Positions 1 through 64,000 of a stretch of DNA of 64,000 nt are shown one piece after another. The notes under the pieces are model-generated. The model worked only from the letters and a program-made list of their open reading frames with translations, made no database searches and was not told where the DNA came from. The stretch is from positions 124,001-188,000 of the forward strand of contig JAHBXD010000005.1 in NCBI GenBank assembly GCA_019636695.1. The letters run 5' to 3'. Within the stretch, counting starts at the first letter, position 1, and each line of letters opens with the position of its first letter. A program made the translations under genes and the position numbers. Source of the stretch: Phycisphaeraceae bacterium. GTDB lineage: Bacteria > Planctomycetota > Phycisphaerae > Phycisphaerales > UBA1924.

Positions 1-210
1 TCGGGCATCGAGAAAGTCCGTCTTCTCACGTTCACAGCGCTCAACGCCAAGCGATATGGCAACATGCTTGATGCTCGCCAGCGCCAGCAACTCGTTTCGC
101 TGGTCGGCTCCGCACGCGGTCCCGAGGCGACCGAAGCCGCCGCGTTGCTCGGGGCGCTCTCTCCCGCGGCGGATGAGGTCATGCCTTTGGTCATCCCCGC
201 CCGGAGGTAA
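1..210 (+). CDS. C-terminal end of an unidentified protein (5' end outside window)
   Basis: Frame 1 is open from the first base to a TAA at 208-210 and gives the last 69 residues of a protein. The piece is rich in Ala, Leu and Arg, looks helical, and ends PLVIPARR. Its pattern could suit the end of a HEAT-like helical repeat protein, but there is no diagnostic motif and I do not recognise the family. A strong terminator 20 bases after the stop shows that its transcription unit ends here, so it is probably not co-transcribed with the lipoprotein gene downstream. Confidence 0.6.
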   Translation, partial: SGIEKVRLLTFTALNAKRYGNMLDARQRQQLVSLVGSARGPEATEAAALLGALSPAADEVMPLVIPARR

Positions 211-230
211 CTCGGCAGGACACGCCCTCT

Positions 231-263
231 CCGGCCGGGCAGGTGCCCGGCCGGTTGTTTTTT
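231..263 (+). terminator. Rho-independent terminator
   Basis: A perfect 10-bp GC stem (CCGGCCGGGC with GCCCGGCCGG) closes a 4-base loop at 231-254 and is followed by TTGTTTTTT. This is a textbook intrinsic terminator for the gene ending at 210. Confidence 0.92.
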
Positions 264-411
264 CATATCCATTCGCTGCCCTGTCGTCACCGTCGGGTAT
301 CAACCTGGTCCAGCGCCCGGGATGGCATCGATCTGCTATCTTCTAGTGCCCCTCGACCCGGTTGATGCCCGTGGGACAAGGCGGGGGGCGGGTTCAGTTC
401 TGGAGGCAAGC

Positions 412-1017
412 ATGAATCGCACATGCCGTCGCATCGGATTGGTCGCCGCGCTGGCCGGAAGCATCGCCCCAATGGCAGGGTGCGAATGGATTGAAAAGCA
501 ATCGGCCGAGTTCCAGGCGTTCCTCTTCGGCGCGGGCGCGGGCCTCACGGCAGGCCTCTTGGCCGCGGCCCTCGGCGCAGACACGGAAGAAGCCATCCTG
601 ATCGGCGTGCTCGCCGGAGCCGCCGTCGGTGCTACGACCTACATCATCGCAAAGAAGCGGCAAAGTTCACGTGAAGAAAACGCCCGCATCGAGGCTGAAG
701 CACAAAAAGCCGCCTCGGGCCTTCCCAAGGATGTCGCCAGAACACTCGAACAGGAAAATCGTCTCCTGGCGATTCCGTATGAACCACCGGCGGGCACACC
801 CGCCGCGGGCAGCCCCGGCGAACCCGTGCAGGAATATGTGCTGGTGCGTGCCGACGGCACAGTGGTGAAAGAAGATGGCGAAACTGCCACGGTCTTCGCT
901 ATTCCTGAGGAAAAAGCCAAAGAAGCCATCGAAGCCCAGTCGAATGCGGAACAGCGACGGTTCGCACGCATCGACACCTATGACGTCGTCATCCTTCCCA
1001 AGCCGACCCAGGGCTGA
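412..1017 (+). CDS. Putative lipoprotein with glycine-zipper membrane segments
   Basis: The protein has 201 residues. The ATG at 412 is chosen because TGGAGG lies just upstream and a type II signal peptide follows, with lipobox MAGC placing the lipidated cysteine at residue 24. In-frame codons continue further upstream but would bury the signal peptide. Residues about 38-88 form two Gly/Ala-rich hydrophobic stretches (GAGAGLTAGLLAAALG and GVLAGAAVGATTYI) like glycine-zipper proteins of the cell envelope. The C-terminal half is charged and soluble. It precedes the FHA/protease gene by 57 bases on the same strand, so a shared transcript is likely. The function is unknown. Confidence 0.75.
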   Translation: MNRTCRRIGLVAALAGSIAPMAGCEWIEKQSAEFQAFLFGAGAGLTAGLLAAALGADTEEAILIGVLAGAAVGATTYIIAKKRQSSREENARIEAEAQKAASGLPKDVARTLEQENRLLAIPYEPPAGTPAAGSPGEPVQEYVLVRADGTVVKEDGETATVFAIPEEKAKEAIEAQSNAEQRRFARIDTYDVVILPKPTQG

Positions 1018-1074
1018 CCTTCGTCGCGTCGACCAAGACACGATCCTTGAACTGCTTGTTCGAGGCTGACGACC

Positions 1075-3009
1075 ATGCAGCAGATCCAGATTCGACATCT
1101 TGCGCGCAGCACGCTGGCGGGCCAGGAACGCACTTTCGACACCCAACGCATTCGCCTCGGGCGAAGGGCGGAGAACGACATTGTCTTTGACGCCGTTCGC
1201 GATGCGCTCGTCAGCGGATCTCACGTCGAAATCCACCTCGACAATGGACAACTCCTGGTCACCGACCTCGGATCGAGCAACGGGACTTTTGTCAACGGCA
1301 GAAGAATCTCGGCCCCTACGCCGGTTCAGCCTTCCGATGTCATCTCCCTCGGGCAAGGCGGGCCGGAGTTTTCTGTTTCCGTTCCTGGCGCTGTCGCGCC
1401 TGCCCCCGCGGGTGTGAGTGCAACGATCGTCGCCCCGGTGCGCCCCAAGCCTGTTCAAGCCGTGCCATCGGTGCGTCCATATGTTGCACCAAAGGCCGCC
1501 CCGCCGGCGGTTGCTCCCGGGCGAGACATGCAGCCCGTGGCGCGAGCGGGCGGCCCCGCCCACCCTGAGGCGCCTCACGCACACAAGGGTGTCGGCATGA
1601 ACACCCTGATGCGCGTGGTCAAGAGCGCTACCGCCAAGGAACGCAAACGGACAACCATGGTCGCAACGGTCATCGCTGCGCTGCTGGCCGTGGGCGTGGG
1701 CCTTGGTGTCTACTTCAGCATTCCCAAGGCATCTGAAACACCGACCGGGCCGTCGCTGCCTTCCGCGCGTGAAATCCAGAATCGAATTTTGGGCTCGACA
1801 TATGTGGTGATGGTGCGCCACGCCGGACAGCAACGCTTTTCTCCACAAGGTACGGCCTGGTCGGTCCGGCCCGGACTTCTGGCGACCAACGCGCACGTTG
1901 CTGAGCTTTTCACCGAAGTCGGCACGGGCGGCGAAGTGATCGCCCGCAAGCACTGTGCTCCCGGGGAAGAGCCGACCGAGGTGCGCATCACCGGCATCAC
2001 CATGCATCCGGGATACGAGCGATTTCAAGAACTCATCCGCGAGTACAACCCCTTCTCCCCCAGCGCCAGTCGCTTCTTCTCCGACCTCATCACTCCGTAT
2101 GACGTGGCGCTCTTGATCATTCACGAAGAAGACCGAGCCAAGCAGGCGCCCCCGATCCCGCTTGTGCCGGCGAACGAAGTCACGAAGATCGAACCCGGCA
2201 TGACCATGCATTCCGCCGGGTTCCCCCTTGAGGGCTACGCCCTGCAGGATTGGACCCGCCCGACCGCATCGGCCTTCAGCAGCCAGGTTTCGCGTCTCAA
2301 CGATGAATTTTTCGCTTCGGCCTCACCCGCGGACGCGAACATGATGATGTACCAGTTCGCGGCCGTCGGCGGCCAGAGCGGCAGCAGCGTCGTCGATGAA
2401 CGGGGACGTGTCATCGGGTTCGTCTCGGCGATCAATGCAGTCGCCGCCGTGGCCGGTCGTGACGAAAAAGGCGGCACCTGCTACGGACCTCGCGTTGACA
2501 TTCTGCACGAACTGCTCGACGGCACCGCCGAAGCACGCCAGGCCGAACGCGACAAAACGCTCCGCAATCGCTTTGCCGAAGCATTCCTCACCGGCATCAG
2601 CGACCCGTCGGATATCTGTGAATACCTGCTTCCCAGGGTCATGCGCGCCTACGAACGGCCGCAAGGCACGCAGCGCTGGGCCGTTGCCGCCGCCACCACA
2701 GACATCGTCGGCAAGGTCAACCGCGGCCAGACTTGGCGATCGCAGTCCCTCCGCAGGGGCGGCCTGATTGCGGTCTATGTCGTCGCCAAAGACCATCGCG
2801 GCCACCTGGGCGGCACGGTCACGCTGGCCAATACCACGTTCGGCAACTCCAACTCGACCGACATGGTGTGGGTGACCCCCTATTTCGGCGCTACCGATTT
2901 CACCATGCCGAACCGCGACAACCTGACCATCTCCGTTCGGTTGGCCAATGACGCGCCGATCGGCGAAGTCGAATTCACCGTCCTTATCTATCACCTTGTC
3001 GCCGAATGA
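1075..3009 (+). CDS. Membrane-anchored FHA domain / trypsin-like serine protease
   Basis: The protein has 644 residues in four parts. Residues 24-103 are a forkhead-associated domain (Gly29-Arg30, Ser49-His50, SSNGTF), a fold that binds phosphothreonine. A Pro/Ala-rich linker follows. One membrane helix lies at 194-216. A chymotrypsin-fold domain starts near 230, with a catalytic triad visible as His274 (TNAHV), Asp343 (YDVALL) and Ser435 (GGQSGSS). The last ~150 residues are of unknown fold. FHA domains usually sit in the cytoplasm and the protease would then be periplasmic, so the protein could pass a phosphorylation signal across the membrane; that is inference. The MotA-like gene starts 4 bases after its stop, which suggests translational coupling. 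Confidence 0.85.
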   Translation: MQQIQIRHLARSTLAGQERTFDTQRIRLGRRAENDIVFDAVRDALVSGSHVEIHLDNGQLLVTDLGSSNGTFVNGRRISAPTPVQPSDVISLGQGGPEFSVSVPGAVAPAPAGVSATIVAPVRPKPVQAVPSVRPYVAPKAAPPAVAPGRDMQPVARAGGPAHPEAPHAHKGVGMNTLMRVVKSATAKERKRTTMVATVIAALLAVGVGLGVYFSIPKASETPTGPSLPSAREIQNRILGSTYVVMVRHAGQQRFSPQGTAWSVRPGLLATNAHVAELFTEVGTGGEVIARKHCAPGEEPTEVRITGITMHPGYERFQELIREYNPFSPSASRFFSDLITPYDVALLIIHEEDRAKQAPPIPLVPANEVTKIEPGMTMHSAGFPLEGYALQDWTRPTASAFSSQVSRLNDEFFASASPADANMMMYQFAAVGGQSGSSVVDERGRVIGFVSAINAVAAVAGRDEKGGTCYGPRVDILHELLDGTAEARQAERDKTLRNRFAEAFLTGISDPSDICEYLLPRVMRAYERPQGTQRWAVAAATTDIVGKVNRGQTWRSQSLRRGGLIAVYVVAKDHRGHLGGTVTLANTTFGNSNSTDMVWVTPYFGATDFTMPNRDNLTISVRLANDAPIGEVEFTVLIYHLVAE

Positions 3010-3013
3010 CCCC

Positions 3014-3829
3014 ATGAACGAACGCGCTGCCGGACGCATCCGCATCGGTCGAAGGGCCGACCTGCCGCCCGACGCCGCGGCGTTCGGAGGGCTTTCCGGA
3101 CGCACCGCCTGGCTTGCGTGGTTTGCAGCCCTGCTGGGTGTCGCCGGAGTCCTGGCGTATGTCCATCTCTCCCAAGGGTGGGCCAGCGGCATCGTCATCG
3201 TCATCGTGGCACTTTTCGGCGCGACGCTGGTCCGCAGCTACCTCGATATCACCAGGCTCGATCGAGAAACTCGCCTGGCCTCATCGCAGGCCCGGCTGCT
3301 GCGCGAAACCAACGACGTCGCCGAGTTTCTCGCCCACGCGCGGCCCAGCGTTTTTCGTTCGCACATCGCTTCGCTCTATACCATCTTCCTCGCAAACCCT
3401 CAGATCGCCCAGGACAACCTGATCGAAGTCACCCACGCGCGATTGATGGCCCGGAACAAAACCGTGGAACTCTTCGCGAGCATCCTCATCACCCTCGGCC
3501 TGATCGGCACGATTATCGGACTGCTCGCCTCCGCCTCGGGCCTCGATGCTGTCCTGGGTGCTTCTGAAACTGATGCCGAGGCCCTCGTCGACGGCGTTCG
3601 CCGCACCGTCGCCGGCCTTTCAACCGCTTTCGTCACCACGCTCTTCGGGGCGATCTTCGGCGGCGTGATGCTCCGCATCCTCACCAGTGTGGTCGACGCG
3701 GGCATTCTGCGATACGTCGCCCATCTTGCCGAGTTGACCGAGGTTCACGTCCTACCGGCCATGCGCCGCACCGCGGCCAAGCTCGAAGCCACCGGATACT
3801 ACCGCACGCTCGACAACGACGCAGATTGA
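3014..3829 (+). CDS. MotA/TolQ/ExbB-family proton channel-like protein
   Basis: The protein has 271 residues with four predicted membrane helices near 31-52, 58-77, 152-175 and 198-224. The helix-3 sequence LGLIGTIIGL is the family hallmark. Helix 4 (STAFVTTLFGAIFGG) matches the small-residue and threonine-rich helix that lines the ion path in MotA, TolQ and ExbB. The ATG at 3014 is preferred over one at 2948 inside the protease gene. Family members work with a MotB/TolR/ExbD partner; none is visible nearby, so the upstream lipoprotein or protease may take its place (inference). The next feature is a tRNA on the opposite strand, so the trio ends here. Confidence 0.82.
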   Translation: MNERAAGRIRIGRRADLPPDAAAFGGLSGRTAWLAWFAALLGVAGVLAYVHLSQGWASGIVIVIVALFGATLVRSYLDITRLDRETRLASSQARLLRETNDVAEFLAHARPSVFRSHIASLYTIFLANPQIAQDNLIEVTHARLMARNKTVELFASILITLGLIGTIIGLLASASGLDAVLGASETDAEALVDGVRRTVAGLSTAFVTTLFGAIFGGVMLRILTSVVDAGILRYVAHLAELTEVHVLPAMRRTAAKLEATGYYRTLDNDAD

Positions 3830-3883
3830 GCTGACCATAGGAGGACCAGCTCGCGACCGGCGACCGCATCTACTCGGGTTCAA

Positions 3884-3958
3884 TGCCGAGGGGCGGACTC
3901 GAACCGCCGACCTCCGGGTTATGAATCCAGCGCTCTAGACCAGCTGAGCTACCTCGGC
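3884..3958 (-). tRNA. tRNA-Met (CAT anticodon)
   Basis: On the minus strand the acceptor GCCGAGG pairs with CCTCGGC, followed by discriminator A. The D arm (GCTC...GAGC), the anticodon loop TTCATAA with anticodon CAT and the T arm (GGCGGTTCGAGTCCGCC) are all present. The anticodon stem has an A-C mismatch next to the loop. Seven Watson-Crick acceptor pairs point to an elongator rather than initiator tRNA. No CCA is encoded. Confidence 0.95.
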
Positions 3959-4055
3959 AAGCCCGCGATTCTAGCCCGCACGGCTTCTGCGGCAATCCTG
4001 CCGACATCCAGTGGCCCCCGCCATGTACACTCGTCTCGCTCAGGAGGCCCCTCGC

Positions 4056-5351
4056 ATGCCCAGTCGCCGAGTTTTTCTCTCCTCAACGCTGGCCGCACCT
4101 GCCGCCGCCTTGTGCACCTTCTCCGGGTATGCCGGCGCTGGCTTTCTTGAGGCCCTGAGAACCTACCCAGGTGTGCCCGAAGACCTTGCCCATGATGAAG
4201 ATTTCTGGATCTTCGCCCAGCAGGCCTTCACCATGGATCGCTCGCTGACGAACCTCAACAACGGGGGGGTAAGCCCCTCCCCCCGGATCGTGCAGGAGGC
4301 CGTCAAACGCCACCTGGATATGGCCAACGCCTTCCCGCCCCCTCACGTGCTCTGGCAGACCGCCCCACCCCTCCGAGAGGCGATTCGATCTCGCCTCGCC
4401 CGTGCCTGGGGGGTCGATCCTGAAGAACTGGCGATCACCCGCAACAGTTCCGAAAGCCTCCAGATCTGCCAGTTCGGCCTCGACCTTAAGCCCGGCGATG
4501 AAGTCCTCACCACAACCCACGACTACCCGCGAATGCTCGATACCTTCCGTCAGCGCGAGCGCCGCGAGGGCATTCGTCTTGTGATGTTCCCCCTCCCCGT
4601 GCCGTGCGAAGACGCAGACGAAATCGTCCGTCTCTTTGAAAGCCGCATCACTCCGCGCACCCGCGCCATCCTCTGCTGTCACGTAGTCAATATCACCGGA
4701 CAAGTGCTCCCCATCGCCGCGATTGCCCGCCTCGGCCGCAGCCGGGGCATCCCTGTAATTGTCGACGGCGCTCATGCGTTTGCGCATCTCGATTTCCGCC
4801 TCGATGAGCTTGATTGCGATTACTACGCAACCAGCCTGCACAAATGGCTGTTTGCGCCCATAGGCACCGGACTGCTGTACGTTCGCCGCCCGCTGATCGC
4901 CGGCCTCTGGCCTCTGATGGCAGCGCCCGAGAGCAAGATCGACGACATCCGCAAGTTCGAGGAAATCGGCACCCATCCCGCGGCCAACTTTCTTGGCATC
5001 GCCGAAGCCCTGACCTTCCACGAAGCCCTCGGGAGCGCCCGCAAAGAGGCCCGCATGCGGGCCTTGCGGAACCACTGGATCAGCCGCCTCGAAACCATCC
5101 CCGGCTTCCACCTGCTCTCCCCCCGAACGCCCGAACTCTCCTGCGGCCTCGGAGTCTTCCGCATAGACGGCCTGCACAGCCCGGCGCTCGTCTCCTGGCT
5201 CTGGGAAAAGCACCGAATACTCACGACCGGAATCCGACATGATGAGTTCGAGGGCGTTCGCATCACCCCGAGCGTCTATACGACCCTTGACGAACTCGAC
5301 CGATTCGCCGAGCTTGTGGCCCACGCTGCTCGCCACGGCATCCCCGGATAA
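4056..5351 (+). CDS. Tat-exported class V aminotransferase-like PLP enzyme
   Basis: The protein has 431 residues. The ATG at 4056 follows AGGAGG at 4042-4047 and opens a twin-arginine signal (SRRVFLS then a hydrophobic segment), so the folded, cofactor-loaded enzyme is probably exported. The body matches class V aminotransferases of the isopenicillin-N-epimerase/cysteine-desulfurase type: NNGGVSPSP at the start, IVDGAHAF for the cofactor aspartate, and SLHKW with the Schiff-base Lys263. The substrate cannot be read from sequence. It stands alone: a tRNA lies upstream on the other strand and a dockerin protein downstream with its own start signals. Confidence 0.88.
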   Translation: MPSRRVFLSSTLAAPAAALCTFSGYAGAGFLEALRTYPGVPEDLAHDEDFWIFAQQAFTMDRSLTNLNNGGVSPSPRIVQEAVKRHLDMANAFPPPHVLWQTAPPLREAIRSRLARAWGVDPEELAITRNSSESLQICQFGLDLKPGDEVLTTTHDYPRMLDTFRQRERREGIRLVMFPLPVPCEDADEIVRLFESRITPRTRAILCCHVVNITGQVLPIAAIARLGRSRGIPVIVDGAHAFAHLDFRLDELDCDYYATSLHKWLFAPIGTGLLYVRRPLIAGLWPLMAAPESKIDDIRKFEEIGTHPAANFLGIAEALTFHEALGSARKEARMRALRNHWISRLETIPGFHLLSPRTPELSCGLGVFRIDGLHSPALVSWLWEKHRILTTGIRHDEFEGVRITPSVYTTLDELDRFAELVAHAARHGIPG

Positions 5352-5446
5352 CCCCTGGACCGACACGGTATTTTTCTCTTCAAGAGCTTCCCCGCTTTCA
5401 GTAGCATGAAGGCACGTCGGCAGGTGCCCCGCGGGAGAAGAGTTCC

Positions 5447-6928
5447 ATGATGCACGTTCGCGCCCTCGGTTCCGGACTTCTCGTTTCGCTCGCAAGCGGG
5501 CACGCCCTCGCGCAAGAAACGCAGATGGTTGTCCGCTACGACGATTTCTTTCCTCCCGATCGAGTCGTCACCTCGCTCGACAGTGTGACCGTCAACAACC
5601 ACGGCTCTTGGGTCGTTCAGGCTCGGGCTCCGGCCGGCGTTTTTCTCATTCGCGATGGCGCGGTCGTCGCCGTCGCAGGCCAGAGCGTACCGGCCCCTCC
5701 CGGCGGCGTCATCGGCTTCTTCAGCGGCGCGCGGCTCAATAACTACGGCGATATCGGCCATCGCCTCAGCCTTGATAACGTTCCCACTTCCGGCGATTCC
5801 GGAATCTATTTCAACCTATCCCTCGTCATCCAGAAGGGGCAGTTCTCAATTGCTCCCCAGTTTTCCAGCAGCACACGGTGGCTTGGGTTCTTCAACGCCA
5901 CGCGCATGAACGACCTGAACCAGATTTTCATCATGGGCTCGGTCGACGACCCGCTCATCCCCACCTCGGTCGACCGCGCGCTGGTCCGTGTAGACTACGA
6001 CGCCGCCGTCGGCCTCTACCTGGAAACGGCCATCGCCTGGGAATCCCAGATCATCGACGGACAGGCCGTCGTCGATCTGGGCACCAATCCCAACCAACTC
6101 TCCGTAAGCCCGAACGGGCGAGTCATGTATTTTGTCGACGGCGACGCGCCGACCTTCGAAGACGGCATGCTCATGGTCGACGACCAGATGGTCGCTCGCG
6201 AAGGCCGCCCCTCACTCGTTCCTGGGCTGAACTACACCCTTCTCGCCAGCCGCGCCCACGCCGTCAACGACGCCGGTGTCTGGGCTGCACGCGTGCAACT
6301 CGGACCGGCCGACATCAGTGAAGACGATTTCATCCTCCGCTCCGACGGCGCGGTGATCGCCCGAGAAGGCATGACTGCCCCCGGCATCCCCGATGCCCGG
6401 ATCACCGGCTTCGGCAGTGGTCCGCTCTGGATCAGTGACCGCGGAGAAGTCCTCTGGATCGGTCGTCTCGATACCGGCGACGCCGTGCTCTACATCGGCA
6501 ACCAGGTTCTGCTCCAAACGGGTGACCTAGTCGAGGGCTTGCTCATCACACGTCTCTACGACCTGCAAGAGGGATACGCCCTCTCTTCCAACGGCCGATT
6601 CGCCATCGTGCGCGTCGAATACTTCGACCCCGCCTTCGGCCCCGGAAGGCAGGCTGCCGTGCTCATCGACCGCGGCGATTTCGCCTGCATTGCCGACCTC
6701 TCCGGGTCCAGCGACCCGAACGACCCCGCCTACGGCGTTCCCGATGGCAACGTAGATCTCTCCGATTTCTTCTACTTTCTCGACCAATTCGTCGCCGGCA
6801 ACCTCGCCGTCGCCGACCTGACGACCACGAGCGACCCCAACGACCCCGGTTACGGAATTCCTGACGGTGTTCTGGACATCAGCGACTTTTTCTATTATCT
6901 TGATCGCTTCGTCGAAGGCTGCCCCTAG
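5447..6928 (+). CDS. Secreted protein with duplicated GC-type dockerin
   Basis: The protein has 493 residues. A signal peptide ends near residue 22 (GHALAQ), and GGGAG lies upstream of the ATG. Residues ~25-415 are a beta-rich, repeat-poor region with no enzyme motif that I recognise. The last ~75 residues contain two copies of a D-rich unit (SDPNDPAYGVPDG then SDPNDPGYGIPDG), each followed by a DFFYFLD-type helix. This is the layout of the 'GC-type dockerin' of Phycisphaerae, and the chain ends in ...EGCP. Dockerins bind calcium and usually dock to cohesin partners; none is in view. A terminator follows the stop. Confidence 0.85.
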   Translation: MMHVRALGSGLLVSLASGHALAQETQMVVRYDDFFPPDRVVTSLDSVTVNNHGSWVVQARAPAGVFLIRDGAVVAVAGQSVPAPPGGVIGFFSGARLNNYGDIGHRLSLDNVPTSGDSGIYFNLSLVIQKGQFSIAPQFSSSTRWLGFFNATRMNDLNQIFIMGSVDDPLIPTSVDRALVRVDYDAAVGLYLETAIAWESQIIDGQAVVDLGTNPNQLSVSPNGRVMYFVDGDAPTFEDGMLMVDDQMVAREGRPSLVPGLNYTLLASRAHAVNDAGVWAARVQLGPADISEDDFILRSDGAVIAREGMTAPGIPDARITGFGSGPLWISDRGEVLWIGRLDTGDAVLYIGNQVLLQTGDLVEGLLITRLYDLQEGYALSSNGRFAIVRVEYFDPAFGPGRQAAVLIDRGDFACIADLSGSSDPNDPAYGVPDGNVDLSDFFYFLDQFVAGNLAVADLTTTSDPNDPGYGIPDGVLDISDFFYYLDRFVEGCP

Positions 6929-6952
6929 CACCCTTCCTTCCCTCGTCACAAA

Positions 6953-6989
6953 CGCCCAGCCGCCCGTGGGGGTGCGGCGGGCGTTTTTT
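6953..6989. terminator. Terminator between convergent genes
   Basis: CGCCC and CCGC pair with GCGG and GGGCG around a small internal loop and are followed by TTTTTT on the plus strand. It ends the dockerin gene. Its T run touches the stop codon of the M48 gene on the opposite strand, so it may serve both directions. Confidence 0.85.
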
Positions 6990-8464
6990 CATTCCCTCAC
7001 GCTCTGCGGTCCGCCCGGCCCTGAGGCCCCTCCCCCTTCCTGCTGAACATTCCACCACATCAACACCGCGGCGATCACAAACCCCACCACCGCGAAGCGC
7101 TTGATCCATCGCACTTGTCGGTCAATCGGAAGCGAATTCGCCGTCCGGCCCACCAACTCACGAAGACGATCCTGCCGCTCGGCGATCGAGCCGTGCCTCC
7201 AGCCGGGCCGCTGCACCGCAACCCCGTTGAAATGCGCAACCCGCTCCAACGCGCCGATCATCGCCGACGCTGCCTCAGGGGTGATCACGACCGACTCCGA
7301 TTCGCCCCGCGACGACCACCCGCTCATGTGCTGCGCTGCGAAGGCATCGGCCTGCCATTCAAACCGACGGCTGATGAACCCGAACCCCCAGAACGCCGTC
7401 GCGATCGCCAACATCACGACCGCTGCCCCGGCCCACCCTTCGGCCGCCTGCGGCCCGAACCACCAGACCGCCAACCTGCCGAACGGCACGCTCACCAACG
7501 AAATCAACGACAGAATTATCCCCGCCAACCACGGAATATGACGCCGCCGGACATGCGCAATCTCATGCGCGGCCACCGCTTCGACCTGATCCGGCTCAAG
7601 GTGCTCAAGAAGCGAATCGGTCAGCAGGACATACCGAAACCGCCCCCATATCCCCATCACCGCGGCATTCGTCAGCGAACCATGCGTTCGCCACACCAGC
7701 AACTGGCCGATGCGCACTCCGTGTCGATCGCACATCGCCTCGATCCGCGATCGCAATGCACCGGCACCAAGCGGCGTGGTCTTCCAGATTCTTCGCAACA
7801 ACAGTGGCGAGAACACGAAGATCATCGCCACACCCCAAACCGTCACCCCGACGAACGTCAACGGGTGCGAAAGGGCTTCCCTCGCCCAGCCCGGCCCGAA
7901 GCGGGCGAGCCGATCGACCAACTCCACCCAGCCCATGATCAGCAGCAGCGGCGCAAGCACGATCAAGAGCTGATGTCGCACCGCGTTCAACACATATTGC
8001 GCACGGCTCACGAAGGCGAAAACCACCGATCCGCTGTCCAGGTCGCGCAGCAATACAGCCTCGCGCAATCGCCTCTCGATCGGATACAGCGACCACCACG
8101 TCAGGCAGAACACGCCGACCAGCGGCAGGATCGCGAGCGCCTCATCCACCAGCACCAGGTCGCCCACGACGCCCCGCACCGCCGTGAGCCACCCTGAAAA
8201 CATGACGCCCGCGACAAACACCGCGGTCGATCCGATGCGCGCCCACGCGGCAGCCCGCTCCGCACGAAGCACCGCGCGATACGACCCCGTCCGGTCAAGC
8301 CTTCGCCCGCACCAGCCGATCACCGCTGCCGCCGTCGCCCAGCACGCCAGCAGGCTGACCAGCACGATCGCCCCGCCGACGGCCGCCGCGGGTTCGGCGT
8401 CGCCCACGATCGACTCGTGCAGATAGATCGAAACTCCCGCGATCAGAATCAGCACGTGAACCAT
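6989..8464 (-). CDS. M48-family integral membrane metallopeptidase
   Basis: The protein has 491 residues. Several hydrophobic helices occupy residues ~1-225 and two more ~312-365. The zinc site is HEIAH at 300-304, and the downstream FEWQADAF supplies the third ligand and the conserved Asp of the Ste24/HtpX (M48) clan. Known members cleave misfolded membrane proteins or prenylated peptides at the membrane; the substrate here is unknown. It starts 79 bases after the end of a lipoprotein gene on the same strand, so the two may form a small envelope operon. Confidence 0.88.
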   Translation of the reverse strand: MVHVLILIAGVSIYLHESIVGDAEPAAAVGGAIVLVSLLACWATAAAVIGWCGRRLDRTGSYRAVLRAERAAAWARIGSTAVFVAGVMFSGWLTAVRGVVGDLVLVDEALAILPLVGVFCLTWWSLYPIERRLREAVLLRDLDSGSVVFAFVSRAQYVLNAVRHQLLIVLAPLLLIMGWVELVDRLARFGPGWAREALSHPLTFVGVTVWGVAMIFVFSPLLLRRIWKTTPLGAGALRSRIEAMCDRHGVRIGQLLVWRTHGSLTNAAVMGIWGRFRYVLLTDSLLEHLEPDQVEAVAAHEIAHVRRRHIPWLAGIILSLISLVSVPFGRLAVWWFGPQAAEGWAGAAVVMLAIATAFWGFGFISRRFEWQADAFAAQHMSGWSSRGESESVVITPEAASAMIGALERVAHFNGVAVQRPGWRHGSIAERQDRLRELVGRTANSLPIDRQVRWIKRFAVVGFVIAAVLMWWNVQQEGGGASGPGGPQSVRE

Positions 8465-8543
8465 GAGTCAGCCGCTTACGTTGAACCGTGTTCCGCTTCG
8501 TCAGGCGCGCAAGATGCCGCGCCGCCTATCGACAAGGCTCCCG

Positions 8544-10016
8544 TCACGATCCTGCCTCACCTGGACCGATCTCCCCGAGATCGATCACAGCCCCGGTCGG
8601 GAAATACACATCCACATTCAGCACCCCGGGTCGCACCATCGTCAGCACCAGGCTCGTCCGCCCGAGCAGCGCTGCCGTCAGCAGGTCGCCTCGGCTCGGC
8701 CCGGCCACATCTCGGAAGCGTCTCGGTTGTACGTGAAAATGAAAATACGCCAGCGCTGTGCCCGTCTCATCGAGCATTTCACGCGAGGCGATAAAACGCT
8801 CATCCCCGGCGCGCTCTCCCGGCCGAGGCGGATACAGCCTGATCGTCGGGGCCCCTTGTGGATCGGCAAACAGGGCGCCGCCGTACTCCGTCGAAACATC
8901 GCGCCGATCAAGATCGGCAAACTTGAGAAACTCACGCACCGCAGCGCCTTGCCTCATCGCGTCATCCACCACAAGAATCGATAACAGGTCACCCCAGCCC
9001 AGTTCATTGACCCAGTCGCGAACGCGCTCACGATTCGGCCCCCGCCGATGAATCTGATCGATCGATCGCACGTGAATCGTCCGGCCCGCCTGCCGACGCT
9101 CAACTTCCGCATACAACGCCGAACGAGGCGCATCAAACCACGGACCGCCTCGTGCCAGCCGCACCGGCTCAAGATGCCGCATCTCAAGCCCCGCTCGATG
9201 CATCGGGGAAAGCAACGCCACCGCCTCGCGCACTTCACCAAGCCACGCCCGTCCTGCCTGTTCACGCCAAACCCCCTCGGCCCACACCAACTCCTCCCCG
9301 GTCCGAGGCAGCACCCCCGTATCGTGCACAAACGCCCGAACTGCGCCGCCGAAGACCTCCTTGTTGATCTCCTGGTCTGCCCAAGCCCGTCGCGCTTCTC
9401 CCCCCGGATCAGTCCTCGCCAGAAGATTCCACGCATCGATCCGCGCACGCCGCCGCAGATCAAGTCCCGGTGGCTCGTCCGGCTCACGCGCACCCGGGTC
9501 GGTCAACACACCTAACGCGATTTCGGTCAAACTCCGCCCGGGATGCAACTGCGTAAGCGTCTTGGCCTCGACCCGGTTGCCGTCATCAACATCCGGAACC
9601 GAGAGTGATAAGCCCCGAACCAGCCCCGGAGTCATCTCAATCCACCTGCGCGCAAGCGTCAGCGAGCACAACTCCACCATCACCTCGTGATTCGATTCAT
9701 GCGGCAGTGACAGCCTGACCAAACGCTTCAACGCTGCATCCGCGGCAGGCTCCGACGCCATGCTCCGCACCGCCGCAATCCGCACTTCGGCGGGCATCCC
9801 GGGAGTCCAGAAAAGCTCACTCGCTTTCGCTGTAGCGACCTTGACGTCACTTTCCGATGCCCACCCTCGCTCGACACCCGCCGCACGTACTCGGGGCGGT
9901 TGCCCACGGTTCGCCGCGACCATCCACCCATCGACCGGACCGGATGGTGACGACGAACACCCCGCCAGACCACCAACCAACACAACAGCAAAATAGATCG
10001 CGCGGCAGCGGCTCAT
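8544..10016 (-). CDS. Putative lipoprotein, unknown family
   Basis: The protein has 490 residues. The start at 10016 is chosen because it directly precedes a lipoprotein signal with lipobox LAGC (Cys20); the open frame extends further upstream but into the divergent nifU-like gene. No catalytic motif is recognised. The middle is charged and helical, with a short HEAT-like stretch (AEVRIAAVRSMAS). It runs divergently from the NifU-type gene with 88 bases between the starts, and M48 follows on the same strand. A periplasmic or outer-membrane role next to the protease is inference. Confidence 0.7.
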   Translation of the reverse strand: MSRCRAIYFAVVLVGGLAGCSSSPSGPVDGWMVAANRGQPPRVRAAGVERGWASESDVKVATAKASELFWTPGMPAEVRIAAVRSMASEPAADAALKRLVRLSLPHESNHEVMVELCSLTLARRWIEMTPGLVRGLSLSVPDVDDGNRVEAKTLTQLHPGRSLTEIALGVLTDPGAREPDEPPGLDLRRRARIDAWNLLARTDPGGEARRAWADQEINKEVFGGAVRAFVHDTGVLPRTGEELVWAEGVWREQAGRAWLGEVREAVALLSPMHRAGLEMRHLEPVRLARGGPWFDAPRSALYAEVERRQAGRTIHVRSIDQIHRRGPNRERVRDWVNELGWGDLLSILVVDDAMRQGAAVREFLKFADLDRRDVSTEYGGALFADPQGAPTIRLYPPRPGERAGDERFIASREMLDETGTALAYFHFHVQPRRFRDVAGPSRGDLLTAALLGRTSLVLTMVRPGVLNVDVYFPTGAVIDLGEIGPGEAGS

Positions 10017-10104
10017 CCATCCACTGTAGAAACTCTCTGAGCCGGGTTCGCTTTGCGGGTGGTACCCAGACTGGAACTGTTCTAAACTCATTGCGGAGTT
10101 CACA

Positions 10105-10368
10105 ATGCCCCAGACTGCCCCAAGCACCCTAGACCCAGGGGAAACCCGGGCAAAAATCGAGAAGGTCATTGAACTGATCCGTCCGGCTGTCCAAGCGGAC
10201 GGAGGCGACCTTGAATTCGTCGATATCACACCGACTGGCATCGTCCGCATCCGGTTTCACGGCGCGTGTGTCGGTTGCCCTTCCAGCACCATCACGCTTC
10301 AGACGGGCATCGAGCGAAACCTGAAGGCCCACGTTCCCGGCATCATGGGCGTTGAGGCGGTCGAGTGA
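10105..10368 (+). CDS. NifU C-terminal (Nfu-type) iron-sulfur scaffold
   Basis: The protein has 87 residues, the size of a stand-alone Nfu domain. It carries IRPAVQADGGDLEFVDI and the CxxC pair Cys55-Cys58 (GACVGCPSS), which bridges a 4Fe-4S cluster between two subunits for delivery to target enzymes. No isc or suf genes are near. The start is the first ATG after the divergent promoter gap at 10017-10104. Confidence 0.92.
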   Translation: MPQTAPSTLDPGETRAKIEKVIELIRPAVQADGGDLEFVDITPTGIVRIRFHGACVGCPSSTITLQTGIERNLKAHVPGIMGVEAVE

Positions 10369-10610
10369 GCCGACGCGAGGCGCCTGGTGTTTCCCCCAGT
10401 TTCAACCGACCAGGGGGTGTGTAGATCCCAGCCTCATCGCGAGTGATCTGTGCATGGCTTGTGCGTAGTTCCGAGTTGACCCCCGTTTTCGGGGATTCCT
10501 GATCTCGGGTGCACATTTCCCTTGGCCTGTCGGTTGCGCTTCGGTAGACTCATCCCCGGTGGATTCTTCGGTGGGTGGGTGGTGTTGCCGAACCAGGATG
10601 GGAGGCGCAG

Positions 10611-10841
10611 ATGCTTGTCATTACGAGGCGTGAGGGCGAGGAGGTCGTCATCGGCGACCCCCGAAAGCCCATTGGCGTGGTCCGCATTGCGTCGGTCCGC
10701 GGCGAGCGCGTCCGCGTTGCCTTCGACTTCCCTCGAGAAGTCGAAATTCATCGGCGCGAAGTTGCCGAGCAGATCGTCGGTGAAGCGCCCCCCGATGTGG
10801 TCGGGCGCATCAACCCGGCGCAGGCTGTTCCCGGCCGCTGA
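10611..10841 (+). CDS. csrA: Carbon storage regulator CsrA
   Basis: The protein has 76 residues. It opens with MLVITRREGEEVVIGD and continues with the five-strand CsrA pattern up to REVEIHRREV. CsrA binds GGA motifs in leader RNAs and blocks or stabilises messages. The ATG at 10611 follows GGGAGG; codons upstream in the same frame do not belong to the family. The 242-base leader contains several GGA motifs and one overlaps the ribosome site, so autoregulation is possible. It converges on gdhA with 33 bases between; AGCCTG/CAGGCT just after the stop can form a short hairpin without a T run. Confidence 0.93.
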   Translation: MLVITRREGEEVVIGDPRKPIGVVRIASVRGERVRVAFDFPREVEIHRREVAEQIVGEAPPDVVGRINPAQAVPGR

Positions 10842-10874
10842 GCCTGCCGCAGGCTTCACGCTGACCCGGCAGCG

Positions 10875-12131
10875 CTACCGCGCGCTGAACCACTCCTTCG
10901 TCCCCATGCTCTCATGGGCTTCGGCCAACCGGTCGAGCGCGTGGGCATATGCGGCGGTCCGCATCGGGATCTTGCGCTGTTCTGCAAAGTCTGCAACAGT
11001 GTTGAACTCGGCAACCATGCGTTCGCGCAGACGCTCGTGCACAAGCTCAACCGGCCAATACCACCCGGCCAGGTTCTGGCACCATTCAAAGTAACTCACG
11101 GTCACCCCGCCCGAGTTCGCCAGAATATCCGGCACTACCGTCACGCCTCGCTGGTGAAGCACCGCATCCGCATCGGCGGTCGTCGGCCCGTTGGCCAGTT
11201 CAATGACCGCCTTGGCCTTGACGTTCGCAGCATTCGCGCCGGTCAGTTGGTTCTCGAGTGCGGCCGGCACAAGCACATCGACATCCAGCTCCAGAATCTC
11301 GGCATTCGAGATCACCTTCCCCACGGCCTTGGTCACGCTCCCCTGTCGATCTTTGACGTCGATCAAGGCATCCACCGTGAATCCTTCAGGGTTGTAGATG
11401 CCGCCCTTGCTGTCGCTCGCCGCCACGATGCGATATCCGCTCGCTTCGGCGAGCTTGGCAAAGTGCTGCCCGGCATTGCCGAACCCCTGGATGGCGATCG
11501 TCGTCTTGCCGGCATCCCACCCGCGCCGTCTCGCCAGTTCAAGCATCTGGTAAAATCCGCCCCGCCCGGTGGCATCATCGCGCCCCAGACTTCCCCCCAA
11601 GGCGATCGGCTTGCCCGTGATCACCGCCGGCGTACGCCGACCCGTGATCAACGAATACTCGTCCATCATCCAGGCCATGATCGTCGCGTTGGTATAGACA
11701 TCCGGCGCGGGCACATCCTGCTCCGGCCCCACGATCGGGGCGATCGCGCGCATATACGCCCGGCTCAGCCTCTCAAGCTCCAGACGCGAGAGCGAACGCG
11801 GATCGACGATGATGCCCCCCTTGCCGCCGCCATAAGGCAGACCCGCCACCGCACACTTGAAAGTCATCCAGAATGCCAGTGCGCGCACTTCGCCCGCGGA
11901 AACGTCGGGGTGATAGCGAATACCGCCTTTGGCCGGCCCACGCGTGTCGTCATACTGACACCGATATCCCGTAAACGTCCGCAGCGATCCATCATCCATC
12001 CGAATGGAGAGGCTGACCTCCAGAAAACGCCGGGCATGCCGCAGCCGCTCCACCGTTTCCGGTGCGGCCTTGGAATGCTCCGCCGCGAGGTCAAGACGCT
12101 TGAGGGCTTCCGCGAAGATGTCTGTGCTCAT
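10875..12131 (-). CDS. gdhA: Glutamate dehydrogenase (Glu/Leu/Phe/Val family)
   Basis: The protein has 418 residues, normal for the hexameric short form. Catalytic Lys104 lies in PYGGGKGG, Lys92 in MTFKCAVA, and VPAPDVYTN and the nucleotide-binding IQGFGNAGQHF follow. It interconverts glutamate and 2-oxoglutarate plus ammonia. The ATG at 12131 is the start that gives the family's usual N-terminus; an upstream extension of the frame would overlap the divergent transporter gene. Whether it prefers NAD or NADP cannot be settled by eye. Confidence 0.93.
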   Translation of the reverse strand: MSTDIFAEALKRLDLAAEHSKAAPETVERLRHARRFLEVSLSIRMDDGSLRTFTGYRCQYDDTRGPAKGGIRYHPDVSAGEVRALAFWMTFKCAVAGLPYGGGKGGIIVDPRSLSRLELERLSRAYMRAIAPIVGPEQDVPAPDVYTNATIMAWMMDEYSLITGRRTPAVITGKPIALGGSLGRDDATGRGGFYQMLELARRRGWDAGKTTIAIQGFGNAGQHFAKLAEASGYRIVAASDSKGGIYNPEGFTVDALIDVKDRQGSVTKAVGKVISNAEILELDVDVLVPAALENQLTGANAANVKAKAVIELANGPTTADADAVLHQRGVTVVPDILANSGGVTVSYFEWCQNLAGWYWPVELVHERLRERMVAEFNTVADFAEQRKIPMRTAAYAHALDRLAEAHESMGTKEWFSAR

Positions 12132-12197
12132 GCGCCTTAGCCTACCGCGCCGGGCTTTGCTCGTGGGCATCCCCCCGCTGCCTTCCGGCCGGTACGC

Positions 12198-13532
12198 TTG
12201 GTCCCACCTTCCCCGGAGCACCCCCTGCTGCGCCGTCTCAACCCATTTCGAAACTTGCCCAATGCCCGCGAAGTCTGGGCGTGGAGTATGTACGACCTGG
12301 CGAACCAGTCCTTTACACTCATCGTCATCACCCTGTTTTTCGCTCGGTATGTCCGCGAGCACGTCGCCCCCACCCCGGAGACGGGCGACGCCGTCTGGGG
12401 CCTGATGTACGGCGTCAGCATGGCCATTGTCGTTGTGCTCAGCCCCATTGCCGGCGTTCTGGCCGACCACCGCGCCTGGAAACTTCGGTTGCTCCTCATC
12501 ACCGGGGCAATCTGTTCCGCGCTCACGTGCATGTTGGGGCTGATCGGCCCCGGCCAACTACTGCTGGCGTGGATGCTCTTCCTCCCGGCGAGCATCGCGT
12601 ATAACCTCGGCGAAAACTTCCTTGCATCCTTCCTGCCCCAGATCTCGACCCCTCGCACCATCGGCAGGATTTCCGGCCTCGGATGGGCCATGGGCTACGC
12701 CGGCGCCTTGGGCCTCTTGGTCATCACGGTCGTGGTCGTCACCCTCTTCAAACTCAACACTCCCGCCGACTGGAAACCCCTCTTTATCATCGCAGGACTC
12801 TGGTTCCTCCTCGGCGCTCTGCCGACCGCTTTCATCCTGCGCGAAGACCGCTCGATCACCGTCCTCCGCCCGCAGACCTCCCTGCTGCGCCTCGCCCACG
12901 AGCGCATCGTCAACGCCTTGATCGATGTCCGCCGATATCGCGCTTTGGCCACCTTTCTCGTCGTCTTCTTCATCTACAGCATGGGCACCACCATCATCAT
13001 CGCCTTCGCCGGAATCCTCGCGAAAGATGTCTTTGGCTTCGATGCCCTCAAACTCACCCTCTTCATGCTCCAGATCACCATCACCGCGGGCGGCGCGGCA
13101 CTTCTGAGCGCCCGATACCAAGACCGTCTCGGCCATCGCCGAACCGTACGAATCTTCCTCTGCGTCTGGACGATCAGCACCTGCGGCATCGCCGGGCTGA
13201 ACATGCTCTCGACCCCCCCCGAATGGCTGTTCTGGGTGCTGGCGAACGGCGTCGGCTTCGGCCTTGGCGGATTGGGCACCGCCAGCCGAGCGCTCGTGGG
13301 CGCTTTCACCCCGCCGCACCGCACTGCCGAGTTCTTCGGCCTCTGGGGAATGGTCTTCAAAACCTCCGCCGCTGTCGGCCCGCCGGTCTTCGGTGTGCTC
13401 AAGTCGCAGGTCGGCACCACCGAAGCCCTCTGGATGCTCGCCGGAGTCTTCGCCCTCGGCCTCCTTCTCATCAGCGCCGTCAACGAAGCCTCAGGCATCG
13501 CCGCCGCGCGCTCAACTCCCGACGCGGCGTAG
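12198..13532 (+). CDS. UMF1-type major facilitator transporter
   Basis: The protein has about 444 residues with roughly twelve membrane helices. WSMYDLANQSF at the first helix is the signature of the UMF1 (Atg22-like) branch of MFS. No ATG lies before that helix; the TTG at 12198 is the most plausible start, but it has no good ribosome site, so the exact N-terminus is uncertain. It is divergent from gdhA with 66 bases between. The substrate is unknown. TrpB follows after 9 bases, so the two may share a transcript. Confidence 0.85.
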   Translation: MVPPSPEHPLLRRLNPFRNLPNAREVWAWSMYDLANQSFTLIVITLFFARYVREHVAPTPETGDAVWGLMYGVSMAIVVVLSPIAGVLADHRAWKLRLLLITGAICSALTCMLGLIGPGQLLLAWMLFLPASIAYNLGENFLASFLPQISTPRTIGRISGLGWAMGYAGALGLLVITVVVVTLFKLNTPADWKPLFIIAGLWFLLGALPTAFILREDRSITVLRPQTSLLRLAHERIVNALIDVRRYRALATFLVVFFIYSMGTTIIIAFAGILAKDVFGFDALKLTLFMLQITITAGGAALLSARYQDRLGHRRTVRIFLCVWTISTCGIAGLNMLSTPPEWLFWVLANGVGFGLGGLGTASRALVGAFTPPHRTAEFFGLWGMVFKTSAAVGPPVFGVLKSQVGTTEALWMLAGVFALGLLLISAVNEASGIAAARSTPDAA

Positions 13533-13541
13533 ACTGCACCC

Positions 13542-14858
13542 ATGGCGCATGTCAGCCCCGAATCCGTCGATGGAATCCCCCCGAAACCCGCTCCGCCTCC
13601 ACCCCTCTCGGCCGCCCCAGACGAGAACGGTCGATTCGGCGCCTACGGCGGCAGCACAGTCCCCGAAACACTCGTTCCCGCCCTCCAGAACCTCGAATCG
13701 TCTTACCTCGCCGCCACCGGCGATCGACGCTTCTGGGATGAACTTCGCACGCTGCTCGGCAGTTATGTCGGCCGGCCGACGCCCCTCTACGAAGCCACCC
13801 GCCTGACCCGCTTTGTCCGCTCGCGTAATCCCAAGAATCGCGGCGCAACCATCTGGCTCAAACGCGAAGACCTCGCCCACACCGGCTCGCACCATATCAA
13901 CAACGCCCTCGGCCAGGCCCTTCTGGCGAAACGCATGGGGAAACAACGCATCATCGCCGAAACCGCCGCAGGTCAGCACGGCGTCGCCGCGGCGACCGCC
14001 GCCGCCCACTTCGGCCTCGCATGCGAAATCTACATGGGCGCCGAAGATGCTCGACGCCAGCAAAGCAATGTCGCCCGAATGGAAATGCTCGGCGCCCGCG
14101 TCGTGCAAATCGATTCCGGCTCGCGCACCCTCAACGATGCCTTAACCCAGGCCCTCCGCGACTGGACAGACTCGCACGGCTCCACGCACTTCCTCGTCGG
14201 GTCGGTCGTCGGGCCGCATCCCTATCCCGCCATCGTGCGCGACTTTCAAAGCATCATCGGGCGTGAAACCAAGGGCCAGGCCCTCCGCGCCTTCGGCAGG
14301 CTCCCGCACGCCATCGTCGCAAGCGTCGGCGGCGGCTCCAACGCTGCGGGCATGTTCTACCCCTTCATCGACGAAGCCCAAGTGCGGCTGATCGGCGTCG
14401 AAGCCGGAGGCGAAGGCGACCGGCCCGGCGCACACGCTGCGTCACTCGCCCGGGGCGTGCCCGGCGAACTCCACGGGACATACACCTACGTGCTTCAGGA
14501 TGCCGACGGCCGCACGAGCCGAACGCACTCGTGTTCGGCGGGGCTTGATTTTCCCGCCGTCGGTCCCGAACTCGCCTACTGGAAGGACGCCGGACGCCTC
14601 ACCTCCACCATCGCCACCGATCAACAGGCGATCGATGCCTTCTCACTGCTCACACGGGCCGAGGGCATCCTTCCCGCACTTGAAACCGCACACGCCCTGG
14701 CCGAAGCCCTGCGCCTCGCCGGAGAAATGGACGCTGAACACCACCTTGTCGTCTGCCTCTCGGGTCGCGGCGAGAAAGACATCGAAGAATTCGCGCGTCT
14801 CACGCAGGTGCCTCGATCAACCGACCAGGCTTTGCACACACAGAACTCGACGGGCTGA
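13542..14858 (+). CDS. trpB: Tryptophan synthase beta-like protein with PLP lysine replaced by histidine
   Basis: The protein has 438 residues and aligns by eye with TrpB throughout: [22 protein letters not shown] (catalytic Glu), [13 protein letters not shown], the phosphate loop [21 protein letters not shown] and LSGRGEKD. TrpB condenses indole and serine using PLP bound to a lysine in the motif HKxN. Here the motif reads TGSHHINN: codon 118 at 13893-13895 is CAT, His, where Lys is expected. The change needs at least two base substitutions and the rest of the active site is intact. No trpA or other trp gene is nearby. It may be a catalytically altered paralogue, or a binding or structural protein. 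An N-terminal Pro-rich extension of ~30 residues is unusual. Confidence 0.9.
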
Positions 14859-15065
14859 TGTCCATCCACACCTCCCCGCGCGTCTCGCTTGGTCTACGCA
14901 CTGATCTTTGTGCACCGCTCGTCGTGCCCATCGCACACAGAACAATCCTGGCCCTGAAATCCCATGCTTCCTGCACGAGCGTCCGTTGCACAATCGTGCA
15001 CTGCAGACGTCACCGGTACGCCCGCTTGGACGTGCAACTCATCCCGAACCGCGTTCCGCTCAGCC

Positions 15066-17102
15066 CTATCCGCCCGTGCTCACCGCTTCACCCGGCGGCA
15101 GCCACAAACGGTCGAATCGTTCAAACCCCAGCCTTGCACGCAACGAGACATACTTCTCCCACTGCGCCGGCGTCATCGCAAACCGAAACTGCCGCTCAAA
15201 CGCCCGCATCATCCGCGGAGCGAGCGGTTCATCGATGATCAACTCGATCGCGCGCAGCCACGCATCAGCGCTCGCCGCCAGACGCATCGCCTCGCCCGCG
15301 CGACCCTCCATCACAAGGGCCATCGCCTTGGTGTCGGCAAGCGGCCCGGCTTCCAGCATCGCCGGGCTGTCCTTCAGCGGGTCAAGCGCGGCAAGCGCTG
15401 CCTGCGACCGCCGCAACTCCAGGCGGAGTTTCGCCAGTTCGATCAACGCAAGCGTCCGCTCGCGCACCGCATCGGCGTTCTCACCGTCGATCCTTCGGCG
15501 CTGCACCACCGACAACGCCGATTCACGCAGAACAAGCGGCACAACCTCATCAACCGCAAAGGCAAGCAGCGAAGCCGTATCAATCCGCTCCGCGATCAAG
15601 GTCATCGACTGCGCCTGCGAAGAAGATGTCCCACCGCCCACCATCGCGATCGCCCGCAATCCCGCAAGCGTCGGACGATGGTCACGCACCGCGCGCGAAG
15701 CCGTGTTGTACAACGCCGGATCTCGCGACGCCGCCGCCAGCAATACATCCACGAAATCCGCGCTCTGCCCCAGCACCTCCGCCGTCGCCAGTCGAACCGG
15801 CGCTTCAGGATGATGCAGCAAGCCCACGAGCCGCTCACGATCCGATTCTTCCCCCAGTTCAAGTGTCAGCACAAGCCCGGGGCCGCGCAGATCCTCTGCC
15901 CGACGCGACCGCAACGCCCGCAGTATCCGCGGACGGTCCACTTCAAGATCAAGCACCCCTGCGCGCAACATCGCCAGGCATGCATCCGCTGCCGCCGCCG
16001 TCGTCAAAGGATCCTCTTCCAGCCAGAACAACACCGGCGCACGCGCCTCGGCCACCGGCCACCGACGCACCGCGGCCATCAGCGCATCGGCCACTCGCGG
16101 ATCTTCTTCCCGCTCGAGCGCGGCAAGCACGGCCCCACCCGCATCCGGCGGCGCCAACTGGTTCAGTAACCGTGCGGCCTCGGCCCGAATCGTCGCCCGA
16201 GGATGACGAAGCAGCGTCATCGCCGCCGCGCCAACCTCATCTTTCGGCGGATTCCCGGTCGCGATCTCCTGCCGCACAAGGTCAAACCCCAACCGTCGAA
16301 TATCCTCCACATCATCCAGAAGAAACGATGCCAGCAGCCGTGATCGGTCATCGGGCTTCGCCGAAAGCCAGATCGTCCGGCTCGATTCCACCAGGCGCTG
16401 CGCAAGGTTCTGACGCTCGCGCCTGATCGAATCAATCCGCCCCGCCAGCGAACGCACCAACGACTGCTCCCACTCCAGCGGAGACAGCGTGATCGCCTCG
16501 AAATACCAATCCCACCAGGCGCTGCTGTCCGTTCCCAGATCCACGCGCCCAGTCAGCCTGATCAACGCGGCGTATGCCGCTTCTCGAACAGGCGCGGGCC
16601 GATCGTCCCGAGTAAACGTCACAAGAATCTGTGCGGCCGAACGAGTGCGAAATGACCCGAGCGCGGCCATCGCCTCGATCTGCTCATCCGGCCGAGCCAT
16701 GTACGTCGCCGCGACCGCTGCCTGAAACAATTCCTCCGGCGCAGAGGCCCGCCTCGCCAAGGCCCGCAGCACCGCCATCCGCGGACCCGAAGAACCATTC
16801 GAACGCACCAACGCTCGCGTCAACGCTTCACGAACACCATCCTCGGCAACACGATCGAGCAGCCGATCCGCCGCGGCGTCTCGCTCCGCCCGCGAAACCC
16901 CGGGGTCTTCCAAGGCGATCAGGTCGTCGGCGGGTCCACGCTCTGGCTGCGCAACATCACGCGCCAAAATCCCCGGCAACCTCGGGCGGCCATCCGATAC
17001 CCCACACAGGACAAGACCGGTAACCGCCAGCGCGCACCCAAGCACCCCCCTGGAAAGGGGGATAAGGGGCCTCGGGATGCGTCCAGATCGCGGCACGGGC
17101 AA
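15066..17102 (-). CDS. Secreted or anchored HEAT-repeat protein
   Basis: The protein has about 678 residues if it starts at the TTG at 17102; a GTG at 17096 is equally possible. Both put a hydrophobic signal segment (GVLGCALAVTGLVLCGV) near the N-terminus, whereas the longer open frame runs into the divergent TPR gene. Most of the chain consists of helical repeats of ~30-35 residues (for example HPRATIRAEAARLLNQL and HHPEAPVRLATAEVLGQ) typical of HEAT proteins, which serve as protein-binding scaffolds. No enzymatic motif is seen. Confidence 0.72.
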   Translation of the reverse strand: MPVPRSGRIPRPLIPLSRGVLGCALAVTGLVLCGVSDGRPRLPGILARDVAQPERGPADDLIALEDPGVSRAERDAAADRLLDRVAEDGVREALTRALVRSNGSSGPRMAVLRALARRASAPEELFQAAVAATYMARPDEQIEAMAALGSFRTRSAAQILVTFTRDDRPAPVREAAYAALIRLTGRVDLGTDSSAWWDWYFEAITLSPLEWEQSLVRSLAGRIDSIRRERQNLAQRLVESSRTIWLSAKPDDRSRLLASFLLDDVEDIRRLGFDLVRQEIATGNPPKDEVGAAAMTLLRHPRATIRAEAARLLNQLAPPDAGGAVLAALEREEDPRVADALMAAVRRWPVAEARAPVLFWLEEDPLTTAAAADACLAMLRAGVLDLEVDRPRILRALRSRRAEDLRGPGLVLTLELGEESDRERLVGLLHHPEAPVRLATAEVLGQSADFVDVLLAAASRDPALYNTASRAVRDHRPTLAGLRAIAMVGGGTSSSQAQSMTLIAERIDTASLLAFAVDEVVPLVLRESALSVVQRRRIDGENADAVRERTLALIELAKLRLELRRSQAALAALDPLKDSPAMLEAGPLADTKAMALVMEGRAGEAMRLAASADAWLRAIELIIDEPLAPRMMRAFERQFRFAMTPAQWEKYVSLRARLGFERFDRLWLPPGEAVSTGG

Positions 17103-17195
17103 TGCTAAGGGGTTGCGCGATTGAAGTCGTGGGCCGGAACGAGTAGTATCGGCGCGGCGGCGGAGGCACTTGCAGGCCCTCACGGGCGGTAGACC

Positions 17196-18575
17196 ATGAG
17201 CGAATGGCACGAAGCCGAAAAATTCGTCGACCGAGCGCACGAGTTCTATGAACTCGGCCGCTGGGACGAAGCCGAGGCTGAACTCCGCAAGGCGTTGGCT
17301 CGCAATCCCTATCAGGCCGAGTGGCACTTCAACCTAGGGCTTACCCTCGAAGCCGCCGGTCGCAACCGCGACGCAGTGGAAGCGTTTTCAAGCGCCTTCG
17401 AACTCTCTGACGAAGACCCCCAGGCGGCCCTGCTCGCCGGCGTCAATGCCCTCCGGGCTGATGAGCCGAAACTCGGCCTCTCGTGGCTCGACCGGGCCGA
17501 AAAACTCGACCCTGCATCCACCGCGCCCTTCGTCCACCGCATCGACGCCTACCGCCGCTTGGCCGATCACGAACAAGCCGAAACTATGTTCTATCTCGGC
17601 CAGCAGGTCGACGCCGAAGATCCCGAGTTGTACGCCGCGATGGCCGAATCATTGCTCGACCGGCGCGAGTTCGAGCGTGCTATCTGGTGCCTGCGCGAGG
17701 CCGCCCGTCTCGATCCGGCCATGCCGCGCGTCCGCGCTCGTCTGGCCGATTCCTACCGTGCCACGGGAAGGCTTGAGCGTGCCCGGCAACTCTACTTGCG
17801 CGAACTGCGCGACAACCCGGGCGACATTGAAACCCTGCTCGATCTCGGCTGCCTGCTCGCCGACATGAATCGACTGATGGAAGCGTCGGAAAAATTCCGC
17901 CGCGTCCTCGAAATCGAACCCGACAACCGCGATGCGCAGTTCTACCTCGGTGACCTTGCCGAACGCGCTGGCCACACCCAGCAGGCCCTGAGGCAATACG
18001 AGGTCGTCCTACGTCTCGACCCGAATTATCCAGAAGCCCGCCGTCGTGTCGCGGGGTTGATCCTCAATCGCGCGCAAGGCGATGATCTGGCCCTCGTGCA
18101 TCGGCTCCTCCGCATGGAACTGCGCGATGCCGATCAGCGTCCACACGCCTACGACGAGCAGGATATCGACCAACTCGCACGCCTCTTGCTCGATTCGGGC
18201 CTCGCTGAAGAAGCCGAGCGGCTGTACACCCAGCTCGCGACGCGGCGCCCGACCGAAGCACGCTATTCGCATCTCCGCTCCGTCGCCTTGCTCGAAGCAG
18301 GCAAGATCGACGAAGGCATCTCCGCCGCACGCTGTGCGCTGGCCATCGCGCCGCGCCTCATCCCCGCGATGCACAATCTCGCCCTCGCCTATCTCAGCCG
18401 CGGGCAGTGGCTCCGCGCCCGCTACTGGGTGCGCCAGGGGCTGGCTGTCGATCGTGAAGATGCCCCGCTCCGTCGGCTGCGAACCCGCCTGCGCCTCCGT
18501 GCCGTGGCCGACCTCACCCGCTGGACGCTCCGCCTCGGTCGGCGCCCTCGCACCCACAAGCCGCGCCCTGCCTGA
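17196..18575 (+). CDS. Tetratricopeptide-repeat protein
   Basis: The protein has 459 residues built of consecutive 34-residue TPR units from residue ~5 to ~430 (for example YELGRWDEAEAELRKALARN and LEIEPDNRDAQFYLGDLAER). There is no signal peptide, so it is probably cytoplasmic. The tail is Arg-rich and basic (LRLGRRPRTHKPRP), which could contact nucleic acid or membrane, but this is not established. It is divergent from the HEAT-repeat gene and shares a ~93-base promoter gap with it. Confidence 0.85.
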   Translation: MSEWHEAEKFVDRAHEFYELGRWDEAEAELRKALARNPYQAEWHFNLGLTLEAAGRNRDAVEAFSSAFELSDEDPQAALLAGVNALRADEPKLGLSWLDRAEKLDPASTAPFVHRIDAYRRLADHEQAETMFYLGQQVDAEDPELYAAMAESLLDRREFERAIWCLREAARLDPAMPRVRARLADSYRATGRLERARQLYLRELRDNPGDIETLLDLGCLLADMNRLMEASEKFRRVLEIEPDNRDAQFYLGDLAERAGHTQQALRQYEVVLRLDPNYPEARRRVAGLILNRAQGDDLALVHRLLRMELRDADQRPHAYDEQDIDQLARLLLDSGLAEEAERLYTQLATRRPTEARYSHLRSVALLEAGKIDEGISAARCALAIAPRLIPAMHNLALAYLSRGQWLRARYWVRQGLAVDREDAPLRRLRTRLRLRAVADLTRWTLRLGRRPRTHKPRPA

Positions 18576-18702
18576 ATCACGCATGGCCACGTGCACGCAC
18601 CACGCGGCACGCGCTGCGTAATCTGCTCTCTCGTTGCACATTTCCCCCCGTGCTCGCATGGCGAACGCCACGCAACGCCGCTTTCACGCCCAGGAGCCTT
18701 CA

Positions 18703-19083
18703 ATGACCACCCACACGGCACACGCCCGCGTAGAACGCTGGGATGACCTTCCCGGCGACACCCCCATGCCCCTTCTCGAACGCCGAAGGGTGATCGGCGA
18801 ACACGCCATGATTTCGCGCGTGCTGCTTCATTCCGGTTGCGATGTGCCCACCCACGCCCACGCGAACGAACAACTCTGCATCGTGCTCACTGGCCGAGCG
18901 ATCTTCGGCCTCGGCCGAGAGAACACTCCCGATCGTCGTGAAATCGAAGTCGGCCCTGGAGATGTCGTCGTGCTCCCTCCATGGGCTCCGCATTCCTGCC
19001 GAGCGCTCGAAGAAACCCTGATCCTCGATGTCTTCAGCCCTCCGAGCACCATGACCGGCATCGATCACCCCACCGGAGCCTGA
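18703..19083 (+). CDS. Single-domain cupin protein
   Basis: The protein has 126 residues. The ATG at 18703 follows CAGGAG. Cupin motif 1 supplies His51 and His53 with Glu56 (THAHANEQ), and motif 2 supplies Pro93 and His97 (LPPWAPHS), the usual metal-binding set. Such small cupins act as metal-dependent dioxygenases, isomerases or sensors; no specific role can be read. Its TGA is followed after 2 bases by the GTG of the CpeT-like gene, so the two are very likely co-translated. Confidence 0.85.
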   Translation: MTTHTAHARVERWDDLPGDTPMPLLERRRVIGEHAMISRVLLHSGCDVPTHAHANEQLCIVLTGRAIFGLGRENTPDRREIEVGPGDVVVLPPWAPHSCRALEETLILDVFSPPSTMTGIDHPTGA

Positions 19084-19085
19084 CC

Positions 19086-19823
19086 GTGCCGAAGCAAGCC
19101 TCCACCCGTTCAATCACCCGAACCTGCGCTCCCGCAACGCTCGTGCACAATGCCATCCATCTCCGTTTTCACCTGCGCACGTCACTTCTCCTGCTCCTGT
19201 TCCTGCTCGCACCCGCCCTTACCGCCTGTTCCTCGCCTCCGCCTGCCCAACCCTCGCGGCACTCCCTCTCAGCCGACACTTTCACGCTCGCCGAGTGGCT
19301 GACAGGCTCTTTCACCAATCGCGCCCAAGCCCGACGCGACCCCGCCTATGCCGAGGTCACCCTCCACACTGCGCGCATCTGGCCCGAATCCCATGATGGT
19401 TACTGGCTCTACCTCGAACAGGCCGCCGCCGACACCCCTGACCGCCCCTATCGCCAACGCATCTACCACCTCGTCGAAAGTCCATCAGGGCAAATCCGAT
19501 GCGCCATCTACACCCTCCCCGAACCGCGCCTTGCCGTCGGCGCGTGGCGAAAACCGGATCATTTCAGGCCACTCAACTCCGCCGACCTCCGCCGGCTCGA
19601 TGGCTGCGACGTTGTCTTCGTCCGCGAGGCCACAGACCGATTCTTCGGCACAACCGATGCCCAAACCTGCCCGAGCACCGTCCAAGGCGCGGCATACGCC
19701 ACATCCCAAGCCTGGGTCACCCCCGACACCATCGCCACCTTAGACCGCGGTTTTGACACCCGCGGCACCCAGGTCTGGGGGCCGACCTCCGGCCCCTACC
19801 GTTTTACACGTTCTTCACCCTGA
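19086..19823 (+). CDS. CpeT/CpcT-family lipoprotein
   Basis: The protein has 245 residues from a GTG at 19086. A signal peptide with lipobox LTAC (Cys48) precedes a CpeT-like domain with LAEWLTGSFTNRAQA, WLYLEQAA, YRQRIYHL and RLDGCDVVF. In cyanobacteria CpeT/CpcT attaches bilins to phycobiliproteins. Similar domains in non-phototrophs have no established role, and the lipid anchor places this one in the envelope, away from phycobilisome chemistry. It is translationally linked to the upstream cupin gene. Confidence 0.8.
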   Translation: MPKQASTRSITRTCAPATLVHNAIHLRFHLRTSLLLLLFLLAPALTACSSPPPAQPSRHSLSADTFTLAEWLTGSFTNRAQARRDPAYAEVTLHTARIWPESHDGYWLYLEQAAADTPDRPYRQRIYHLVESPSGQIRCAIYTLPEPRLAVGAWRKPDHFRPLNSADLRRLDGCDVVFVREATDRFFGTTDAQTCPSTVQGAAYATSQAWVTPDTIATLDRGFDTRGTQVWGPTSGPYRFTRSSP

Positions 19824-20102
19824 CCCTCCACCCCGAACGTCGTGTCAGGTTATCCCTAGGTGACGCCCCCTCACCCCGCCGAGCGTCCGAGAATCTTTTT
19901 CGCCGATCCGCCGACTCGCCGCATAACCCGCAAAGCCCGAAAGACCAAAACAACCGTCATAGTTGGTTGTAGGGGAAGGATTTGTGCGCACAATTCCTGA
20001 GATGGGTCGCCCACCCTCGGGATTGGGGAGGCGAGAGGGTTGTTTGCGCTCCAGAGCGGGGCGTTCGATTCGCACCGGCCAGGGATGGTCGGGTCACGGG
20101 AT
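19824..20102. other. Intergenic region with palindromic candidate site
   Basis: No gene is seen. A 6-bp inverted repeat (ACAACC...GGTTGT) lies at 19950-19970. A perfect 12-bp palindrome TTGTGCGCACAA lies at 19982-19993 and could be a protein-binding site for the downstream gene. GGGGAGG follows near 20023-20029. Confidence 0.4.
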
Positions 20103-20747
20103 ATGAGCGCGCTGACCAGACAGTTTGATCAGCCGTTCGGCGCTGTTGAGTGGCAGCCCGACGTCACGCAGTTGATGGACGAAAGCCATCTCCTCGCTTG
20201 GTCCAATTTGCCTCGACACCGCCTCCTCTTTGCCGCTTCACTCGCCCAATTCCTCGAAAGCCTGCGCGACGCCGAAGTCTGTGTCTTCTACGGACGCTTC
20301 ATCGTCGACCTCGACTCCTTCTGCCACCAACTCGAACGCGCTATCCCCGGCGGGCCTCTCGAACGACGCATCGACGGCCCTCGCGGCGTCACCGCCCTTC
20401 TCCGCTCGCGCCAGGCGTTCCCCGGGCGTCCGCCCAGCAAATACCGTTACTACCTCTGGCACGATGCCGACGTCCTCCTCCGCGAAGACCCCCGACTTTT
20501 CGGCCGACTCGTCGATGCCCTTGCCGGCGTCGCCGCCGAAGCCGAATTCGTCGACGACGACCTCCTCCTCCTCCACCGCACCGTCTTCGTCGGTTCGTCC
20601 CTCCTCAACACCTACGCCGACGACCCCCGAGGCCAGTTCCGCTCCTGGTATCCCGACGGCCTCGGCGAACCCTTCTGGCAGGTCGTGACAGGTGTCGAAG
20701 AACCTACGTTCTCTCGATTGGCTATTGACTCGCTCGAACAAGGCTGA
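20103..20747 (+). CDS. Hypothetical protein
   Basis: The protein has 214 residues from the ATG at 20103. A TTG at 20040 has a better ribosome site (GGAGG about 9 bases upstream) and would add 21 residues, so the start is uncertain. The protein is soluble and mixed alpha/beta, with VCVFYGRFIVDLDSFC, YRYYLWHDADVLLRED and a run of Asp/Leu (VDDDLLLLHRTVFVG). I do not recognise the family. The strong G+C bias at third positions supports that it is real. Confidence 0.65.
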   Translation: MSALTRQFDQPFGAVEWQPDVTQLMDESHLLAWSNLPRHRLLFAASLAQFLESLRDAEVCVFYGRFIVDLDSFCHQLERAIPGGPLERRIDGPRGVTALLRSRQAFPGRPPSKYRYYLWHDADVLLREDPRLFGRLVDALAGVAAEAEFVDDDLLLLHRTVFVGSSLLNTYADDPRGQFRSWYPDGLGEPFWQVVTGVEEPTFSRLAIDSLEQG

Positions 20748-20963
20748 GATCACACGCGGCAGCGCCGCGACCCGAGCATCGGAGGGAGCCTCCCCCCTCA
20801 ATGGGGAGGACGCGACGAGGTTGGCTTCGGCCTGCCTCGTCGTTCCCTTTTTCACCCCCTCTCCCCGCACCACGACGGACCACGGAAAAACAATCGCCCA
20901 CTTCTCCTCCCGATCTCCCGCGGATGACGCATTGACCTCACACGCACTCCGCCGGAGTTCACC

Positions 20964-21521
20964 ATGAACATGCTTCGCAACATCGATTCCCTCCCCAGAC
21001 TCCCGCTCTGGGCACAAGTGCTCGTCGCTGCACGCATCCTCGAACGTGCCGCCCTCGCCATGGCCCCGAGCGGCGACGTCAGCACCACGCTCGCCGACGC
21101 CTATCAGGCGCTGCAACGCTGCGCTCGCGACGGCGGCGGTGTCTCACGAGAACGCGCGTGCTTCAATCGTGCGGCCGCCCTCCACACCAGGCCCGACGTT
21201 GACCAATCGCTCGCAGCCTGTGCGGCTTCCGTCATCGATGCCGCCCGCGCCGCCGAAGCCGCGCTCGATTTCCCCATCGATTCGACCGTCACCGCCTCGG
21301 TGCGCCGAGCGATCGCCGCCATCGGCTCAGACCCGCGCATCTCGCAGACGCAACTGGTCATCCTCGTCGCCTCCGATGTCGACCAGATCGCCTTCGCCCT
21401 CAGCGAGATCTCCGTCGGAACCTACGACGGCCTGACCGATCACGTCTTCGGGCGTCTCGCTCCCGTACACGCGCTCACACTCGTCGAACCTCGCCCCACG
21501 CCCGAATCCCTCGCGCGCTGA
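20964..21521 (+). CDS. Hypothetical helical protein
   Basis: The protein has 185 residues, Ala-rich and predicted helical in its first two thirds (VLVAARILERAALAM, ACAASVIDAARAAEAAL). There is no signal peptide and no known motif. Its ATG follows GGAG at a suitable distance. The next gene, for a membrane protein, starts 11 bases after its stop, so the two are probably co-transcribed. The 216 bases upstream contain no convincing gene. Confidence 0.65.
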   Translation: MNMLRNIDSLPRLPLWAQVLVAARILERAALAMAPSGDVSTTLADAYQALQRCARDGGGVSRERACFNRAAALHTRPDVDQSLAACAASVIDAARAAEAALDFPIDSTVTASVRRAIAAIGSDPRISQTQLVILVASDVDQIAFALSEISVGTYDGLTDHVFGRLAPVHALTLVEPRPTPESLAR

Positions 21522-21532
21522 AAGCACTCCGC

Positions 21533-22633
21533 ATGCTCTACCCGATCCTGACCACCATCCTGCTCATCCCTGCGGTCCTTGCCACGCTGTTCAACGCCGC
21601 CTCGACCAAGGCCTTTGCGGGCCGCCCTCCTTCGGGCCCCGACGCGATGGGCGTCATCGTGCTCCTGTTCGCCGCGATCATCGCCGGATGCGCCTTCGTC
21701 CTCGCCGCCTGGCTCTGCGTCGCCGCCGGAGCCTTCTCCTGGCTCAACGCGCCCGCGGGCGTGCCGTTCGCCCTCGCCACGATTGTCACCCTCGGCATCG
21801 TCTTCGCTGCGGCATGCGTCGTCATCGTGTGGATGGAGCGCGCAAAACCGTGGATTCAGCCCGTCGGCCTCATCTTCGGCATCATCGCCCCCCTCCTGCT
21901 CGCCCTGACGCTCTTCCTTCTTGCGTGGTCCGCTTTCCCCGACACCCACCCAGGCCGCATCACGCGCTTCCTCGCGGCGATCCTCTGCCTCCCGGCCTTT
22001 GCCGGCTACCTCTCCGCCGGAGGGCTTTTCATCCTGTTCTTCCGGCAATCGTCGGCCAACGCCCGCCGCACCCGTGAGGCCCGCATCGAGTTCGAGGCCG
22101 AATGGGAACGGAAACGCAACCGCGCCCCGCTCGAAGCCCTGCACGAAGATTTCGCCGCCGCGAGCCTGAACACCCCGCTCTGGTGGTTTATCGCCAGCCT
22201 GCCGGATCACGACGACCCGGCCTGCCGGGCCTTCATCATCGACCGCGCCCGTCGAGTCCCCGACTTTGAGAACGACCTGACCCACACGCTCGACTCTACC
22301 CACCCGCGCTATCGCCACGGATGTGTCGATCTCATCCGTTTCACCCCGATCGAATCGCTCCGTCCCGAGTGGGCCGCCCCGCTCGCCGCCGCCATCGAGC
22401 GCACCGCCGCCGAACTCCGCGACCACCCGACCTGGCTTCAACCCGATTACGAAGCCAATCCCTATCCCGACGAACTCCTTCGCGCACTCTGCGCCGCGGC
22501 GGATCTCTTCCCGCAAGCCCCGGAGCCCCTGCGCGCCTTACGCACCCTTGCCCAGGCCGCGAGCACCCTTCAACACACCGACCTTCCCGACGACCTCCGA
22601 GCACGCTTCGAAAAACTCTGCTCCCAACCCTGA
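21533..22633 (+). CDS. Hypothetical multi-span membrane protein
   Basis: The protein has 366 residues with five or six hydrophobic helices in residues 1-170 (for example VIVLLFAAIIAGCAFVLAAW), followed by a soluble charged domain of ~190 residues with no recognised motif. The soluble part contains ARRVPDFENDLTHTLDSTH, loosely HEAT-like. It sits 11 bases downstream of the helical hypothetical gene, and the functions may be linked. Confidence 0.65.
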   Translation: MLYPILTTILLIPAVLATLFNAASTKAFAGRPPSGPDAMGVIVLLFAAIIAGCAFVLAAWLCVAAGAFSWLNAPAGVPFALATIVTLGIVFAAACVVIVWMERAKPWIQPVGLIFGIIAPLLLALTLFLLAWSAFPDTHPGRITRFLAAILCLPAFAGYLSAGGLFILFFRQSSANARRTREARIEFEAEWERKRNRAPLEALHEDFAAASLNTPLWWFIASLPDHDDPACRAFIIDRARRVPDFENDLTHTLDSTHPRYRHGCVDLIRFTPIESLRPEWAAPLAAAIERTAAELRDHPTWLQPDYEANPYPDELLRALCAAADLFPQAPEPLRALRTLAQAASTLQHTDLPDDLRARFEKLCSQP

Positions 22634-22719
22634 ATCACGCTCATCATCACCCTTCGCTCGCATTCGCACACTTCCCGCGACCTCTCGCGCTCCGCGCGCG
22701 ATCACCCTACCCTCCACGC

Positions 22720-23775
22720 ATGAAGGCCATCATCTGCACCCGGCAAGGTTCTCCTGTTGCCCCCAACATCCACCTTGGTGATTGGCCCGACGAGCCACCC
22801 CCCCCACCCGGGCACGCCCTGATCCGAACACTCGCCTCCGCCCTCAACCACATGGATCTCTGGGTCGGCAAGGGCATACCCGGCATCAATCTCACCTGGC
22901 CTCGCATCAGCGGGTGCGATGCCTGCGGCGTGGTCGAGGCCGTCGGCCCCGATGTCGACCCCACCTGGGTCGGACAGCGCGTCATCGTCAACGCAGCCAT
23001 CGCCCAACCCCTCCGGCCGCGCCCGCTCGATCCGCCCGCCACCACCCTCGCCCCCGAATACCAACTCATCGGCGAGCACCACCACGGCATGTTGCGCGAG
23101 CGCTTCACCGCCCCTGTGTCCAACCTTGCCCCCGTCGGCGAGACCGATCCCGTTCAGGCCGCGGCCTTCGGGCTGACCATGCTCACCGCCTACAGCATGA
23201 TCGTCACCAAGGGCAGTCTCCGCTCCGGGCAGACGGTCCTCATCACCGGCATCGGGGGCGGCGTCGCCACCTCAAGCCTCAAAATCGCCAAGTTCCTCGG
23301 ATGCCCGGTCTGCGTCACCAGCCGCCACCAATGGAAACTCGACAAGGCCGCGGAACTCGGCGCCGATTGCGGCATCCTCGATCGCTCAACTCCCGACAGC
23401 CCCGATGATTGGTTCCGACAGGTCCGCGCCTGGACCAACAAACGCGGCGTCGATATGGCCGTGGACAGCACCGGCAAGGCCACACACCTGAACTGCATCA
23501 AGAGCCTCGCCCGAGGCGGCGCCTATGTCACCCCGGGCTGCACCAGCGGCCCCGACGCAACGACCGATCTGGCTCGCATCTACTGGAATCAGTTGCGAAT
23601 CCTCGGCTCAACCATGGGCACCAACGACGAATTCGCCGAACTGACTTCCCTCCTTCGTGCCCGACGCCTCACCCCGATCGTGGATCAGGTCTTCACCCCC
23701 CAGCAATGCCGCCAGGCCTACGAACGCCTGGAAGCCGGCGAGCAGTTCGGCAAAGTTGTCGTGAAATGGGAATAA
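22720..23775 (+). CDS. Medium-chain dehydrogenase/reductase, probably non-zinc
   Basis: The protein has 351 residues with the MDR layout: an N-terminal GroES-like domain (ALNHMDLWVGKG) and a Rossmann nucleotide-binding domain with TGIGGGVATSSLKIAKFLG around residues 180-200. The usual zinc-binding GHE is replaced by SGCDACG, and no four-cysteine structural zinc lobe is present. It is therefore more like the quinone-oxidoreductase branch than zinc alcohol dehydrogenases, though this is inference. The ATG at 22720 gives the expected MKAI start. Repeat arrays begin 36 bases after the stop. Confidence 0.85.
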   Translation: MKAIICTRQGSPVAPNIHLGDWPDEPPPPPGHALIRTLASALNHMDLWVGKGIPGINLTWPRISGCDACGVVEAVGPDVDPTWVGQRVIVNAAIAQPLRPRPLDPPATTLAPEYQLIGEHHHGMLRERFTAPVSNLAPVGETDPVQAAAFGLTMLTAYSMIVTKGSLRSGQTVLITGIGGGVATSSLKIAKFLGCPVCVTSRHQWKLDKAAELGADCGILDRSTPDSPDDWFRQVRAWTNKRGVDMAVDSTGKATHLNCIKSLARGGAYVTPGCTSGPDATTDLARIYWNQLRILGSTMGTNDEFAELTSLLRARRLTPIVDQVFTPQQCRQAYERLEAGEQFGKVVVKWE

Positions 23776-23810
23776 CCCTCCCTCCCCATCGCCCCCCTTC
23801 TGCACGCGCT

Positions 23811-23990
23811 CTCTCCATCTCTCCATCTCTCCATCTCTCCGTCTCTCCGTCTCTCCGTCTCTCCGTCTCTCCGTCTCTCCGTCTCTCCGTCTCTCCGTCT
23901 CTCCGTCTCTCCGTCTCTCCGTCTCTCCGTCTCTCCATCTCTCCATCTCTCCGTCTCTCCGTCTCTCCGTCTCTCCGTCTCTCCGTCTCT
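23811..23990. repeat. 8-bp tandem repeat array (22.5 copies)
   Basis: The unit is CTCTCCRT. The order is three CCAT units, twelve CCGT units, two CCAT units, five CCGT units and a final half unit. Copies are exact within each type. It is translatable on the minus strand as a low-complexity Arg/Asp/Glu chain, but nothing suggests that this is a gene. Such an array is prone to slippage. Confidence 0.97.
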
Positions 23991-23991
23991 T

Positions 23992-24103
23992 CCCCATTCC
24001 TATTCCCCATTGCCCACTCCCCATTGCCTATTGCCTATTCCCCATTGCCCACTCCCCATTGCCTATTCCCCATTGCCCACTCCCCATTGCCCACTCCCCC
24101 ATT
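23992..24103. repeat. 7-bp degenerate repeat array (16 units)
   Basis: Units CCCCATT, GCCCACT and GCCTATT alternate for sixteen repeats, all 7 bases except one of 6 and the last of 8. It abuts the 8-mer array with one base between. The heptamer style resembles the short tandemly repeated (STRR) sequences known from filamentous cyanobacteria. Confidence 0.92.
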
Positions 24104-24191
24104 TTCCCCGTGAGTACTCCTCCGATCCCCCGTTCTCAAGAGTGACGGGGCGACGTGTGACCCCGAAACACGCCTCACGAAGGAGTATCCG

Positions 24192-25010
24192 ATGTCTCGC
24201 AACCTCCAGAATCTGTTCGCTTCCACCCTCGTCGCCTTTGCCGCTTCGATCGCCACCGCCGATCTCGTCGGCGTTCCCCATCGCTTCGATGATGGCTACT
24301 GGCTGACCGAAACCGTCGGCAACCAGGTCAATCGCAACTACGGGGCCATCTCCGCACCCGTCGAAAACCTCAACGGCCTGCGCCAGATCGGCTCGCTCAC
24401 CTCTCAGTATCAGCTCTATCGCGGCAACCACACCGGCGCCAACAATCCTCCCGTCACCGGAACCGGCGGGTTTTTCGCAGACTTCAACGTCAGCCTGCCC
24501 GCCAATGTCGGAATCAAGAACAACTTCGCATTCGCCTGGGTCCAGATCGTCTCCGCGGCAAACAACGCAGGGGTCAACGCCTTCGGCGCGGGCGCCGGCC
24601 AGTGGTTTGTTGACATCGGCAATGCCTTCAACGCAAACCCGGCCTACACCAACAACGTCCGGAATTTCAACGATTATCCCGATCGCCCCCTCAACCAGAA
24701 TGAAACCTGGTCCGCCGAACTGGCCCTGGCCCTCGTCAACACCGCCGGAAAGGAAATTGCCTTCATCGGAGCGCTTTCGTGGGGCTTCGGCATCAATAAC
24801 GGCGATGTCGTCGCCGGTCCCGGCGCCCCAGCCGCCTTCAACGGCGTGAGCGACAACTTCCGCACCACGTTCCTCCGCGACTGGCCGAGCCGCCCCGACT
24901 ACAGCGACTGGACCATCGTCGCCACCGGCCTGCACCGCGTCGTCCCCGGACCGACCGCAACCGCACTCATGCTCATGGGCATCGTGGCCTACCCCCGCCG
25001 CCGTCGCTGA
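24192..25010 (+). CDS. Secreted protein with PEP-CTERM-like sorting tail
   Basis: The protein has 272 residues. AAGGAG lies 8 bases before the ATG. A signal peptide ends near residue 23 (IATADL). The body is Asn- and aromatic-rich and beta-like, without catalytic motifs. The C-terminus has VPGPT, a hydrophobic helix and RRRR, the layout of PEP-CTERM tails that exosortase enzymes process at the cell surface. No exosortase gene is in the window. A CCCCGT/ACGGGG stem lies in the leader at 24128-24150. Confidence 0.82.
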   Translation: MSRNLQNLFASTLVAFAASIATADLVGVPHRFDDGYWLTETVGNQVNRNYGAISAPVENLNGLRQIGSLTSQYQLYRGNHTGANNPPVTGTGGFFADFNVSLPANVGIKNNFAFAWVQIVSAANNAGVNAFGAGAGQWFVDIGNAFNANPAYTNNVRNFNDYPDRPLNQNETWSAELALALVNTAGKEIAFIGALSWGFGINNGDVVAGPGAPAAFNGVSDNFRTTFLRDWPSRPDYSDWTIVATGLHRVVPGPTATALMLMGIVAYPRRRR

Positions 25011-25039
25011 TCGTTCCCGACATCCAATCACCCAAACGC

Positions 25040-25072
25040 GACCGGGCCGCACCCTTTCGAGGCGGCCCGGTC
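25040..25072 (+). terminator. Intrinsic terminator after the CTERM gene
   Basis: A perfect 11-bp stem (GACCGGGCCGC with GCGGCCCGGTC) with an 11-base loop is followed by a pyrimidine-rich ACTCTTCTCTCTC. The T run is interrupted, but the stem is very stable. Confidence 0.82.
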
Positions 25073-25228
25073 ACTCTTCTCTCTCTACGGGCGCCACCAG
25101 GTCACCGGCACTGCGGCACGGCTGGTGCGGAAAGACTTGCCGCACAATGCGCTCCACCCGTGGTCAGCGCGCGTGCGTTGCTCGCACAATCCTCAAGACA
25201 TCATCCGTGACCATCGCCCCGAACCGGG

Positions 25229-25522
25229 TTATTCGTCATCCTCCGATTCACGCGAGCGGTCGGTGTTTGACTGCCGCTCCAACATCTTGCGTAGGTACTG
25301 GTTCTCGCGCCTCGTCGCCTCCAGGTCGAACACAAGGTACTTCACGCTCAGTCGCAGATAATCAAGTGATTCCTGAAGTCCCGCGAGCGTCGATCGCATC
25401 TTCTCGTGCCGTTCCTTCGTCTCCCCGGCGAGTTGCTCAAGCCGCTTGCGATCCCCCTCCGGAAGCTCACCGATCTGTTTGATGAGTTCACCCAGCTTCG
25501 ACTGGAACTCCTGTTCATTCAT
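25229..25522 (-). CDS. Small coiled-coil protein
   Basis: The protein has 97 residues. GGAGG sits 8 bases before the ATG at 25522, which decides the start against a longer frame. The chain is almost wholly helical with heptad spacing (IKQIGELPEGDRKRLEQL, LAGLQESLDYLRLSVKYL, LEATRRENQYLRKML) and an acidic tail. It is likely an oligomeric cytoplasmic protein of unknown function. It lies downstream of the DUF3553 gene on the same strand with 243 bases between. Confidence 0.78.
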   Translation of the reverse strand: MNEQEFQSKLGELIKQIGELPEGDRKRLEQLAGETKERHEKMRSTLAGLQESLDYLRLSVKYLVFDLEATRRENQYLRKMLERQSNTDRSRESEDDE

Positions 25523-25765
25523 CGGTGACCTCCATTCTGTTCTCATCTGCCTGCGCCCGAGACCACCCCGAACGCTCGTGCCGGCTCTCGCCGACCGGCC
25601 GCAACAGATAAGCAACAACACGCGCGCCCGAATCGCCTCCGGCTCGTGCCGGACCGAAACAGCCGATAAAATGCACGCGCACTCGCCACCACGCCGCGCA
25701 CAAGGTGCGGCGTCCACCTCGGCACGGTCACCGCCGGTGCCGATCCTGCAGCGTGTTGCCGAATC

Positions 25766-26389
25766 TCAACGCAGGATGTTCATCCGCCTCAGCGCCCGTT
25801 GGGCGTCGGCGGGCGCTTTCTCGACGATCTGGGCAAAGCCCGAGGGATCGCTCCGCTTCACTTCCGCTGCCAGTTTCTTGGCTTGATTGTCAAGTTGAAT
25901 ACGAAACCGCGTGAAGTGGGCTTCCAGTTCATGCCGGTTCAGAATGCTCAACGGATCAGGTGCCCCGGTCTGGGCCGTGGCCCACTCAATCAGGCTCCCA
26001 CCCTGACCCGAGAACCGGTACAGCCCAAGGCACGTCGCCAGCCGTGCCGAAACGCTTCGGAAAGGGTCCGTCGCGGCCTCAGGAAGCGATGCCAGGATTT
26101 CCCCCGGGTCTTTCTTTTCAGCCTCGTTGAGCCAGCCGGCCTCCAAGGCCCCGCCACCGCGCGACGGCGGGCTGCCCGCCGCCGCCAGCAGTTTGACCTC
26201 GGGCATGCGAAGATCGGCGAGGCCGGTCGAGAGGGTCTTCACCCCACCCGATTCAAATCGCACGGTCAGCCGCTGGCAGGGCACCCCCTCGTGCACCGCT
26301 TTCTGGGCCGCCGTGACCTTCCCGACTCCCCATTCAGGGCGATCGGCATGCATCACGACATCGCCGACATTCCACACCTTGGCGATCAT
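25766..26389 (-). CDS. DUF3553-domain protein
   Basis: The protein has 207 residues. Residues ~3-65 (VWNVGDVVMHADRPEWGVGKV ... RFESGGVKTL, here split) match the DUF3553 pattern, a small beta-barrel-like domain also seen attached to helicases. The rest is helical and of unknown role. The ATG at 26389 lacks a clear ribosome site; a TTG at 26422 is an alternative. It is divergent from rpoZ, with ~240 bases between. Confidence 0.75.
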   Translation of the reverse strand: MIAKVWNVGDVVMHADRPEWGVGKVTAAQKAVHEGVPCQRLTVRFESGGVKTLSTGLADLRMPEVKLLAAAGSPPSRGGGALEAGWLNEAEKKDPGEILASLPEAATDPFRSVSARLATCLGLYRFSGQGGSLIEWATAQTGAPDPLSILNRHELEAHFTRFRIQLDNQAKKLAAEVKRSDPSGFAQIVEKAPADAQRALRRMNILR

Positions 26390-26630
26390 GGAGACGAATC
26401 CTTGCGTCTCGACAGAGCGCAACCGGGGTCAACGCCTCCTCCGGCTGCCTTCCGTCCATTGGTTCTCTGGCCCCGCGTCCCGATCAGCAGGCACCCAAGG
26501 GGGCGTGCTACCCTCACGACCTGACGCGGCCTAGCATTGATGCTCACGATTCGAAAGGGAGCGGCGGACAGTCTCGTCCGGCCGCGTCGCCTTCCGGGCG
26601 AACACACTCAGTATAGCGGGTGAGACCGAC

Positions 26631-26876
26631 GTGATCCAAGACCTCAAGAGTGAAGATATCGTCGAAAAAGTCGGCGGACGGTTCAAGCTCTGCGCGCTCA
26701 TCCAGCGCAGACTCCTCGAACTCATGGACGGCGCGCGTCCGCTCGTCGAACGCGATGGACGCTCCGACCTTGAAGTCGTCATCGAAGAGATCATGAACGA
26801 CAAGATCACTCTCGATTTCGACGAATCCGCCGCGATGGCCAAGCACGCCGCGCCTGACATGACTTCGTTCGAGTAA
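26631..26876 (+). CDS. rpoZ: RNA polymerase omega subunit
   Basis: The protein has 81 residues from a GTG at 26631. SEDIVEKVGGRFKLCALIQRR (in part) and LEVVIEEIMNDKI match omega, which wraps the beta' C-terminus and helps polymerase assembly. The flavoprotein gene follows closely on the same strand, the common rpoZ-coaBC arrangement, which supports both calls. Confidence 0.88.
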   Translation: MIQDLKSEDIVEKVGGRFKLCALIQRRLLELMDGARPLVERDGRSDLEVVIEEIMNDKITLDFDESAAMAKHAAPDMTSFE

Positions 26877-26902
26877 CCGCGCGTCGTTCGGTGCCGACGC
26901 CC

Positions 26903-27517
26903 ATGACCAGCCAAGGCCCACCCTCGCCCGAATCGCCCCCACCCGCGACAGGCCCTTTGTCGGCCTTCCGCGGTAGGCGCATTTTCGTCGGCGTCAGCGG
27001 CGGCATCGCGGCGTACAAATCCGCCTACCTTGTCAGCAGGCTTGCCCAGGCGGGCGCCGAAGTCACCGTCGCCATGACACGCTCGGCCACGCGTTTTGTC
27101 ACACCGCTCACTTTTCAGGCGTTATCGGCCCGGCCCGTCTACACCAGCCCCTGGCAACATCTCGAATCGCAGGATCCGCAACATATATCCCTCGCCACGA
27201 GGCTTGACGCCGCCATCGTCGCCCCATGCTCGATGGATACCCTCGCGCGCCTGGCCACCGGGCGCACGAACGATGTGGTCTGCCTCATCCTCAGCGCGGT
27301 CGATCGACTGCGCACGCCCGTCATCCTCGCCCCGGCCATGAACTCCGTCATGTGGGCGCAACCCGCAACCCAGCGCAATGTCGCCCTGCTCAGGCAAGAC
27401 GGGTTCCGCTTCGTCGGCCCCGCCGAGGGATGGCAGGCATGCAGGCACGTCGGCCCCGGCCGCATGAGCGAGCCGGATGACATTCTGGCGGAAACAGCAT
27501 CGATTCTTGCTTCGTAG
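26903..27517 (+). CDS. CoaC-like flavoprotein (phosphopantothenoylcysteine decarboxylase)
   Basis: The protein has 204 residues from the ATG at 26903; a GTG at 26891 is possible. It shows the HFCD flavoprotein pattern: VGVSGGIAAYKSAYLVSRL, HISLA with the active-site His, APAMNSVMW and the substrate-lid region ACRHVGPGRMSEP. It would decarboxylate 4'-phosphopantothenoylcysteine in coenzyme A synthesis. The CoaB synthetase half that is fused in most bacteria is absent, and the protein ends after the flavin domain, so CoaB must be encoded elsewhere. Linkage to rpoZ supports the call. Confidence 0.85.
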   Translation: MTSQGPPSPESPPPATGPLSAFRGRRIFVGVSGGIAAYKSAYLVSRLAQAGAEVTVAMTRSATRFVTPLTFQALSARPVYTSPWQHLESQDPQHISLATRLDAAIVAPCSMDTLARLATGRTNDVVCLILSAVDRLRTPVILAPAMNSVMWAQPATQRNVALLRQDGFRFVGPAEGWQACRHVGPGRMSEPDDILAETASILAS

Positions 27518-27585
27518 TCCGTCGATCGCCCCGCATCGGCATGTCGCCACGGGGAGTAACGGGCGTATACTCGGCCATCGCTCCC

Positions 27586-27673
27586 GGAGAGGTGCCTGAG
27601 CGGTTGATAGGGCTGGTCTCGAAAACCAGTAACGGGCTTGTCCCGTTCGGGGGTTCGAATCCCCCCCTCTCCG
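27586..27673 (+). tRNA. tRNA-Ser (CGA anticodon)
   Basis: Acceptor GGAGAGG pairs with CCTCTCC and is followed by discriminator G. The anticodon loop CTCGAAA gives CGA. There is a long class II variable arm (AACGGGCTTGTCCCGTT) and a T arm GGGGGTTCGAATCCCCC. No CCA is encoded. Confidence 0.95.
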
Positions 27674-27728
27674 CTTTCGCGGGAGACTCGCACGCTTCCA
27701 ACGCGTTCCGAGTCTCCCGCGTTGCTTT

Positions 27729-28757
27729 TCAAAGCCCCGCGCCCCACCCCCAGAACCGAAGCCAGTTGCCCATCCGGAACCCCTCGACCTGCGCATCGGT
27801 CCATCCGTGGGCGAGCAGGTGCTCGCCGAGCCGGTCAAGGTGTGTCGCGCGGTCGATGCCCCGCGGCAGCCGGTCGGCCGCGAACCCGCCGTCCATGTCG
27901 CTCCCGAGGCCGATGATGTCCGAAGTTCCCGCAATCTCACAGATGGACTCCAGATGTCTGCGACAGTCTTCAAGGTCGGCGCGCGGAGCGCCGGATAGAA
28001 ACGGCGAGTAGAGGTTGAGGCCGATCATGCCGCCACGGCGTGCGATCTCGCGGATTGTCTGATTGCGAAGGTGGCGCTGGGGTCGATCGTCGAGCAAGGC
28101 ACGCACGTTGGAGTGCGACGCGATGACCGTGGCATCGGTGCAGGACAAGAGTTCATCGCACGCGCGATCGGAAAGATGCGAGAGATCATGCACAAGGCCG
28201 AGGGCGTCGATGCGCCGAACGAGCAAACGACCAAGCTCGGTAAGCCCGGTTTCACAGGCATTGCCGCCCGCGTATCGCCCCTGGTTGACCCAAGCCATGC
28301 CGATGGCGACCACGCCGGCCTCGGCCCAGTGCTCAATTGCATCGGGGTGAGCGATCGGGTCGGCACACTCCATGAGGATGCCAACGATGGTTCGACCCTC
28401 CGGCGGCGGCGATTGCCGACCTCGGCGCGGCGCGAGGGAAATCTTGCCGGCGGCGGCCCACTCGTGGTAGGTGCGAAGCTGGCGTCGACCGGCTTCGGCC
28501 GCGGCAAGGGTTTCCCCCAGCGGGTAGGCGTACGGCGGCGAGCCTGCCTCGTGATAGCGTTCGGGAGGGAGACCTTCGGTAAAAATGGTCGCCAGACACC
28601 AGCCGACACCCGCCCGGGCGAGTTCCGGGAGCGTGACGGCAGGTGGGGAAAGTTCGCCGCCGCACGCGTCAAGCTCGCCGAGCATGTTTCGATCGCGCTG
28701 GGCGAGGTAGGCGAGATCGAGGTGAGCGTCGAACCAAGTTGGGCGGAGGAACGGCAT
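27729..28757 (-). CDS. Membrane dipeptidase, peptidase family M19
   Basis: The protein has 342 residues. Zinc ligands are visible as His12 and Asp14 (FDAHLDLA), a glutamate in GILMECADP, and His residues in LVHDLSHLS and VIASHSN; GLGSDMDGGF supplies the catalytic-site Asp. M19 enzymes hydrolyse dipeptides, including D-residue ones. No signal peptide is seen, so it is probably cytoplasmic. It is divergent from the zinc-ribbon gene with 45 bases between the starts. Confidence 0.92.
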   Translation of the reverse strand: MPFLRPTWFDAHLDLAYLAQRDRNMLGELDACGGELSPPAVTLPELARAGVGWCLATIFTEGLPPERYHEAGSPPYAYPLGETLAAAEAGRRQLRTYHEWAAAGKISLAPRRGRQSPPPEGRTIVGILMECADPIAHPDAIEHWAEAGVVAIGMAWVNQGRYAGGNACETGLTELGRLLVRRIDALGLVHDLSHLSDRACDELLSCTDATVIASHSNVRALLDDRPQRHLRNQTIREIARRGGMIGLNLYSPFLSGAPRADLEDCRRHLESICEIAGTSDIIGLGSDMDGGFAADRLPRGIDRATHLDRLGEHLLAHGWTDAQVEGFRMGNWLRFWGWGAGL

Positions 28758-28802
28758 GGGATGAAGTGTTGCCGGGCGTCAGACCGATGGTACGCTACAT
28801 CC

Positions 28803-29231
28803 ATGGTTAAACCTGTGCCGCCGTCACCTTCCGACCCTGCGATCAGTTGCCCGAAGTGCCACATTGTGATGGTTCGTCTCGATGCGGACGGAGTGGCGAT
28901 CGACCGGTGCGACAAGTGCGGCGGGGTTTGGCTCGATGCGGGCGAGTTGACGATGTTACTGAAGTTTTCGGGCGACAAGAAGCAGTTGATCGAGCAGATC
29001 GACATCGGCGCGGCAACTGAAGAGGTGCAACGGCACTCGGTGGGGATCATGTTGTGCCCTCGTGACAAGAGCGCGATGAACACGGTTGCTGACCGGAAAC
29101 AGCAGCACATCGAGTTTGAGGTGTGCATGGTGTGCTGCGGCGTGTTTTTTGACGCGGGCGAACTGGCGGATCTTTCAGAGTTCACGCTGCGCGAGCGTCT
29201 GGCGGCGTTCTTCGGCTCGCGCGGACGCTGA
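28803..29231 (+). CDS. Protein with two TFIIB-type zinc ribbons
   Basis: The protein has 142 residues. The first ribbon is CPKC ... CDKCGGVWLDAGEL, the standard zf-TFIIB pattern. The second repeats it as CPRD ... CMVCCGVFFDAGEL with one cysteine changed to Asp, so it may bind zinc weakly or not at all. The repeats suggest an internal duplication. The function of these small proteins is not established. Confidence 0.82.
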   Translation: MVKPVPPSPSDPAISCPKCHIVMVRLDADGVAIDRCDKCGGVWLDAGELTMLLKFSGDKKQLIEQIDIGAATEEVQRHSVGIMLCPRDKSAMNTVADRKQQHIEFEVCMVCCGVFFDAGELADLSEFTLRERLAAFFGSRGR

Positions 29232-29549
29232 GCGGGACTGCGAATGTTTCGGTGATAGGCGCCCATGCGGTCCTCCTGGAATGGGGAGGCCGGGTGCGGC
29301 AGCGCGCGCGCAAACACGCACGGCAAGTGCGGTGCGAGCGTGCGTACGTGCCTGCAAAACAAGGACGTAGAAAATATTTTGCATCGGCTTCCGCATGGGA
29401 AAAACCAGGCGCGCATTTGTGCGCGCAAAGGCGGATTTTGCATGCTGTCGGAAAGAAGTGCGTCTGGAGTCTCCGGGGCGGATGCAGGCACAGCGCGCAT
29501 CGATCGAGCGGGTCACCCGGTGCGATCCCGACGGGCCGACCCGGGAACT
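29232..29549. other. Gene-free convergent gap with GC palindromes
   Basis: No coding region is convincing in either direction. The stretch holds a GCGCGC...GCGCGC hairpin at 29409-29426, an overlapping near-palindrome TTTGTGCGCGCAAA at 29416-29429, and a locally AT-rich patch near 29365-29380. It separates the ends of two convergent genes and may hold a terminator. Confidence 0.5.
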
Positions 29550-32500
29550 TCACCGTGCATCGTTGCGCGTGCCCAGCATGCGCTGGAAGATGTTGGTGAC
29601 GTCGGTAAAGGGCACGGTTTCAGTCCGGATTTCGGCGAGTGTGCCGCTGAATCGCACGCTGACCGCCCGGCCGGTGGCCGCGGTGACCGCTCGATCGAAC
29701 TGATCGGCGAAGGGGAGGGCATTGTCGCGGAGGGGGCGCACGGCGGCCGCGGCGACGCCGGAGATGGGACTTGCCGTGCCGATAAAGATGTTCTCGATCT
29801 CGCCGCTGGCGATGATGTCGGCGCCTCGGTTGAAATACTGCACCCGGGCAAGTTGAAGGGCATCATCTTCAAGCCGCAGGCGGGCGACACCACGGCCCTG
29901 GCCGGGACTTGCGGCAGAACTTCCGAGATTGAGCAGCGAATACAACTGCGAGATGAGCGGGACAGTGCCCAGATCGGCGTTGCGTAGCGAGACTTCGGCA
30001 TCGCCGAAGGTCCGGTGCGGCTCAACGAGGTATCCACCGAGCGAAGCGCGAGCGTTGATCAGGCCGGAAGCACCCGGGAAATCGACGCGTGAGGCCGTGA
30101 CAAGTTGCCCAAGCGCAAGGTCGCTTGCTTCGAGATGGGTGTAGACAAACGGTTCGCCGTCGTGAAAACTGAGCCGCGACCAGAGATCGACCACACCACC
30201 CGCGAACGAGGCCCGGAAGCGACTGAGGGTTGAGGTCTCTCGGCCCAAGGAGGCCTCGAGTTCGATCGAATGCAACTCTGCTCCGCGAATCTGCCCATCG
30301 TGGAGGGTGAGTTCGCCGCGTACGAGCAAGGGGGCAATGGCGCTCGGGCGTGTGTCAGGGTGGATGGTGATGCGGCCGTCGATCGCACCTGCCAGTTCGG
30401 CCAGCCGCGGATCGATCTCGCCCAGGCGGGCCAGATCGACCGCCTCGAAGGCAAGTTCGCCTTCCGCGGCCGTCCAATCGCCGAGCGGGATTCGCAGTCG
30501 GGAATGCACTTGGCCGCCGAAGGCGCTGATTTCGATTTCGGAAAGATCGAGGCGTGTATCGCTGATGGAGGCATCGAGAGCGACTTCAGCAAACGGCTGA
30601 CCGTCGTGATCCAGCGTCGCAGCGGCGCTGAACGGACCGCGCAAGGCCAACCCCGGGCGGGTGAGGATGAGATCGGCCTGGGCGTCGATGCGTCCGGCGA
30701 TCGGTCGATCAGGAGCCCTCAACGGCCACCGGCGGATTTCGCCAGTGATCCGGATGTCATCGGCTTCAAACGGCCGGAAGGTGATGTCGGCGCCGAAGGA
30801 GCCTTCGTCATCGGCGTAGGCGTCAGTCTCGAGCGTCAGACGTCCTCCGCGGTATCGAAGATCGCCGGAGAGGGTGACAGGGCCTTGCCAATCGGCAAGC
30901 AGGGCAGATCCCAGCCTGTCGATGCTGAAATTGCCCGCGACTTCGAACGTGTCGAGGTCGAGGCCCCGCATGACGCCTGAGATCGTGGCTTCTGCCTCAC
31001 CCGAGAGCGGCGGCATGTCGGGCAGCAGCAGCGCGACACGATCGACATCGATGGATGAGGCGACGATGGTGAGCATCGTGTTCGCGGTTTTCAATGCATG
31101 ATCGGCAACGAGCCTTACCTCGCCTCCGAGTATCTGGATGGGTTCGAATCGTGTACGCAGGCCCAGGTGATCAAACTCGACTTCGGCGTCGAGATCGATG
31201 GTTTCGAGCATCCGGTCGCCGATGATGAAATCCGCAGCACGGGCGTAGCCCTCGGCCTGAAGGCGGATAGGAAGCAAATGGCCCCGGACATCGAGCACAC
31301 CCGAGAGCGAGCCGTTGCTTCCGGTGGCACGGGGTTGGTCGACGAAGTGGGGTACGGAGAGACGAAATTCGGCATCCGCGCGGAGAGGTTCAGACTCTCC
31401 GGCGCGATACGCTCCGCGCGCCTGGATGATGGACCCCTCGGTTCGAAAGCGGAAGAGGGCCAGTTCGGCGTCTTTGGCGTGCCCGGAGGCGGTGAGTTCG
31501 ATTTCCGCGCGGCGTGGCCCGGGGATTTCGAAGCCGCCTGTGGCGAGTTCGATGGACCAATCGCGTTGTGCAAAGTCGTAAAAGCCTTCGGCTTCGAGCG
31601 AAGGAGCACGCGGGTGGCGGACGGTCTCGAGCGTCAGCCGCGGCCACGAAAACGCAAGCCGGGCGTGGAGTTCGGTCAGTTCAAGCCCGCCCATGTCGGT
31701 TTCGTGCACAGCGCTTCGATCAAGCGTGACCGACCCGGCGAAGGAGCGCCAATCGTCGCCTTCGACGTGAACCTGACCCGCGACATGCCATGAGAGCGCA
31801 TCGAGGACGCCATCGGAAGCGAGTGATGCCCTGAGGCGATAGACCCCGAAAGGATCGTGCTCGATGGTGAATGCGGCGGAGCCCGAGTGATCGAGGCTCA
31901 CCCCGTCGGCGTGCTTCCATTGCATGCGACCTCGGCCGAGGCCGGAGGCGGGATCCCACGCCCCGGTGAGCGCAAAATCGCCCTCGGGGATCACACCCTG
32001 AAGCAGGTGGATGCGAACCTCGCGCGGCGATAGGACCGCGCGCTTGCCATGGAGGAGGAGGGGCGCATCGAGCGCATCAGGAGCGTTGATTTGAAGGTCG
32101 AAGGTATCGATTTGGACTTCATCGGCCTTTGCGGCGATGGAAGCCGTTCCGCGTACGGAAGCGCCATCGACGGCCAGTTGGTGCAGCGAGAGCCGGGCGG
32201 TGAGGATGTCGCCTCGAAGTTCACCCTCCCAATCGAGGTGAATGTCGGCCACGGGGAAGGGCGGATCGAGCCAGAGTGCGGCGAGTTCCGGGTGCAGTTG
32301 TGCCTGCACCCGGGCTTTGTGCAGCAAGCCCACAGGCGCAAGACTGAGTTCGGCGGTCATGCCCTGGCTCGTGAGGGTGTAGGTTGCCTGGGATGGCGTG
32401 CGGGACGCCGAGTGGGTGTCCAGTTCGAGAGGCAGGCGGACGGGTTGGCGGCCATGCCGCGACAAGGTGACGTATGAGCGCTTCAAGGAAAGCGCCGGCA

Positions 32501-32987
32501 GAGATGGCGGCGGCGCAGGGGGTCGGTGCGCCCTTGCCGCACGCACGACGGCGGCGGCGTGGGCGATATTCCAGATTTCATGGTCGTCTTCAGAGACCAC
32601 AAGTTCGGCGAAGTCGATGGCGATGGCGTCGATGCCGCGCTGCCCGAGGACGGCGAGGATCGGGAGGGGTGCGTGCCGGATGCGAACGTCGTATGCCGAG
32701 AAGAGCGGGGCATCATCGAGCGGTAGACGAATGGAAAGATCGCGGAGGGTGGTTGTGCCCAAGAGCGAAACGCGGAGCGTGCCGATACGCACATCAAGAC
32801 CGGTTGCTCGCTGCAAGGCAGCGACGACGATGCGGCGCGGCAGGTCAGACCAAAGGATGATCTGCACAACGAGCAGGAGTACAAGGATCGGGAGGAAGAT
32901 GTAGAGCGAAGCCCAGCGCATCAGGCGCGTGCGCCGACGGCGTCGGGTTCGGGAAGCATCGCCGGATTGCAGGGCGGGTGGCGTCAT
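29550..32987 (-). CDS. AsmA/TamB-like giant envelope protein
   Basis: The protein has 1145 residues. A basic N-terminus (RTRRRRRTR) is followed by one membrane helix at 25-46 and then AALQRATGLDVRIGTLRVS, the start typical of AsmA-family proteins. About 1000 residues of repetitive beta strands follow, and the end has an AsmA-like C-terminal segment. The family forms long hydrophobic grooves that bridge inner and outer membranes and are thought to carry phospholipids. The lipoprotein gene 42 bases upstream on the same strand may be part of the operon. Confidence 0.85.
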   Translation of the reverse strand: MTPPALQSGDASRTRRRRRTRLMRWASLYIFLPILVLLLVVQIILWSDLPRRIVVAALQRATGLDVRIGTLRVSLLGTTTLRDLSIRLPLDDAPLFSAYDVRIRHAPLPILAVLGQRGIDAIAIDFAELVVSEDDHEIWNIAHAAAVVRAARAHRPPAPPPSLPALSLKRSYVTLSRHGRQPVRLPLELDTHSASRTPSQATYTLTSQGMTAELSLAPVGLLHKARVQAQLHPELAALWLDPPFPVADIHLDWEGELRGDILTARLSLHQLAVDGASVRGTASIAAKADEVQIDTFDLQINAPDALDAPLLLHGKRAVLSPREVRIHLLQGVIPEGDFALTGAWDPASGLGRGRMQWKHADGVSLDHSGSAAFTIEHDPFGVYRLRASLASDGVLDALSWHVAGQVHVEGDDWRSFAGSVTLDRSAVHETDMGGLELTELHARLAFSWPRLTLETVRHPRAPSLEAEGFYDFAQRDWSIELATGGFEIPGPRRAEIELTASGHAKDAELALFRFRTEGSIIQARGAYRAGESEPLRADAEFRLSVPHFVDQPRATGSNGSLSGVLDVRGHLLPIRLQAEGYARAADFIIGDRMLETIDLDAEVEFDHLGLRTRFEPIQILGGEVRLVADHALKTANTMLTIVASSIDVDRVALLLPDMPPLSGEAEATISGVMRGLDLDTFEVAGNFSIDRLGSALLADWQGPVTLSGDLRYRGGRLTLETDAYADDEGSFGADITFRPFEADDIRITGEIRRWPLRAPDRPIAGRIDAQADLILTRPGLALRGPFSAAATLDHDGQPFAEVALDASISDTRLDLSEIEISAFGGQVHSRLRIPLGDWTAAEGELAFEAVDLARLGEIDPRLAELAGAIDGRITIHPDTRPSAIAPLLVRGELTLHDGQIRGAELHSIELEASLGRETSTLSRFRASFAGGVVDLWSRLSFHDGEPFVYTHLEASDLALGQLVTASRVDFPGASGLINARASLGGYLVEPHRTFGDAEVSLRNADLGTVPLISQLYSLLNLGSSAASPGQGRGVARLRLEDDALQLARVQYFNRGADIIASGEIENIFIGTASPISGVAAAAVRPLRDNALPFADQFDRAVTAATGRAVSVRFSGTLAEIRTETVPFTDVTNIFQRMLGTRNDAR

Positions 32988-33029
32988 GCCGGGTCGGATC
33001 GAGTGGATACGGAAGGCCGGGATGCGGGG

Positions 33030-33653
33030 TCAATCGGTGTTGCGCGCGGGGGGGATGTCGCCCCTGGCACGTGGGCCTACGCCGAAGAACCACCAGTCGT
33101 CGTTGTAGGCCCGGCCGATGAACGGCCCGGACGCGGCGACGATTTCTCCGGTTTTCGTCCAGTAGGCGACATAGGAGACGCTCGCGACGCCCATCTGGTA
33201 TTGGTTTTTGATGATGGCGAGTTCGGGGGTGAGAAGTGGTACCCCGCCTTCGACCCCGAAAGTCTGTGATGCGGCGATCTGGAGGTTGGGCAGGCCGAGG
33301 AGGTAGTCGTCTCGGTCGATGCCGACGCCGCCGGATCGGACTTCGAGCACGACTTGGGCGTCGTTGATGTCGCGGGCAATCTGGACCCCGGAGAGGAGCA
33401 GTTTGGCCCGCACTTCGCCGAGAACAAAGGCCTGTTCGGACGCGGCGAAGTAGGTGGCATCGACAAAGACTCGACGCCCGCGCAGCACGTCGAACGAGAG
33501 CTGGCGAACCGCTTCGGCGGCGGCCTGAGAGAGCAGGAATTGCTCGGTCGCGGTGCGAGCGGGATCAGTCACGCGACTGGAAGCGCACCCCGCGGCGGCG
33601 GTCAAAAGACAGACCAGCAGCACACGGAGTGATGATCGTGTGTTGTGGAACAT
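33030..33653 (-). CDS. Putative lipoprotein, unknown family
   Basis: The protein has 207 residues. The signal peptide ends in lipobox AAGC (Cys23). The mature part has FDVLRGRRVFVDATYF, a mixed alpha/beta segment with DAQVVLEVRSGGVGID, and VSYVAYWTKTGEIV, suggesting a small soluble domain that assembles at the outer membrane. I do not recognise a named family. It lies just upstream of the AsmA-like gene on the same strand. Confidence 0.75.
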   Translation of the reverse strand: MFHNTRSSLRVLLVCLLTAAAGCASSRVTDPARTATEQFLLSQAAAEAVRQLSFDVLRGRRVFVDATYFAASEQAFVLGEVRAKLLLSGVQIARDINDAQVVLEVRSGGVGIDRDDYLLGLPNLQIAASQTFGVEGGVPLLTPELAIIKNQYQMGVASVSYVAYWTKTGEIVAASGPFIGRAYNDDWWFFGVGPRARGDIPPARNTD

Positions 33654-33752
33654 GGTCGGCTCCTCACGGCGCGGTCTGCCGCACGGGACAGATGCGGGGC
33701 ACGATATGCCCGCACGAGTGGTGCGGACATGCCGGGAGCACCATGAAAATGC

Positions 33753-33786
33753 AACCCGGGCCGCCCGCGCAGGGCGACCCGGGGTT
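33753..33786 (-). terminator. Probable terminator of the HTH gene
   Basis: AACCCGGG pairs with CCCGGGGTT (one bulge) and an inner GCCC pairs with GGGC. On the minus strand it is followed by GCATTTTC. It lies ~90 bases past the stop of the HTH gene. Confidence 0.6.
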
Positions 33787-33878
33787 ACGCACGTCGAGAA
33801 CCGCGCAGCCTGACGCCTGCGTCGAGCATGGTGAGCGATGCACGGCGCATTGCGCGGAAGTGAACCTCGGCGAGACGA

Positions 33879-34190
33879 TCAGCGCTTGCCCTTGGTGGGC
33901 GCGCCCGAGCCTTTGCCGAAGAAGACCCAGTCGGCGGAAACGCCGAAATGCCGGCAGACCGCGCTGATGAGCTTGATGGAGATGGCGGACTCGCCCGTCA
34001 ATTGACGACGGACGGTTTCGCCGGTCATGACGGCGATGTCGCCGAGTTCGCGGTAGCTCTTGTCAGCACAAAGCTGGTTGAGACGAAGTCTCACAGCCTG
34101 CTTCGAGAAACCCGTGGCGACCTTGGCCGATGGCGCCTTGCGGCGTGAGGTCGTGCGTGCTCTGCGGGACGATGCGGCGGTCTTTGCCAT
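33879..34190 (-). CDS. Small helix-turn-helix DNA-binding protein
   Basis: The protein has 103 residues. AAGGAG lies before the ATG at 34190; a longer open frame upstream has no support. The N-terminus is a basic Ser/Arg/Ala tail (residues 1-35). Residues ~40-95 form a Cro/C1-like helix-turn-helix (SYRELGDIAVMTGETVRRQL, ISIKLISAVCRHFGV). It is likely a transcription factor. A palindrome lies 49 bases upstream of its start and could be its own operator (inference). Confidence 0.78.
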   Translation of the reverse strand: MAKTAASSRRARTTSRRKAPSAKVATGFSKQAVRLRLNQLCADKSYRELGDIAVMTGETVRRQLTGESAISIKLISAVCRHFGVSADWVFFGKGSGAPTKGKR

Positions 34191-34819
34191 TTGGCACTCC
34201 TTGATGATTGAAACGATAGCACCTGAACCATGATGGCCTGCGATATCGCAGATCCATCGAATCGCATTTTTATTCGTCCCTGAGTTATGAGTATAGCACC
34301 ATGACAGACATGTTCTCCACGGATACGACCGATTCGGCATGAACATCGTGCGGCACATGGTTGCCCCGGGGTGTTGTCTACCCAGGTTCGAGCCGCCATG
34401 ACTTTCGTCTGATGTACACATGGGCATCATGTGTGCGAGGCTGAAAACCGCGTCACCGCCGAAGCCCATGCAGTCAACGCGTGGATGAGCGGGTGAGCAT
34501 GGATGCACGCGCGTGGAACGGCCCTGCGGCATCACAGCATGATGCATTGCTTTCCCCTCCTCGGTGTTATGCACAACGCACGCGGGCGCGTCCTGAAGCA
34601 GATCATCCCATGGCATAGTTCGGGAAACGTGCGTATCACGCATGCGGAAGCGTGGTGTTTTCACGCATATCTACCGCGGTCTAGCCCGGCTTGCCCCACC
34701 TGCGGACGAAGTATGAGCATTTGCGTCTGCCATAGGGCAGGTGCATCTGAGCAACAATCAGGCTGGGAGATCTTCTCGGCGTGGCCGGGAGAATCGCTCG
34801 GCCACGCTCCGCCTGCACC
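34191..34819. other. Long gene-free region upstream of the HTH gene
   Basis: No convincing gene is seen in 629 bases. It contains a perfect 12-bp palindrome TGCGATATCGCA at 34239-34250, a 7-bp hairpin ACACATG/CATGTGT near 34418-34437, and a 9-bp stem GCGTGGCCG/CGGCCACGC at 34779-34807 that could end the CTERM gene next to it. The centre is less GC-rich than the flanks. Confidence 0.5.
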
Positions 34820-35551
34820 TCACCGCCTGCGGCGAGAAGCCATACACCCAAGCCCGGCGAGCAAGGCCCCGATCGCCCCTGGGGCAGGCACGATTTCATA
34901 CCGAACGGATACGTTATCGATGCCCCATGATTCGTCCTGACGGGGTTGCAGCCCGCCATCTCGGAAGGTGATGACAAGTGAGGGGGCTTCGAGATCGAGT
35001 TGGAATGGGATGGTGATCTGACGATAGATCGAATCCGCCGCTGAGCCGTACCCGATCTGCCGCGGACCATCATCTGGCCGCCGGTAGGACTGATAGGTGT
35101 GCTGATTTGCGAAAGTCTCGTTGAAGACATTGACGCCGTTCACGTTCACGAGGAAGCGATCGGGGCCGTAGTTGGTGTCATCGCCGTCCCACGAATCAAT
35201 GACGTAGAGATCAAAGACAAGGGTGTATTGGACATATCGTGCGCCGCCCCCGCCGCCGGTGCCCCCCCCTCCACCACCACCGCCGCCACCTCCACCGCCC
35301 CCGCTGCCGCCGCCGCCGTTTGTGCTGTCTTCAGGAACGATGGGTTCAAGAGTCAGGTGAATCGACTGGTTATTGAATCGCCCGGCAAACCGCGTAAAGG
35401 CCGTCGGCCCTGCGGTTTCGATGATGACATTGCTCGACCACTGCGGTTTCCGCGTTCCGCTCTCGAAGGTATCGACGAACATCTCGATGGGGGAGGCCGA
35501 GGCGACAGATGCCAGCGCAATGATCGCGCACGCCGTAAGTCGGGTGTTCAT
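34820..35551 (-). CDS. Secreted protein with poly-glycine tract and CTERM-like tail
   Basis: The protein has 243 residues. GAGGAAG precedes the ATG at 35551. The signal peptide ends near residue 19 (ASVASAS). A nearly pure glycine run of about 25 residues (one Ser and one Thr) divides a first beta domain from a second one. The second part resembles a lectin-like beta sandwich (YTLVFDLYVIDSWDGDDTN, FLVNVNGVNVFNETF). The C-terminus has VPAPGA, a hydrophobic helix and RRRR, an exosortase-type sorting tail. Confidence 0.82.
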   Translation of the reverse strand: MNTRLTACAIIALASVASASPIEMFVDTFESGTRKPQWSSNVIIETAGPTAFTRFAGRFNNQSIHLTLEPIVPEDSTNGGGGSGGGGGGGGGGGGGGTGGGGGARYVQYTLVFDLYVIDSWDGDDTNYGPDRFLVNVNGVNVFNETFANQHTYQSYRRPDDGPRQIGYGSAADSIYRQITIPFQLDLEAPSLVITFRDGGLQPRQDESWGIDNVSVRYEIVPAPGAIGALLAGLGCMASRRRR

Positions 35552-35795
35552 CTCTTCCTCTCTTTTCATCTGTACGCACAGGGGGCTGCGCGTCACGCGG
35601 GGGCGGGTTCAGCCCGAAGGTCTCGAACCCGATGAGATCATGCCTCGGGATTCAGGTTTCACCCGTGAGGACTCCATCTTCAATGCTCCGGGCGCTCCGG
35701 CGGCATGGCCTGCACGGGCTGTGCGGCAGGGCTGAACGTTTCTCGGACCCCGATGCTGCGGATGACGGGGTGCACAGAACAGGTGGAATCAGCCC

Positions 35796-35829
35796 AAAAA
35801 GAAACGCGTGGCCAATATTGGCCACGCGT
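35796..35829 (-). terminator. Terminator built on a 26-bp perfect palindrome
   Basis: Bases 35804-35829 are a perfect palindrome centred on AATATT, which gives a long uninterrupted stem. On the minus strand it is followed by TTTCTTTTT. It lies 27 bases past the stop of the small membrane protein gene. Confidence 0.85.
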
Positions 35830-35855
35830 GGAAGGCGCGGGATAGAGCGAACGGC

Positions 35856-36185
35856 TTAACGCCGACCGATCTCACGAGCGCAGGCCCACAGGAACATGCC
35901 CCAAGCCGTGAAATACACGATTTTCACCACGATGCCCAGCCAGGAAGAGATCATGAAGAGCTTCTTGAAGAAGTTCAGTTTCCCTTCTTCGTTCCGCTTG
36001 AAGTCCATCGAATCGCCGAAGGCTCCGAAAATGTGCTGCAGCAGGAACGCCGCGATAAACAACACCGCCGCGTAGAGCACCAAGGTCGATGTCGGCGTGC
36101 GGGCGAGAAATCCGCTGGCCATTTCGTCCGGGCGTGATCCGCGGCCGGATTGGACAGCTGTCGTCCCTTCAGGTGTATCACTCAT
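35856..36185 (-). CDS. Small hypothetical membrane protein
   Basis: The protein has 109 residues from the ATG at 36185. The first ~35 residues are polar. Two hydrophobic helices follow (STLVLYAAVLFIAAFLLQHI and ISSWLGIVVKIVYFTAWGM), separated by a charged loop DFKRNEEGKLNFFKK. The family is unknown. It has its own strong terminator downstream. Confidence 0.7.
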   Translation of the reverse strand: MSDTPEGTTAVQSGRGSRPDEMASGFLARTPTSTLVLYAAVLFIAAFLLQHIFGAFGDSMDFKRNEEGKLNFFKKLFMISSWLGIVVKIVYFTAWGMFLWACAREIGRR

Positions 36186-36362
36186 GTCATTTTTCCCCTG
36201 CCCTGAGGGCAATGGCCCACCGGGACCGTGCAGTACCGGTCCGGTTCATCGACCTAAGGGAGGGTTTTTCTTGATCGAACCTGCCCCACAGCCCGCCCGA
36301 ACGCCCGCGAGCGGGGCTTTCCGGTGTGGACACGACAAGGCCCGGCACACGTCAGAGGGCAA

Positions 36363-37118
36363 TCAACCCGGCCGTGTGGTGCGTTGTTCGATGCGTTTTT
36401 CACTTCGCGTCACTACGAATCGATCCACATAGTTTCCCGGGGTGTGCACGCGATCCGAGTCAATCTCCCCCAGCTCGACCGCATGATCGACCTCGGCAAC
36501 GACGAACGCCGCGGCGGTCGCCATCATGGGGTTGAAGTTGCGGGCGGTCTTGCGATACACAAGATTCCCGAACGGATCGGCGGTGTCGGCCTTGACAAGG
36601 GCAAGGTCGGCAAACAGGCCGGTTTCGAGCACGTACTCGCGCTCACGAAAAACCTGCTGATTCACCCTGGCCTTCCCCGCGGGGGGCAGGAACGTTGCCG
36701 TGGGTTTTCCTTCGGCGACCAGCGTGCCCACGCCTGTGGCGGTATAGAAAGCAGGAATGCCGGCCCCGCCCGCACGGATGCGCTCGGCAAGGGTGCCCTG
36801 GGGGTTGAACTCGATCTCCAACTCGCCGCCGAGATACTGCTTTTCAAATGTCGGGTTCTCGCCGACGTACGAAGAAATCATTTTGCGGATCTGCCGCGTG
36901 TGAAGAAGCAAACCCAGGCCCCAATCGTCGACGCCGGCGTTGTTCGAGATGCAGGTGAGATCCTTCACTCCGGTATCGCGCAGTGCGATGATCAATTGCT
37001 CGGGTATGCCGCAGAGGCCGAACCCTCCGACCATGATGGTGGCGCCGTCGTAGAGGATGCTCCGGTCCTTGAGATCACCAAGCGCCTGGGCGGCGGTCGA
37101 ACACTGCTTGTGCATCAT
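36363..37118 (-). CDS. 3-oxoacid/acetate CoA-transferase, subunit A
   Basis: The protein has 251 residues from the ATG at 37118. IMVGGFGLCGIPEQLI is the subunit A signature, followed by SNNAGVDDWGLGLLL and AGIPAFYTATGVGT. The A subunit binds CoA and works with a B subunit that carries the catalytic glutamate. No B subunit is adjacent: upstream is putA and downstream a small membrane protein. It starts 53 bases after the end of putA on the same strand, so it may be co-transcribed with proline degradation. Confidence 0.88.
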   Translation of the reverse strand: MMHKQCSTAAQALGDLKDRSILYDGATIMVGGFGLCGIPEQLIIALRDTGVKDLTCISNNAGVDDWGLGLLLHTRQIRKMISSYVGENPTFEKQYLGGELEIEFNPQGTLAERIRAGGAGIPAFYTATGVGTLVAEGKPTATFLPPAGKARVNQQVFREREYVLETGLFADLALVKADTADPFGNLVYRKTARNFNPMMATAAAFVVAEVDHAVELGEIDSDRVHTPGNYVDRFVVTRSEKRIEQRTTRPG

Positions 37119-37171
37119 GATCGATGGCTCTCCTCGAACGCCCGCGTGCTGCGGCACGATGCGGATGGCGT

Positions 37172-40100
37172 TCACAGTTCCGGGGCAAAACCCCGGCGCA
37201 GCGTATTCTCGCAGATCGCGCGCGGCTCGACAAACTGAAGCAGGTAGTCTTTCCCGCCCGCTTTCGACCCGACGCCCGACATGCCGAACCCACCGAAGGG
37301 CTGACGCGCGACCAGCGCCCCAGTGCATGAGCGATTGAGGTAGAGATTGCCCACGCGGAACTCGCGCTTGGCCCTTTCAAGGTGCTCGGGTTTGCGGCTG
37401 TAGACCCCCCCGGTCAGCTTGAAGACATGGTCGTTGGCCATGTCGAGGGCATCATCGAAACTCGACGCGTGCATGACGGCCACGACCGGGCCGAAAATCT
37501 CTTCCCGGGCAATGGCGTGCTTCGGGGTGACACCGCTGAAGATATGCGGTCCCACAAAGCGTTCCGCCATGCCTCCAGGCAGGTTCGCCGGGGTTTCCAT
37601 TGCCAGTTCGAGCGTGCATCCCTCGGCCTTGGCCTTGGCGATCGCACCGCGGATGCGATCGGCCGCTTCACGATCGATCACCGGCCCCACATCGGTGCCG
37701 GGCATGGCCGGATCGCCCGGCACAAGCGCGCGGGTTGCTTCGACGAACCGACGCTTGAAAGTCTCCATGTGCGGGCCATCCGGCCCCTGCGGATCGACCA
37801 CGATCAACCGCGAACAGGCCGAACACTTCTGCCCCTGGAAGCCGAACGCGGAATGACGCACCCCCAGCACCGCCTCGTCAAGGTCGGCCGATGAATCGAT
37901 GATGATGGCGTTCTTGCCGCCCATCTCGCAGACTACGCGTTTCACGTGGGTTGCCGAATCGCGGATCGACGAATCGATGAATGGCGAACCGGGGGCCGCA
38001 GCGGTCAGAATGTCAAGCCCGACATCGCGCGATCCCGTGAAGGCGATGAGAGCGACACGAGGATCTCGCACCAGCGCTGCACCCGTGGTCTCTCCCGGGG
38101 CGGGACAAAAATGCAGCACATCGCGCACGGGCACGCCCCCGCGGCGCGAGCCTTCGGCCCTCAACTCGCGCCCGAAGACCCGCTCGAGCGACTCGTGCAG
38201 CACATCGGTCATCAGCCTGGCGATGCCGGGAGTCTGCTCGGCGGGCTTCACGACGACAGTGTTCCCCGTCACCAGCGCAGCGACAGTCATGCCGCAGCAG
38301 ATCGCCAGCGGGAAATTCCACGGGCTGATGACAACCGTCACCCCGCGAGGCTGATAGAGCTGTTCGTCGAGTTCACCGAAGAACCGCCCGATACGCTCAC
38401 GCTCGAACATCGGCACGGCCAGCCGGGCGTAATACTCGCAGAAATCGATCGCTTCGCAGACGTCGGCATCGGCTTCGCGCCAGGTCTTGCCCGACTCTTT
38501 GATCATGACACCGGCGAGTTCATCCCGCCTGCGGCGCATGGCCTCGGCCGCCTCAATCAGCACACCGGCCCTTGCGCGCGGGTCGGCATCGCGCCAGAGG
38601 TTGAACGCCTTTGCCGCCGAAGTGACCATCTCGCGAGCCTGTTCGGTCGTTCGGTCGTTGGCGACCTGCGGCACCCGACAGACCGCGACCGCGCGAGCAA
38701 ACGCCTCTCGTTGCTCGCGAAATGCGAAATTGCGCATCGCTTCGTTCTGGAAAGGTCGGCCGTTGCCGACCCCTTCGACCGCGGGCGAAAGACGATGACG
38801 CTCGGGCGCGCCCAGGTACAGATCGGGCTTGCCCGAAACCGACCCGTTTGCACCCGCGGCCTGCTTCGGCCCAGGGGCCGCCAGCAACTCCGAGACATCC
38901 GCGTTGTCGATGAAACCGGCCCGAAGCCATGATTCGTTGCTTGTATTCTCGAGCAGCCGCCGCACGAGATACGCCATGCCGGGGATCATTTCGCCCACAG
39001 GGACATACTCGCGCACGCGCAGGCCCATTTCGGCCGCGGCGTACTTGAGTTCGTCGGCCATGCCGTGGAGCATCTGAAGTTCGATAGCCTCGCGCGGCAA
39101 GCCCCGCTGTTCAAGCCCGACCAGCGCCGCCGCAATCGATCGCACGTTGTGCGAGCCGAGGGCGAGCTTGACACCCCCCGAGCCGGGCGCGAGGCGCGTG
39201 GGGCCTAGTCCTGCGGTCGCAGGAGCCTTGGGACACGCATCGAGGAGGATCCGCGTCATCTCTTCAAAGCAGCGGTCGGTCTGCCATTTCTCATTCCAGA
39301 CCGGGCACGGCCACCCTTGCTCTTCGGCGTGGATGGTTTCGTAATCCCAATAGGCGCCCTTGACAAGCCGAACCGACACGATACGGCCGGTTCGCTTCGC
39401 CCACTCGACAACGCGGCGGGCATCATCCGGCCCGCTCTTGAGGTATGCCTGCATGGCCAGCCCGGCGTGGAAATCGACCGCTTCGCAGCAACGGAAAAAC
39501 AGTTCGAGGGTGAGATCCTTGAACTTGAACTGCTCCATGTCGAAGTTGACGAATACGCCTCGCTCGCGCGCGGCCTCAAGCACCGGCACCAGCCTTCGCA
39601 TCAGGTCGTTGATCGATCCCTCGGTGTCGATGGGGTCGAACTTGGCGCTCAGCGAACTGATTTTGATCGATACATTGACCCTCGGAACCCCACCGAGATG
39701 GTCGCGTTCAAGCCGCGCATCGGCGGCGAACCCGGCGACGGTTTCCGGAAGATTCTCAACCAGGTCGGCATACTTCGCCTGGTAGGCATCGGCCTCGGCA
39801 TCGCTCACGCACGCCTCGCCGAGCAGATCGACGCTGAACGCGATGCCGTCCTTCCAGAGGCTTTTGAGTCGGGGCAGGGCGCTGGCCGCGTCGGTGCCCG
39901 CGATGAACTTCGACGCCATGCCCTTGATCTGCGAACTGATCGTGCCCGCGAACAACCCCTTGGCCAGCCCCCCGGCTTTGATGCCCAGCTCAAAACCCGG
40001 AGGAAGCTTGACCCCGGGCTGCGTCAGATAGTCGGTCAGATGGTCATGAATCATCTCGGGTGTCGTCAGCACGGGAAAGCAGTCGACGAACCGGAACATC

Positions 40101-40321
40101 TGCACCTTGAAGTTCTGGTCTTTCATCGACCAGTTCATCAGTTTGTCGCTGTAGAACTTCGCGCTCAGGATGCCCGCCTTGTGCCCGCGCGCCCGATCAA
40201 GCATCTCTGACCCGAGGGCGAGGATTCGGCTCTCGGCCGATGCATCGCCTGACGCGGCGGGTGCGGCGGCCTGACCGGAAGGGGGTGCGGACGTGCGACG
40301 CTTGCTTTTGAAAAGGGGCAT
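37172..40321 (-). CDS. putA: Bifunctional proline dehydrogenase / glutamate semialdehyde dehydrogenase
   Basis: The protein has 1049 residues. The N-terminal half is FAD-dependent proline dehydrogenase (NFDMEQFKFKDL, VRLVKGAYWDYE, REYVPVGEMIPG, RRLLENTSNESW). The C-terminal half is an aldehyde dehydrogenase with ISPWNFPLAI, the general-base Glu in CEMGGKNA and nucleophile Cys in GQKCSACSR. Together they turn proline into glutamate and channel the intermediate. The start at 40321 gives a basic N-terminus. There is no N-terminal DNA-binding domain, so it is unlikely to repress itself. Glutamate dehydrogenase in the window could take the product further. Confidence 0.94.
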   Translation of the reverse strand: MPLFKSKRRTSAPPSGQAAAPAASGDASAESRILALGSEMLDRARGHKAGILSAKFYSDKLMNWSMKDQNFKVQMFRFVDCFPVLTTPEMIHDHLTDYLTQPGVKLPPGFELGIKAGGLAKGLFAGTISSQIKGMASKFIAGTDAASALPRLKSLWKDGIAFSVDLLGEACVSDAEADAYQAKYADLVENLPETVAGFAADARLERDHLGGVPRVNVSIKISSLSAKFDPIDTEGSINDLMRRLVPVLEAARERGVFVNFDMEQFKFKDLTLELFFRCCEAVDFHAGLAMQAYLKSGPDDARRVVEWAKRTGRIVSVRLVKGAYWDYETIHAEEQGWPCPVWNEKWQTDRCFEEMTRILLDACPKAPATAGLGPTRLAPGSGGVKLALGSHNVRSIAAALVGLEQRGLPREAIELQMLHGMADELKYAAAEMGLRVREYVPVGEMIPGMAYLVRRLLENTSNESWLRAGFIDNADVSELLAAPGPKQAAGANGSVSGKPDLYLGAPERHRLSPAVEGVGNGRPFQNEAMRNFAFREQREAFARAVAVCRVPQVANDRTTEQAREMVTSAAKAFNLWRDADPRARAGVLIEAAEAMRRRRDELAGVMIKESGKTWREADADVCEAIDFCEYYARLAVPMFERERIGRFFGELDEQLYQPRGVTVVISPWNFPLAICCGMTVAALVTGNTVVVKPAEQTPGIARLMTDVLHESLERVFGRELRAEGSRRGGVPVRDVLHFCPAPGETTGAALVRDPRVALIAFTGSRDVGLDILTAAAPGSPFIDSSIRDSATHVKRVVCEMGGKNAIIIDSSADLDEAVLGVRHSAFGFQGQKCSACSRLIVVDPQGPDGPHMETFKRRFVEATRALVPGDPAMPGTDVGPVIDREAADRIRGAIAKAKAEGCTLELAMETPANLPGGMAERFVGPHIFSGVTPKHAIAREEIFGPVVAVMHASSFDDALDMANDHVFKLTGGVYSRKPEHLERAKREFRVGNLYLNRSCTGALVARQPFGGFGMSGVGSKAGGKDYLLQFVEPRAICENTLRRGFAPEL

Positions 40322-40446
40322 GGCTCGGCGAATTCCGAAAAGACGCCTCAGGACGCGGGGGCGACAGCCGGTCCGCACTCCGGGCGGGCAACTGTACGCC
40401 GTGCCCGTTGCACCCAGGACCGGCGGAAGCGGTTGCACCAGTGACC

Positions 40447-40480
40447 AAAGGCCGCCCCCTCGCACGCGAAGGGACGGCCC
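40447..40480 (-). terminator. Probable terminator of the OsmC gene
   Basis: GGCCG and CCCT pair with AGGG and CGGCC (one mismatch between the stems). On the minus strand only TTTGG follows, so the call is moderate. Confidence 0.5.
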
Positions 40481-40512
40481 GGTCTCCCGGCTCCGAAAGC
40501 GCGGTGGTCGGA

Positions 40513-41079
40513 TCAGCGTTCGATGACGAGGCGCGATCCGGTCGGAATCGCCGTGGTGATGTTGAAGAAGTTGGGGCTGGTCGCCTTGATGATCTCATGC
40601 AACTGGCGGAACTGCTCTTCGGTCGCGTCGCCGGCGATGCGGACGGTCTGCTGGAGGTTGCCGTACCCGGGCTTGACCTTGGCGTCGATGCCCAGGAACC
40701 CGCGCAGGTCGATATCGCCGCGAAGATCGATCTCGAGCTTGGTGAGGGTGATGCCCATGAGCGCGGCGACGGCCGAATAGCCCACCATCATGCAGGCGTT
40801 GAGCGCCGACATGAGGTATTCCTGCGGATTGGCGAATTCGTTGGTGCCGCAAAGCTCGTGCGGTTCATCGACGCTGATCGTAAACGGCCGTTCGATATAC
40901 CGGCCGCCGAACCCGAAGCCGCGAACCGCATGGTCGGAGCGCGTGCCACCCTTCCACGTGCTGGTCACGGCCCACGAGGTCTGGCCCCGGGCCGAATCGC
41001 TCTGGATATCGACAATGCACCCCCGCAGGGCGGCGACGTCGATCCCGTTCACGGTCGTATGTTCAAGAGTCTCGTGCAT
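40513..41079 (-). CDS. OsmC/Ohr-family protein
   Basis: The protein has 188 residues. AAAGGAG precedes the ATG at 41079. The OsmC fold is recognised by EFANPQEYLMSALNACMMVGYSAVAALMG (in part) and the final beta hairpin. One cysteine sits in the LNAC position. The second cysteine of true peroxidases is absent (SPNFFNI instead), so a thiol-peroxidase role is doubtful. It is divergent from a TetR regulator that probably controls it. Confidence 0.86.
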   Translation of the reverse strand: MHETLEHTTVNGIDVAALRGCIVDIQSDSARGQTSWAVTSTWKGGTRSDHAVRGFGFGGRYIERPFTISVDEPHELCGTNEFANPQEYLMSALNACMMVGYSAVAALMGITLTKLEIDLRGDIDLRGFLGIDAKVKPGYGNLQQTVRIAGDATEEQFRQLHEIIKATSPNFFNITTAIPTGSRLVIER

Positions 41080-41160
41080 GTGTGTGCTCCTTTCGTTTTG
41101 ATGCGACGACAACGCTCGCCGCGATGAAACGAGTATTCGGCACGACACGGCCTTGAAACA

Positions 41161-41177
41161 GTGCACTCGCGGTGCAC
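41161..41177. promoter_or_regulatory. Candidate TetR operator between osmC-like and tetR genes
   Basis: GTGCAC, 5 bases (TCGCG), GTGCAC forms a 17-base near-palindrome in the 149-base divergent gap. TTGAAA at 41153-41158 could be a -35 box. TetR regulators usually bind such sites between themselves and the gene they control. Confidence 0.45.
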
Positions 41178-41228
41178 CCTGGGGGTGACTTCGAGTACAC
41201 TCCCTGCTGACGCCGCAAAGGAGCACGC

Positions 41229-41852
41229 ATGAACCGGCAACAGGGCAAAACCGTGGCCGAACTCTTCGGCCACCCTCCGCTTGCGCAGGAAGGCCGAGAT
41301 CGCCTGATCGCCGCGGGGATCGAGCTGTTCTCTCGCCACGGCATTCAGGCCGTCGGTCTCGACCAGATCATCGCCCTCGCCGGCGTCACCAAGACGACGT
41401 TCTACAAGCACTTCGAAAGCAAAGACGAACTCGCCGTCGAGGCCGTGCGCCGACGTCACGAGTGGGAGTTGGTCGCCTGGGATCGCGCGGTACACGAACT
41501 CGCGGGGGATTGCCCTCGCAAACAACTGGTCGCCTATTACGACGTGCTCGACCTCTGGTTCAATGACCCCGACTTCCGCGGCTGCCTCTTTATCAACTCC
41601 GCCGCCGAGTTTCCCAATCCGCACGACCCGATCCACCGCGTCGCGGCAGAACATAAGCGCAGGGTCCGCGATCATTTCCGCTCGCTTGCCGCCCTCGCGG
41701 GGGTCACCGAACCCGAAGCCTTCGCCGACCGCTATACCGCCCTGTTCGAGGGCACCCTCGTCCTCCGCCAGGTCCACGACCGAAACGACGCCGCCCGCGT
41801 CATGAAGCCGGCCGTCGAGCAGATGCTTCGCGACGCCCTCGGCAACGCCTGA
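41229..41852 (+). CDS. TetR-family transcriptional regulator
   Basis: The protein has 207 residues. AAAGGAG precedes the ATG. The TetR HTH lies at residues ~22-68 (LIAAGIELFSRHGIQAVGLDQIIALAGVTKTTFYKHFESKDEL, here in part). The C-terminal ligand domain has WFNDPDFRGCLFINSAAEF, found in a subgroup of TetR proteins. It faces the OsmC-like gene and likely represses it and itself. Confidence 0.9.
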   Translation: MNRQQGKTVAELFGHPPLAQEGRDRLIAAGIELFSRHGIQAVGLDQIIALAGVTKTTFYKHFESKDELAVEAVRRRHEWELVAWDRAVHELAGDCPRKQLVAYYDVLDLWFNDPDFRGCLFINSAAEFPNPHDPIHRVAAEHKRRVRDHFRSLAALAGVTEPEAFADRYTALFEGTLVLRQVHDRNDAARVMKPAVEQMLRDALGNA

Positions 41853-41902
41853 CCGCACTTTCTTTTCCCACCGCGTGAGCGTGTTTCCCGCACGTCGCTT
41901 GA

Positions 41903-41941
41903 CCCTTGACCAATGCAGCAATGCCGCTGCATCACCAAGGG
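41903..41941 (+). promoter_or_regulatory. Leader hairpin over the ribosome binding site
   Basis: CCCTTG at 41903-41908 pairs with CAAGGG at 41936-41941, and ATGCAGC at 41913-41919 pairs with GCTGCAT at 41926-41932 around a 6-base loop. The 3' strand of the outer stem overlaps AAGGGAG, the ribosome site of the CTERM gene that starts at 41951. Confidence 0.6.
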
Positions 41942-41950
41942 AGATCCACG

Positions 41951-42694
41951 ATGCGCACCACGCACCTGACCGCGCTGTTTGCCCTCACCATCGCCGCCTC
42001 AAACGCCCTCGCCCTCGAAACCATCACCCTCCGTTCAGGATGGATCAGTAACGCCCCGGGAATCCCCTCCCAGATCGAGGACGACATCACCGTACTCGCC
42101 GGACCCGGCGGCACAGCCCTGAGCGCGACGGCCTTTACCCCGGCCCAATTCGCCGCGGCACAGTCCGGGCCGTTCGCGCGGGTCATCACACCCGTCAGCG
42201 GACCGTGGATCGCCACCCTCCCCGCCGACCCGCTGGCCCGTTGGATCAACCCCAGCTTCTTCGCCACCGGCCCCTTCTTCCTCGGTACTCCGGCCTCGGC
42301 GTTGTATGCCGTGCCCTTCAACGTCACGACAACCGGCATCACCAGCGCCACCCTCACGCTGCATTGGGCGTGCGATGACACCCTCGGGGGTCTGCTCGCC
42401 GGTGCCGGCGACCCCAACCAGATGGGCGTCTATATCAACGGCGTGCCCGTGCCGATCGCCGGGGGCAGCTTCTCCTCGCAGTCGAGCGTCTTCAACGTCA
42501 ACGTCACGGGGTTGGTCAACACCGGCGCCAACACCATGTATCTCTACCAGCGCGACATCGGCGTGAGCGTCAGCGGCCTGATCTTCAGCGCAACCTACAA
42601 CATCCTTCCGGCGCCCGGCGCCGCCGGATTGCTCGGCCTCGGCGGCCTGTGCGCAGTGCGCCGACGCCGCCCGGCCCTGCCTGCCCGCGCATAA
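41951..42694 (+). CDS. Secreted protein with PEP-CTERM-like sorting tail
   Basis: The protein has 247 residues. The signal peptide ends near residue 21 (NALALE). The central part (TSATLTLHWACDDTLGG, MGVYINGVPVPI, VTGLVNTGANTMYLYQRD) looks like a carbohydrate-binding-type beta sandwich. The tail has LPAPGA, a Gly/Leu helix and RRRR, followed by eight extra residues. The ribosome site lies in the foot of a hairpin, so translation may be regulated. Confidence 0.82.
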   Translation: MRTTHLTALFALTIAASNALALETITLRSGWISNAPGIPSQIEDDITVLAGPGGTALSATAFTPAQFAAAQSGPFARVITPVSGPWIATLPADPLARWINPSFFATGPFFLGTPASALYAVPFNVTTTGITSATLTLHWACDDTLGGLLAGAGDPNQMGVYINGVPVPIAGGSFSSQSSVFNVNVTGLVNTGANTMYLYQRDIGVSVSGLIFSATYNILPAPGAAGLLGLGGLCAVRRRRPALPARA

Positions 42695-42774
42695 CCCACC
42701 CACATGACGGATCATGCCGCAAGCCGCCCGAGGACCCTCGGCGGCTTGTGTGCATAACTTCGACCAATGGCAAG

Positions 42775-42861
42775 CGGAGAGGGGGGGATTCGAACCCCCG
42801 ATACGGTTGCCCGTATACGCGATTTCCAGTCGCGTTCCTTCAGCCTCTCGGACACCTCTCC
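42775..42861 (-). tRNA. tRNA-Ser (GGA anticodon)
   Basis: Acceptor GGAGAGG pairs with CCTCTCC, and discriminator is G. The anticodon loop CTGGAAA gives GGA. The long variable arm (TATACGGGCAACCGTAT) is typical of tRNA-Ser. It shares acceptor and T arm with the other tRNA-Ser in the window. No CCA is encoded. Confidence 0.95.
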
Positions 42862-42907
42862 GAATAACGCGGGCAGTGTAGACCCTCCCCGCCGAGCCGT
42901 CACCCGA

Positions 42908-44503
42908 TCACGGCGTCGCGCTCACCGTCGCCCCCGACGCGGCGGTCAGATACCGATCGATCACCGAGACGATGTCCTCGTGCAGTTTCAGCGCCCGGGC
43001 ATCGGTCGCGCCCGCCCCGGAGAGGTCGTTGATCAGGATGCTGAACCCCACCGCCCGCCCCGACGGCCTGTGAATCACATAGCCGCTCAGGGTGCGCACG
43101 CCGTTCAGATACCCCGATTTCGCCCGCACTTCGTTGGCAATCTTCACCTCGCGGAATCGACGCCGCAGCGTCCCGTCTCCCGCCTCGGGCAGCGACGCCA
43201 CAAACACCGAAGACAGTTGCGGATCACGGTACATCGACGCCAGGAACGTCGTAAGCAGCGCCGGGGAAACCTCGTTGTCACGGCTCATCCCCGACCCGTC
43301 GCTCACCACGATGTTCGTCGCCGCCTGCGGCCCCAGCCGCTCGGCCAGCACCATGCGAAGCACGCTCGCCCCCGTCTCCCACGATCCCGACTCCCCCGAA
43401 ACGGCATGCCCGAGCAGCTTCAGCAGGGCCTCGGCATACAGATTCACCGAGTCGACATTGCAGAGTTGCACGATATCCGCAAGGGGGGTCGTCACCACCG
43501 CAAGCACGCGCCCTTCGTCAAATCGCTCGTCAGATGCGGCCAGACGCACCTGCGCGACCGCCGCGGTCCCACCCGGGGTTGACCCCACCACAACGCCGAG
43601 CGAGGCCAGCCGATCGGCCAGCAGTTGCCCGGCAAAAAGCGCGGGGTCGTGCAGCGCCACCCGCGCCGGGGCCTGTGCCGGATAACGCACATCGCCCAGG
43701 AGCGCAAACCGATTGGCCCGCATGTCGCGCCGCACCCAAGCCGTATGCCGACCCGTGGTCACCGTCCGCGCGCCGATGCGCACTTCACGCGATATCCACG
43801 GCGCTCGCGGCTCAAGCGTGAAGTCGGGTGCGCTGACACCGTCTGGTGCCGGCCGGGCATAAAAGTCCAGCACGTTCCGATGAAAATTCACCCCCCCCAC
43901 CGCGGCGCAGTAGTGCCGATCGAGTTGATCGGCCGGCCATCGCGGATGCACATACTGCCGGTCAAAGACCCGATCATCCACCACGATCTCGCGGATGGAT
44001 GTCACCTTCGCATCGTGCACGGCTCTGGCCATCGCGTTCAGCACGTTCTCGGCAGAAAGGTCCGTCGAAACGCGCTTGAGAAACTCCGGATCGCCCAGCG
44101 CAGGGTCGCCCGCCCCCTTGAGCACCAACACATCCCCCGACAGAATCAACTCCGTCCGGAAAACATACTCAGGCCCCAGCACCGCCAGCGCGGCACCCGT
44201 CGTCAACACCTTCATGTTCGATGCAGGAATGTACTTCGCCTCGTGCTCGACACCCGCCAGGCGCGCCATCGACCCGAGATCGACCACCGAAACGCCGACA
44301 CGCGCGCTGCCCAGTCGCGCATCACGCACAAGGGTCTCGATATCCCTCGCAATTGTCGGGTTCGCGCTATACGCCGAGGCAACACGGCTCGCGGCCGTCA
44401 CCGGCGCCGGGGCCAACCCCAGAACCGCCAGCACCACACATGCCGCCAGATGCGCTACCCATCCGCCGCGATCTCCCCGTCCTGCTCCGTGTCCTGGTTT
44501 CAT
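42908..44503 (-). CDS. dacB: D-alanyl-D-alanine carboxypeptidase/endopeptidase (PBP4 type, S13)
   Basis: The protein has 531 residues. The signal peptide ends near residue 38 (PVTAAS). The serine is Ser95 in SNMK (S-x-x-K with Lys98), the second motif is SDGSGMS and the third KSG (AKSGYLNG), the PBP4 set. It trims peptidoglycan cross-links in the periplasm. The ATG at 44503 is chosen for the signal peptide; the frame stays open upstream but lacks coding character. Confidence 0.92.
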   Translation of the reverse strand: MKPGHGAGRGDRGGWVAHLAACVVLAVLGLAPAPVTAASRVASAYSANPTIARDIETLVRDARLGSARVGVSVVDLGSMARLAGVEHEAKYIPASNMKVLTTGAALAVLGPEYVFRTELILSGDVLVLKGAGDPALGDPEFLKRVSTDLSAENVLNAMARAVHDAKVTSIREIVVDDRVFDRQYVHPRWPADQLDRHYCAAVGGVNFHRNVLDFYARPAPDGVSAPDFTLEPRAPWISREVRIGARTVTTGRHTAWVRRDMRANRFALLGDVRYPAQAPARVALHDPALFAGQLLADRLASLGVVVGSTPGGTAAVAQVRLAASDERFDEGRVLAVVTTPLADIVQLCNVDSVNLYAEALLKLLGHAVSGESGSWETGASVLRMVLAERLGPQAATNIVVSDGSGMSRDNEVSPALLTTFLASMYRDPQLSSVFVASLPEAGDGTLRRRFREVKIANEVRAKSGYLNGVRTLSGYVIHRPSGRAVGFSILINDLSGAGATDARALKLHEDIVSVIDRYLTAASGATVSATP

Positions 44504-45240
44504 GCGCTCCCTCGCTCGACTGGGCCGGACTCGCCGGCAACTTCCTTCCCGCCATGCCTGCCCGAACAACACATCCACACCAAAAGGCCCATCATTATCG
44601 GGCAACCCGCCCCCGTCAGCGGCAGTTCGTTCCACGAATCGCCGCAAGTTCGTTGGCCGCTCAAAGCCCCATCGCTCGCCCCAGGTTCTTCCCTGGGGAA
44701 ATCCCCGCTCCCCGCTTTCCGCGGCAGGGAAATTCCTCAGTACATCGGAAGTCGCCGCTCCCGGCGTTGATGAAATCGCGACCGACTCGCTTCTCGGTCG
44801 CGCCCATCCGCAAGCCCCCGCACCCAAGCGCAATGGTGCTCCAGCGCCACCCAGCCGCGGAGGCCCGACCCCAGGCACGCCCGCCGACTGCCGAATCGAC
44901 TCAGACGGCCAACATCCTATAAGACCATGACACGGGCCGAGGCCGCATTTACGGGCCATACCCAACCCGGTCACACCGATCGAAGAGACGCCTCGCTCCT
45001 GGGTCTGGCAAGTGACGCCATCACCGTGGACATCGTTCGGGTCATACCAATATCGCAGCGCACAATCGTGTTCCGTAGGCGACATCAGCCCGAACGCTTT
45101 GCAGCGCAATCAGCGCGGAACGACATGCCGAGCGTCCTTGAGAGAACGCCAGCCTGACACGACGGCATCTCGGGGCGGGGCCTTCCGTTCCCGGCATCCC
45201 GCCACCGCTTCCTGCCCCAGACCGACACCCACTCGGTCCG
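44504..45240. other. 737-base region without a recognised gene
   Basis: No open frame here looks coding. An 8-bp inverted repeat GCGACCGA/TCGGTCGC lies at 44778-44801, and a GGGGA/TCCCC stem near 44695-44706. I found no RNase P, tmRNA or SRP signature. It may hold the promoters of dacB or a degenerate gene. Confidence 0.5.
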
Positions 45241-46323
45241 CTAGGCTCGCCTTCTGCGCCAACTCATCGCTGCGGCGATGCCCATCACCCCGACAGCACC
45301 TGGCCCGGGAATCACTTTCGACCAGAGCAGCGCTTCGACGCGCCCGGTCGTGTTGTTGAATCCACGCCCGGCAACGTACACCATCGTACCGTCGCTCCAG
45401 ATGCTCTCGGCATGGGTGTCACCCCAGGAACCGGGCAGCACCTGCGACAAGTCATACCACGTATCCGCGTGATCTCCACACCACACGCTGGCGCGGAATA
45501 CATCGTCGATGATGGCGACCCCGACGTGTTTCGAGCCGTTCGTGTCAAAAGCGTTGGAATGCGTCGCCCCCGCCGGAGCAAGGTCTACCCACGAATCCGC
45601 GGTATTGCTCCACATCCCCGCCCGAACCACCCCTCCGAACACCGCCCACCCCACCTGTCGATTGCCGAAAATGCCCATGGCTTGCGAGTTTGTCGCCCCC
45701 GCCGGAGCAAGGTCAACCCATGAATCCGCGCTTCCGCTCCACATGCTCGCTCGCCCGAGTCCGCTCACAAGCGCACGGCCGACCTGGCGCGTGCCATCCG
45801 TGCCGAAGGCCACAGAGTTCGTGCCATTCGCCGGCATGAGATTCACCCACGACCCCGCGTTCCCCGACCACAGGCTGGCGCTCAACCTCCCGTTGATGAA
45901 CGCCTGGCCCACCTGTTGCGAGCCTGCCGCGGCGTGCGCCTGCGAAGACTCCGCTCCCGCGGGGTGCAAATCGACTCGCGAGGCTGCCGAGCCGGTCCAC
46001 ATGCTCGCGCGTGAGACATCGTCAAAAGTGGCATAACCGACCTGCTGCGTATCCGACACCCCGCGGACCCATGACAACGTCGCGCCCGTAGGATGAAGAT
46101 CAACCCACGACTCGGGAGTTCCACTCCATATCGCGGCACGCAACACGCCGTCAACGACTGTGGCGCCCCCTTGGGTTGGCCCGAAAACGCTATCCGCTCG
46201 CGACTGCGTCGTCCCCATCGGATGCAGCACCGTCACCGACCACTGTGACCATGCGGGCGCTGCGCTGCACGCCGCGGCAACAACCATCGCGCGAACCATC
46301 GCTTTGGAAGCGGGTTGAGACAT
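45241..46323 (-). CDS. Secreted seven-repeat protein with CTERM-like tail
   Basis: The protein has 360 residues from the ATG at 46323 with GAGAGGAGAG upstream. After a signal peptide come six repeats of about 43 residues (consensus SWVDLxPAGAxxSxA...QVGxA...RASMW) and a degenerate seventh, which suits a seven-bladed beta propeller similar to HAF-type repeats (inference). The tail has IPGPGA, a hydrophobic helix and RRRR. Repeats 5 and 6 are very similar at DNA level too, so duplication is recent. Confidence 0.82.
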   Translation of the reverse strand: MSQPASKAMVRAMVVAAACSAAPAWSQWSVTVLHPMGTTQSRADSVFGPTQGGATVVDGVLRAAIWSGTPESWVDLHPTGATLSWVRGVSDTQQVGYATFDDVSRASMWTGSAASRVDLHPAGAESSQAHAAAGSQQVGQAFINGRLSASLWSGNAGSWVNLMPANGTNSVAFGTDGTRQVGRALVSGLGRASMWSGSADSWVDLAPAGATNSQAMGIFGNRQVGWAVFGGVVRAGMWSNTADSWVDLAPAGATHSNAFDTNGSKHVGVAIIDDVFRASVWCGDHADTWYDLSQVLPGSWGDTHAESIWSDGTMVYVAGRGFNNTTGRVEALLWSKVIPGPGAVGVMGIAAAMSWRRRRA

Positions 46324-46669
46324 CTTCGCTCTCCTCTCTATTAGGAAACACACCGAACTGACACGCACCACGACTGCTCGCAGCGCGCACCCCCGACCAA
46401 GCGGCGGCCGTTCGGGCCAGACTACCCCTCATCGCCCCCCACTGCAAACAGAATCCCCCGGATTCTCCCCCATTCCCTTCAACCCCCCTGCTCACACTCC
46501 CGCACTTCCTCCTAAATTTTCTCAAACTTTTTTATCTCCAGTTCCTACAAGCACTTACGCGCAGCAACGCCCCTCGCTTGTCGCTTTTTGCGCGCGCAAA
46601 AGCGCGCCACCCTCCCCCTTGGTAGATGACCAGGAAGGAGGCCCCGTGCCCACCCCAACACCCTTGCAC
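46324..46669. other. Intergenic region with 16-bp perfect palindrome
   Basis: No gene is seen. TTTTGCGCGCGCAAAA at 46586-46601 is a perfect palindrome. An AT-rich stretch with CAAACTTTTTTATC near 46524-46537 may be part of the promoter for the repeat-protein gene on the minus strand. Confidence 0.5.
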
Positions 46670-48007
46670 TCACTCAACCCGATGCACGAACAGGCCCGTC
46701 GCCAGTTTCGGATAAAAGAACGTGCTCTTCTGAGGCATCAGTTCGTTTGCCCGGCTCACATCGCGCACCGCGTCGAGCGGCGTCGGCCGCACGATGACTG
46801 CCATCTGGGCAAAACCGCTTCCCCCGCCCGCGCCCGTCTCGGCCCCGCGACCGATCTCCTGTACTTCCTCGATCGTGTGCGGGAAGGCCCATTTCACCGG
46901 CTGGCCGCTGTTGAGCTTCGGCTGGCAGATCTGTTCGACGATCAGGTGTTGAATGATTGCGACATCGAGCATGCGCCATGCGTCGGGCTTCTCCGGAAAC
47001 TGCGTTCGCAGTGGGTCGGGGGTCACCGGCGACATCAGCCACGATTGCCCGGTCGCAAAATCGTGCAGGCCGAGGTGCGTCTCGTGCCGCGGCGCATCCG
47101 TCAGCACACGGTCGAGGGCGTGCACATCGCCCTTGACAGGCAGAAACCGCAAATGCCCCGAGGCGGCCTGCATGAACGCTTCGGCCGAATATCCCGCCAT
47201 GCCCCCCAAGACGCGATGCGTCGGGCCGATCGCAAGACCCGGATCGCTCATCCCCACAAGCACGATCATGCACTGACGTGCGGGATGTTCCGGCCCGACC
47301 CCGCCCTGCTCTTCAAGCCCCTTGAGATAGTTCAGGGCCGTCGTGTATCGGTGGTGGCCGTCGGCGATGAAGACGTCTTCACCCTCCATCGCTCGCGTGA
47401 ACGAAGCGATCGCCGCGCCGTCTTCGACCGTCCACACCTCGTGCCGCACGCCGTCGGCGGTCGAGGCGGTCATGTCTGCCGGACGCGAGGCCATGATTCC
47501 CCGCACGACGCTCGTGCCCGCCCCGTCGTCGTCGGCATACAGACCGAAAATCGGGCTGAGCTGCGCGCGCGTCGCCTTCATCAGAGCCATCCGGTCTTCC
47601 TTGGGGCCGCTGAAGGTCTGCTCGTGCGGCAGAATGCCCCCCCCGGGCCTCGGGCCGAAGGGCGCGATTTCGACGGTGCACGCCATGCCGCACCGCTCAA
47701 ACGACTTGCCCATGAACTCGAACGTCTGCCGATAGGCAAACATCGCCGGCGAGGCGTGCTTCGAAAGCACGCCCTCGCGGAGCAGCGCGTCAAGACGATC
47801 GGCCGCACCCTGGTAGGCCGAGGGGGGGCCAAGTTCCTTCGCGGGAACGTGGGGAAGGTCGATCGCCACGATGTTGCCCGGGTTGCGATCGAGCAGGCGC
47901 TTCTTGCCCGCGGCGTCGATCACGTCATACGGCGGCGCGACCAGGGCGCTGACATCGCCGCGACCGCCGCTGAACTGAATGGCACGGAACGGAGAAACGA
48001 CAGCCAT
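46670..48007 (-). CDS. DUF1015-family protein
   Basis: The protein has 445 residues. AAGGAG precedes the ATG at 48007. VSPFRAIQFS, SALVAPPYDVI, PHEQTFSGPKEDRM, FIADGHHRYTTAL and PKLATGLFVH match DUF1015 (a HTH-containing, kinase-like family of unknown biochemistry). Some members lie near serine biosynthesis genes, but here the neighbour is purD. Long open frames on the opposite strand are shadows of its GC bias. Confidence 0.9.
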   Translation of the reverse strand: MAVVSPFRAIQFSGGRGDVSALVAPPYDVIDAAGKKRLLDRNPGNIVAIDLPHVPAKELGPPSAYQGAADRLDALLREGVLSKHASPAMFAYRQTFEFMGKSFERCGMACTVEIAPFGPRPGGGILPHEQTFSGPKEDRMALMKATRAQLSPIFGLYADDDGAGTSVVRGIMASRPADMTASTADGVRHEVWTVEDGAAIASFTRAMEGEDVFIADGHHRYTTALNYLKGLEEQGGVGPEHPARQCMIVLVGMSDPGLAIGPTHRVLGGMAGYSAEAFMQAASGHLRFLPVKGDVHALDRVLTDAPRHETHLGLHDFATGQSWLMSPVTPDPLRTQFPEKPDAWRMLDVAIIQHLIVEQICQPKLNSGQPVKWAFPHTIEEVQEIGRGAETGAGGGSGFAQMAVIVRPTPLDAVRDVSRANELMPQKSTFFYPKLATGLFVHRVE

Positions 48008-48218
48008 CGGAGGCTCCTTGAGAAACACCTGGGAGAGCGGATTCACCGCACGATCGACCGCGCTGCAGCGCGGGAAGAAGAGAACCGTGATCTTCGGACC
48101 TGACAGCAAGCGTGCCGGCGCGCCGTGTTTCGACCCCGGCGACCGGGTGAGCATGGTCCACACTTGGCGAACGGAGCAACACGTCGTGCCTCCATCATTG
48201 GCCGCGATTCGACGCACC

Positions 48219-49832
48219 CTATGCGCCAGGCTGCGCGACCGTTTTCGGGGCGACCGCGCCGGCGGCGATGTCGCGCCGGTATTGCATGCCCGGGAACCGG
48301 ATGCGTTCGACCGCCTCGTATGCCCTGGCTCGGGCCGCGGGCAGATCGTCACCGAGGGCCGTGACGCCGAGCACGCGCCCCCCGGCCGTGACGATACGGC
48401 CCGAGGCATCGCGCGCGGTGCCTGCATGATCGACCACGACGCCACCGAGCGATTCAGCCTCGTCGAGGCCGGTGATGACCTGGCCCGTCCGCGGTTCGTC
48501 GGGATATCCTTCACTCGCGAGCACGACGCAGCACGCGGCACGAGGATCCCACGAGCAATCGACCCGATCAAGCCGACCAAGCGCCGTCGCTTCGAGAAGG
48601 GTGATCAGGTCGCCCCGGAATCGCGCCATCAGCGGCTGGCACTCGGGATCACCGAAGCGGCAGTTGAACTCGAGCACTTTCGGCCCGGCATGCGTGAGCA
48701 TGAGGCCCGCGTAAAGCACGCCGCGATACTCGATACCCTCTCGCCGGAGCGAATCGACCGTGGGGACGAGAATTTCGCGCTCGATGACGGCGAGTGTTCC
48801 TGCATCGATGATGTCGGCAGGGCAATACGCGCCCATGCCCCCGGTGTTGGGGCCGGTGTCACCGTCGCCGAGGCGTTTATGGTCTTGACAGACTGGCAGG
48901 AGCATGATCGTGCGTCCGTCGACGAGGGCGAGGACGGAGACTTCTGGGCCTGTGAGACGCTCTTCGATGACAAGCGTCTTGCCGGCATCGCCGAAGGCTT
49001 TTTCGACCATGACGCGCCGGACGGCATCGGCCGCCTCGGCGAGCGAGGACGGAAGAATGACGCCCTTGCCCTTGGCAAGCCCCGCGGCCTTGAGCACGGG
49101 AAGATCACGCCGGGGTTTGACCCAGGCGTCGTAATAGGCTCGGGCGGTCTTGCTTACGGTTTCGAGCTTGACAGGGGTTGCGGGACCGTCGGGAAAGATG
49201 CGGGCGGTCAGGAGCGTGAGATCGGACGAGGGCGGGACTTCGCGACGCGCCAGCACTTTCCCGAGGCGCAGGGCGGCTTCGAGGGTTGCGCGGCGGTCTT
49301 CGGGCCTGGCGATGTGCTTGATTTTATCGAGGATCGAGGCGACGGCAGGATCGTCGGCGAAGCGGGACTCGATGTAGGCGATCGAGGCGAGGGGATCGGT
49401 GAAGGAGCGGGCCTCAGCGGTGGGAATGGAGCCAGCGCGCATGAGTTGCTTGGCCCAACTCTTGTCGGCCTCGATCTGCGCCCCGGCCCGTGTAGGACCG
49501 AAGACCAGACGATCGGGAGTGGCGAGCCGGTCAGCCCAACCGTCGGCGAGGGGATCTTCCGGGCCGATGACCACGAGGTCGATTTTTTCGCGGTCGCAGA
49601 AGGATTCGAGGCGGTAGATGTCGCGCGTGGAGACTTGGACATCGATGGCATGCCCGAGATCGGCAAGGCCTGGATTGCGAGGATGCGTGACCCAGAGTTT
49701 GCGGAGTCGCGGCGAGCGCGCGATGCCGCGGGCGAGGGCATGCTCGCGACCGCCGCCGCCGACAAGAAGGACGTTGATGGGACTGGTGTTTGGCACGGCC
49801 GATGGTACGCGTGGGAAGCGCGTGCCGATCAT
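48219..49832 (-). CDS. purD: Phosphoribosylamine-glycine ligase with ~85-residue insertion
   Basis: The protein has 537 residues; most PurD proteins have ~420-430. The family shows in LLVGGGGREHALA, VVIGPEDPLADG, DTGPNTGGMGAY and LEFNCRFGDPECQPL. It joins glycine to phosphoribosylamine in purine synthesis. About 85 extra residues (~155-242) interrupt the ATP-grasp domain just before KAAGLAKGKGVIL, where KADGLAAGKGV is usual. An N-terminal extension of ~18 residues is uncertain: a GTG at 49796 is an alternative start. Confidence 0.92.
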   Translation of the reverse strand: MIGTRFPRVPSAVPNTSPINVLLVGGGGREHALARGIARSPRLRKLWVTHPRNPGLADLGHAIDVQVSTRDIYRLESFCDREKIDLVVIGPEDPLADGWADRLATPDRLVFGPTRAGAQIEADKSWAKQLMRAGSIPTAEARSFTDPLASIAYIESRFADDPAVASILDKIKHIARPEDRRATLEAALRLGKVLARREVPPSSDLTLLTARIFPDGPATPVKLETVSKTARAYYDAWVKPRRDLPVLKAAGLAKGKGVILPSSLAEAADAVRRVMVEKAFGDAGKTLVIEERLTGPEVSVLALVDGRTIMLLPVCQDHKRLGDGDTGPNTGGMGAYCPADIIDAGTLAVIEREILVPTVDSLRREGIEYRGVLYAGLMLTHAGPKVLEFNCRFGDPECQPLMARFRGDLITLLEATALGRLDRVDCSWDPRAACCVVLASEGYPDEPRTGQVITGLDEAESLGGVVVDHAGTARDASGRIVTAGGRVLGVTALGDDLPAARARAYEAVERIRFPGMQYRRDIAAGAVAPKTVAQPGA

Positions 49833-49945
49833 GCCGACAGCGGAGGGATCTCAAAACAAAGCGACAGGCGGCAGGCCCCGTTGAGAGGAACACTTGCGGC
49901 GATGCCGCCACGGGCAGGGGGCGTTGCGGGGAGGGGCTTATCAGG

Positions 49946-52900
49946 TCATGGGTCGCTGCCGGCATGCCCCGAGGAGCGTGAAGTGGACCCGTTCGGCGAA
50001 CGAGGCGGGATGACCCAGGGGAGAGGATTGATTTCCCAAGGTTCAAGCCGGCCATCAGCGACGGCACTCTCCAGATCGGCGCGGGTGATCTTGCCCTCAG
50101 AGAGTAGTTGATGGAGGTAACGATAGGACGGTGGAACACTATCCCAGATTCGGACATCGCCATCGAGTGATGTCGTTGCGATTCGAGTTCCATCAGGACT
50201 CCACCAGACCCCAAGCAATGCATCAGCATGTCCGCGAAGGACCATGGGCTCACCGATGCCATCCACACTCCAGATTCTGGCCACATGATCGTTTGCAGCC
50301 GCAACTACTCGCTTTCCATCCGCACTCCAAGAAACGGGATGAAGATCTGTGCCGATGCGAACATTAGAGAAAGAGGATAATTCCTTGCCCTCGTCCACTT
50401 TCAGGATTCTGACCGTGCCCTTACCAGAGAGCGTGAGAAGTTTCGTATTATCATGATTCCATGATGCGTGGGTGATTCGTTCATCAGGATCGCGAAAAGT
50501 AATCCTGTTTTTGTCGCTGTCAATATTCCATATTCTCACTGAGCCATCATCGGTGGTCGTGAGGATGTTCCGGTTTTGCGAATTCCAAGCCAAGTGTGCT
50601 TTCGCGCCTTGAAATCCCAAAATCGCGCGATCTACTTTCATATGCACAGCATTCCACATTTGGGCGGCGCCATCGCGTAAATAAGTCACAATGTGCTCAC
50701 CGTCATCGCTCCACGATGCATTTCGGATTGTGGTGTCATGGTTGAGTGAAGCGATCGGATTGTGCGGGTCTGTGATGCTCCAGACTCTCGCGGTGTTGAT
50801 TTCCGATACCGTAAGGAGACGACTGCCTGTCGGACACCATGCGGCAGAAACGTACCCCGAATCGGCAGGCACCTTAAATTCGTTTTGGAGTATTTCACCG
50901 CCAGCATCCCAGATTCGGATGGCCCCATCAGCCGCGGCTGTCACCATTTTACTGCCATCAAGGCTCCACGCGACGGACCATACGATTCTATTGTGTTGCG
51001 GCATGATATGGGATGCCGCGGCAGTTGCGGCTTTCCATACTCGCGCTGTTTTATCCTTTGATGTCGATACGATGCGAGTTCCGTCAGGGCTACCGACAGC
51101 GTTCCAGACGTGATCATCGTGCCCATTAAGCACGACCGGGGCAACCGGAGATGCCGCATCCCAAATGCGAACCGTGTTATCGTTTGAGGATGCGACGATG
51201 ATGTCGCGACCGTTGCTACTCCAATATGCGGTTCGTACACCAGGGATCGAACGGAATTCATGTACGCCTCTGATCGCGTCATCTGCATTCCATATTTGGG
51301 CAGTATTGTTGCTTGTGATGCAGAGCAAATGATCCCCGGCCGGATTCCATGCCACGGACCACAGATGGCCTGGCAGATGTATCTGCGCAATCGAATAATC
51401 CGGAGTATCCACATCCCATATTCTAATGGAACGGTCATCTGAAGCCGTGACCACTCGTGTCCCGCACGGACTCCATGATGCGATGCGTATCTGGCCTGAG
51501 TGCTCACGTAGCATCACGAGGTCGCGTTCGCCTCGCAAACAATGAATCCGAGCGACATGGTTACTCGATGTCGTGACAATGCGACTTCCATCCGGGCTCC
51601 ATTCAGCGGCAGTGATGGGAAATTCATCGGGTGGTATCACAAACTCCATGCGTCTGCCGGCGACATCCCAGATCTGAACTGAACCGTCTGTTCGCACCGT
51701 AAGAAACTGCCTGCCAACAGGATTCCACGATGCTGAGCGTACGGGTTCGCTGCGTCCCCCGATTACGTTGATCTCGATTCCCGATGAAGCGTCCCAGAAG
51801 CGAGCCGTGCCGTCAATATGCACCGTACAGAACATGGACCCATCCGGACTCCATGCGGCCGAGGTGACACCTGCTCCTTCCTTGAAGGCCAATACGAATG
51901 GGCGATTCACTGTTTCGGTGTTCCAGACGCGAACAGTATGATCATCGCTTACGGTCAGGAGTCTGATACCATCGGGATTCCACGCAGCAAACGTTACCTC
52001 ATCGCCGTGTCCACGCAGCACGATCATCGCATTGTCGGCGAGGGCCTTGAGATGGCCCCATTCCCAGTTGCGAAGACGCAGATCGCATGCCGATAGCCGG
52101 GTTGCAGCGCCTGCTTGGTTGTGCGCGATGAGTTGCTCCGCTGCAAGGATATTTGCGATGTAGGCCTGACGCGCGCTTTCTTCAGCGAGTCGGGTCGCTT
52201 CGATACGGGCTTCAGACTCTCGGAAGAGAGCATCTTGAGCGGTTTGCAGCGCATGGGATTCTTTCGCGAGGGCATGCACGAGCCGTTCGCGGGCCTTGAC
52301 AGCCTGCTTCAGGCCCCAAGACGTGCCGACGATGCCGAGAAGCAGCACGAAGACTAGCACCGTAGCAACACCAGCAGGAATTTTGTGCCGCCGCAAGAAT
52401 TTGCGCATGCGGTAGACCGTGCTGTCGGGATGGGCCAAGATAGCCTGCCCCGCAAGGAAGCGGCGGACATCATCGGCAAGGTCCGCGGCGGAGCGATAGC
52501 GTTCTGTGCGGTCTTTCTTGAGAGCCTTGAGGGGGATCCATTCGAGCTCGCCACGTAGTTCGCTGAGTAAGTCGGCAAGTCGTACACGGCGATGGCGTGC
52601 TATGGAATCGGCAAGGTCGGTGTTCCCAGAGTGGGCGGCGAGACCCGAAAGGCGCGTGCTGGGTCGGGGCGGCTCCTGCTCGCGGATGATGCGTTGCATT
52701 TCATAGAGTGCTGCGCGACGAAGGTCGAATGGCCGAGCACCGACGAGAAGTTCGTAGAGCAGAACGCCGAGGGAGTAGATGTCGCTGCGGGTGTCAATGT
52801 CTGTTGCTCCCATCTCGGCCTGCTCAGGGCTCATGTATTCGGGCGTACCAATAAGGTGGCCTTGCGCGGTGAAAAGCGTCTGCTCGGTGAGAGGCTGGTT

Positions 52901-53662
52901 GAGTGCTTTGGCGACCCCGAAGTCAATGATCTTGGGCTGGGGTGCGTCAGCGTCGACAGTGACAAGGACGTTGCTGGGCTTAATATCTCGATGGATGACG
53001 CCCTTATTGTGCGCGTGTTGAACGGCATCGCAGACTTGGGCGAAGATGTCAAGCCGGCTGCGGGTTGTGAGTTTATTTCGATCGCAGTAATCAGTAATCG
53101 GCTCGCCCTTGACGAACTCCATGACGAAGTAGGGACGGCCACCTTCGGTCACACCGGCATCGAATACCTGAGCGATGCCTCGATGATGCATGATGGCGAG
53201 GGCCTGGCGTTCGGCTTCGAAACGCGCGATGATATCGCGCGATTCCATTCCGGGCTTGATGACCTTGAGCGCTACGCGACGGCGTACTGGGGCTGACTGT
53301 TCGGCGGCGTAGACGACGCCGAAACCACCTTCGCCCAACACACCAAGTAAGAGGTATTGGCCGATGTGCGAGCCGATAGTCTCGACTAAGGGTTCGGCCC
53401 AAGCTCGTGCGGAATCAACAGCGTGATCGATGCGAGCGGAGGGAGCGGGCGGAACTCCCCATGAGAGATTGATCTCGGCCGAGGGCGACGAGGAGGCAGG
53501 TTCGGACTGAGCATCGGCACTCAATGCCTTGAGGCGACGGCGGACGGCATCTCTCAGCTGAAGATCGGTGATAGCGTCCAGAAATGCTGGCAGAGCATCG
53601 TCAGGGAGTGCCGCAGCTTCTGCCGTGAGCCTGTCAACGAGCTGGCTCTGATGGTGCCCCAT
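49946..53662 (-). CDS. Membrane Ser/Thr protein kinase with WD40 sensor domain
   Basis: The protein has 1238 residues. The kinase domain (~101-405) has the G loop GEGGFGVVY, Lys133, HRD at 224-226, DFG at 247-249 and GTPEYMSPEQ. A membrane helix spans 430-450 and a short coiled coil follows. About fifteen WD40 blades fill the rest, ending with an unusual Pro/Ser tail. The layout is common in planctomycetes and suggests that an outer two-propeller domain controls the inner kinase. G+C is clearly lower than in neighbours: 28 of 60 bases at 50341-50400 and 29 of 60 at 50521-50580, against 41 of 60 at 49021-49080 in purD. Confidence 0.93.
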   Translation of the reverse strand: MGHHQSQLVDRLTAEAAALPDDALPAFLDAITDLQLRDAVRRRLKALSADAQSEPASSSPSAEINLSWGVPPAPSARIDHAVDSARAWAEPLVETIGSHIGQYLLLGVLGEGGFGVVYAAEQSAPVRRRVALKVIKPGMESRDIIARFEAERQALAIMHHRGIAQVFDAGVTEGGRPYFVMEFVKGEPITDYCDRNKLTTRSRLDIFAQVCDAVQHAHNKGVIHRDIKPSNVLVTVDADAPQPKIIDFGVAKALNQPLTEQTLFTAQGHLIGTPEYMSPEQAEMGATDIDTRSDIYSLGVLLYELLVGARPFDLRRAALYEMQRIIREQEPPRPSTRLSGLAAHSGNTDLADSIARHRRVRLADLLSELRGELEWIPLKALKKDRTERYRSAADLADDVRRFLAGQAILAHPDSTVYRMRKFLRRHKIPAGVATVLVFVLLLGIVGTSWGLKQAVKARERLVHALAKESHALQTAQDALFRESEARIEATRLAEESARQAYIANILAAEQLIAHNQAGAATRLSACDLRLRNWEWGHLKALADNAMIVLRGHGDEVTFAAWNPDGIRLLTVSDDHTVRVWNTETVNRPFVLAFKEGAGVTSAAWSPDGSMFCTVHIDGTARFWDASSGIEINVIGGRSEPVRSASWNPVGRQFLTVRTDGSVQIWDVAGRRMEFVIPPDEFPITAAEWSPDGSRIVTTSSNHVARIHCLRGERDLVMLREHSGQIRIASWSPCGTRVVTASDDRSIRIWDVDTPDYSIAQIHLPGHLWSVAWNPAGDHLLCITSNNTAQIWNADDAIRGVHEFRSIPGVRTAYWSSNGRDIIVASSNDNTVRIWDAASPVAPVVLNGHDDHVWNAVGSPDGTRIVSTSKDKTARVWKAATAAASHIMPQHNRIVWSVAWSLDGSKMVTAAADGAIRIWDAGGEILQNEFKVPADSGYVSAAWCPTGSRLLTVSEINTARVWSITDPHNPIASLNHDTTIRNASWSDDGEHIVTYLRDGAAQMWNAVHMKVDRAILGFQGAKAHLAWNSQNRNILTTTDDGSVRIWNIDSDKNRITFRDPDERITHASWNHDNTKLLTLSGKGTVRILKVDEGKELSSFSNVRIGTDLHPVSWSADGKRVVAAANDHVARIWSVDGIGEPMVLRGHADALLGVWWSPDGTRIATTSLDGDVRIWDSVPPSYRYLHQLLSEGKITRADLESAVADGRLEPWEINPLPWVIPPRSPNGSTSRSSGHAGSDP

Positions 53663-53734
53663 GCGCCCCCCGACTTGTGTACAGCGCCGCACCGTGCAGC
53701 ATAGTCGCGTGGGTGGCAATTTTCGAGGGGTATT

Positions 53735-54112
53735 TCAGATCGAGATTCTGACAGAAGGGCGGATTTTGGCGAGGTGTTCGGCTTGTTGAACACGTCCCTG
53801 ATTGCGGGCGGTCCGGATCATGATTTCGTAGTTGTCTTCAAGGTAGGCTTGGGCATCGAACAAAGTAATGACGCGGCCGCATCGGCCCTTCTCGAGGATG
53901 AAGTGCCGATCGAAGCACTTATCGTGAAATGCGGAAAGTGTGTCATAGTACCAAGGGCCGTTGGCGGTGTAATCGGGGGCCTGCTCGATGGCGATGGAAA
54001 CCGCTTCGCGGACCTGATCGCGATGGGTGTCTTTCTGTGCGACCTTGAAGAAGGCGACTGTGATGACCAGGGCTGCGCCGAAGGCCAGGACGGTCAAGGT
54101 ACGATTGCACAT
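53735..54112 (-). CDS. Small hypothetical membrane-anchored protein
   Basis: The protein has 125 residues from the ATG at 54112. One N-terminal helix (LTVLAFGAALVITVAFF) is followed by a charged, mostly helical domain with Tyr/Trp-rich stretch YTANGPWYYDTLSAF and two cysteines (DKCFDRHF, GRCGRV). I do not recognise it. It lies upstream of the kinase gene on the same strand. Confidence 0.65.
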   Translation of the reverse strand: MCNRTLTVLAFGAALVITVAFFKVAQKDTHRDQVREAVSIAIEQAPDYTANGPWYYDTLSAFHDKCFDRHFILEKGRCGRVITLFDAQAYLEDNYEIMIRTARNQGRVQQAEHLAKIRPSVRISI

Positions 54113-54142
54113 GTGTCTTCCATTCAAAGTCGCCAGTGTACC

Positions 54143-54175
54143 CGTATTCGTGTGCCATGCAAATGTGCGAATACG
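54143..54175. repeat. 8-bp inverted repeat in the leader region
   Basis: CGTATTCG at 54143-54150 pairs with CGAATACG at 54168-54175 across a 17-base loop. It lies 31 bases upstream of the small membrane protein start and may be a regulatory hairpin or binding site. Confidence 0.55.
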
Positions 54176-54282
54176 ATTGCGCGTGACCAGGATGGGCGGG
54201 CGGATGCCGCCGCACGCGAGGCGCCGTCGTCTGGAGGGAGTGGCGTCCCGGGGCCGGGTGAGGGTGGTAGAATGGGGGGTTC

Positions 54283-54354
54283 GCGGGCGTAGCTCAGTGG
54301 TAGAGCGTCAGCCTTCCAAGCTGAACGTCGAGGGTTCGAATCCCTTCGCCCGCT
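54283..54354 (+). tRNA. tRNA-Gly (TCC anticodon)
   Basis: Acceptor GCGGGCG pairs with CGCCCGC, discriminator T. The anticodon loop CTTCCAA gives TCC. D arm and T arm (GAGGGTTCGAATCCCTT) are normal. No CCA is encoded. Confidence 0.95.
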
Positions 54355-54638
54355 TTCGAAAGAGCCGCTGGACGGCAGCGTGCGTAAGGCCCGTCGGGTG
54401 AAACTCGCTGCGCGGTTTTGATTTCCGTTTCGGGACGAGCGGGGGTTGAGTACTGCTTTCGAAGTGGCGCAGTGCTCTCGAAGCGGATCATCGGCGGAGG
54501 TCCGGGAAATCGGCGGAGAGGCTTTCGCGGCGGCTGTCGAGCGGGTAGGCTGCCGGATGCCGCCCGTGGCGCCTCCGGTGGCGCCGGTGTGAGGACGTCG
54601 GGCGTGGTGTCGGCTTCGCCGCAGAGGAATCTTTATTG

Positions 54639-55103
54639 ATGAAGGGACCGCCGATGGGAAGTTTCCCGTGCATCGTGAACAACACGAAGGACAAGCCGCT
54701 GCTTGAGGTTCCCGCGGACAGCGGGTCGTATCGGCACGAGGGGCTTGGATATCTGGACGGGTATGACGCGCCGATCAACACGGACTATGCGTACCTGGTG
54801 TATAAGGAAACGAGCGTCGACAACGGCGAGTGGAAGGTGCGGATCAAGGCCTCGGTGGGGACGGGTGTGGTGTTCGATCCTCCGATGATGCGGGATCGGG
54901 CGAGGCAGGCGGCGGCGCAGGGGCAGGGGTATTTCACGTGGGGCGCGGGGATGACGCCTTCGGAGGGAGATCCTCGGCAGGTGGAGTATCGGGTGCACCA
55001 GGCGGAGGGGAAGCCGAGCGCGATCGAGATCGTGCTGACGCTGCGGAAGTTTGATGGTTCGGCCGACAAGACGCAGCAATTGATGGTGGACTGGCCCCGC
55101 TGA
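54639..55103 (+). CDS. Hypothetical protein
   Basis: The protein has 154 residues from the ATG at 54639, with GAGGAA ~10 bases upstream; a second ATG at 54654 is possible. It is a soluble beta-rich protein (IVNNTKDKPLLEVPADSG, YLVYKETSVDNGEWKVRIKA, HQAEGKPSAIEIVLTLRK). No family is recognised. It stands between tRNA-Gly and the aminotransferase gene. Confidence 0.65.
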   Translation: MKGPPMGSFPCIVNNTKDKPLLEVPADSGSYRHEGLGYLDGYDAPINTDYAYLVYKETSVDNGEWKVRIKASVGTGVVFDPPMMRDRARQAAAQGQGYFTWGAGMTPSEGDPRQVEYRVHQAEGKPSAIEIVLTLRKFDGSADKTQQLMVDWPR

Positions 55104-55314
55104 AGTCCGAGGGATTCGGAGCGGCGCCGGGAGTCGGGTCTTGGGGTTCCAGCCCGGCGTGCATGTCGTAGCCGGTGGCTTGCCGAGCGCGTGTCACGAC
55201 GCGAGGGTATTGGTTTGCCCTGTTGGGCGAAGTTGCACCACGAGCGGCAGTATGCCGACCGGGTGAAGCGTGGTTTGCTACGCTTGCGGTCACCCAAGCG
55301 CCTGCGAGGATGCG

Positions 55315-56484
55315 ATGTCCGAGACTGAAATTCCCCTGAGCAAGCCGGATCTTTCGAGCGTTGAAGAAGAACTGGTTGTCCGTGTGCTTCGGTCGGGGCG
55401 GCTTTCAATCGGCCCGATGCAGGAAGAGTTTGAATCGCACGTGGCGAAGGTATCGGGGTGTCGGCATGCGGTCGCGGTATCGAGCGGGACGGCGGGGCTG
55501 CATCTGGCGCTGCTTGCGCTCGGGATCGGCCCCGGGGATGAAGTGATCACGACGCCGTTCAGTTTCATTGCTTCGGCGAATGCGATTCTGTATGTCGGCG
55601 CCAAGCCTGTGTTTGTTGATATCTGCCCCAAGACGCTGAACATGGACCCCGGGCGGATCGAGCAGGCCGTGACCCCTCGGACGAAGGCAATCCTGGCGGT
55701 GGAGACGTTCGGCAATCCCTTGTATATGGATGAGTATGCGGCGATCGCGGCGAAACTGGAGATCCCTCTGGTCGAGGACTGCTGCGAGGCGCTGGGAACG
55801 AGGTATAAGGGGCGACCTTGCGGGAGTTTCGGCCGCGTAGGCGTTTTCGGGTTCTATCCGAATAAGCAGATCACGACGGGCGAGGGTGGGATGGTTGTGA
55901 CGGATGACGACCGGGTGGCAGACTGCTGCCGGTCGTTACGGAACCAAGGAAGGGAACCGAAGGGGACGGGATCGCCGAACACCTCGAACACCGGGGCGTG
56001 GTTGAGCCACCCGAACCTGGGGTACAACTACCGATTGAGTGAACTTCAGGCCGCGCTCGGGGTGGCGCAGATGCGCCGACTCGGGCAGTTGATTCAGCGT
56101 CGGCAGGAAGTGGCGACGATGTACATCAATCGGCTGCTCGGGGCAGGCGACATTGTTCTGCCCGCAGTGCAGCCGGGCGTTGACCCGAGCTGGTTCGTGT
56201 TTGTCGTGCGGCTGAGCACGCAGTATGGGGCGGAGGAGCGCGACCGGATCATCAACGGCATGCGGCTTCACGAGGTGGGGTGCGCACCGTATTTCCCGTG
56301 CATTCACCTTCAGCCGCCGTATCGCAGGCTGGGGTATGGACCAGGGAGTTTTCCGATCGCCGAGAGCGTGAGCCACCGCACGATTGCGTTGCCATTTCAC
56401 CCGCGGCTGAGTGCGCGGGACGTCGACCTGGTATGTCAGACGCTGGAACTGATGCTGAGCCGGGAGCAGTTCAGCCGGGCGTGA
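55315..56484 (+). CDS. DegT/DnrJ/EryC1-family sugar aminotransferase-like protein
   Basis: The protein has 389 residues from the ATG at 55315. PLSKPDLSSVEEELVVRVL, AVAVSSGTAGLHLALLALG, VEDCCEALGTRYKG and the PLP Lys184 in YPNKQITTGEGG are those of sugar-nucleotide aminotransferases. The sugar cannot be deduced. No other nucleotide-sugar gene apart from the GlmU-like one is near, so it may act in cell-surface glycan or secondary metabolism. Confidence 0.9.
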   Translation: MSETEIPLSKPDLSSVEEELVVRVLRSGRLSIGPMQEEFESHVAKVSGCRHAVAVSSGTAGLHLALLALGIGPGDEVITTPFSFIASANAILYVGAKPVFVDICPKTLNMDPGRIEQAVTPRTKAILAVETFGNPLYMDEYAAIAAKLEIPLVEDCCEALGTRYKGRPCGSFGRVGVFGFYPNKQITTGEGGMVVTDDDRVADCCRSLRNQGREPKGTGSPNTSNTGAWLSHPNLGYNYRLSELQAALGVAQMRRLGQLIQRRQEVATMYINRLLGAGDIVLPAVQPGVDPSWFVFVVRLSTQYGAEERDRIINGMRLHEVGCAPYFPCIHLQPPYRRLGYGPGSFPIAESVSHRTIALPFHPRLSARDVDLVCQTLELMLSREQFSRA

Positions 56485-56494
56485 CGGCGGTGGA

Positions 56495-56800
56495 TCAGGC
56501 GGAGTGGCGGACCTCCTGCGGCGCGCGGGATTCGGCGATGGCGGCGAGCGCGAAGTCCTTCTCGGTGATGCCGCCTGCGTCGTGGGTGGAAAGTCGAAGC
56601 GTGACCTTGTTGTAGCGGATGAGGATGTCAGGATGGTGATTTGCACGTTCGGCGTCTATGGCGATGCGGTTGACGAAGCCCATGGCCTCGACAAAGTCGG
56701 CGAAGGCGAAAGTGCGATGGATCTCGCCGCCGGTTTCGGCCCATTCGGGCATCTCGGCGAGGCGATTCTTGATCTCCTCCGGGGTCAGGCGCTCGGCCAT
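56495..56800 (-). CDS. phhB: Pterin-4a-carbinolamine dehydratase
   Basis: The protein has 101 residues. GGAGG precedes the ATG. HHPDILIRYNKVTLRLSTHD carries the family's active-site histidines and Tyr/Asp pattern. It dehydrates 4a-hydroxytetrahydrobiopterin; with no phenylalanine hydroxylase in view, its role may be in molybdopterin or pterin recycling. Its start codon overlaps, on the other strand, the first possible ATG of gluQ. Confidence 0.92.
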   Translation of the reverse strand: MAERLTPEEIKNRLAEMPEWAETGGEIHRTFAFADFVEAMGFVNRIAIDAERANHHPDILIRYNKVTLRLSTHDAGGITEKDFALAAIAESRAPQEVRHSA

Positions 56801-56834
56801 GGTTGATCCTCCTTCGGGGAAAGCGCAGTGTAGC

Positions 56835-57794
56835 GTGGGCTCGCTCCCTTCCATATCCCGAAACACAACGCGGCTTGCGCCATCGCCTACTGGAGCGTTA
56901 CATCTGGGGAATGCCCGAACTTTTTTAGTGAACTGGGCGATTGCCCGACAGCGTGGTTGGCGGATCGTGCTTCGGATCGAGGATCTGGACACGCCGCGAG
57001 TGAAGCCGGGCGCGATTGATGAGACGATCTCGACCTTGCGGGCGCTGGGCATAGATTGGGACGAAGGCCCGCTGGTGCAATCGACGGATCTGCGGCCGTA
57101 TCGAGAGGCCATGCGCGTGCTCGCCGCACGCGGCGATGTGCATCGCTGCGCGCTGACGCGGGGTGAGATTGCGTCAGCGGCAAGCGCCCCCCAGGAGGGC
57201 GACCACGAATCGCGGTATGACCCTTCGCTGCGGCCGACGGATGCCGGGAAACCCGTGGTTTTTGCGGATGAGGCAACGAACTGGCGGTTTCTGACATCGC
57301 CGGGCATGGTGGAGTTCACCGACGGCTTTGCGGGACCGCAGCGCATCGAGGTTTCGGGTCGCCTCGGCGATTTTGTAGTGTGGACGAAACGCGGGCAGCC
57401 TGCGTATCAACTTGCCGTGGTGGTTGATGATGCTCGTCAGGGCATCACCCAGATCGTGCGCGGGAACGACCTGCTGGACTCAGCCGCGAGGCAACTGCTG
57501 CTGTATCGATCGCTCGGATGGGAGCCTGAGCCGGCATATACGCACCTGCCTCTGGTGCGCGGAGAGGACGGACGAAGGCTTGCCAAGCGTCATGGTGACA
57601 CGCGCGTGACGGAATATCTGCGTCGAGGGGTCGCGGTGGAGCGGATGATTGCGTTGATCGGCCGCTGGTGCGGGATGGAACCGGAAGAGCATTTATCGGC
57701 GAGCGCGTTCGCCTCGCGGCTTGACCTTCGTAGGATTCCACAGCACGACATCATTTTCACGTCGGAGGATGACCGTTGGCTTTGCACATTGTGA
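56835..57794 (+). CDS. gluQ: Glutamyl-Q tRNA(Asp) synthetase
   Basis: The protein has 319 residues if it starts at the GTG at 56835; an ATG at 56799 overlaps the phhB start. LAPSPTGALHLGN is the HIGH motif and LAKRHGDT replaces KMSKS. The C-terminal anticodon-binding domain of GluRS is absent, as in GluQ, which charges glutamate onto the queuosine base of tRNA(Asp). Cysteines for a zinc site seen in some homologues are not evident: only one Cys lies after VHR. The next gene starts inside its last codons. Confidence 0.88.
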   Translation: MGSLPSISRNTTRLAPSPTGALHLGNARTFLVNWAIARQRGWRIVLRIEDLDTPRVKPGAIDETISTLRALGIDWDEGPLVQSTDLRPYREAMRVLAARGDVHRCALTRGEIASAASAPQEGDHESRYDPSLRPTDAGKPVVFADEATNWRFLTSPGMVEFTDGFAGPQRIEVSGRLGDFVVWTKRGQPAYQLAVVVDDARQGITQIVRGNDLLDSAARQLLLYRSLGWEPEPAYTHLPLVRGEDGRRLAKRHGDTRVTEYLRRGVAVERMIALIGRWCGMEPEEHLSASAFASRLDLRRIPQHDIIFTSEDDRWLCTL

Positions 57795-58324
57795 CGATGG
57801 CCTCGGCCCTGATGCTCGGCGCGATTACCCCCGTGGCGATCGTGGGGTGCGCACCGGCAAGCTCCGCACCAGTCGCCGACGGCCGCGAGCGGGTCACCCT
57901 GGGCGGGAAGACCTTTCTTCTTGAGCTGGCGGCTGACGATGCCACTCGGGTGCGCGGCTTGAGCGGCCGGGATGAGATCGCGGCAGATGGGGGAATGCTG
58001 TTTGTATTTCCGAGGTCGCAACGGCTCGAGTTCGTGATGCGTGACTGCCTTGTGGATATCGACATCATCTTTGTTGACGGGACGGGGCGCATCACGGCGA
58101 TGCATGAAATGAAGGTCGAGCCGCCGCGGCGGGAGGACGAACCCAAGACGGATGACCCGCGATTGGATCGATATGAGGCGAGGCTGCCGCGGTATTCGAG
58201 CCGCTATGACGCCCAGTTTGCGATCGAACTGCGAGGCGGGACGATTGCGACGCTTTCTCCGCGCCCGGAAGCGGGCGAACGGGTGAATTTGGATGTGGTT
58301 CGTCTGAAGCGCCTTGCCCGGTGA
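57776..58324 (+). CDS. DUF192-family lipoprotein
   Basis: The protein has 182 residues from a TTG at 57776, chosen because GGAGG lies 7 bases before it and because it gives a complete lipoprotein signal with IVGC (Cys25). It overlaps the end of gluQ by 19 bases. The DUF192 core shows in FLLELAADDATRVRGLSGRD, MLFVFPRSQRLEFVMRD and VDIDIIFVDGTGRI. Function unknown; members are often secreted. Confidence 0.82.
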   Translation: MALHIVTMASALMLGAITPVAIVGCAPASSAPVADGRERVTLGGKTFLLELAADDATRVRGLSGRDEIAADGGMLFVFPRSQRLEFVMRDCLVDIDIIFVDGTGRITAMHEMKVEPPRREDEPKTDDPRLDRYEARLPRYSSRYDAQFAIELRGGTIATLSPRPEAGERVNLDVVRLKRLAR

Positions 58325-58376
58325 AAGCCCGGGGGCGATCCTGGGTCAGGTTCGGGTGGGGTGGCCTAGGCACGGG

Positions 58377-58570
58377 GCGGGCCATAGACTTTGCGTCCCC
58401 GGTGGAAACCGGGTTTCGCGGAACCGAACACGACGAGGCCGAGAGGCTGAGGCGTGTGCAGAGGCCCCCCCGAATCGCGGACACGGGGGTCTGAGTTCCA
58501 AGGTCGCTTCCTGAGAGGGTGCGACCGAGTGTGCCGCGGTCTCCGACTCCCCGGGGTGTCTCCCGGAGTG
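58377..58570 (+). ncRNA. Candidate structured noncoding RNA with several GNRA hairpins
   Basis: In the 339-base gap before tRNA-Gln I find consecutive stems. CCCGGT/ACCGGG with a GGAA loop lies at 58398-58413. ACACG/CGTGT encloses GGCC/GGCT with a GAGA loop at 58428-58457. CAGA plus a C run pairs with a G run plus TCTG at 58459-58493. GGTCGC/GCGACC with CCT/GGG and a GAGA loop lies at 58502-58526. ACTCC/GGAGT lies at 58546-58569. GNRA loops are present only when read on the plus strand. It is not RNase P, tmRNA, SRP or 6S by the conserved motifs I know. The identity is unknown. Confidence 0.4.
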
Positions 58571-58663
58571 CGGGCCGCGCTGGTGGACCCGTACGAGCGC
58601 CGGCCATGCCGAGCGTGATCAGAAAGGGAGTTGTTTGAGACGTTTCGGGTTTGATACCCGTAT

Positions 58664-58734
58664 TGCCCGGTAGTGTAACGGCAGCACATCAGATTTTGGT
58701 TCTGACTGTCCAGGTTCGAATCCTGGCCGGGCAG
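58664..58734 (+). tRNA. tRNA-Gln (TTG anticodon)
   Basis: Acceptor TGCCCGG pairs with CCGGGCA, discriminator G. The anticodon loop TTTTGGT gives TTG. The T arm is CCAGGTTCGAATCCTGG. A TTGTTT/GATACC pair 16 bases apart at 58631-58658 could be its promoter. No CCA is encoded. Confidence 0.95.
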
Positions 58735-58748
58735 TTGTATCGGTCGAG

Positions 58749-58771
58749 TTCGCGCGAGCGGGATGCGCGAA
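58749..58771 (+). terminator. Hairpin after tRNA-Gln
   Basis: TTCGCGC at 58749-58755 pairs with GCGCGAA at 58765-58771, followed by TTGCATT. The T run is weak, so this is a possible terminator only. Confidence 0.45.
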
Positions 58772-58967
58772 TTGCATTGGCAAGTGGTTGAGGCATCGAT
58801 ATCGAGATGGCGCGGCGGTCAGCGGCGATCCGCCCATGGGAGTGGACGAGGAGGGAGAGGCGTGACGGCCCCGGGTTACGGCAGGTTGATGTGAAAGAGC
58901 GCCTGCACCGCCCCGCTCAGGCTGCACGCGAAACCGTGATGACTCTTGGTTCTTGTGAGGAGACCAC

Positions 58968-59762
58968 GTGACGACAGCGACGCGATCAGATGCCCCCGCG
59001 GCGATCATTCTCGCGGCGGGGAAAGGAACGCGGATGAAGAGCGACCTTCCGAAGGTCTGCCATCCGATCGGCGGCCGCGCGATGGTGTGCGCGGTCGTGG
59101 ATGCCTGCCGCGAGGCCGGTTGCGGGAAGATCGTGGTTGTTGTGGGGTATAAGCAGGAACTGGTTCGTGAGGCGCTGGCGGGGTATTCTGGCTTAGCGTT
59201 CGCGCTGCAGGAAGAACAGTTGGGCACTGGGCATGCGGTGCTGTGTGCCCAGGGGTTCTTCGAGGGGGTAGGTCAGGGAGGCTCGGGCGGAACGGGGGAG
59301 GCACGGGAAGTTTTTGTGCTGTGCGGAGATGGGCCGCTGATTCGGGCTTCGACGCTTCGAAAGGTACTGGATCGCCATCGAGCGACCGGCGCATCGGCGA
59401 CCCTGGCGACGAGTGTGATCGCCGATCCGACGGGGTATGGTCGCGTGGTGCGTGACGAGACGGGGAAGTTCGTGGGCATCGTAGAGCAGAAGAACGCGAC
59501 ACCCGCGCAGTTGCTGATTCGCGAGGTAAACCCGAGTTACTACTGCTTTGAGCCAGGGGCGCTTTTCTCCGCTCTTTCGCGGGTAGAGCGAAACCAGGCG
59601 ACGGGCGAGTATTACGTCACGGATGTGCCGACATTGCTGATGGCCGATGGCCGACGGGTCGAGGTGATTGATGCGGTGCCCCCGGAAGATGTGCTGAGCA
59701 TCAACACGCTCGAACACCTTGCTGAAGTTGACCGGATCTATCGCTCACGAGGAGGGGCATGA
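58968..59762 (+). CDS. GlmU-like nucleotidyltransferase lacking the acetyltransferase domain
   Basis: The protein has 264 residues from a GTG at 58968 with GAGGAG upstream. ILAAGKGTRMKSDLPKVCHP is the nucleotidyltransferase signature of GlmU; QLGTGHAV, LCGDGPLIR and EYYVTDV also fit. Full GlmU has ~450 residues with a left-handed beta-helix that acetylates glucosamine-1-phosphate; here the chain stops after the first domain. It should make UDP-GlcNAc from UTP and GlcNAc-1-P. It overlaps prs by 4 bases (ATGA), as in the classical glmU-prs cluster. Confidence 0.88.
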   Translation: MTTATRSDAPAAIILAAGKGTRMKSDLPKVCHPIGGRAMVCAVVDACREAGCGKIVVVVGYKQELVREALAGYSGLAFALQEEQLGTGHAVLCAQGFFEGVGQGGSGGTGEAREVFVLCGDGPLIRASTLRKVLDRHRATGASATLATSVIADPTGYGRVVRDETGKFVGIVEQKNATPAQLLIREVNPSYYCFEPGALFSALSRVERNQATGEYYVTDVPTLLMADGRRVEVIDAVPPEDVLSINTLEHLAEVDRIYRSRGGA

Positions 59763-60775
59763 GCATGGGAACCACGCAGCGAACGCGCGCTGAGGCCGGT
59801 CGTGACAACGATCAGATGAAGATTTTCGCAGGGCGGCACACCAAGGCGCTGGCGAGGAGAATCTGCGAGCACCTCGGGATGGCGCTCGGGGATGCCAAGA
59901 CGTTCGAGTTTCCTGACGGCGAACTGCTGGTCAAGCTGGACGAGGACGTTCGCGGGCGCGATTGCTATGTCGTGCTTTCCACGTGCGAGCCGGTGAATGA
60001 CAACGTGATGGAGCTTCTGATCTTCATCGATTGTCTGCGTCGGGCGAGCGCGCAGCGTGTGTGCGCTGTGCTGCCGTATTTCGGATACGGCAGACAGGAT
60101 CGCAAGGATGAGGGTCGAGTGCCGATTACGGCGAAACTGGTGGCGAACCTGATTACCGGTGCTCGGGCAGACCGTGTGCTGGCGATTGACCTGCACGCAG
60201 CGCAGATTCAGGGGTTTTTCGACCTGCCGATGGACCACCTGACGGCAGCGCCGGTGTTCCTGGATTACTTCCGTTCGATTCGTGAGGAACTCGGCGACCT
60301 GTGCCTTGTCAGCCCGGACGTAGGCAACATGAAGGTCGCGGAGAAGGTGGCGAACCTGCTCGGTGGAGACCTGGCGATCATTCACAAGCAGCGGCTGAGC
60401 GGCTCGCACGTGGTCAGCAGCAACCTGATCGGCAACGTGGACGGCAAGACGGTGCTGATGTTCGACGACATGATTTCGACGGCAGGGACGGTGTGCGAAG
60501 CCGCACGTCTGGTCAAGCAGCGCGGGGCGAAACGGGTGATCGCGGCGGCGACGCACGCGGTGCTTGTGGGGCCTGCGCTCGAGCGGCTGACGGCGGCGCC
60601 GATCGATCGGATCGTTGTGACGGACACGATTCCGATCGACGGGCGGTGCGACGTGATTCGAGATCGGGTCACGGTACTGAGCGTCGGGCCGCTGCTGGGC
60701 GATGCAATTCACAACATTCATCACAATCTCTCGGTCAGTGCGTTGTTCAGGGACAAGGTGGGTCCGAAGCGCTGA
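59759..60775 (+). CDS. prs: Ribose-phosphate pyrophosphokinase
   Basis: The protein has 338 residues. It makes PRPP for purines, pyrimidines, His and Trp. Motifs are EFPDGELLVKLDE, PYFGYGRQDRK, IDLHAAQIQGFF and the PRPP loop LMFDDMISTAGT. The ATG at 59759 overlaps the previous stop; an ATG at 59765 is possible and the ~20-residue N-terminal extension is longer than usual. The ribosome site GGAGG lies inside the upstream gene. Confidence 0.94.
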   Translation: MSMGTTQRTRAEAGRDNDQMKIFAGRHTKALARRICEHLGMALGDAKTFEFPDGELLVKLDEDVRGRDCYVVLSTCEPVNDNVMELLIFIDCLRRASAQRVCAVLPYFGYGRQDRKDEGRVPITAKLVANLITGARADRVLAIDLHAAQIQGFFDLPMDHLTAAPVFLDYFRSIREELGDLCLVSPDVGNMKVAEKVANLLGGDLAIIHKQRLSGSHVVSSNLIGNVDGKTVLMFDDMISTAGTVCEAARLVKQRGAKRVIAAATHAVLVGPALERLTAAPIDRIVVTDTIPIDGRCDVIRDRVTVLSVGPLLGDAIHNIHHNLSVSALFRDKVGPKR

Positions 60776-60816
60776 TCGCGATGGCGAGGTCAATTTCACA
60801 CTTTTCGAGGTGAGTT

Positions 60817-61509
60817 ATGCACGAAGATGCACCGATTCTGACTGCGAATTCGAGAGCGCGCATCGGCAGCCGGTATGCCCGGCGCGAGCGCGAGGCGGGC
60901 GGTCTGCCGGCCGTGGTCTACGGCCACAAGACCGAGCCGGTGGCGGTTTCGTTCGACGGCCGCGAGACGGTCAAGCACATCAACAAGGGTGAGCGGGTTT
61001 TCCGGATGGCGCTTGACGGCGGGCAGCCGGAATACATCCTGCTCAAGGATCTGCAGTTCGATCACCTCGGCACGCGCCCGGTGCATGCGGACTTCATGCG
61101 CGTGGACCTGAACGAGAAGGTGCGCGTGAAAGTTCCGGTGCACCTGATCGGCGAAGCCCGCGGGCTGAGCACGGCGGGAGCGGTGATGATCCGCCCGATG
61201 ACGGAGCTTGAAATCGAGTGCACACTTGCGACGCTTCCGGAATATGTGGAAGTGATCGTGACCGAGATGCAGGCGGGTGACTCGATCATGGCTTCGCAGG
61301 TGTCGATGCCTGATGCGGGGATTCGCCTGATGAGCCCACCCGATGCCGTGGTGGCGCACATCGTGGTGCAGTCGGAAGAGAAGACGGGCGAGGCGGTCGC
61401 TGCCGACGGCACGGCTGCGCCGGCGCAACCGACCGTCATCGCCGAGAAGAAGGCCGAGGAGCGTGCGGCGGCCAAGGCCGATCCGAAGGCCGGGGACAAG
61501 AAGAAGTGA
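60817..61509 (+). CDS. rplY: 50S ribosomal protein L25 (Ctc type)
   Basis: The protein has 230 residues, the long two-domain form. The L25 domain (RARIGSRYARREREAGGLPAVVYG, in part; DLQFDHLGTRPVHADFMRV in part) binds 5S rRNA. The TL5-like C-terminal domain follows, with a Lys/Ala-rich tail from ~205. It lies in the conserved prs-rplY-pth order. Confidence 0.93.
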   Translation: MHEDAPILTANSRARIGSRYARREREAGGLPAVVYGHKTEPVAVSFDGRETVKHINKGERVFRMALDGGQPEYILLKDLQFDHLGTRPVHADFMRVDLNEKVRVKVPVHLIGEARGLSTAGAVMIRPMTELEIECTLATLPEYVEVIVTEMQAGDSIMASQVSMPDAGIRLMSPPDAVVAHIVVQSEEKTGEAVAADGTAAPAQPTVIAEKKAEERAAAKADPKAGDKKK

Positions 61510-61615
61510 TCCGGGGCGTGAGGTGGTTTCAGTTGCCATGAACTCCGCGAAGGTCGCGTGCAACTGCACGGCGAAAGAGCCAAGGCGTCCGGCAGTCGGC
61601 TTGGAAGGAGTGCAG

Positions 61616-62335
61616 GTGAAGTTGATCGTCGGTCTGGGCAATCCGGGGAAGACCTATGAGCGCACGCGGCACAACGCTGGGTTCATGGTCATTGATGCGC
61701 TTGCGCGTCGACATGCCCCGACCCAGCCGGTGAAGGCCCGCTTCCATGCCGACGTGCTGGAGGCGGATGTTCGCGGCGAGCGATGCCTCTTCATCAAGCC
61801 GGTGACCTACATGAATCGCTCGGGGTTTTCGGTGGGCGAGGCTTTGCGGTTCTACAAGCTGGCTCACGATCGCGACCTGCTTGTCATTACCGATGACCTG
61901 GCGCTGCCGCTGGGGCAGATTCGGCTGCGGCCCGAGGGCGGAGCCGGAGGCCACAACGGTCTGGCCGATATTTCGCGGGCGCTGGGAACCGATTCGTTCT
62001 GCCGCCTGCGATTGGGGATCGGACAGAAGCCGCCTCAGATGATCCAGGCTGACTATGTGCTGAGCCGTTTCGGCGAGGCGGAGTGGAGTGAGATGCTGAC
62101 GGCGGCGGATCGTGCGGCCGACGCAGCGGAGATGTTCATCGCCTCGGGGATCAACGCGGCGATGAACCAGTTCAATGCGCGCCCGGAAGCACAACCCCGC
62201 AGCGTGCAGCCGGGGCCGACGACGCGAAGTTCCGACGAGCGGACGACCCGCCCGGCGTCGGACAATTCTCAACGCGGGGAGAGTTTGAATCACCCTGTTC
62301 CGCCCGGATCGTCCGAGGCGGGGAGCAAAGACTGA
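61616..62335 (+). CDS. pth: Peptidyl-tRNA hydrolase with long disordered tail
   Basis: The protein has 239 residues from the GTG at 61616, chosen because GGAAGGAG lies just upstream and the chain then begins MKLIVGLGNPGK. Catalytic residues are seen in TRHNAGF (His), TYMNRSG (Asn) and ITDDLALPLG (Asp). It frees tRNA from stalled peptidyl-tRNA. The last ~50 residues are Pro/Ser/Thr/Arg-rich and probably disordered, beyond the normal family end. Confidence 0.93.
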   Translation: MKLIVGLGNPGKTYERTRHNAGFMVIDALARRHAPTQPVKARFHADVLEADVRGERCLFIKPVTYMNRSGFSVGEALRFYKLAHDRDLLVITDDLALPLGQIRLRPEGGAGGHNGLADISRALGTDSFCRLRLGIGQKPPQMIQADYVLSRFGEAEWSEMLTAADRAADAAEMFIASGINAAMNQFNARPEAQPRSVQPGPTTRSSDERTTRPASDNSQRGESLNHPVPPGSSEAGSKD

Positions 62336-62379
62336 TCGTGGTCCCGGCGAGAACCTCGCCGGGCGGAAAGGAACCGTCC

Positions 62380-62841
62380 ATGCCCGAGCAGAGAACGTAT
62401 ACGTATGAAGTGATGTTTCTGCTGTCACAGGCCGTCGCGGCCGATTTCGGAGCGGCGATCGCCCACATCAATGATCTGCTGACGCGAGCCAACGCCCAGG
62501 TGCTGGCCATGCAGAAGTGGGACGAGCGGCGCCTGGCGTATGAGATCCAGAAGCAGCGGCGCGGCGTCTACATCCTGGCGTATATCAAGGCGCCCAATGA
62601 CCACATGGCCAGCTTCGAGCGTGACTGCAATCTGTCCGAAAAGATCATGCGGACGCTGATTACGAGAGCGGATCACCTGACCGAGGAGGAAATGCGGTCG
62701 GCGGATCAGCGGAACGAACTCGAGATCGAGGCTCGCCTTCGTGCTGAGCAGAAGCGCGACGCCGAGCCGACTTCGGTGACCGTTGCCGTGGCCTCGCAGG
62801 ATGAGCCGACGGAAGAGACTTCTGAAGAAGACCTCGACTGA
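62380..62841 (+). CDS. rpsF: 30S ribosomal protein S6
   Basis: The protein has 153 residues. YTYEVMFLLS, DERRLAYEIQKQRRGVYILA and ERDCNLSEKIMRTLITR match S6. An acidic tail of ~45 residues follows. GGAAAGGA precedes the ATG at 62380. The usual partners rpsR and rplI are not next to it; ssb follows after 240 bases. Confidence 0.93.
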   Translation: MPEQRTYTYEVMFLLSQAVAADFGAAIAHINDLLTRANAQVLAMQKWDERRLAYEIQKQRRGVYILAYIKAPNDHMASFERDCNLSEKIMRTLITRADHLTEEEMRSADQRNELEIEARLRAEQKRDAEPTSVTVAVASQDEPTEETSEEDLD

Positions 62842-63081
62842 CGGGCTTTATCCGTGGGGTCATGCGCACCGGCAGGAGGGGCGGGATGCCGAGCACCCCA
62901 TATGGCCATGAAGGCGTTGGGGTTCGCGTCTTTGTACGCACGTGACCCTGCATAGCACTTCCCCCCGACTTCGTGCGCTTGTAGCCGCATGCGCGCTCAG
63001 TTCGGCAGGGAGGGTTGCGAAAGGGTATGATTCTTGTTCGGGTAGAGGTCTGCGTGGGCATCCACTGGCTGAGGAGACGTT

Positions 63082-63534
63082 ATGGCGGGCAATTTCAATC
63101 GCGTGTTCCTGATGGGCAACCTGACGCGGGACATTGAACTCCGGCATACTTCGAACAACACGGCGGTGGCGCGGATCGGGCTTGCGGTGAATCGACGCTA
63201 CAGCGTGGGTGAAGGCTCGAATCGCGAAAACCGTGAAGAGACCACTTTCGTTGATTGCGAAGCCTGGGGGCGTACGGCCGAAGTGATGGCGCAGTACCTC
63301 TCTAAGGGGCGGCCGGTTTTCATCGAAGGCCGCCTCAAAACGGACCAGTGGCAGGACAAAGAGACCGGGGCCAACCGGTCGCGCCTGGTCGTTGTGATCG
63401 AAAACTTCCAGTTCGTCGACTCGCGGAACGACGGCGGGGGCGGCGAAGGCGGCGGTGGACGACGCCCACAGGCCGCGGGGAACTCGGGCGGGGGACGGAC
63501 GGGTGGTGAACCTGAGGACGACATCCCGTTCTGA
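63082..63534 (+). CDS. ssb: Single-stranded DNA-binding protein
   Basis: The protein has 150 residues. The OB fold shows in NRVFLMGNLTRDIELRHTSN, VDCEAWGRTAEVMAQYLSKG and VFIEGRLKTDQWQDKETG. The Gly-rich linker (NDGGGGEGGGGRR) leads to the acidic tip EPEDDIPF, which recruits repair and replication enzymes. GAGGAG precedes the ATG. The 225 bases after the stop hold no gene. Confidence 0.95.
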   Translation: MAGNFNRVFLMGNLTRDIELRHTSNNTAVARIGLAVNRRYSVGEGSNRENREETTFVDCEAWGRTAEVMAQYLSKGRPVFIEGRLKTDQWQDKETGANRSRLVVVIENFQFVDSRNDGGGGEGGGGRRPQAAGNSGGGRTGGEPEDDIPF

Positions 63535-63759
63535 GGCCATAGCAGGCACAGCCGGGTCGACGGGCTGAGAGCCGGCAAGCACTCCACGCGCGTGATGCAC
63601 ACTTTGATCCGGCGGCGGCATTGATGCGGCGGCAGCGCATCGGGCATCACACCCGCCCGAGCAATCCCAAGGCGTTGTCGTCCCACAAACACAACCGCGA
63701 AGACCAAGTGGTTTCGGCGGGGTGTGGTTTCGTATGTGGACCGGTGGAAAGCGGGAAAG

Positions 63760-63833
63760 TGGGCGCTACAGGACTCGAACCTGTGACCTCATCCATGTGA
63801 CGGATGCGCTCTAGCCAACTGAGCTAAGCGCCC
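63760..63833 (-). tRNA. tRNA-Val (CAC anticodon)
   Basis: Acceptor GGGCGCT pairs with AGCGCCC, discriminator A. The anticodon loop GTCACAT gives CAC. D and T arms (CACAGGTTCGAGTCCTGTG) are normal. No CCA is encoded. Confidence 0.94.
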
Positions 63834-64000
63834 ATGCGGCCGGGGGCCAACGATAGAGCATAGGCTGGGTTCGCGAGGTCGCCAAGCATGCAGCGATGTC
63901 TGCCCAGGCCAGATCGAAGAAGGCCCTGTTCACTGGCCGGTTCCAGGCAGACGTGAACGGCTCCCTGCCCGGAGTCATGACGCCCTTAGGAGGATCGGGG

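Follow-up and report, generated by a model that had tools for sequence, protein, structure and literature searches.

A conserved structured RNA with a fixed place before the tRNA-Gln(UUG) gene in one order of Planctomycetota

The window analyzed here, a stretch of 64,000 nucleotides from a Phycisphaeraceae bacterium, contains a gap (58325–58662) between the end of a DUF192 gene (58324) and the start of a tRNA-Gln(ttg) gene (58663) that had been proposed, from the letters alone, to encode a new structured RNA. This raises the question of whether such an RNA exists, how much of the gap it occupies, and what it might do beside a tRNA gene. As originally supposed, the gap holds no recognizable gene: none of the eight ORFs (≥40 aa) listed over it has a Pfam match at cut-off, the best sub-threshold match among them being a single one with an E value of 0.057, and a protein-coding reading was rejected on this ground. 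The plus strand also folds into the many stems that had been described, with a calculated energy of −169.6 kcal/mol (z −2.51, 1 of 100 shuffles equally low), compared to a z of −0.77 for the minus strand (23 of 100 shuffles as low).

The proposal had rested in part on three GNRA loops (GGAA, GAGA and GAGA) in one orientation. Two of these are present on stems of 4 bp or longer, at 58404 (GGAA) and 58441 (GAGA). However, direct reading places the second GAGA (58513–58516) on a 3-bp stem, and the third loop on a longer stem is instead a GCGA at 58335; the plus-strand count rises to four once 3-bp stems are included, and the minus strand of the gap has no GNRA loop on a stem of 4 bp or more. Only 1.05% of dinucleotide shuffles, and 0.9% of 1114 stretches taken elsewhere in the window, have three or more such loops, so the number in the gap is indeed above chance, as had been claimed.

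The GCGA loop caps a strong hairpin with an 8-bp stem (58327–58346) that carries no U-run and lies between the DUF192 stop codon and the promoter described below. Possibly, this hairpin forms the end of the upstream DUF192 transcript. Just upstream of DUF192 and tRNA-Gln, positions 56805–57791 encode a short class I Glu/Gln tRNA-synthetase catalytic domain (tRNA-synt_1c), and the gene appears gluQ-like, judging from its size and context.

Related sequences were sought in other genomes, and below we use G for genomes (G000 being that of the window), L for loci (L001 being the window) and C for contigs. A DNA search with the gap and the tRNA returned matches in 29 of 41 genomes, nearly all in or at the tRNA; the exceptions were two short matches in G018 and G009 (query positions 269–325) away from the tRNA locus. 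Local blastn of the gap produced, besides the gap itself, only five matches of 17–29 bases (E 0.30). Despite this result, side-by-side reading of 26 loci, each over the 350 bases preceding tRNA-Gln, revealed a recurring pattern. It begins with a promoter-like TTGAC..TAnnnT, continues with GGAGCCG..CGnGACGGA, a hairpin and GAGGCGCG, and then shows a second hairpin with a CGCGGC loop, the sequence GCUCC and, farther on, GCCGCGG and ACCGCG.

To permit a fair test, the window copy was withheld from the alignment (A2) used to evaluate this pattern. Standard MAFFT was applied, on sequence alone, to 12 of the 20 domains that had been cut, leaving out the divergent or long-armed L002, L004, L006, L010, L015, L017 and L024; L007, L011 and L025 were located but uncut, and no motif was seen by eye in L013, L014 and L019. 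In the 12 relatives, 90.6% of the paired cells are standard pairs and 16 of the 28 pairs exhibit compensatory changes; none of the five measures was equaled in any of 500 shuffles. When the partner strand is slid by one to three columns, pairing drops to 39.8–47.4%. This control somewhat favors the structure, since the sequences from which it was proposed, with ends chosen by eye, are also those being tested.

A covariance model built from these 12 sequences (R1), whose E-values are rough, finds the withheld window copy at 58420–58499 with 38.2 bits (E 2.5e-6 over the window, 1.2e-4 over the genome), and the next-best match in the window has an E value of 0.33. When 81 sequences were aligned to the model, 93.9% of cells paired, 25 of 28 pairs covaried, 404 cells carried double changes (107 in shuffles), and the score was 0.535 versus at most 0.118 for slid structures, values that lean towards the structure by construction because the alignment was made to the model. 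Thinning to 26 sequences with less than 70% identity left compensatory changes in 10 of the 12 P1 and P2 pairs. The mean pairwise identity is 0.63. The 81 loci, and 20 more used below, were picked for having a match, and a few genomes appear among them under two identifiers, such that tallies like 81/81 or those out of 101 are not frequencies.

Comparing orthologous gaps was the test set in advance, and it yielded conserved structure with compensatory changes, a fixed place before tRNA-Gln and a promoter-like site. Compensatory changes exceed those in the controls, which is the general hallmark of a conserved structured noncoding RNA. We consider it virtually certain that the folded RNA in the gap is real. 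The original prediction of a new structured RNA upstream of tRNA-Gln was therefore borne out, albeit mainly on grounds other than its GNRA loops, and the RNA it placed in the gap has a conserved part spanning approximately 58420–58580 rather than the whole intergenic stretch. The features of the locus are as follows.

58362–58390, plus strand: predicted sigma70-like promoter, with a weak −35 (TGGCCT, 58362–58367), 17 nt, and a −10 (TAGACT, 58385–58390).
58398–58413, plus strand: hairpin with a GGAA tetraloop (58404) and 6-bp stem, in the interval from the −10 box to P1.
58420–58499, plus strand: core domain, a three-way junction of P1, P2 and P3 (R1 match and covariation).
58420–58424, plus strand: 5′ strand of P1, whose partner is 58495–58499 (5 of 5 pairs standard in the window copy).
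58426–58459, plus strand: P2 arm (58426–58432 pairs with 58453–58459).
58462–58492, plus strand: P3 arm, helices 4 and 5, with the conserved loop CGCGG at 58476–58480.
58502–58526, plus strand: P4, a variable hairpin GGUCGC/GCGACC (direct reading and MFE fold).
58533–58538, plus strand: GCCGCG element, putative pseudoknot partner of the P3 loop (58534–58538 with 58476–58480).
58570–58592, plus strand: 3′ element with CCGCG (58575–58579) and a possible hairpin P6, a helix with weak support.
58663–58735, plus strand: tRNA-Gln, anticodon TTG, the downstream partner (tRNA gene call).
58968–59762, plus strand: glmU-like nucleotidyltransferase gene (Pfam).
59759–60775, plus strand: prs (Pfam).
60817–61509, plus strand: rplY/L25 (Pfam).

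Sequence comparison thus supports a three-way junction (P1, P2 and P3) together with a pseudoknot between the P3 loop and the downstream GCCGCG. Several bases of the junction and internal loops are nearly invariant across copies. Within the P2 arm, the internal loop ACG/GAGG is well conserved and the hairpin P2b, capped in the window by the GAGA loop, is variable; in the 81-sequence alignment, helices 2 and 3 of this arm have 98.2% and 89.6% of cells paired and compensatory changes in six of seven and four of four pairs, respectively. In some relatives the linker is too short to accommodate P4. The window copy is itself divergent, with one broken P2 pair (A–G), one broken pseudoknot pair and the weak −35. 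Its genus mate, G001, scores 26.4 bits (E 0.0016) in a local search and was missed by both the R1 scan of the order and the R2 scan of the class.

This anatomy also settles the standing of the GNRA loops, which are incidental to the conserved RNA. The GCGA hairpin lies upstream of the promoter, and the GGAA hairpin falls in the interval separating the −10 box from P1, which measures 35 nt in the window and mostly 14–28 nt in relatives. A GNRA hairpin occurs in arm P2b in only 14 of the 81 sequences, the window included, and GNRA loops were accordingly rejected as a signature of the RNA.

The pseudoknot has its own comparative evidence. Among 97 distinct sequences, the P3 loop CGCGGC and the downstream GCCGCG pair in 558 of 582 cells, a number reached by none of 2000 shuffles (mean 554.2). 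Compensatory changes are found in four cells, namely in L078 (C–G to U–A) and in L085, L091 and L176 (G–C to A–U), and again none of 2000 shuffles produces as many. Because the last three may share one event, we regard this support as genuine yet modest. In 18 of the 97 sequences, one or more cells are unpaired: 11 lose one end pair, the window loses the other end pair (the sixth), an internal pair is lost in L057 and L064, four of six pairs remain in L098 and L151, and three of six remain in L006 and L007.

Elements farther downstream are less well defined. The sequence CCGCG lies more than 15 nt behind a GC[CT]GCGG element in 85 of 100 linkers, a count made without a control in GC-rich sequence. 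We do not claim helix P6, which pairs in 40 of 58 cases compared to a permuted mean of 33 and maximum of 40, nor a helix P0 outside P1 (64 of 100 versus a permuted mean of 45 and maximum of 59; 29 of 34 versus 23 and 29 in a subset chosen by eye). Of 100 linkers, 51 (e.g., L005, L018 and L023; no control) contain a purine-rich AGGAG or GGAGG in the final 110 nt ahead of the tRNA, and no start codon consistently following this motif was seen by eye.

The covariance-model search called for by the original prediction reveals that the RNA is widespread in one order of Planctomycetota, which is Phycisphaerales according to named relatives. Of 400 genomes from the order, 153 match R1 at E ≤ 0.001 (101 of 262 among the better genomes), and each of the 153 has a single match. 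The remaining 247 genomes give no R1 match, partly owing to strict filters. Of 397 genomes from the class, which include an unstated number from the order, R2 identifies the RNA in 57, every one of them a member of this order. Of 392 from the phylum it identifies the RNA in 15, comprising 14 in the order and one weak match elsewhere. This last match (G1025:C59:553816–553897, 35 bits, E 0.0036) is near chance for 392 genomes.

These counts are lower bounds. Local searches recovered copies missed by the R2 scan of the class (L182, L183, L186, L188 and L011) and named loci that R1 ranked low or missed (L102–L107). The same kind of search found no RNA in L013, L019, L115, L185, L187 and L189, the fetched stretch of L185 holding no tRNA-Gln; it gave only chance-level matches in L014, L110 and L184, and E 0.03 in L025. 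By eye, the stretches after the promoter in L184 and L187 resemble a strongly diverged P2 arm, but the model does not call them (E 0.43 and no match, respectively). Among named loci around relatives of glmU, 28 of 80 match R1 at E ≤ 0.0024. Most of the matching loci are titled Phycisphaerales, Phycisphaeraceae, Phycisphaerae or Planctomycetota, and a few carry other labels.

In 100 of 101 inspected copies the RNA is followed by tRNA-Gln(UUG), the tallies by set being 44/44, 80/81 and 20/20 loci (the first two sets overlap), and the exception, L097, has a tRNA-Gln sequence broken by a masked run of N. The linker from RNA to tRNA ranges from 69 to 416 nt. An early survey had noted glmU beside tRNA-Gln in 25 of 30 loci, and it is downstream in 98 of the 101. 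There is no room for it in L027, and in L066 and L071, where ORFs were judged by reading, glmU is absent between tRNA-Gln and prs while the RNA, tRNA-Gln and the order prs-rplY-pth are kept. In the window, pth-, rpsF- and ssb-like ORFs, likewise judged by reading, lie downstream of rplY.

On its other side, the RNA adjoins a promoter-like sequence. We scored, out of 12, a −35/−10 pair with 16–18 nt spacing just upstream of P1. A score of at least 8 was obtained for 73 of 101 copies, compared to 1, 0, 0 and 1 in four controls (of 101, 101, 100 and 100), and shuffles gave 3.05 on average; the window, with its weak −35, scores 7. Among the 81 copies where the distance from −10 to P1 was measured, 75 have a promoter-like site. 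U-runs are present in just six of 100 linkers, and therefore the transcript probably continues into the tRNA.

Given these characteristics, we favor, with modest confidence, the interpretation that the locus produces a stand-alone RNA from its own promoter as one precursor with tRNA-Gln, from which it would be released by RNase P to act in trans. Specifically, a single-copy structured RNA of roughly 150–300 nt would be transcribed from its own sigma70-type promoter, and polymerase would read on into tRNA-Gln(UUG) to yield a single precursor. RNase P cleavage at the 5′ end of the tRNA would then free the upstream RNA, whose 3′ end would need no terminator. The freed RNA is predicted to fold as a three-way junction locked by the pseudoknot between the P3 loop and the downstream GCCGCG. 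We infer its transcription, release and trans action from the arrangement of the locus; most likely the RNA would act alone, bound by protein or binding other RNA, and would be made in step with tRNA-Gln and glmU-prs-rplY-pth.

The covariation, the recovery of the window copy, the single match in each matching genome, the pseudoknot, the promoter-like site, the linkage to tRNA-Gln and the scarcity of U-runs all favor a stand-alone RNA, as do L066 and L071, which keep the RNA and tRNA-Gln without glmU. However, several observations argue against it. The length of the linker varies so widely that it defines no 3′ end for the RNA. No match was found in 247 of the 400 genomes of the order, and some loci (L013 and L019) have no detectable RNA. 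Moreover, the window copy is divergent, and the copy of its genus mate escaped the scans. The linkage to tRNA-Gln would also fit a role in cis, because a purely trans-acting RNA might be expected to move at least once, and none of the inspected copies is relocated.

Indeed, the main rival is that the RNA is a cis-acting leader, riboswitch-like or bound by protein, that sets transcription into tRNA-Gln and the operon downstream. We regard this as possible, though well short of probable. A leader is favored by the association with tRNA-Gln, which holds for every inspected copy, and with glmU, which holds for 98 of the 101 loci; the near invariance of several junction and internal-loop bases is aptamer-like. 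In addition, GCCGCGG could pair with either the P3 loop or the 3′ CCGCG, which might constitute a switch, although this was noted by reading and the element hardly varies. Candidate signals for such a leader are uncharged tRNA-Gln, glutamine or an amino-sugar. The narrower proposal, that the RNA senses glutamine or the charging of tRNA-Gln and thereby sets transcription of tRNA-Gln and of the translation and cell-wall genes behind it, we consider doubtful. With U-runs so rare there is no evident intrinsic terminator in the linkers for a leader to control, and since the RNA precedes a tRNA, there is no adjoining ribosome binding site to mask. The widely varying length of the linker also argues against regulation in cis.

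Alternatively, the fold might serve only the precursor, protecting its 5′ end and helping this one tRNA to be transcribed, stabilized or processed by RNase P, with no later function. In favor of this, the inspected copies always lie 5′ of the same tRNA and near a promoter. However, the conserved loops and the pseudoknot exceed the needs of protection, and in L013 and L019 a promoter-like site is seen by eye close to tRNA-Gln with no detectable RNA, such that tRNA-Gln can evidently do without it. We therefore consider a purely protective fold unlikely.

Two further explanations concern the identity of the RNA rather than its role. One is that a known housekeeping RNA (6S RNA, tmRNA, SRP RNA or RNase P RNA) is encoded here in divergent form, which would fit the single match per genome, typical of those RNAs, and the failure to find 6S RNA (RF00013) in G000. 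The sequence comparisons leave almost no room for this. A search of the whole window with Rfam 15 (4227 covariance models) at the gathering score gave tRNAs only; extended to E 5 over 58250–59000 it gave the tRNA and two chance-level matches outside the core, and to E 1 over 20 of 29 relative loci it gave rRNA, tRNA and one chance microRNA match outside the RNA. The earlier impression that no known RNA class fits is thus upheld for the window and for the 20 relative loci. Furthermore, G000 carries RNase P RNA (RF00010) at C2:562996–563448, SRP RNA (RF00169) at C2:67603–67701 and tmRNA (RF00023) at C1:41907–42257, with two weaker tmRNA matches below cut-off on C4 and C1, and the RNA described here is on C5. 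Matches to 6S RNA occur in 12 of 41 genomes, three of them over cut-off. Identity with 6S RNA is refuted by its co-occurrence with the present RNA on different contigs, firmly in G040 (6S over cut-off on C128, RNA on C93) and also in G010 and G018, where 6S matches below cut-off (34.5 bits) are on C70 and C22 and the RNA is on C65 and C7. The other explanation, chance stems in GC-rich DNA, could appeal to the GC-rich gap and a fold z of just −2.5, but it is made exceedingly improbable by covariation beyond shuffled and slid controls and by recovery of the window copy with a model built without it.

The present RNA shares with 6S RNA its single-copy occurrence in bacteria and a similar size. 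However, 6S RNA adopts the shape of one long bulged hairpin, in contrast to the branched three-way junction and pseudoknot predicted here. T-box and other riboswitch leaders are likewise structured RNAs near a promoter that precede translation genes and have conserved loops, and ACCGCG in the present RNA resembles part of the T-box motif. Unlike them, our RNA has no Rfam match, precedes a tRNA gene rather than the start of an mRNA, and is seldom followed by U-runs. Ribosomal protein leaders for S6/S18, L25 or S15 were also considered but dropped because the tRNA and other genes intervene. Small RNAs processed from tRNA-containing precursors form a general class in which, as proposed here, an RNA and a tRNA share one transcript and are parted by tRNA processing. 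The difference is that the upstream RNA in the present case folds elaborately and keeps this fold throughout an order, and a single literature search on this point brought up no specific described example.

The Rhodopirellula-1 motif is a candidate structured RNA listed for Proteobacteria and Planctomycetes, with no Rfam accession given in its table row (PMC2864571). By its listed range it would differ from the present RNA, which is found in one order, bar one weak match. The RNA is not described in the searched passages of PMC2864571, PMC11109978 and PMC8632094, and a literature search outside subscription papers and preprints did not find it described. We class the RNA as a new family of a known broad kind that is not in Rfam 15, with Rhodopirellula-1 compared by listed range only. 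Its unusual feature would be that it invariably forms the 5′ portion of a transcript containing a tRNA.

With this finding, an order for which we found no RNA survey in the literature gains a widespread structured RNA present in single copy. That families of very different sequence retain it between one promoter and one tRNA suggests an important role. The locus also offers a clean test case, either for structured RNAs that form the 5′ part of tRNA precursors or for a tRNA gene under a folded leader. If the RNA were indeed a sensor, it would represent a class of RNA that acts in cis on a tRNA gene, and the supply of a tRNA would be under the control of an RNA sensor.
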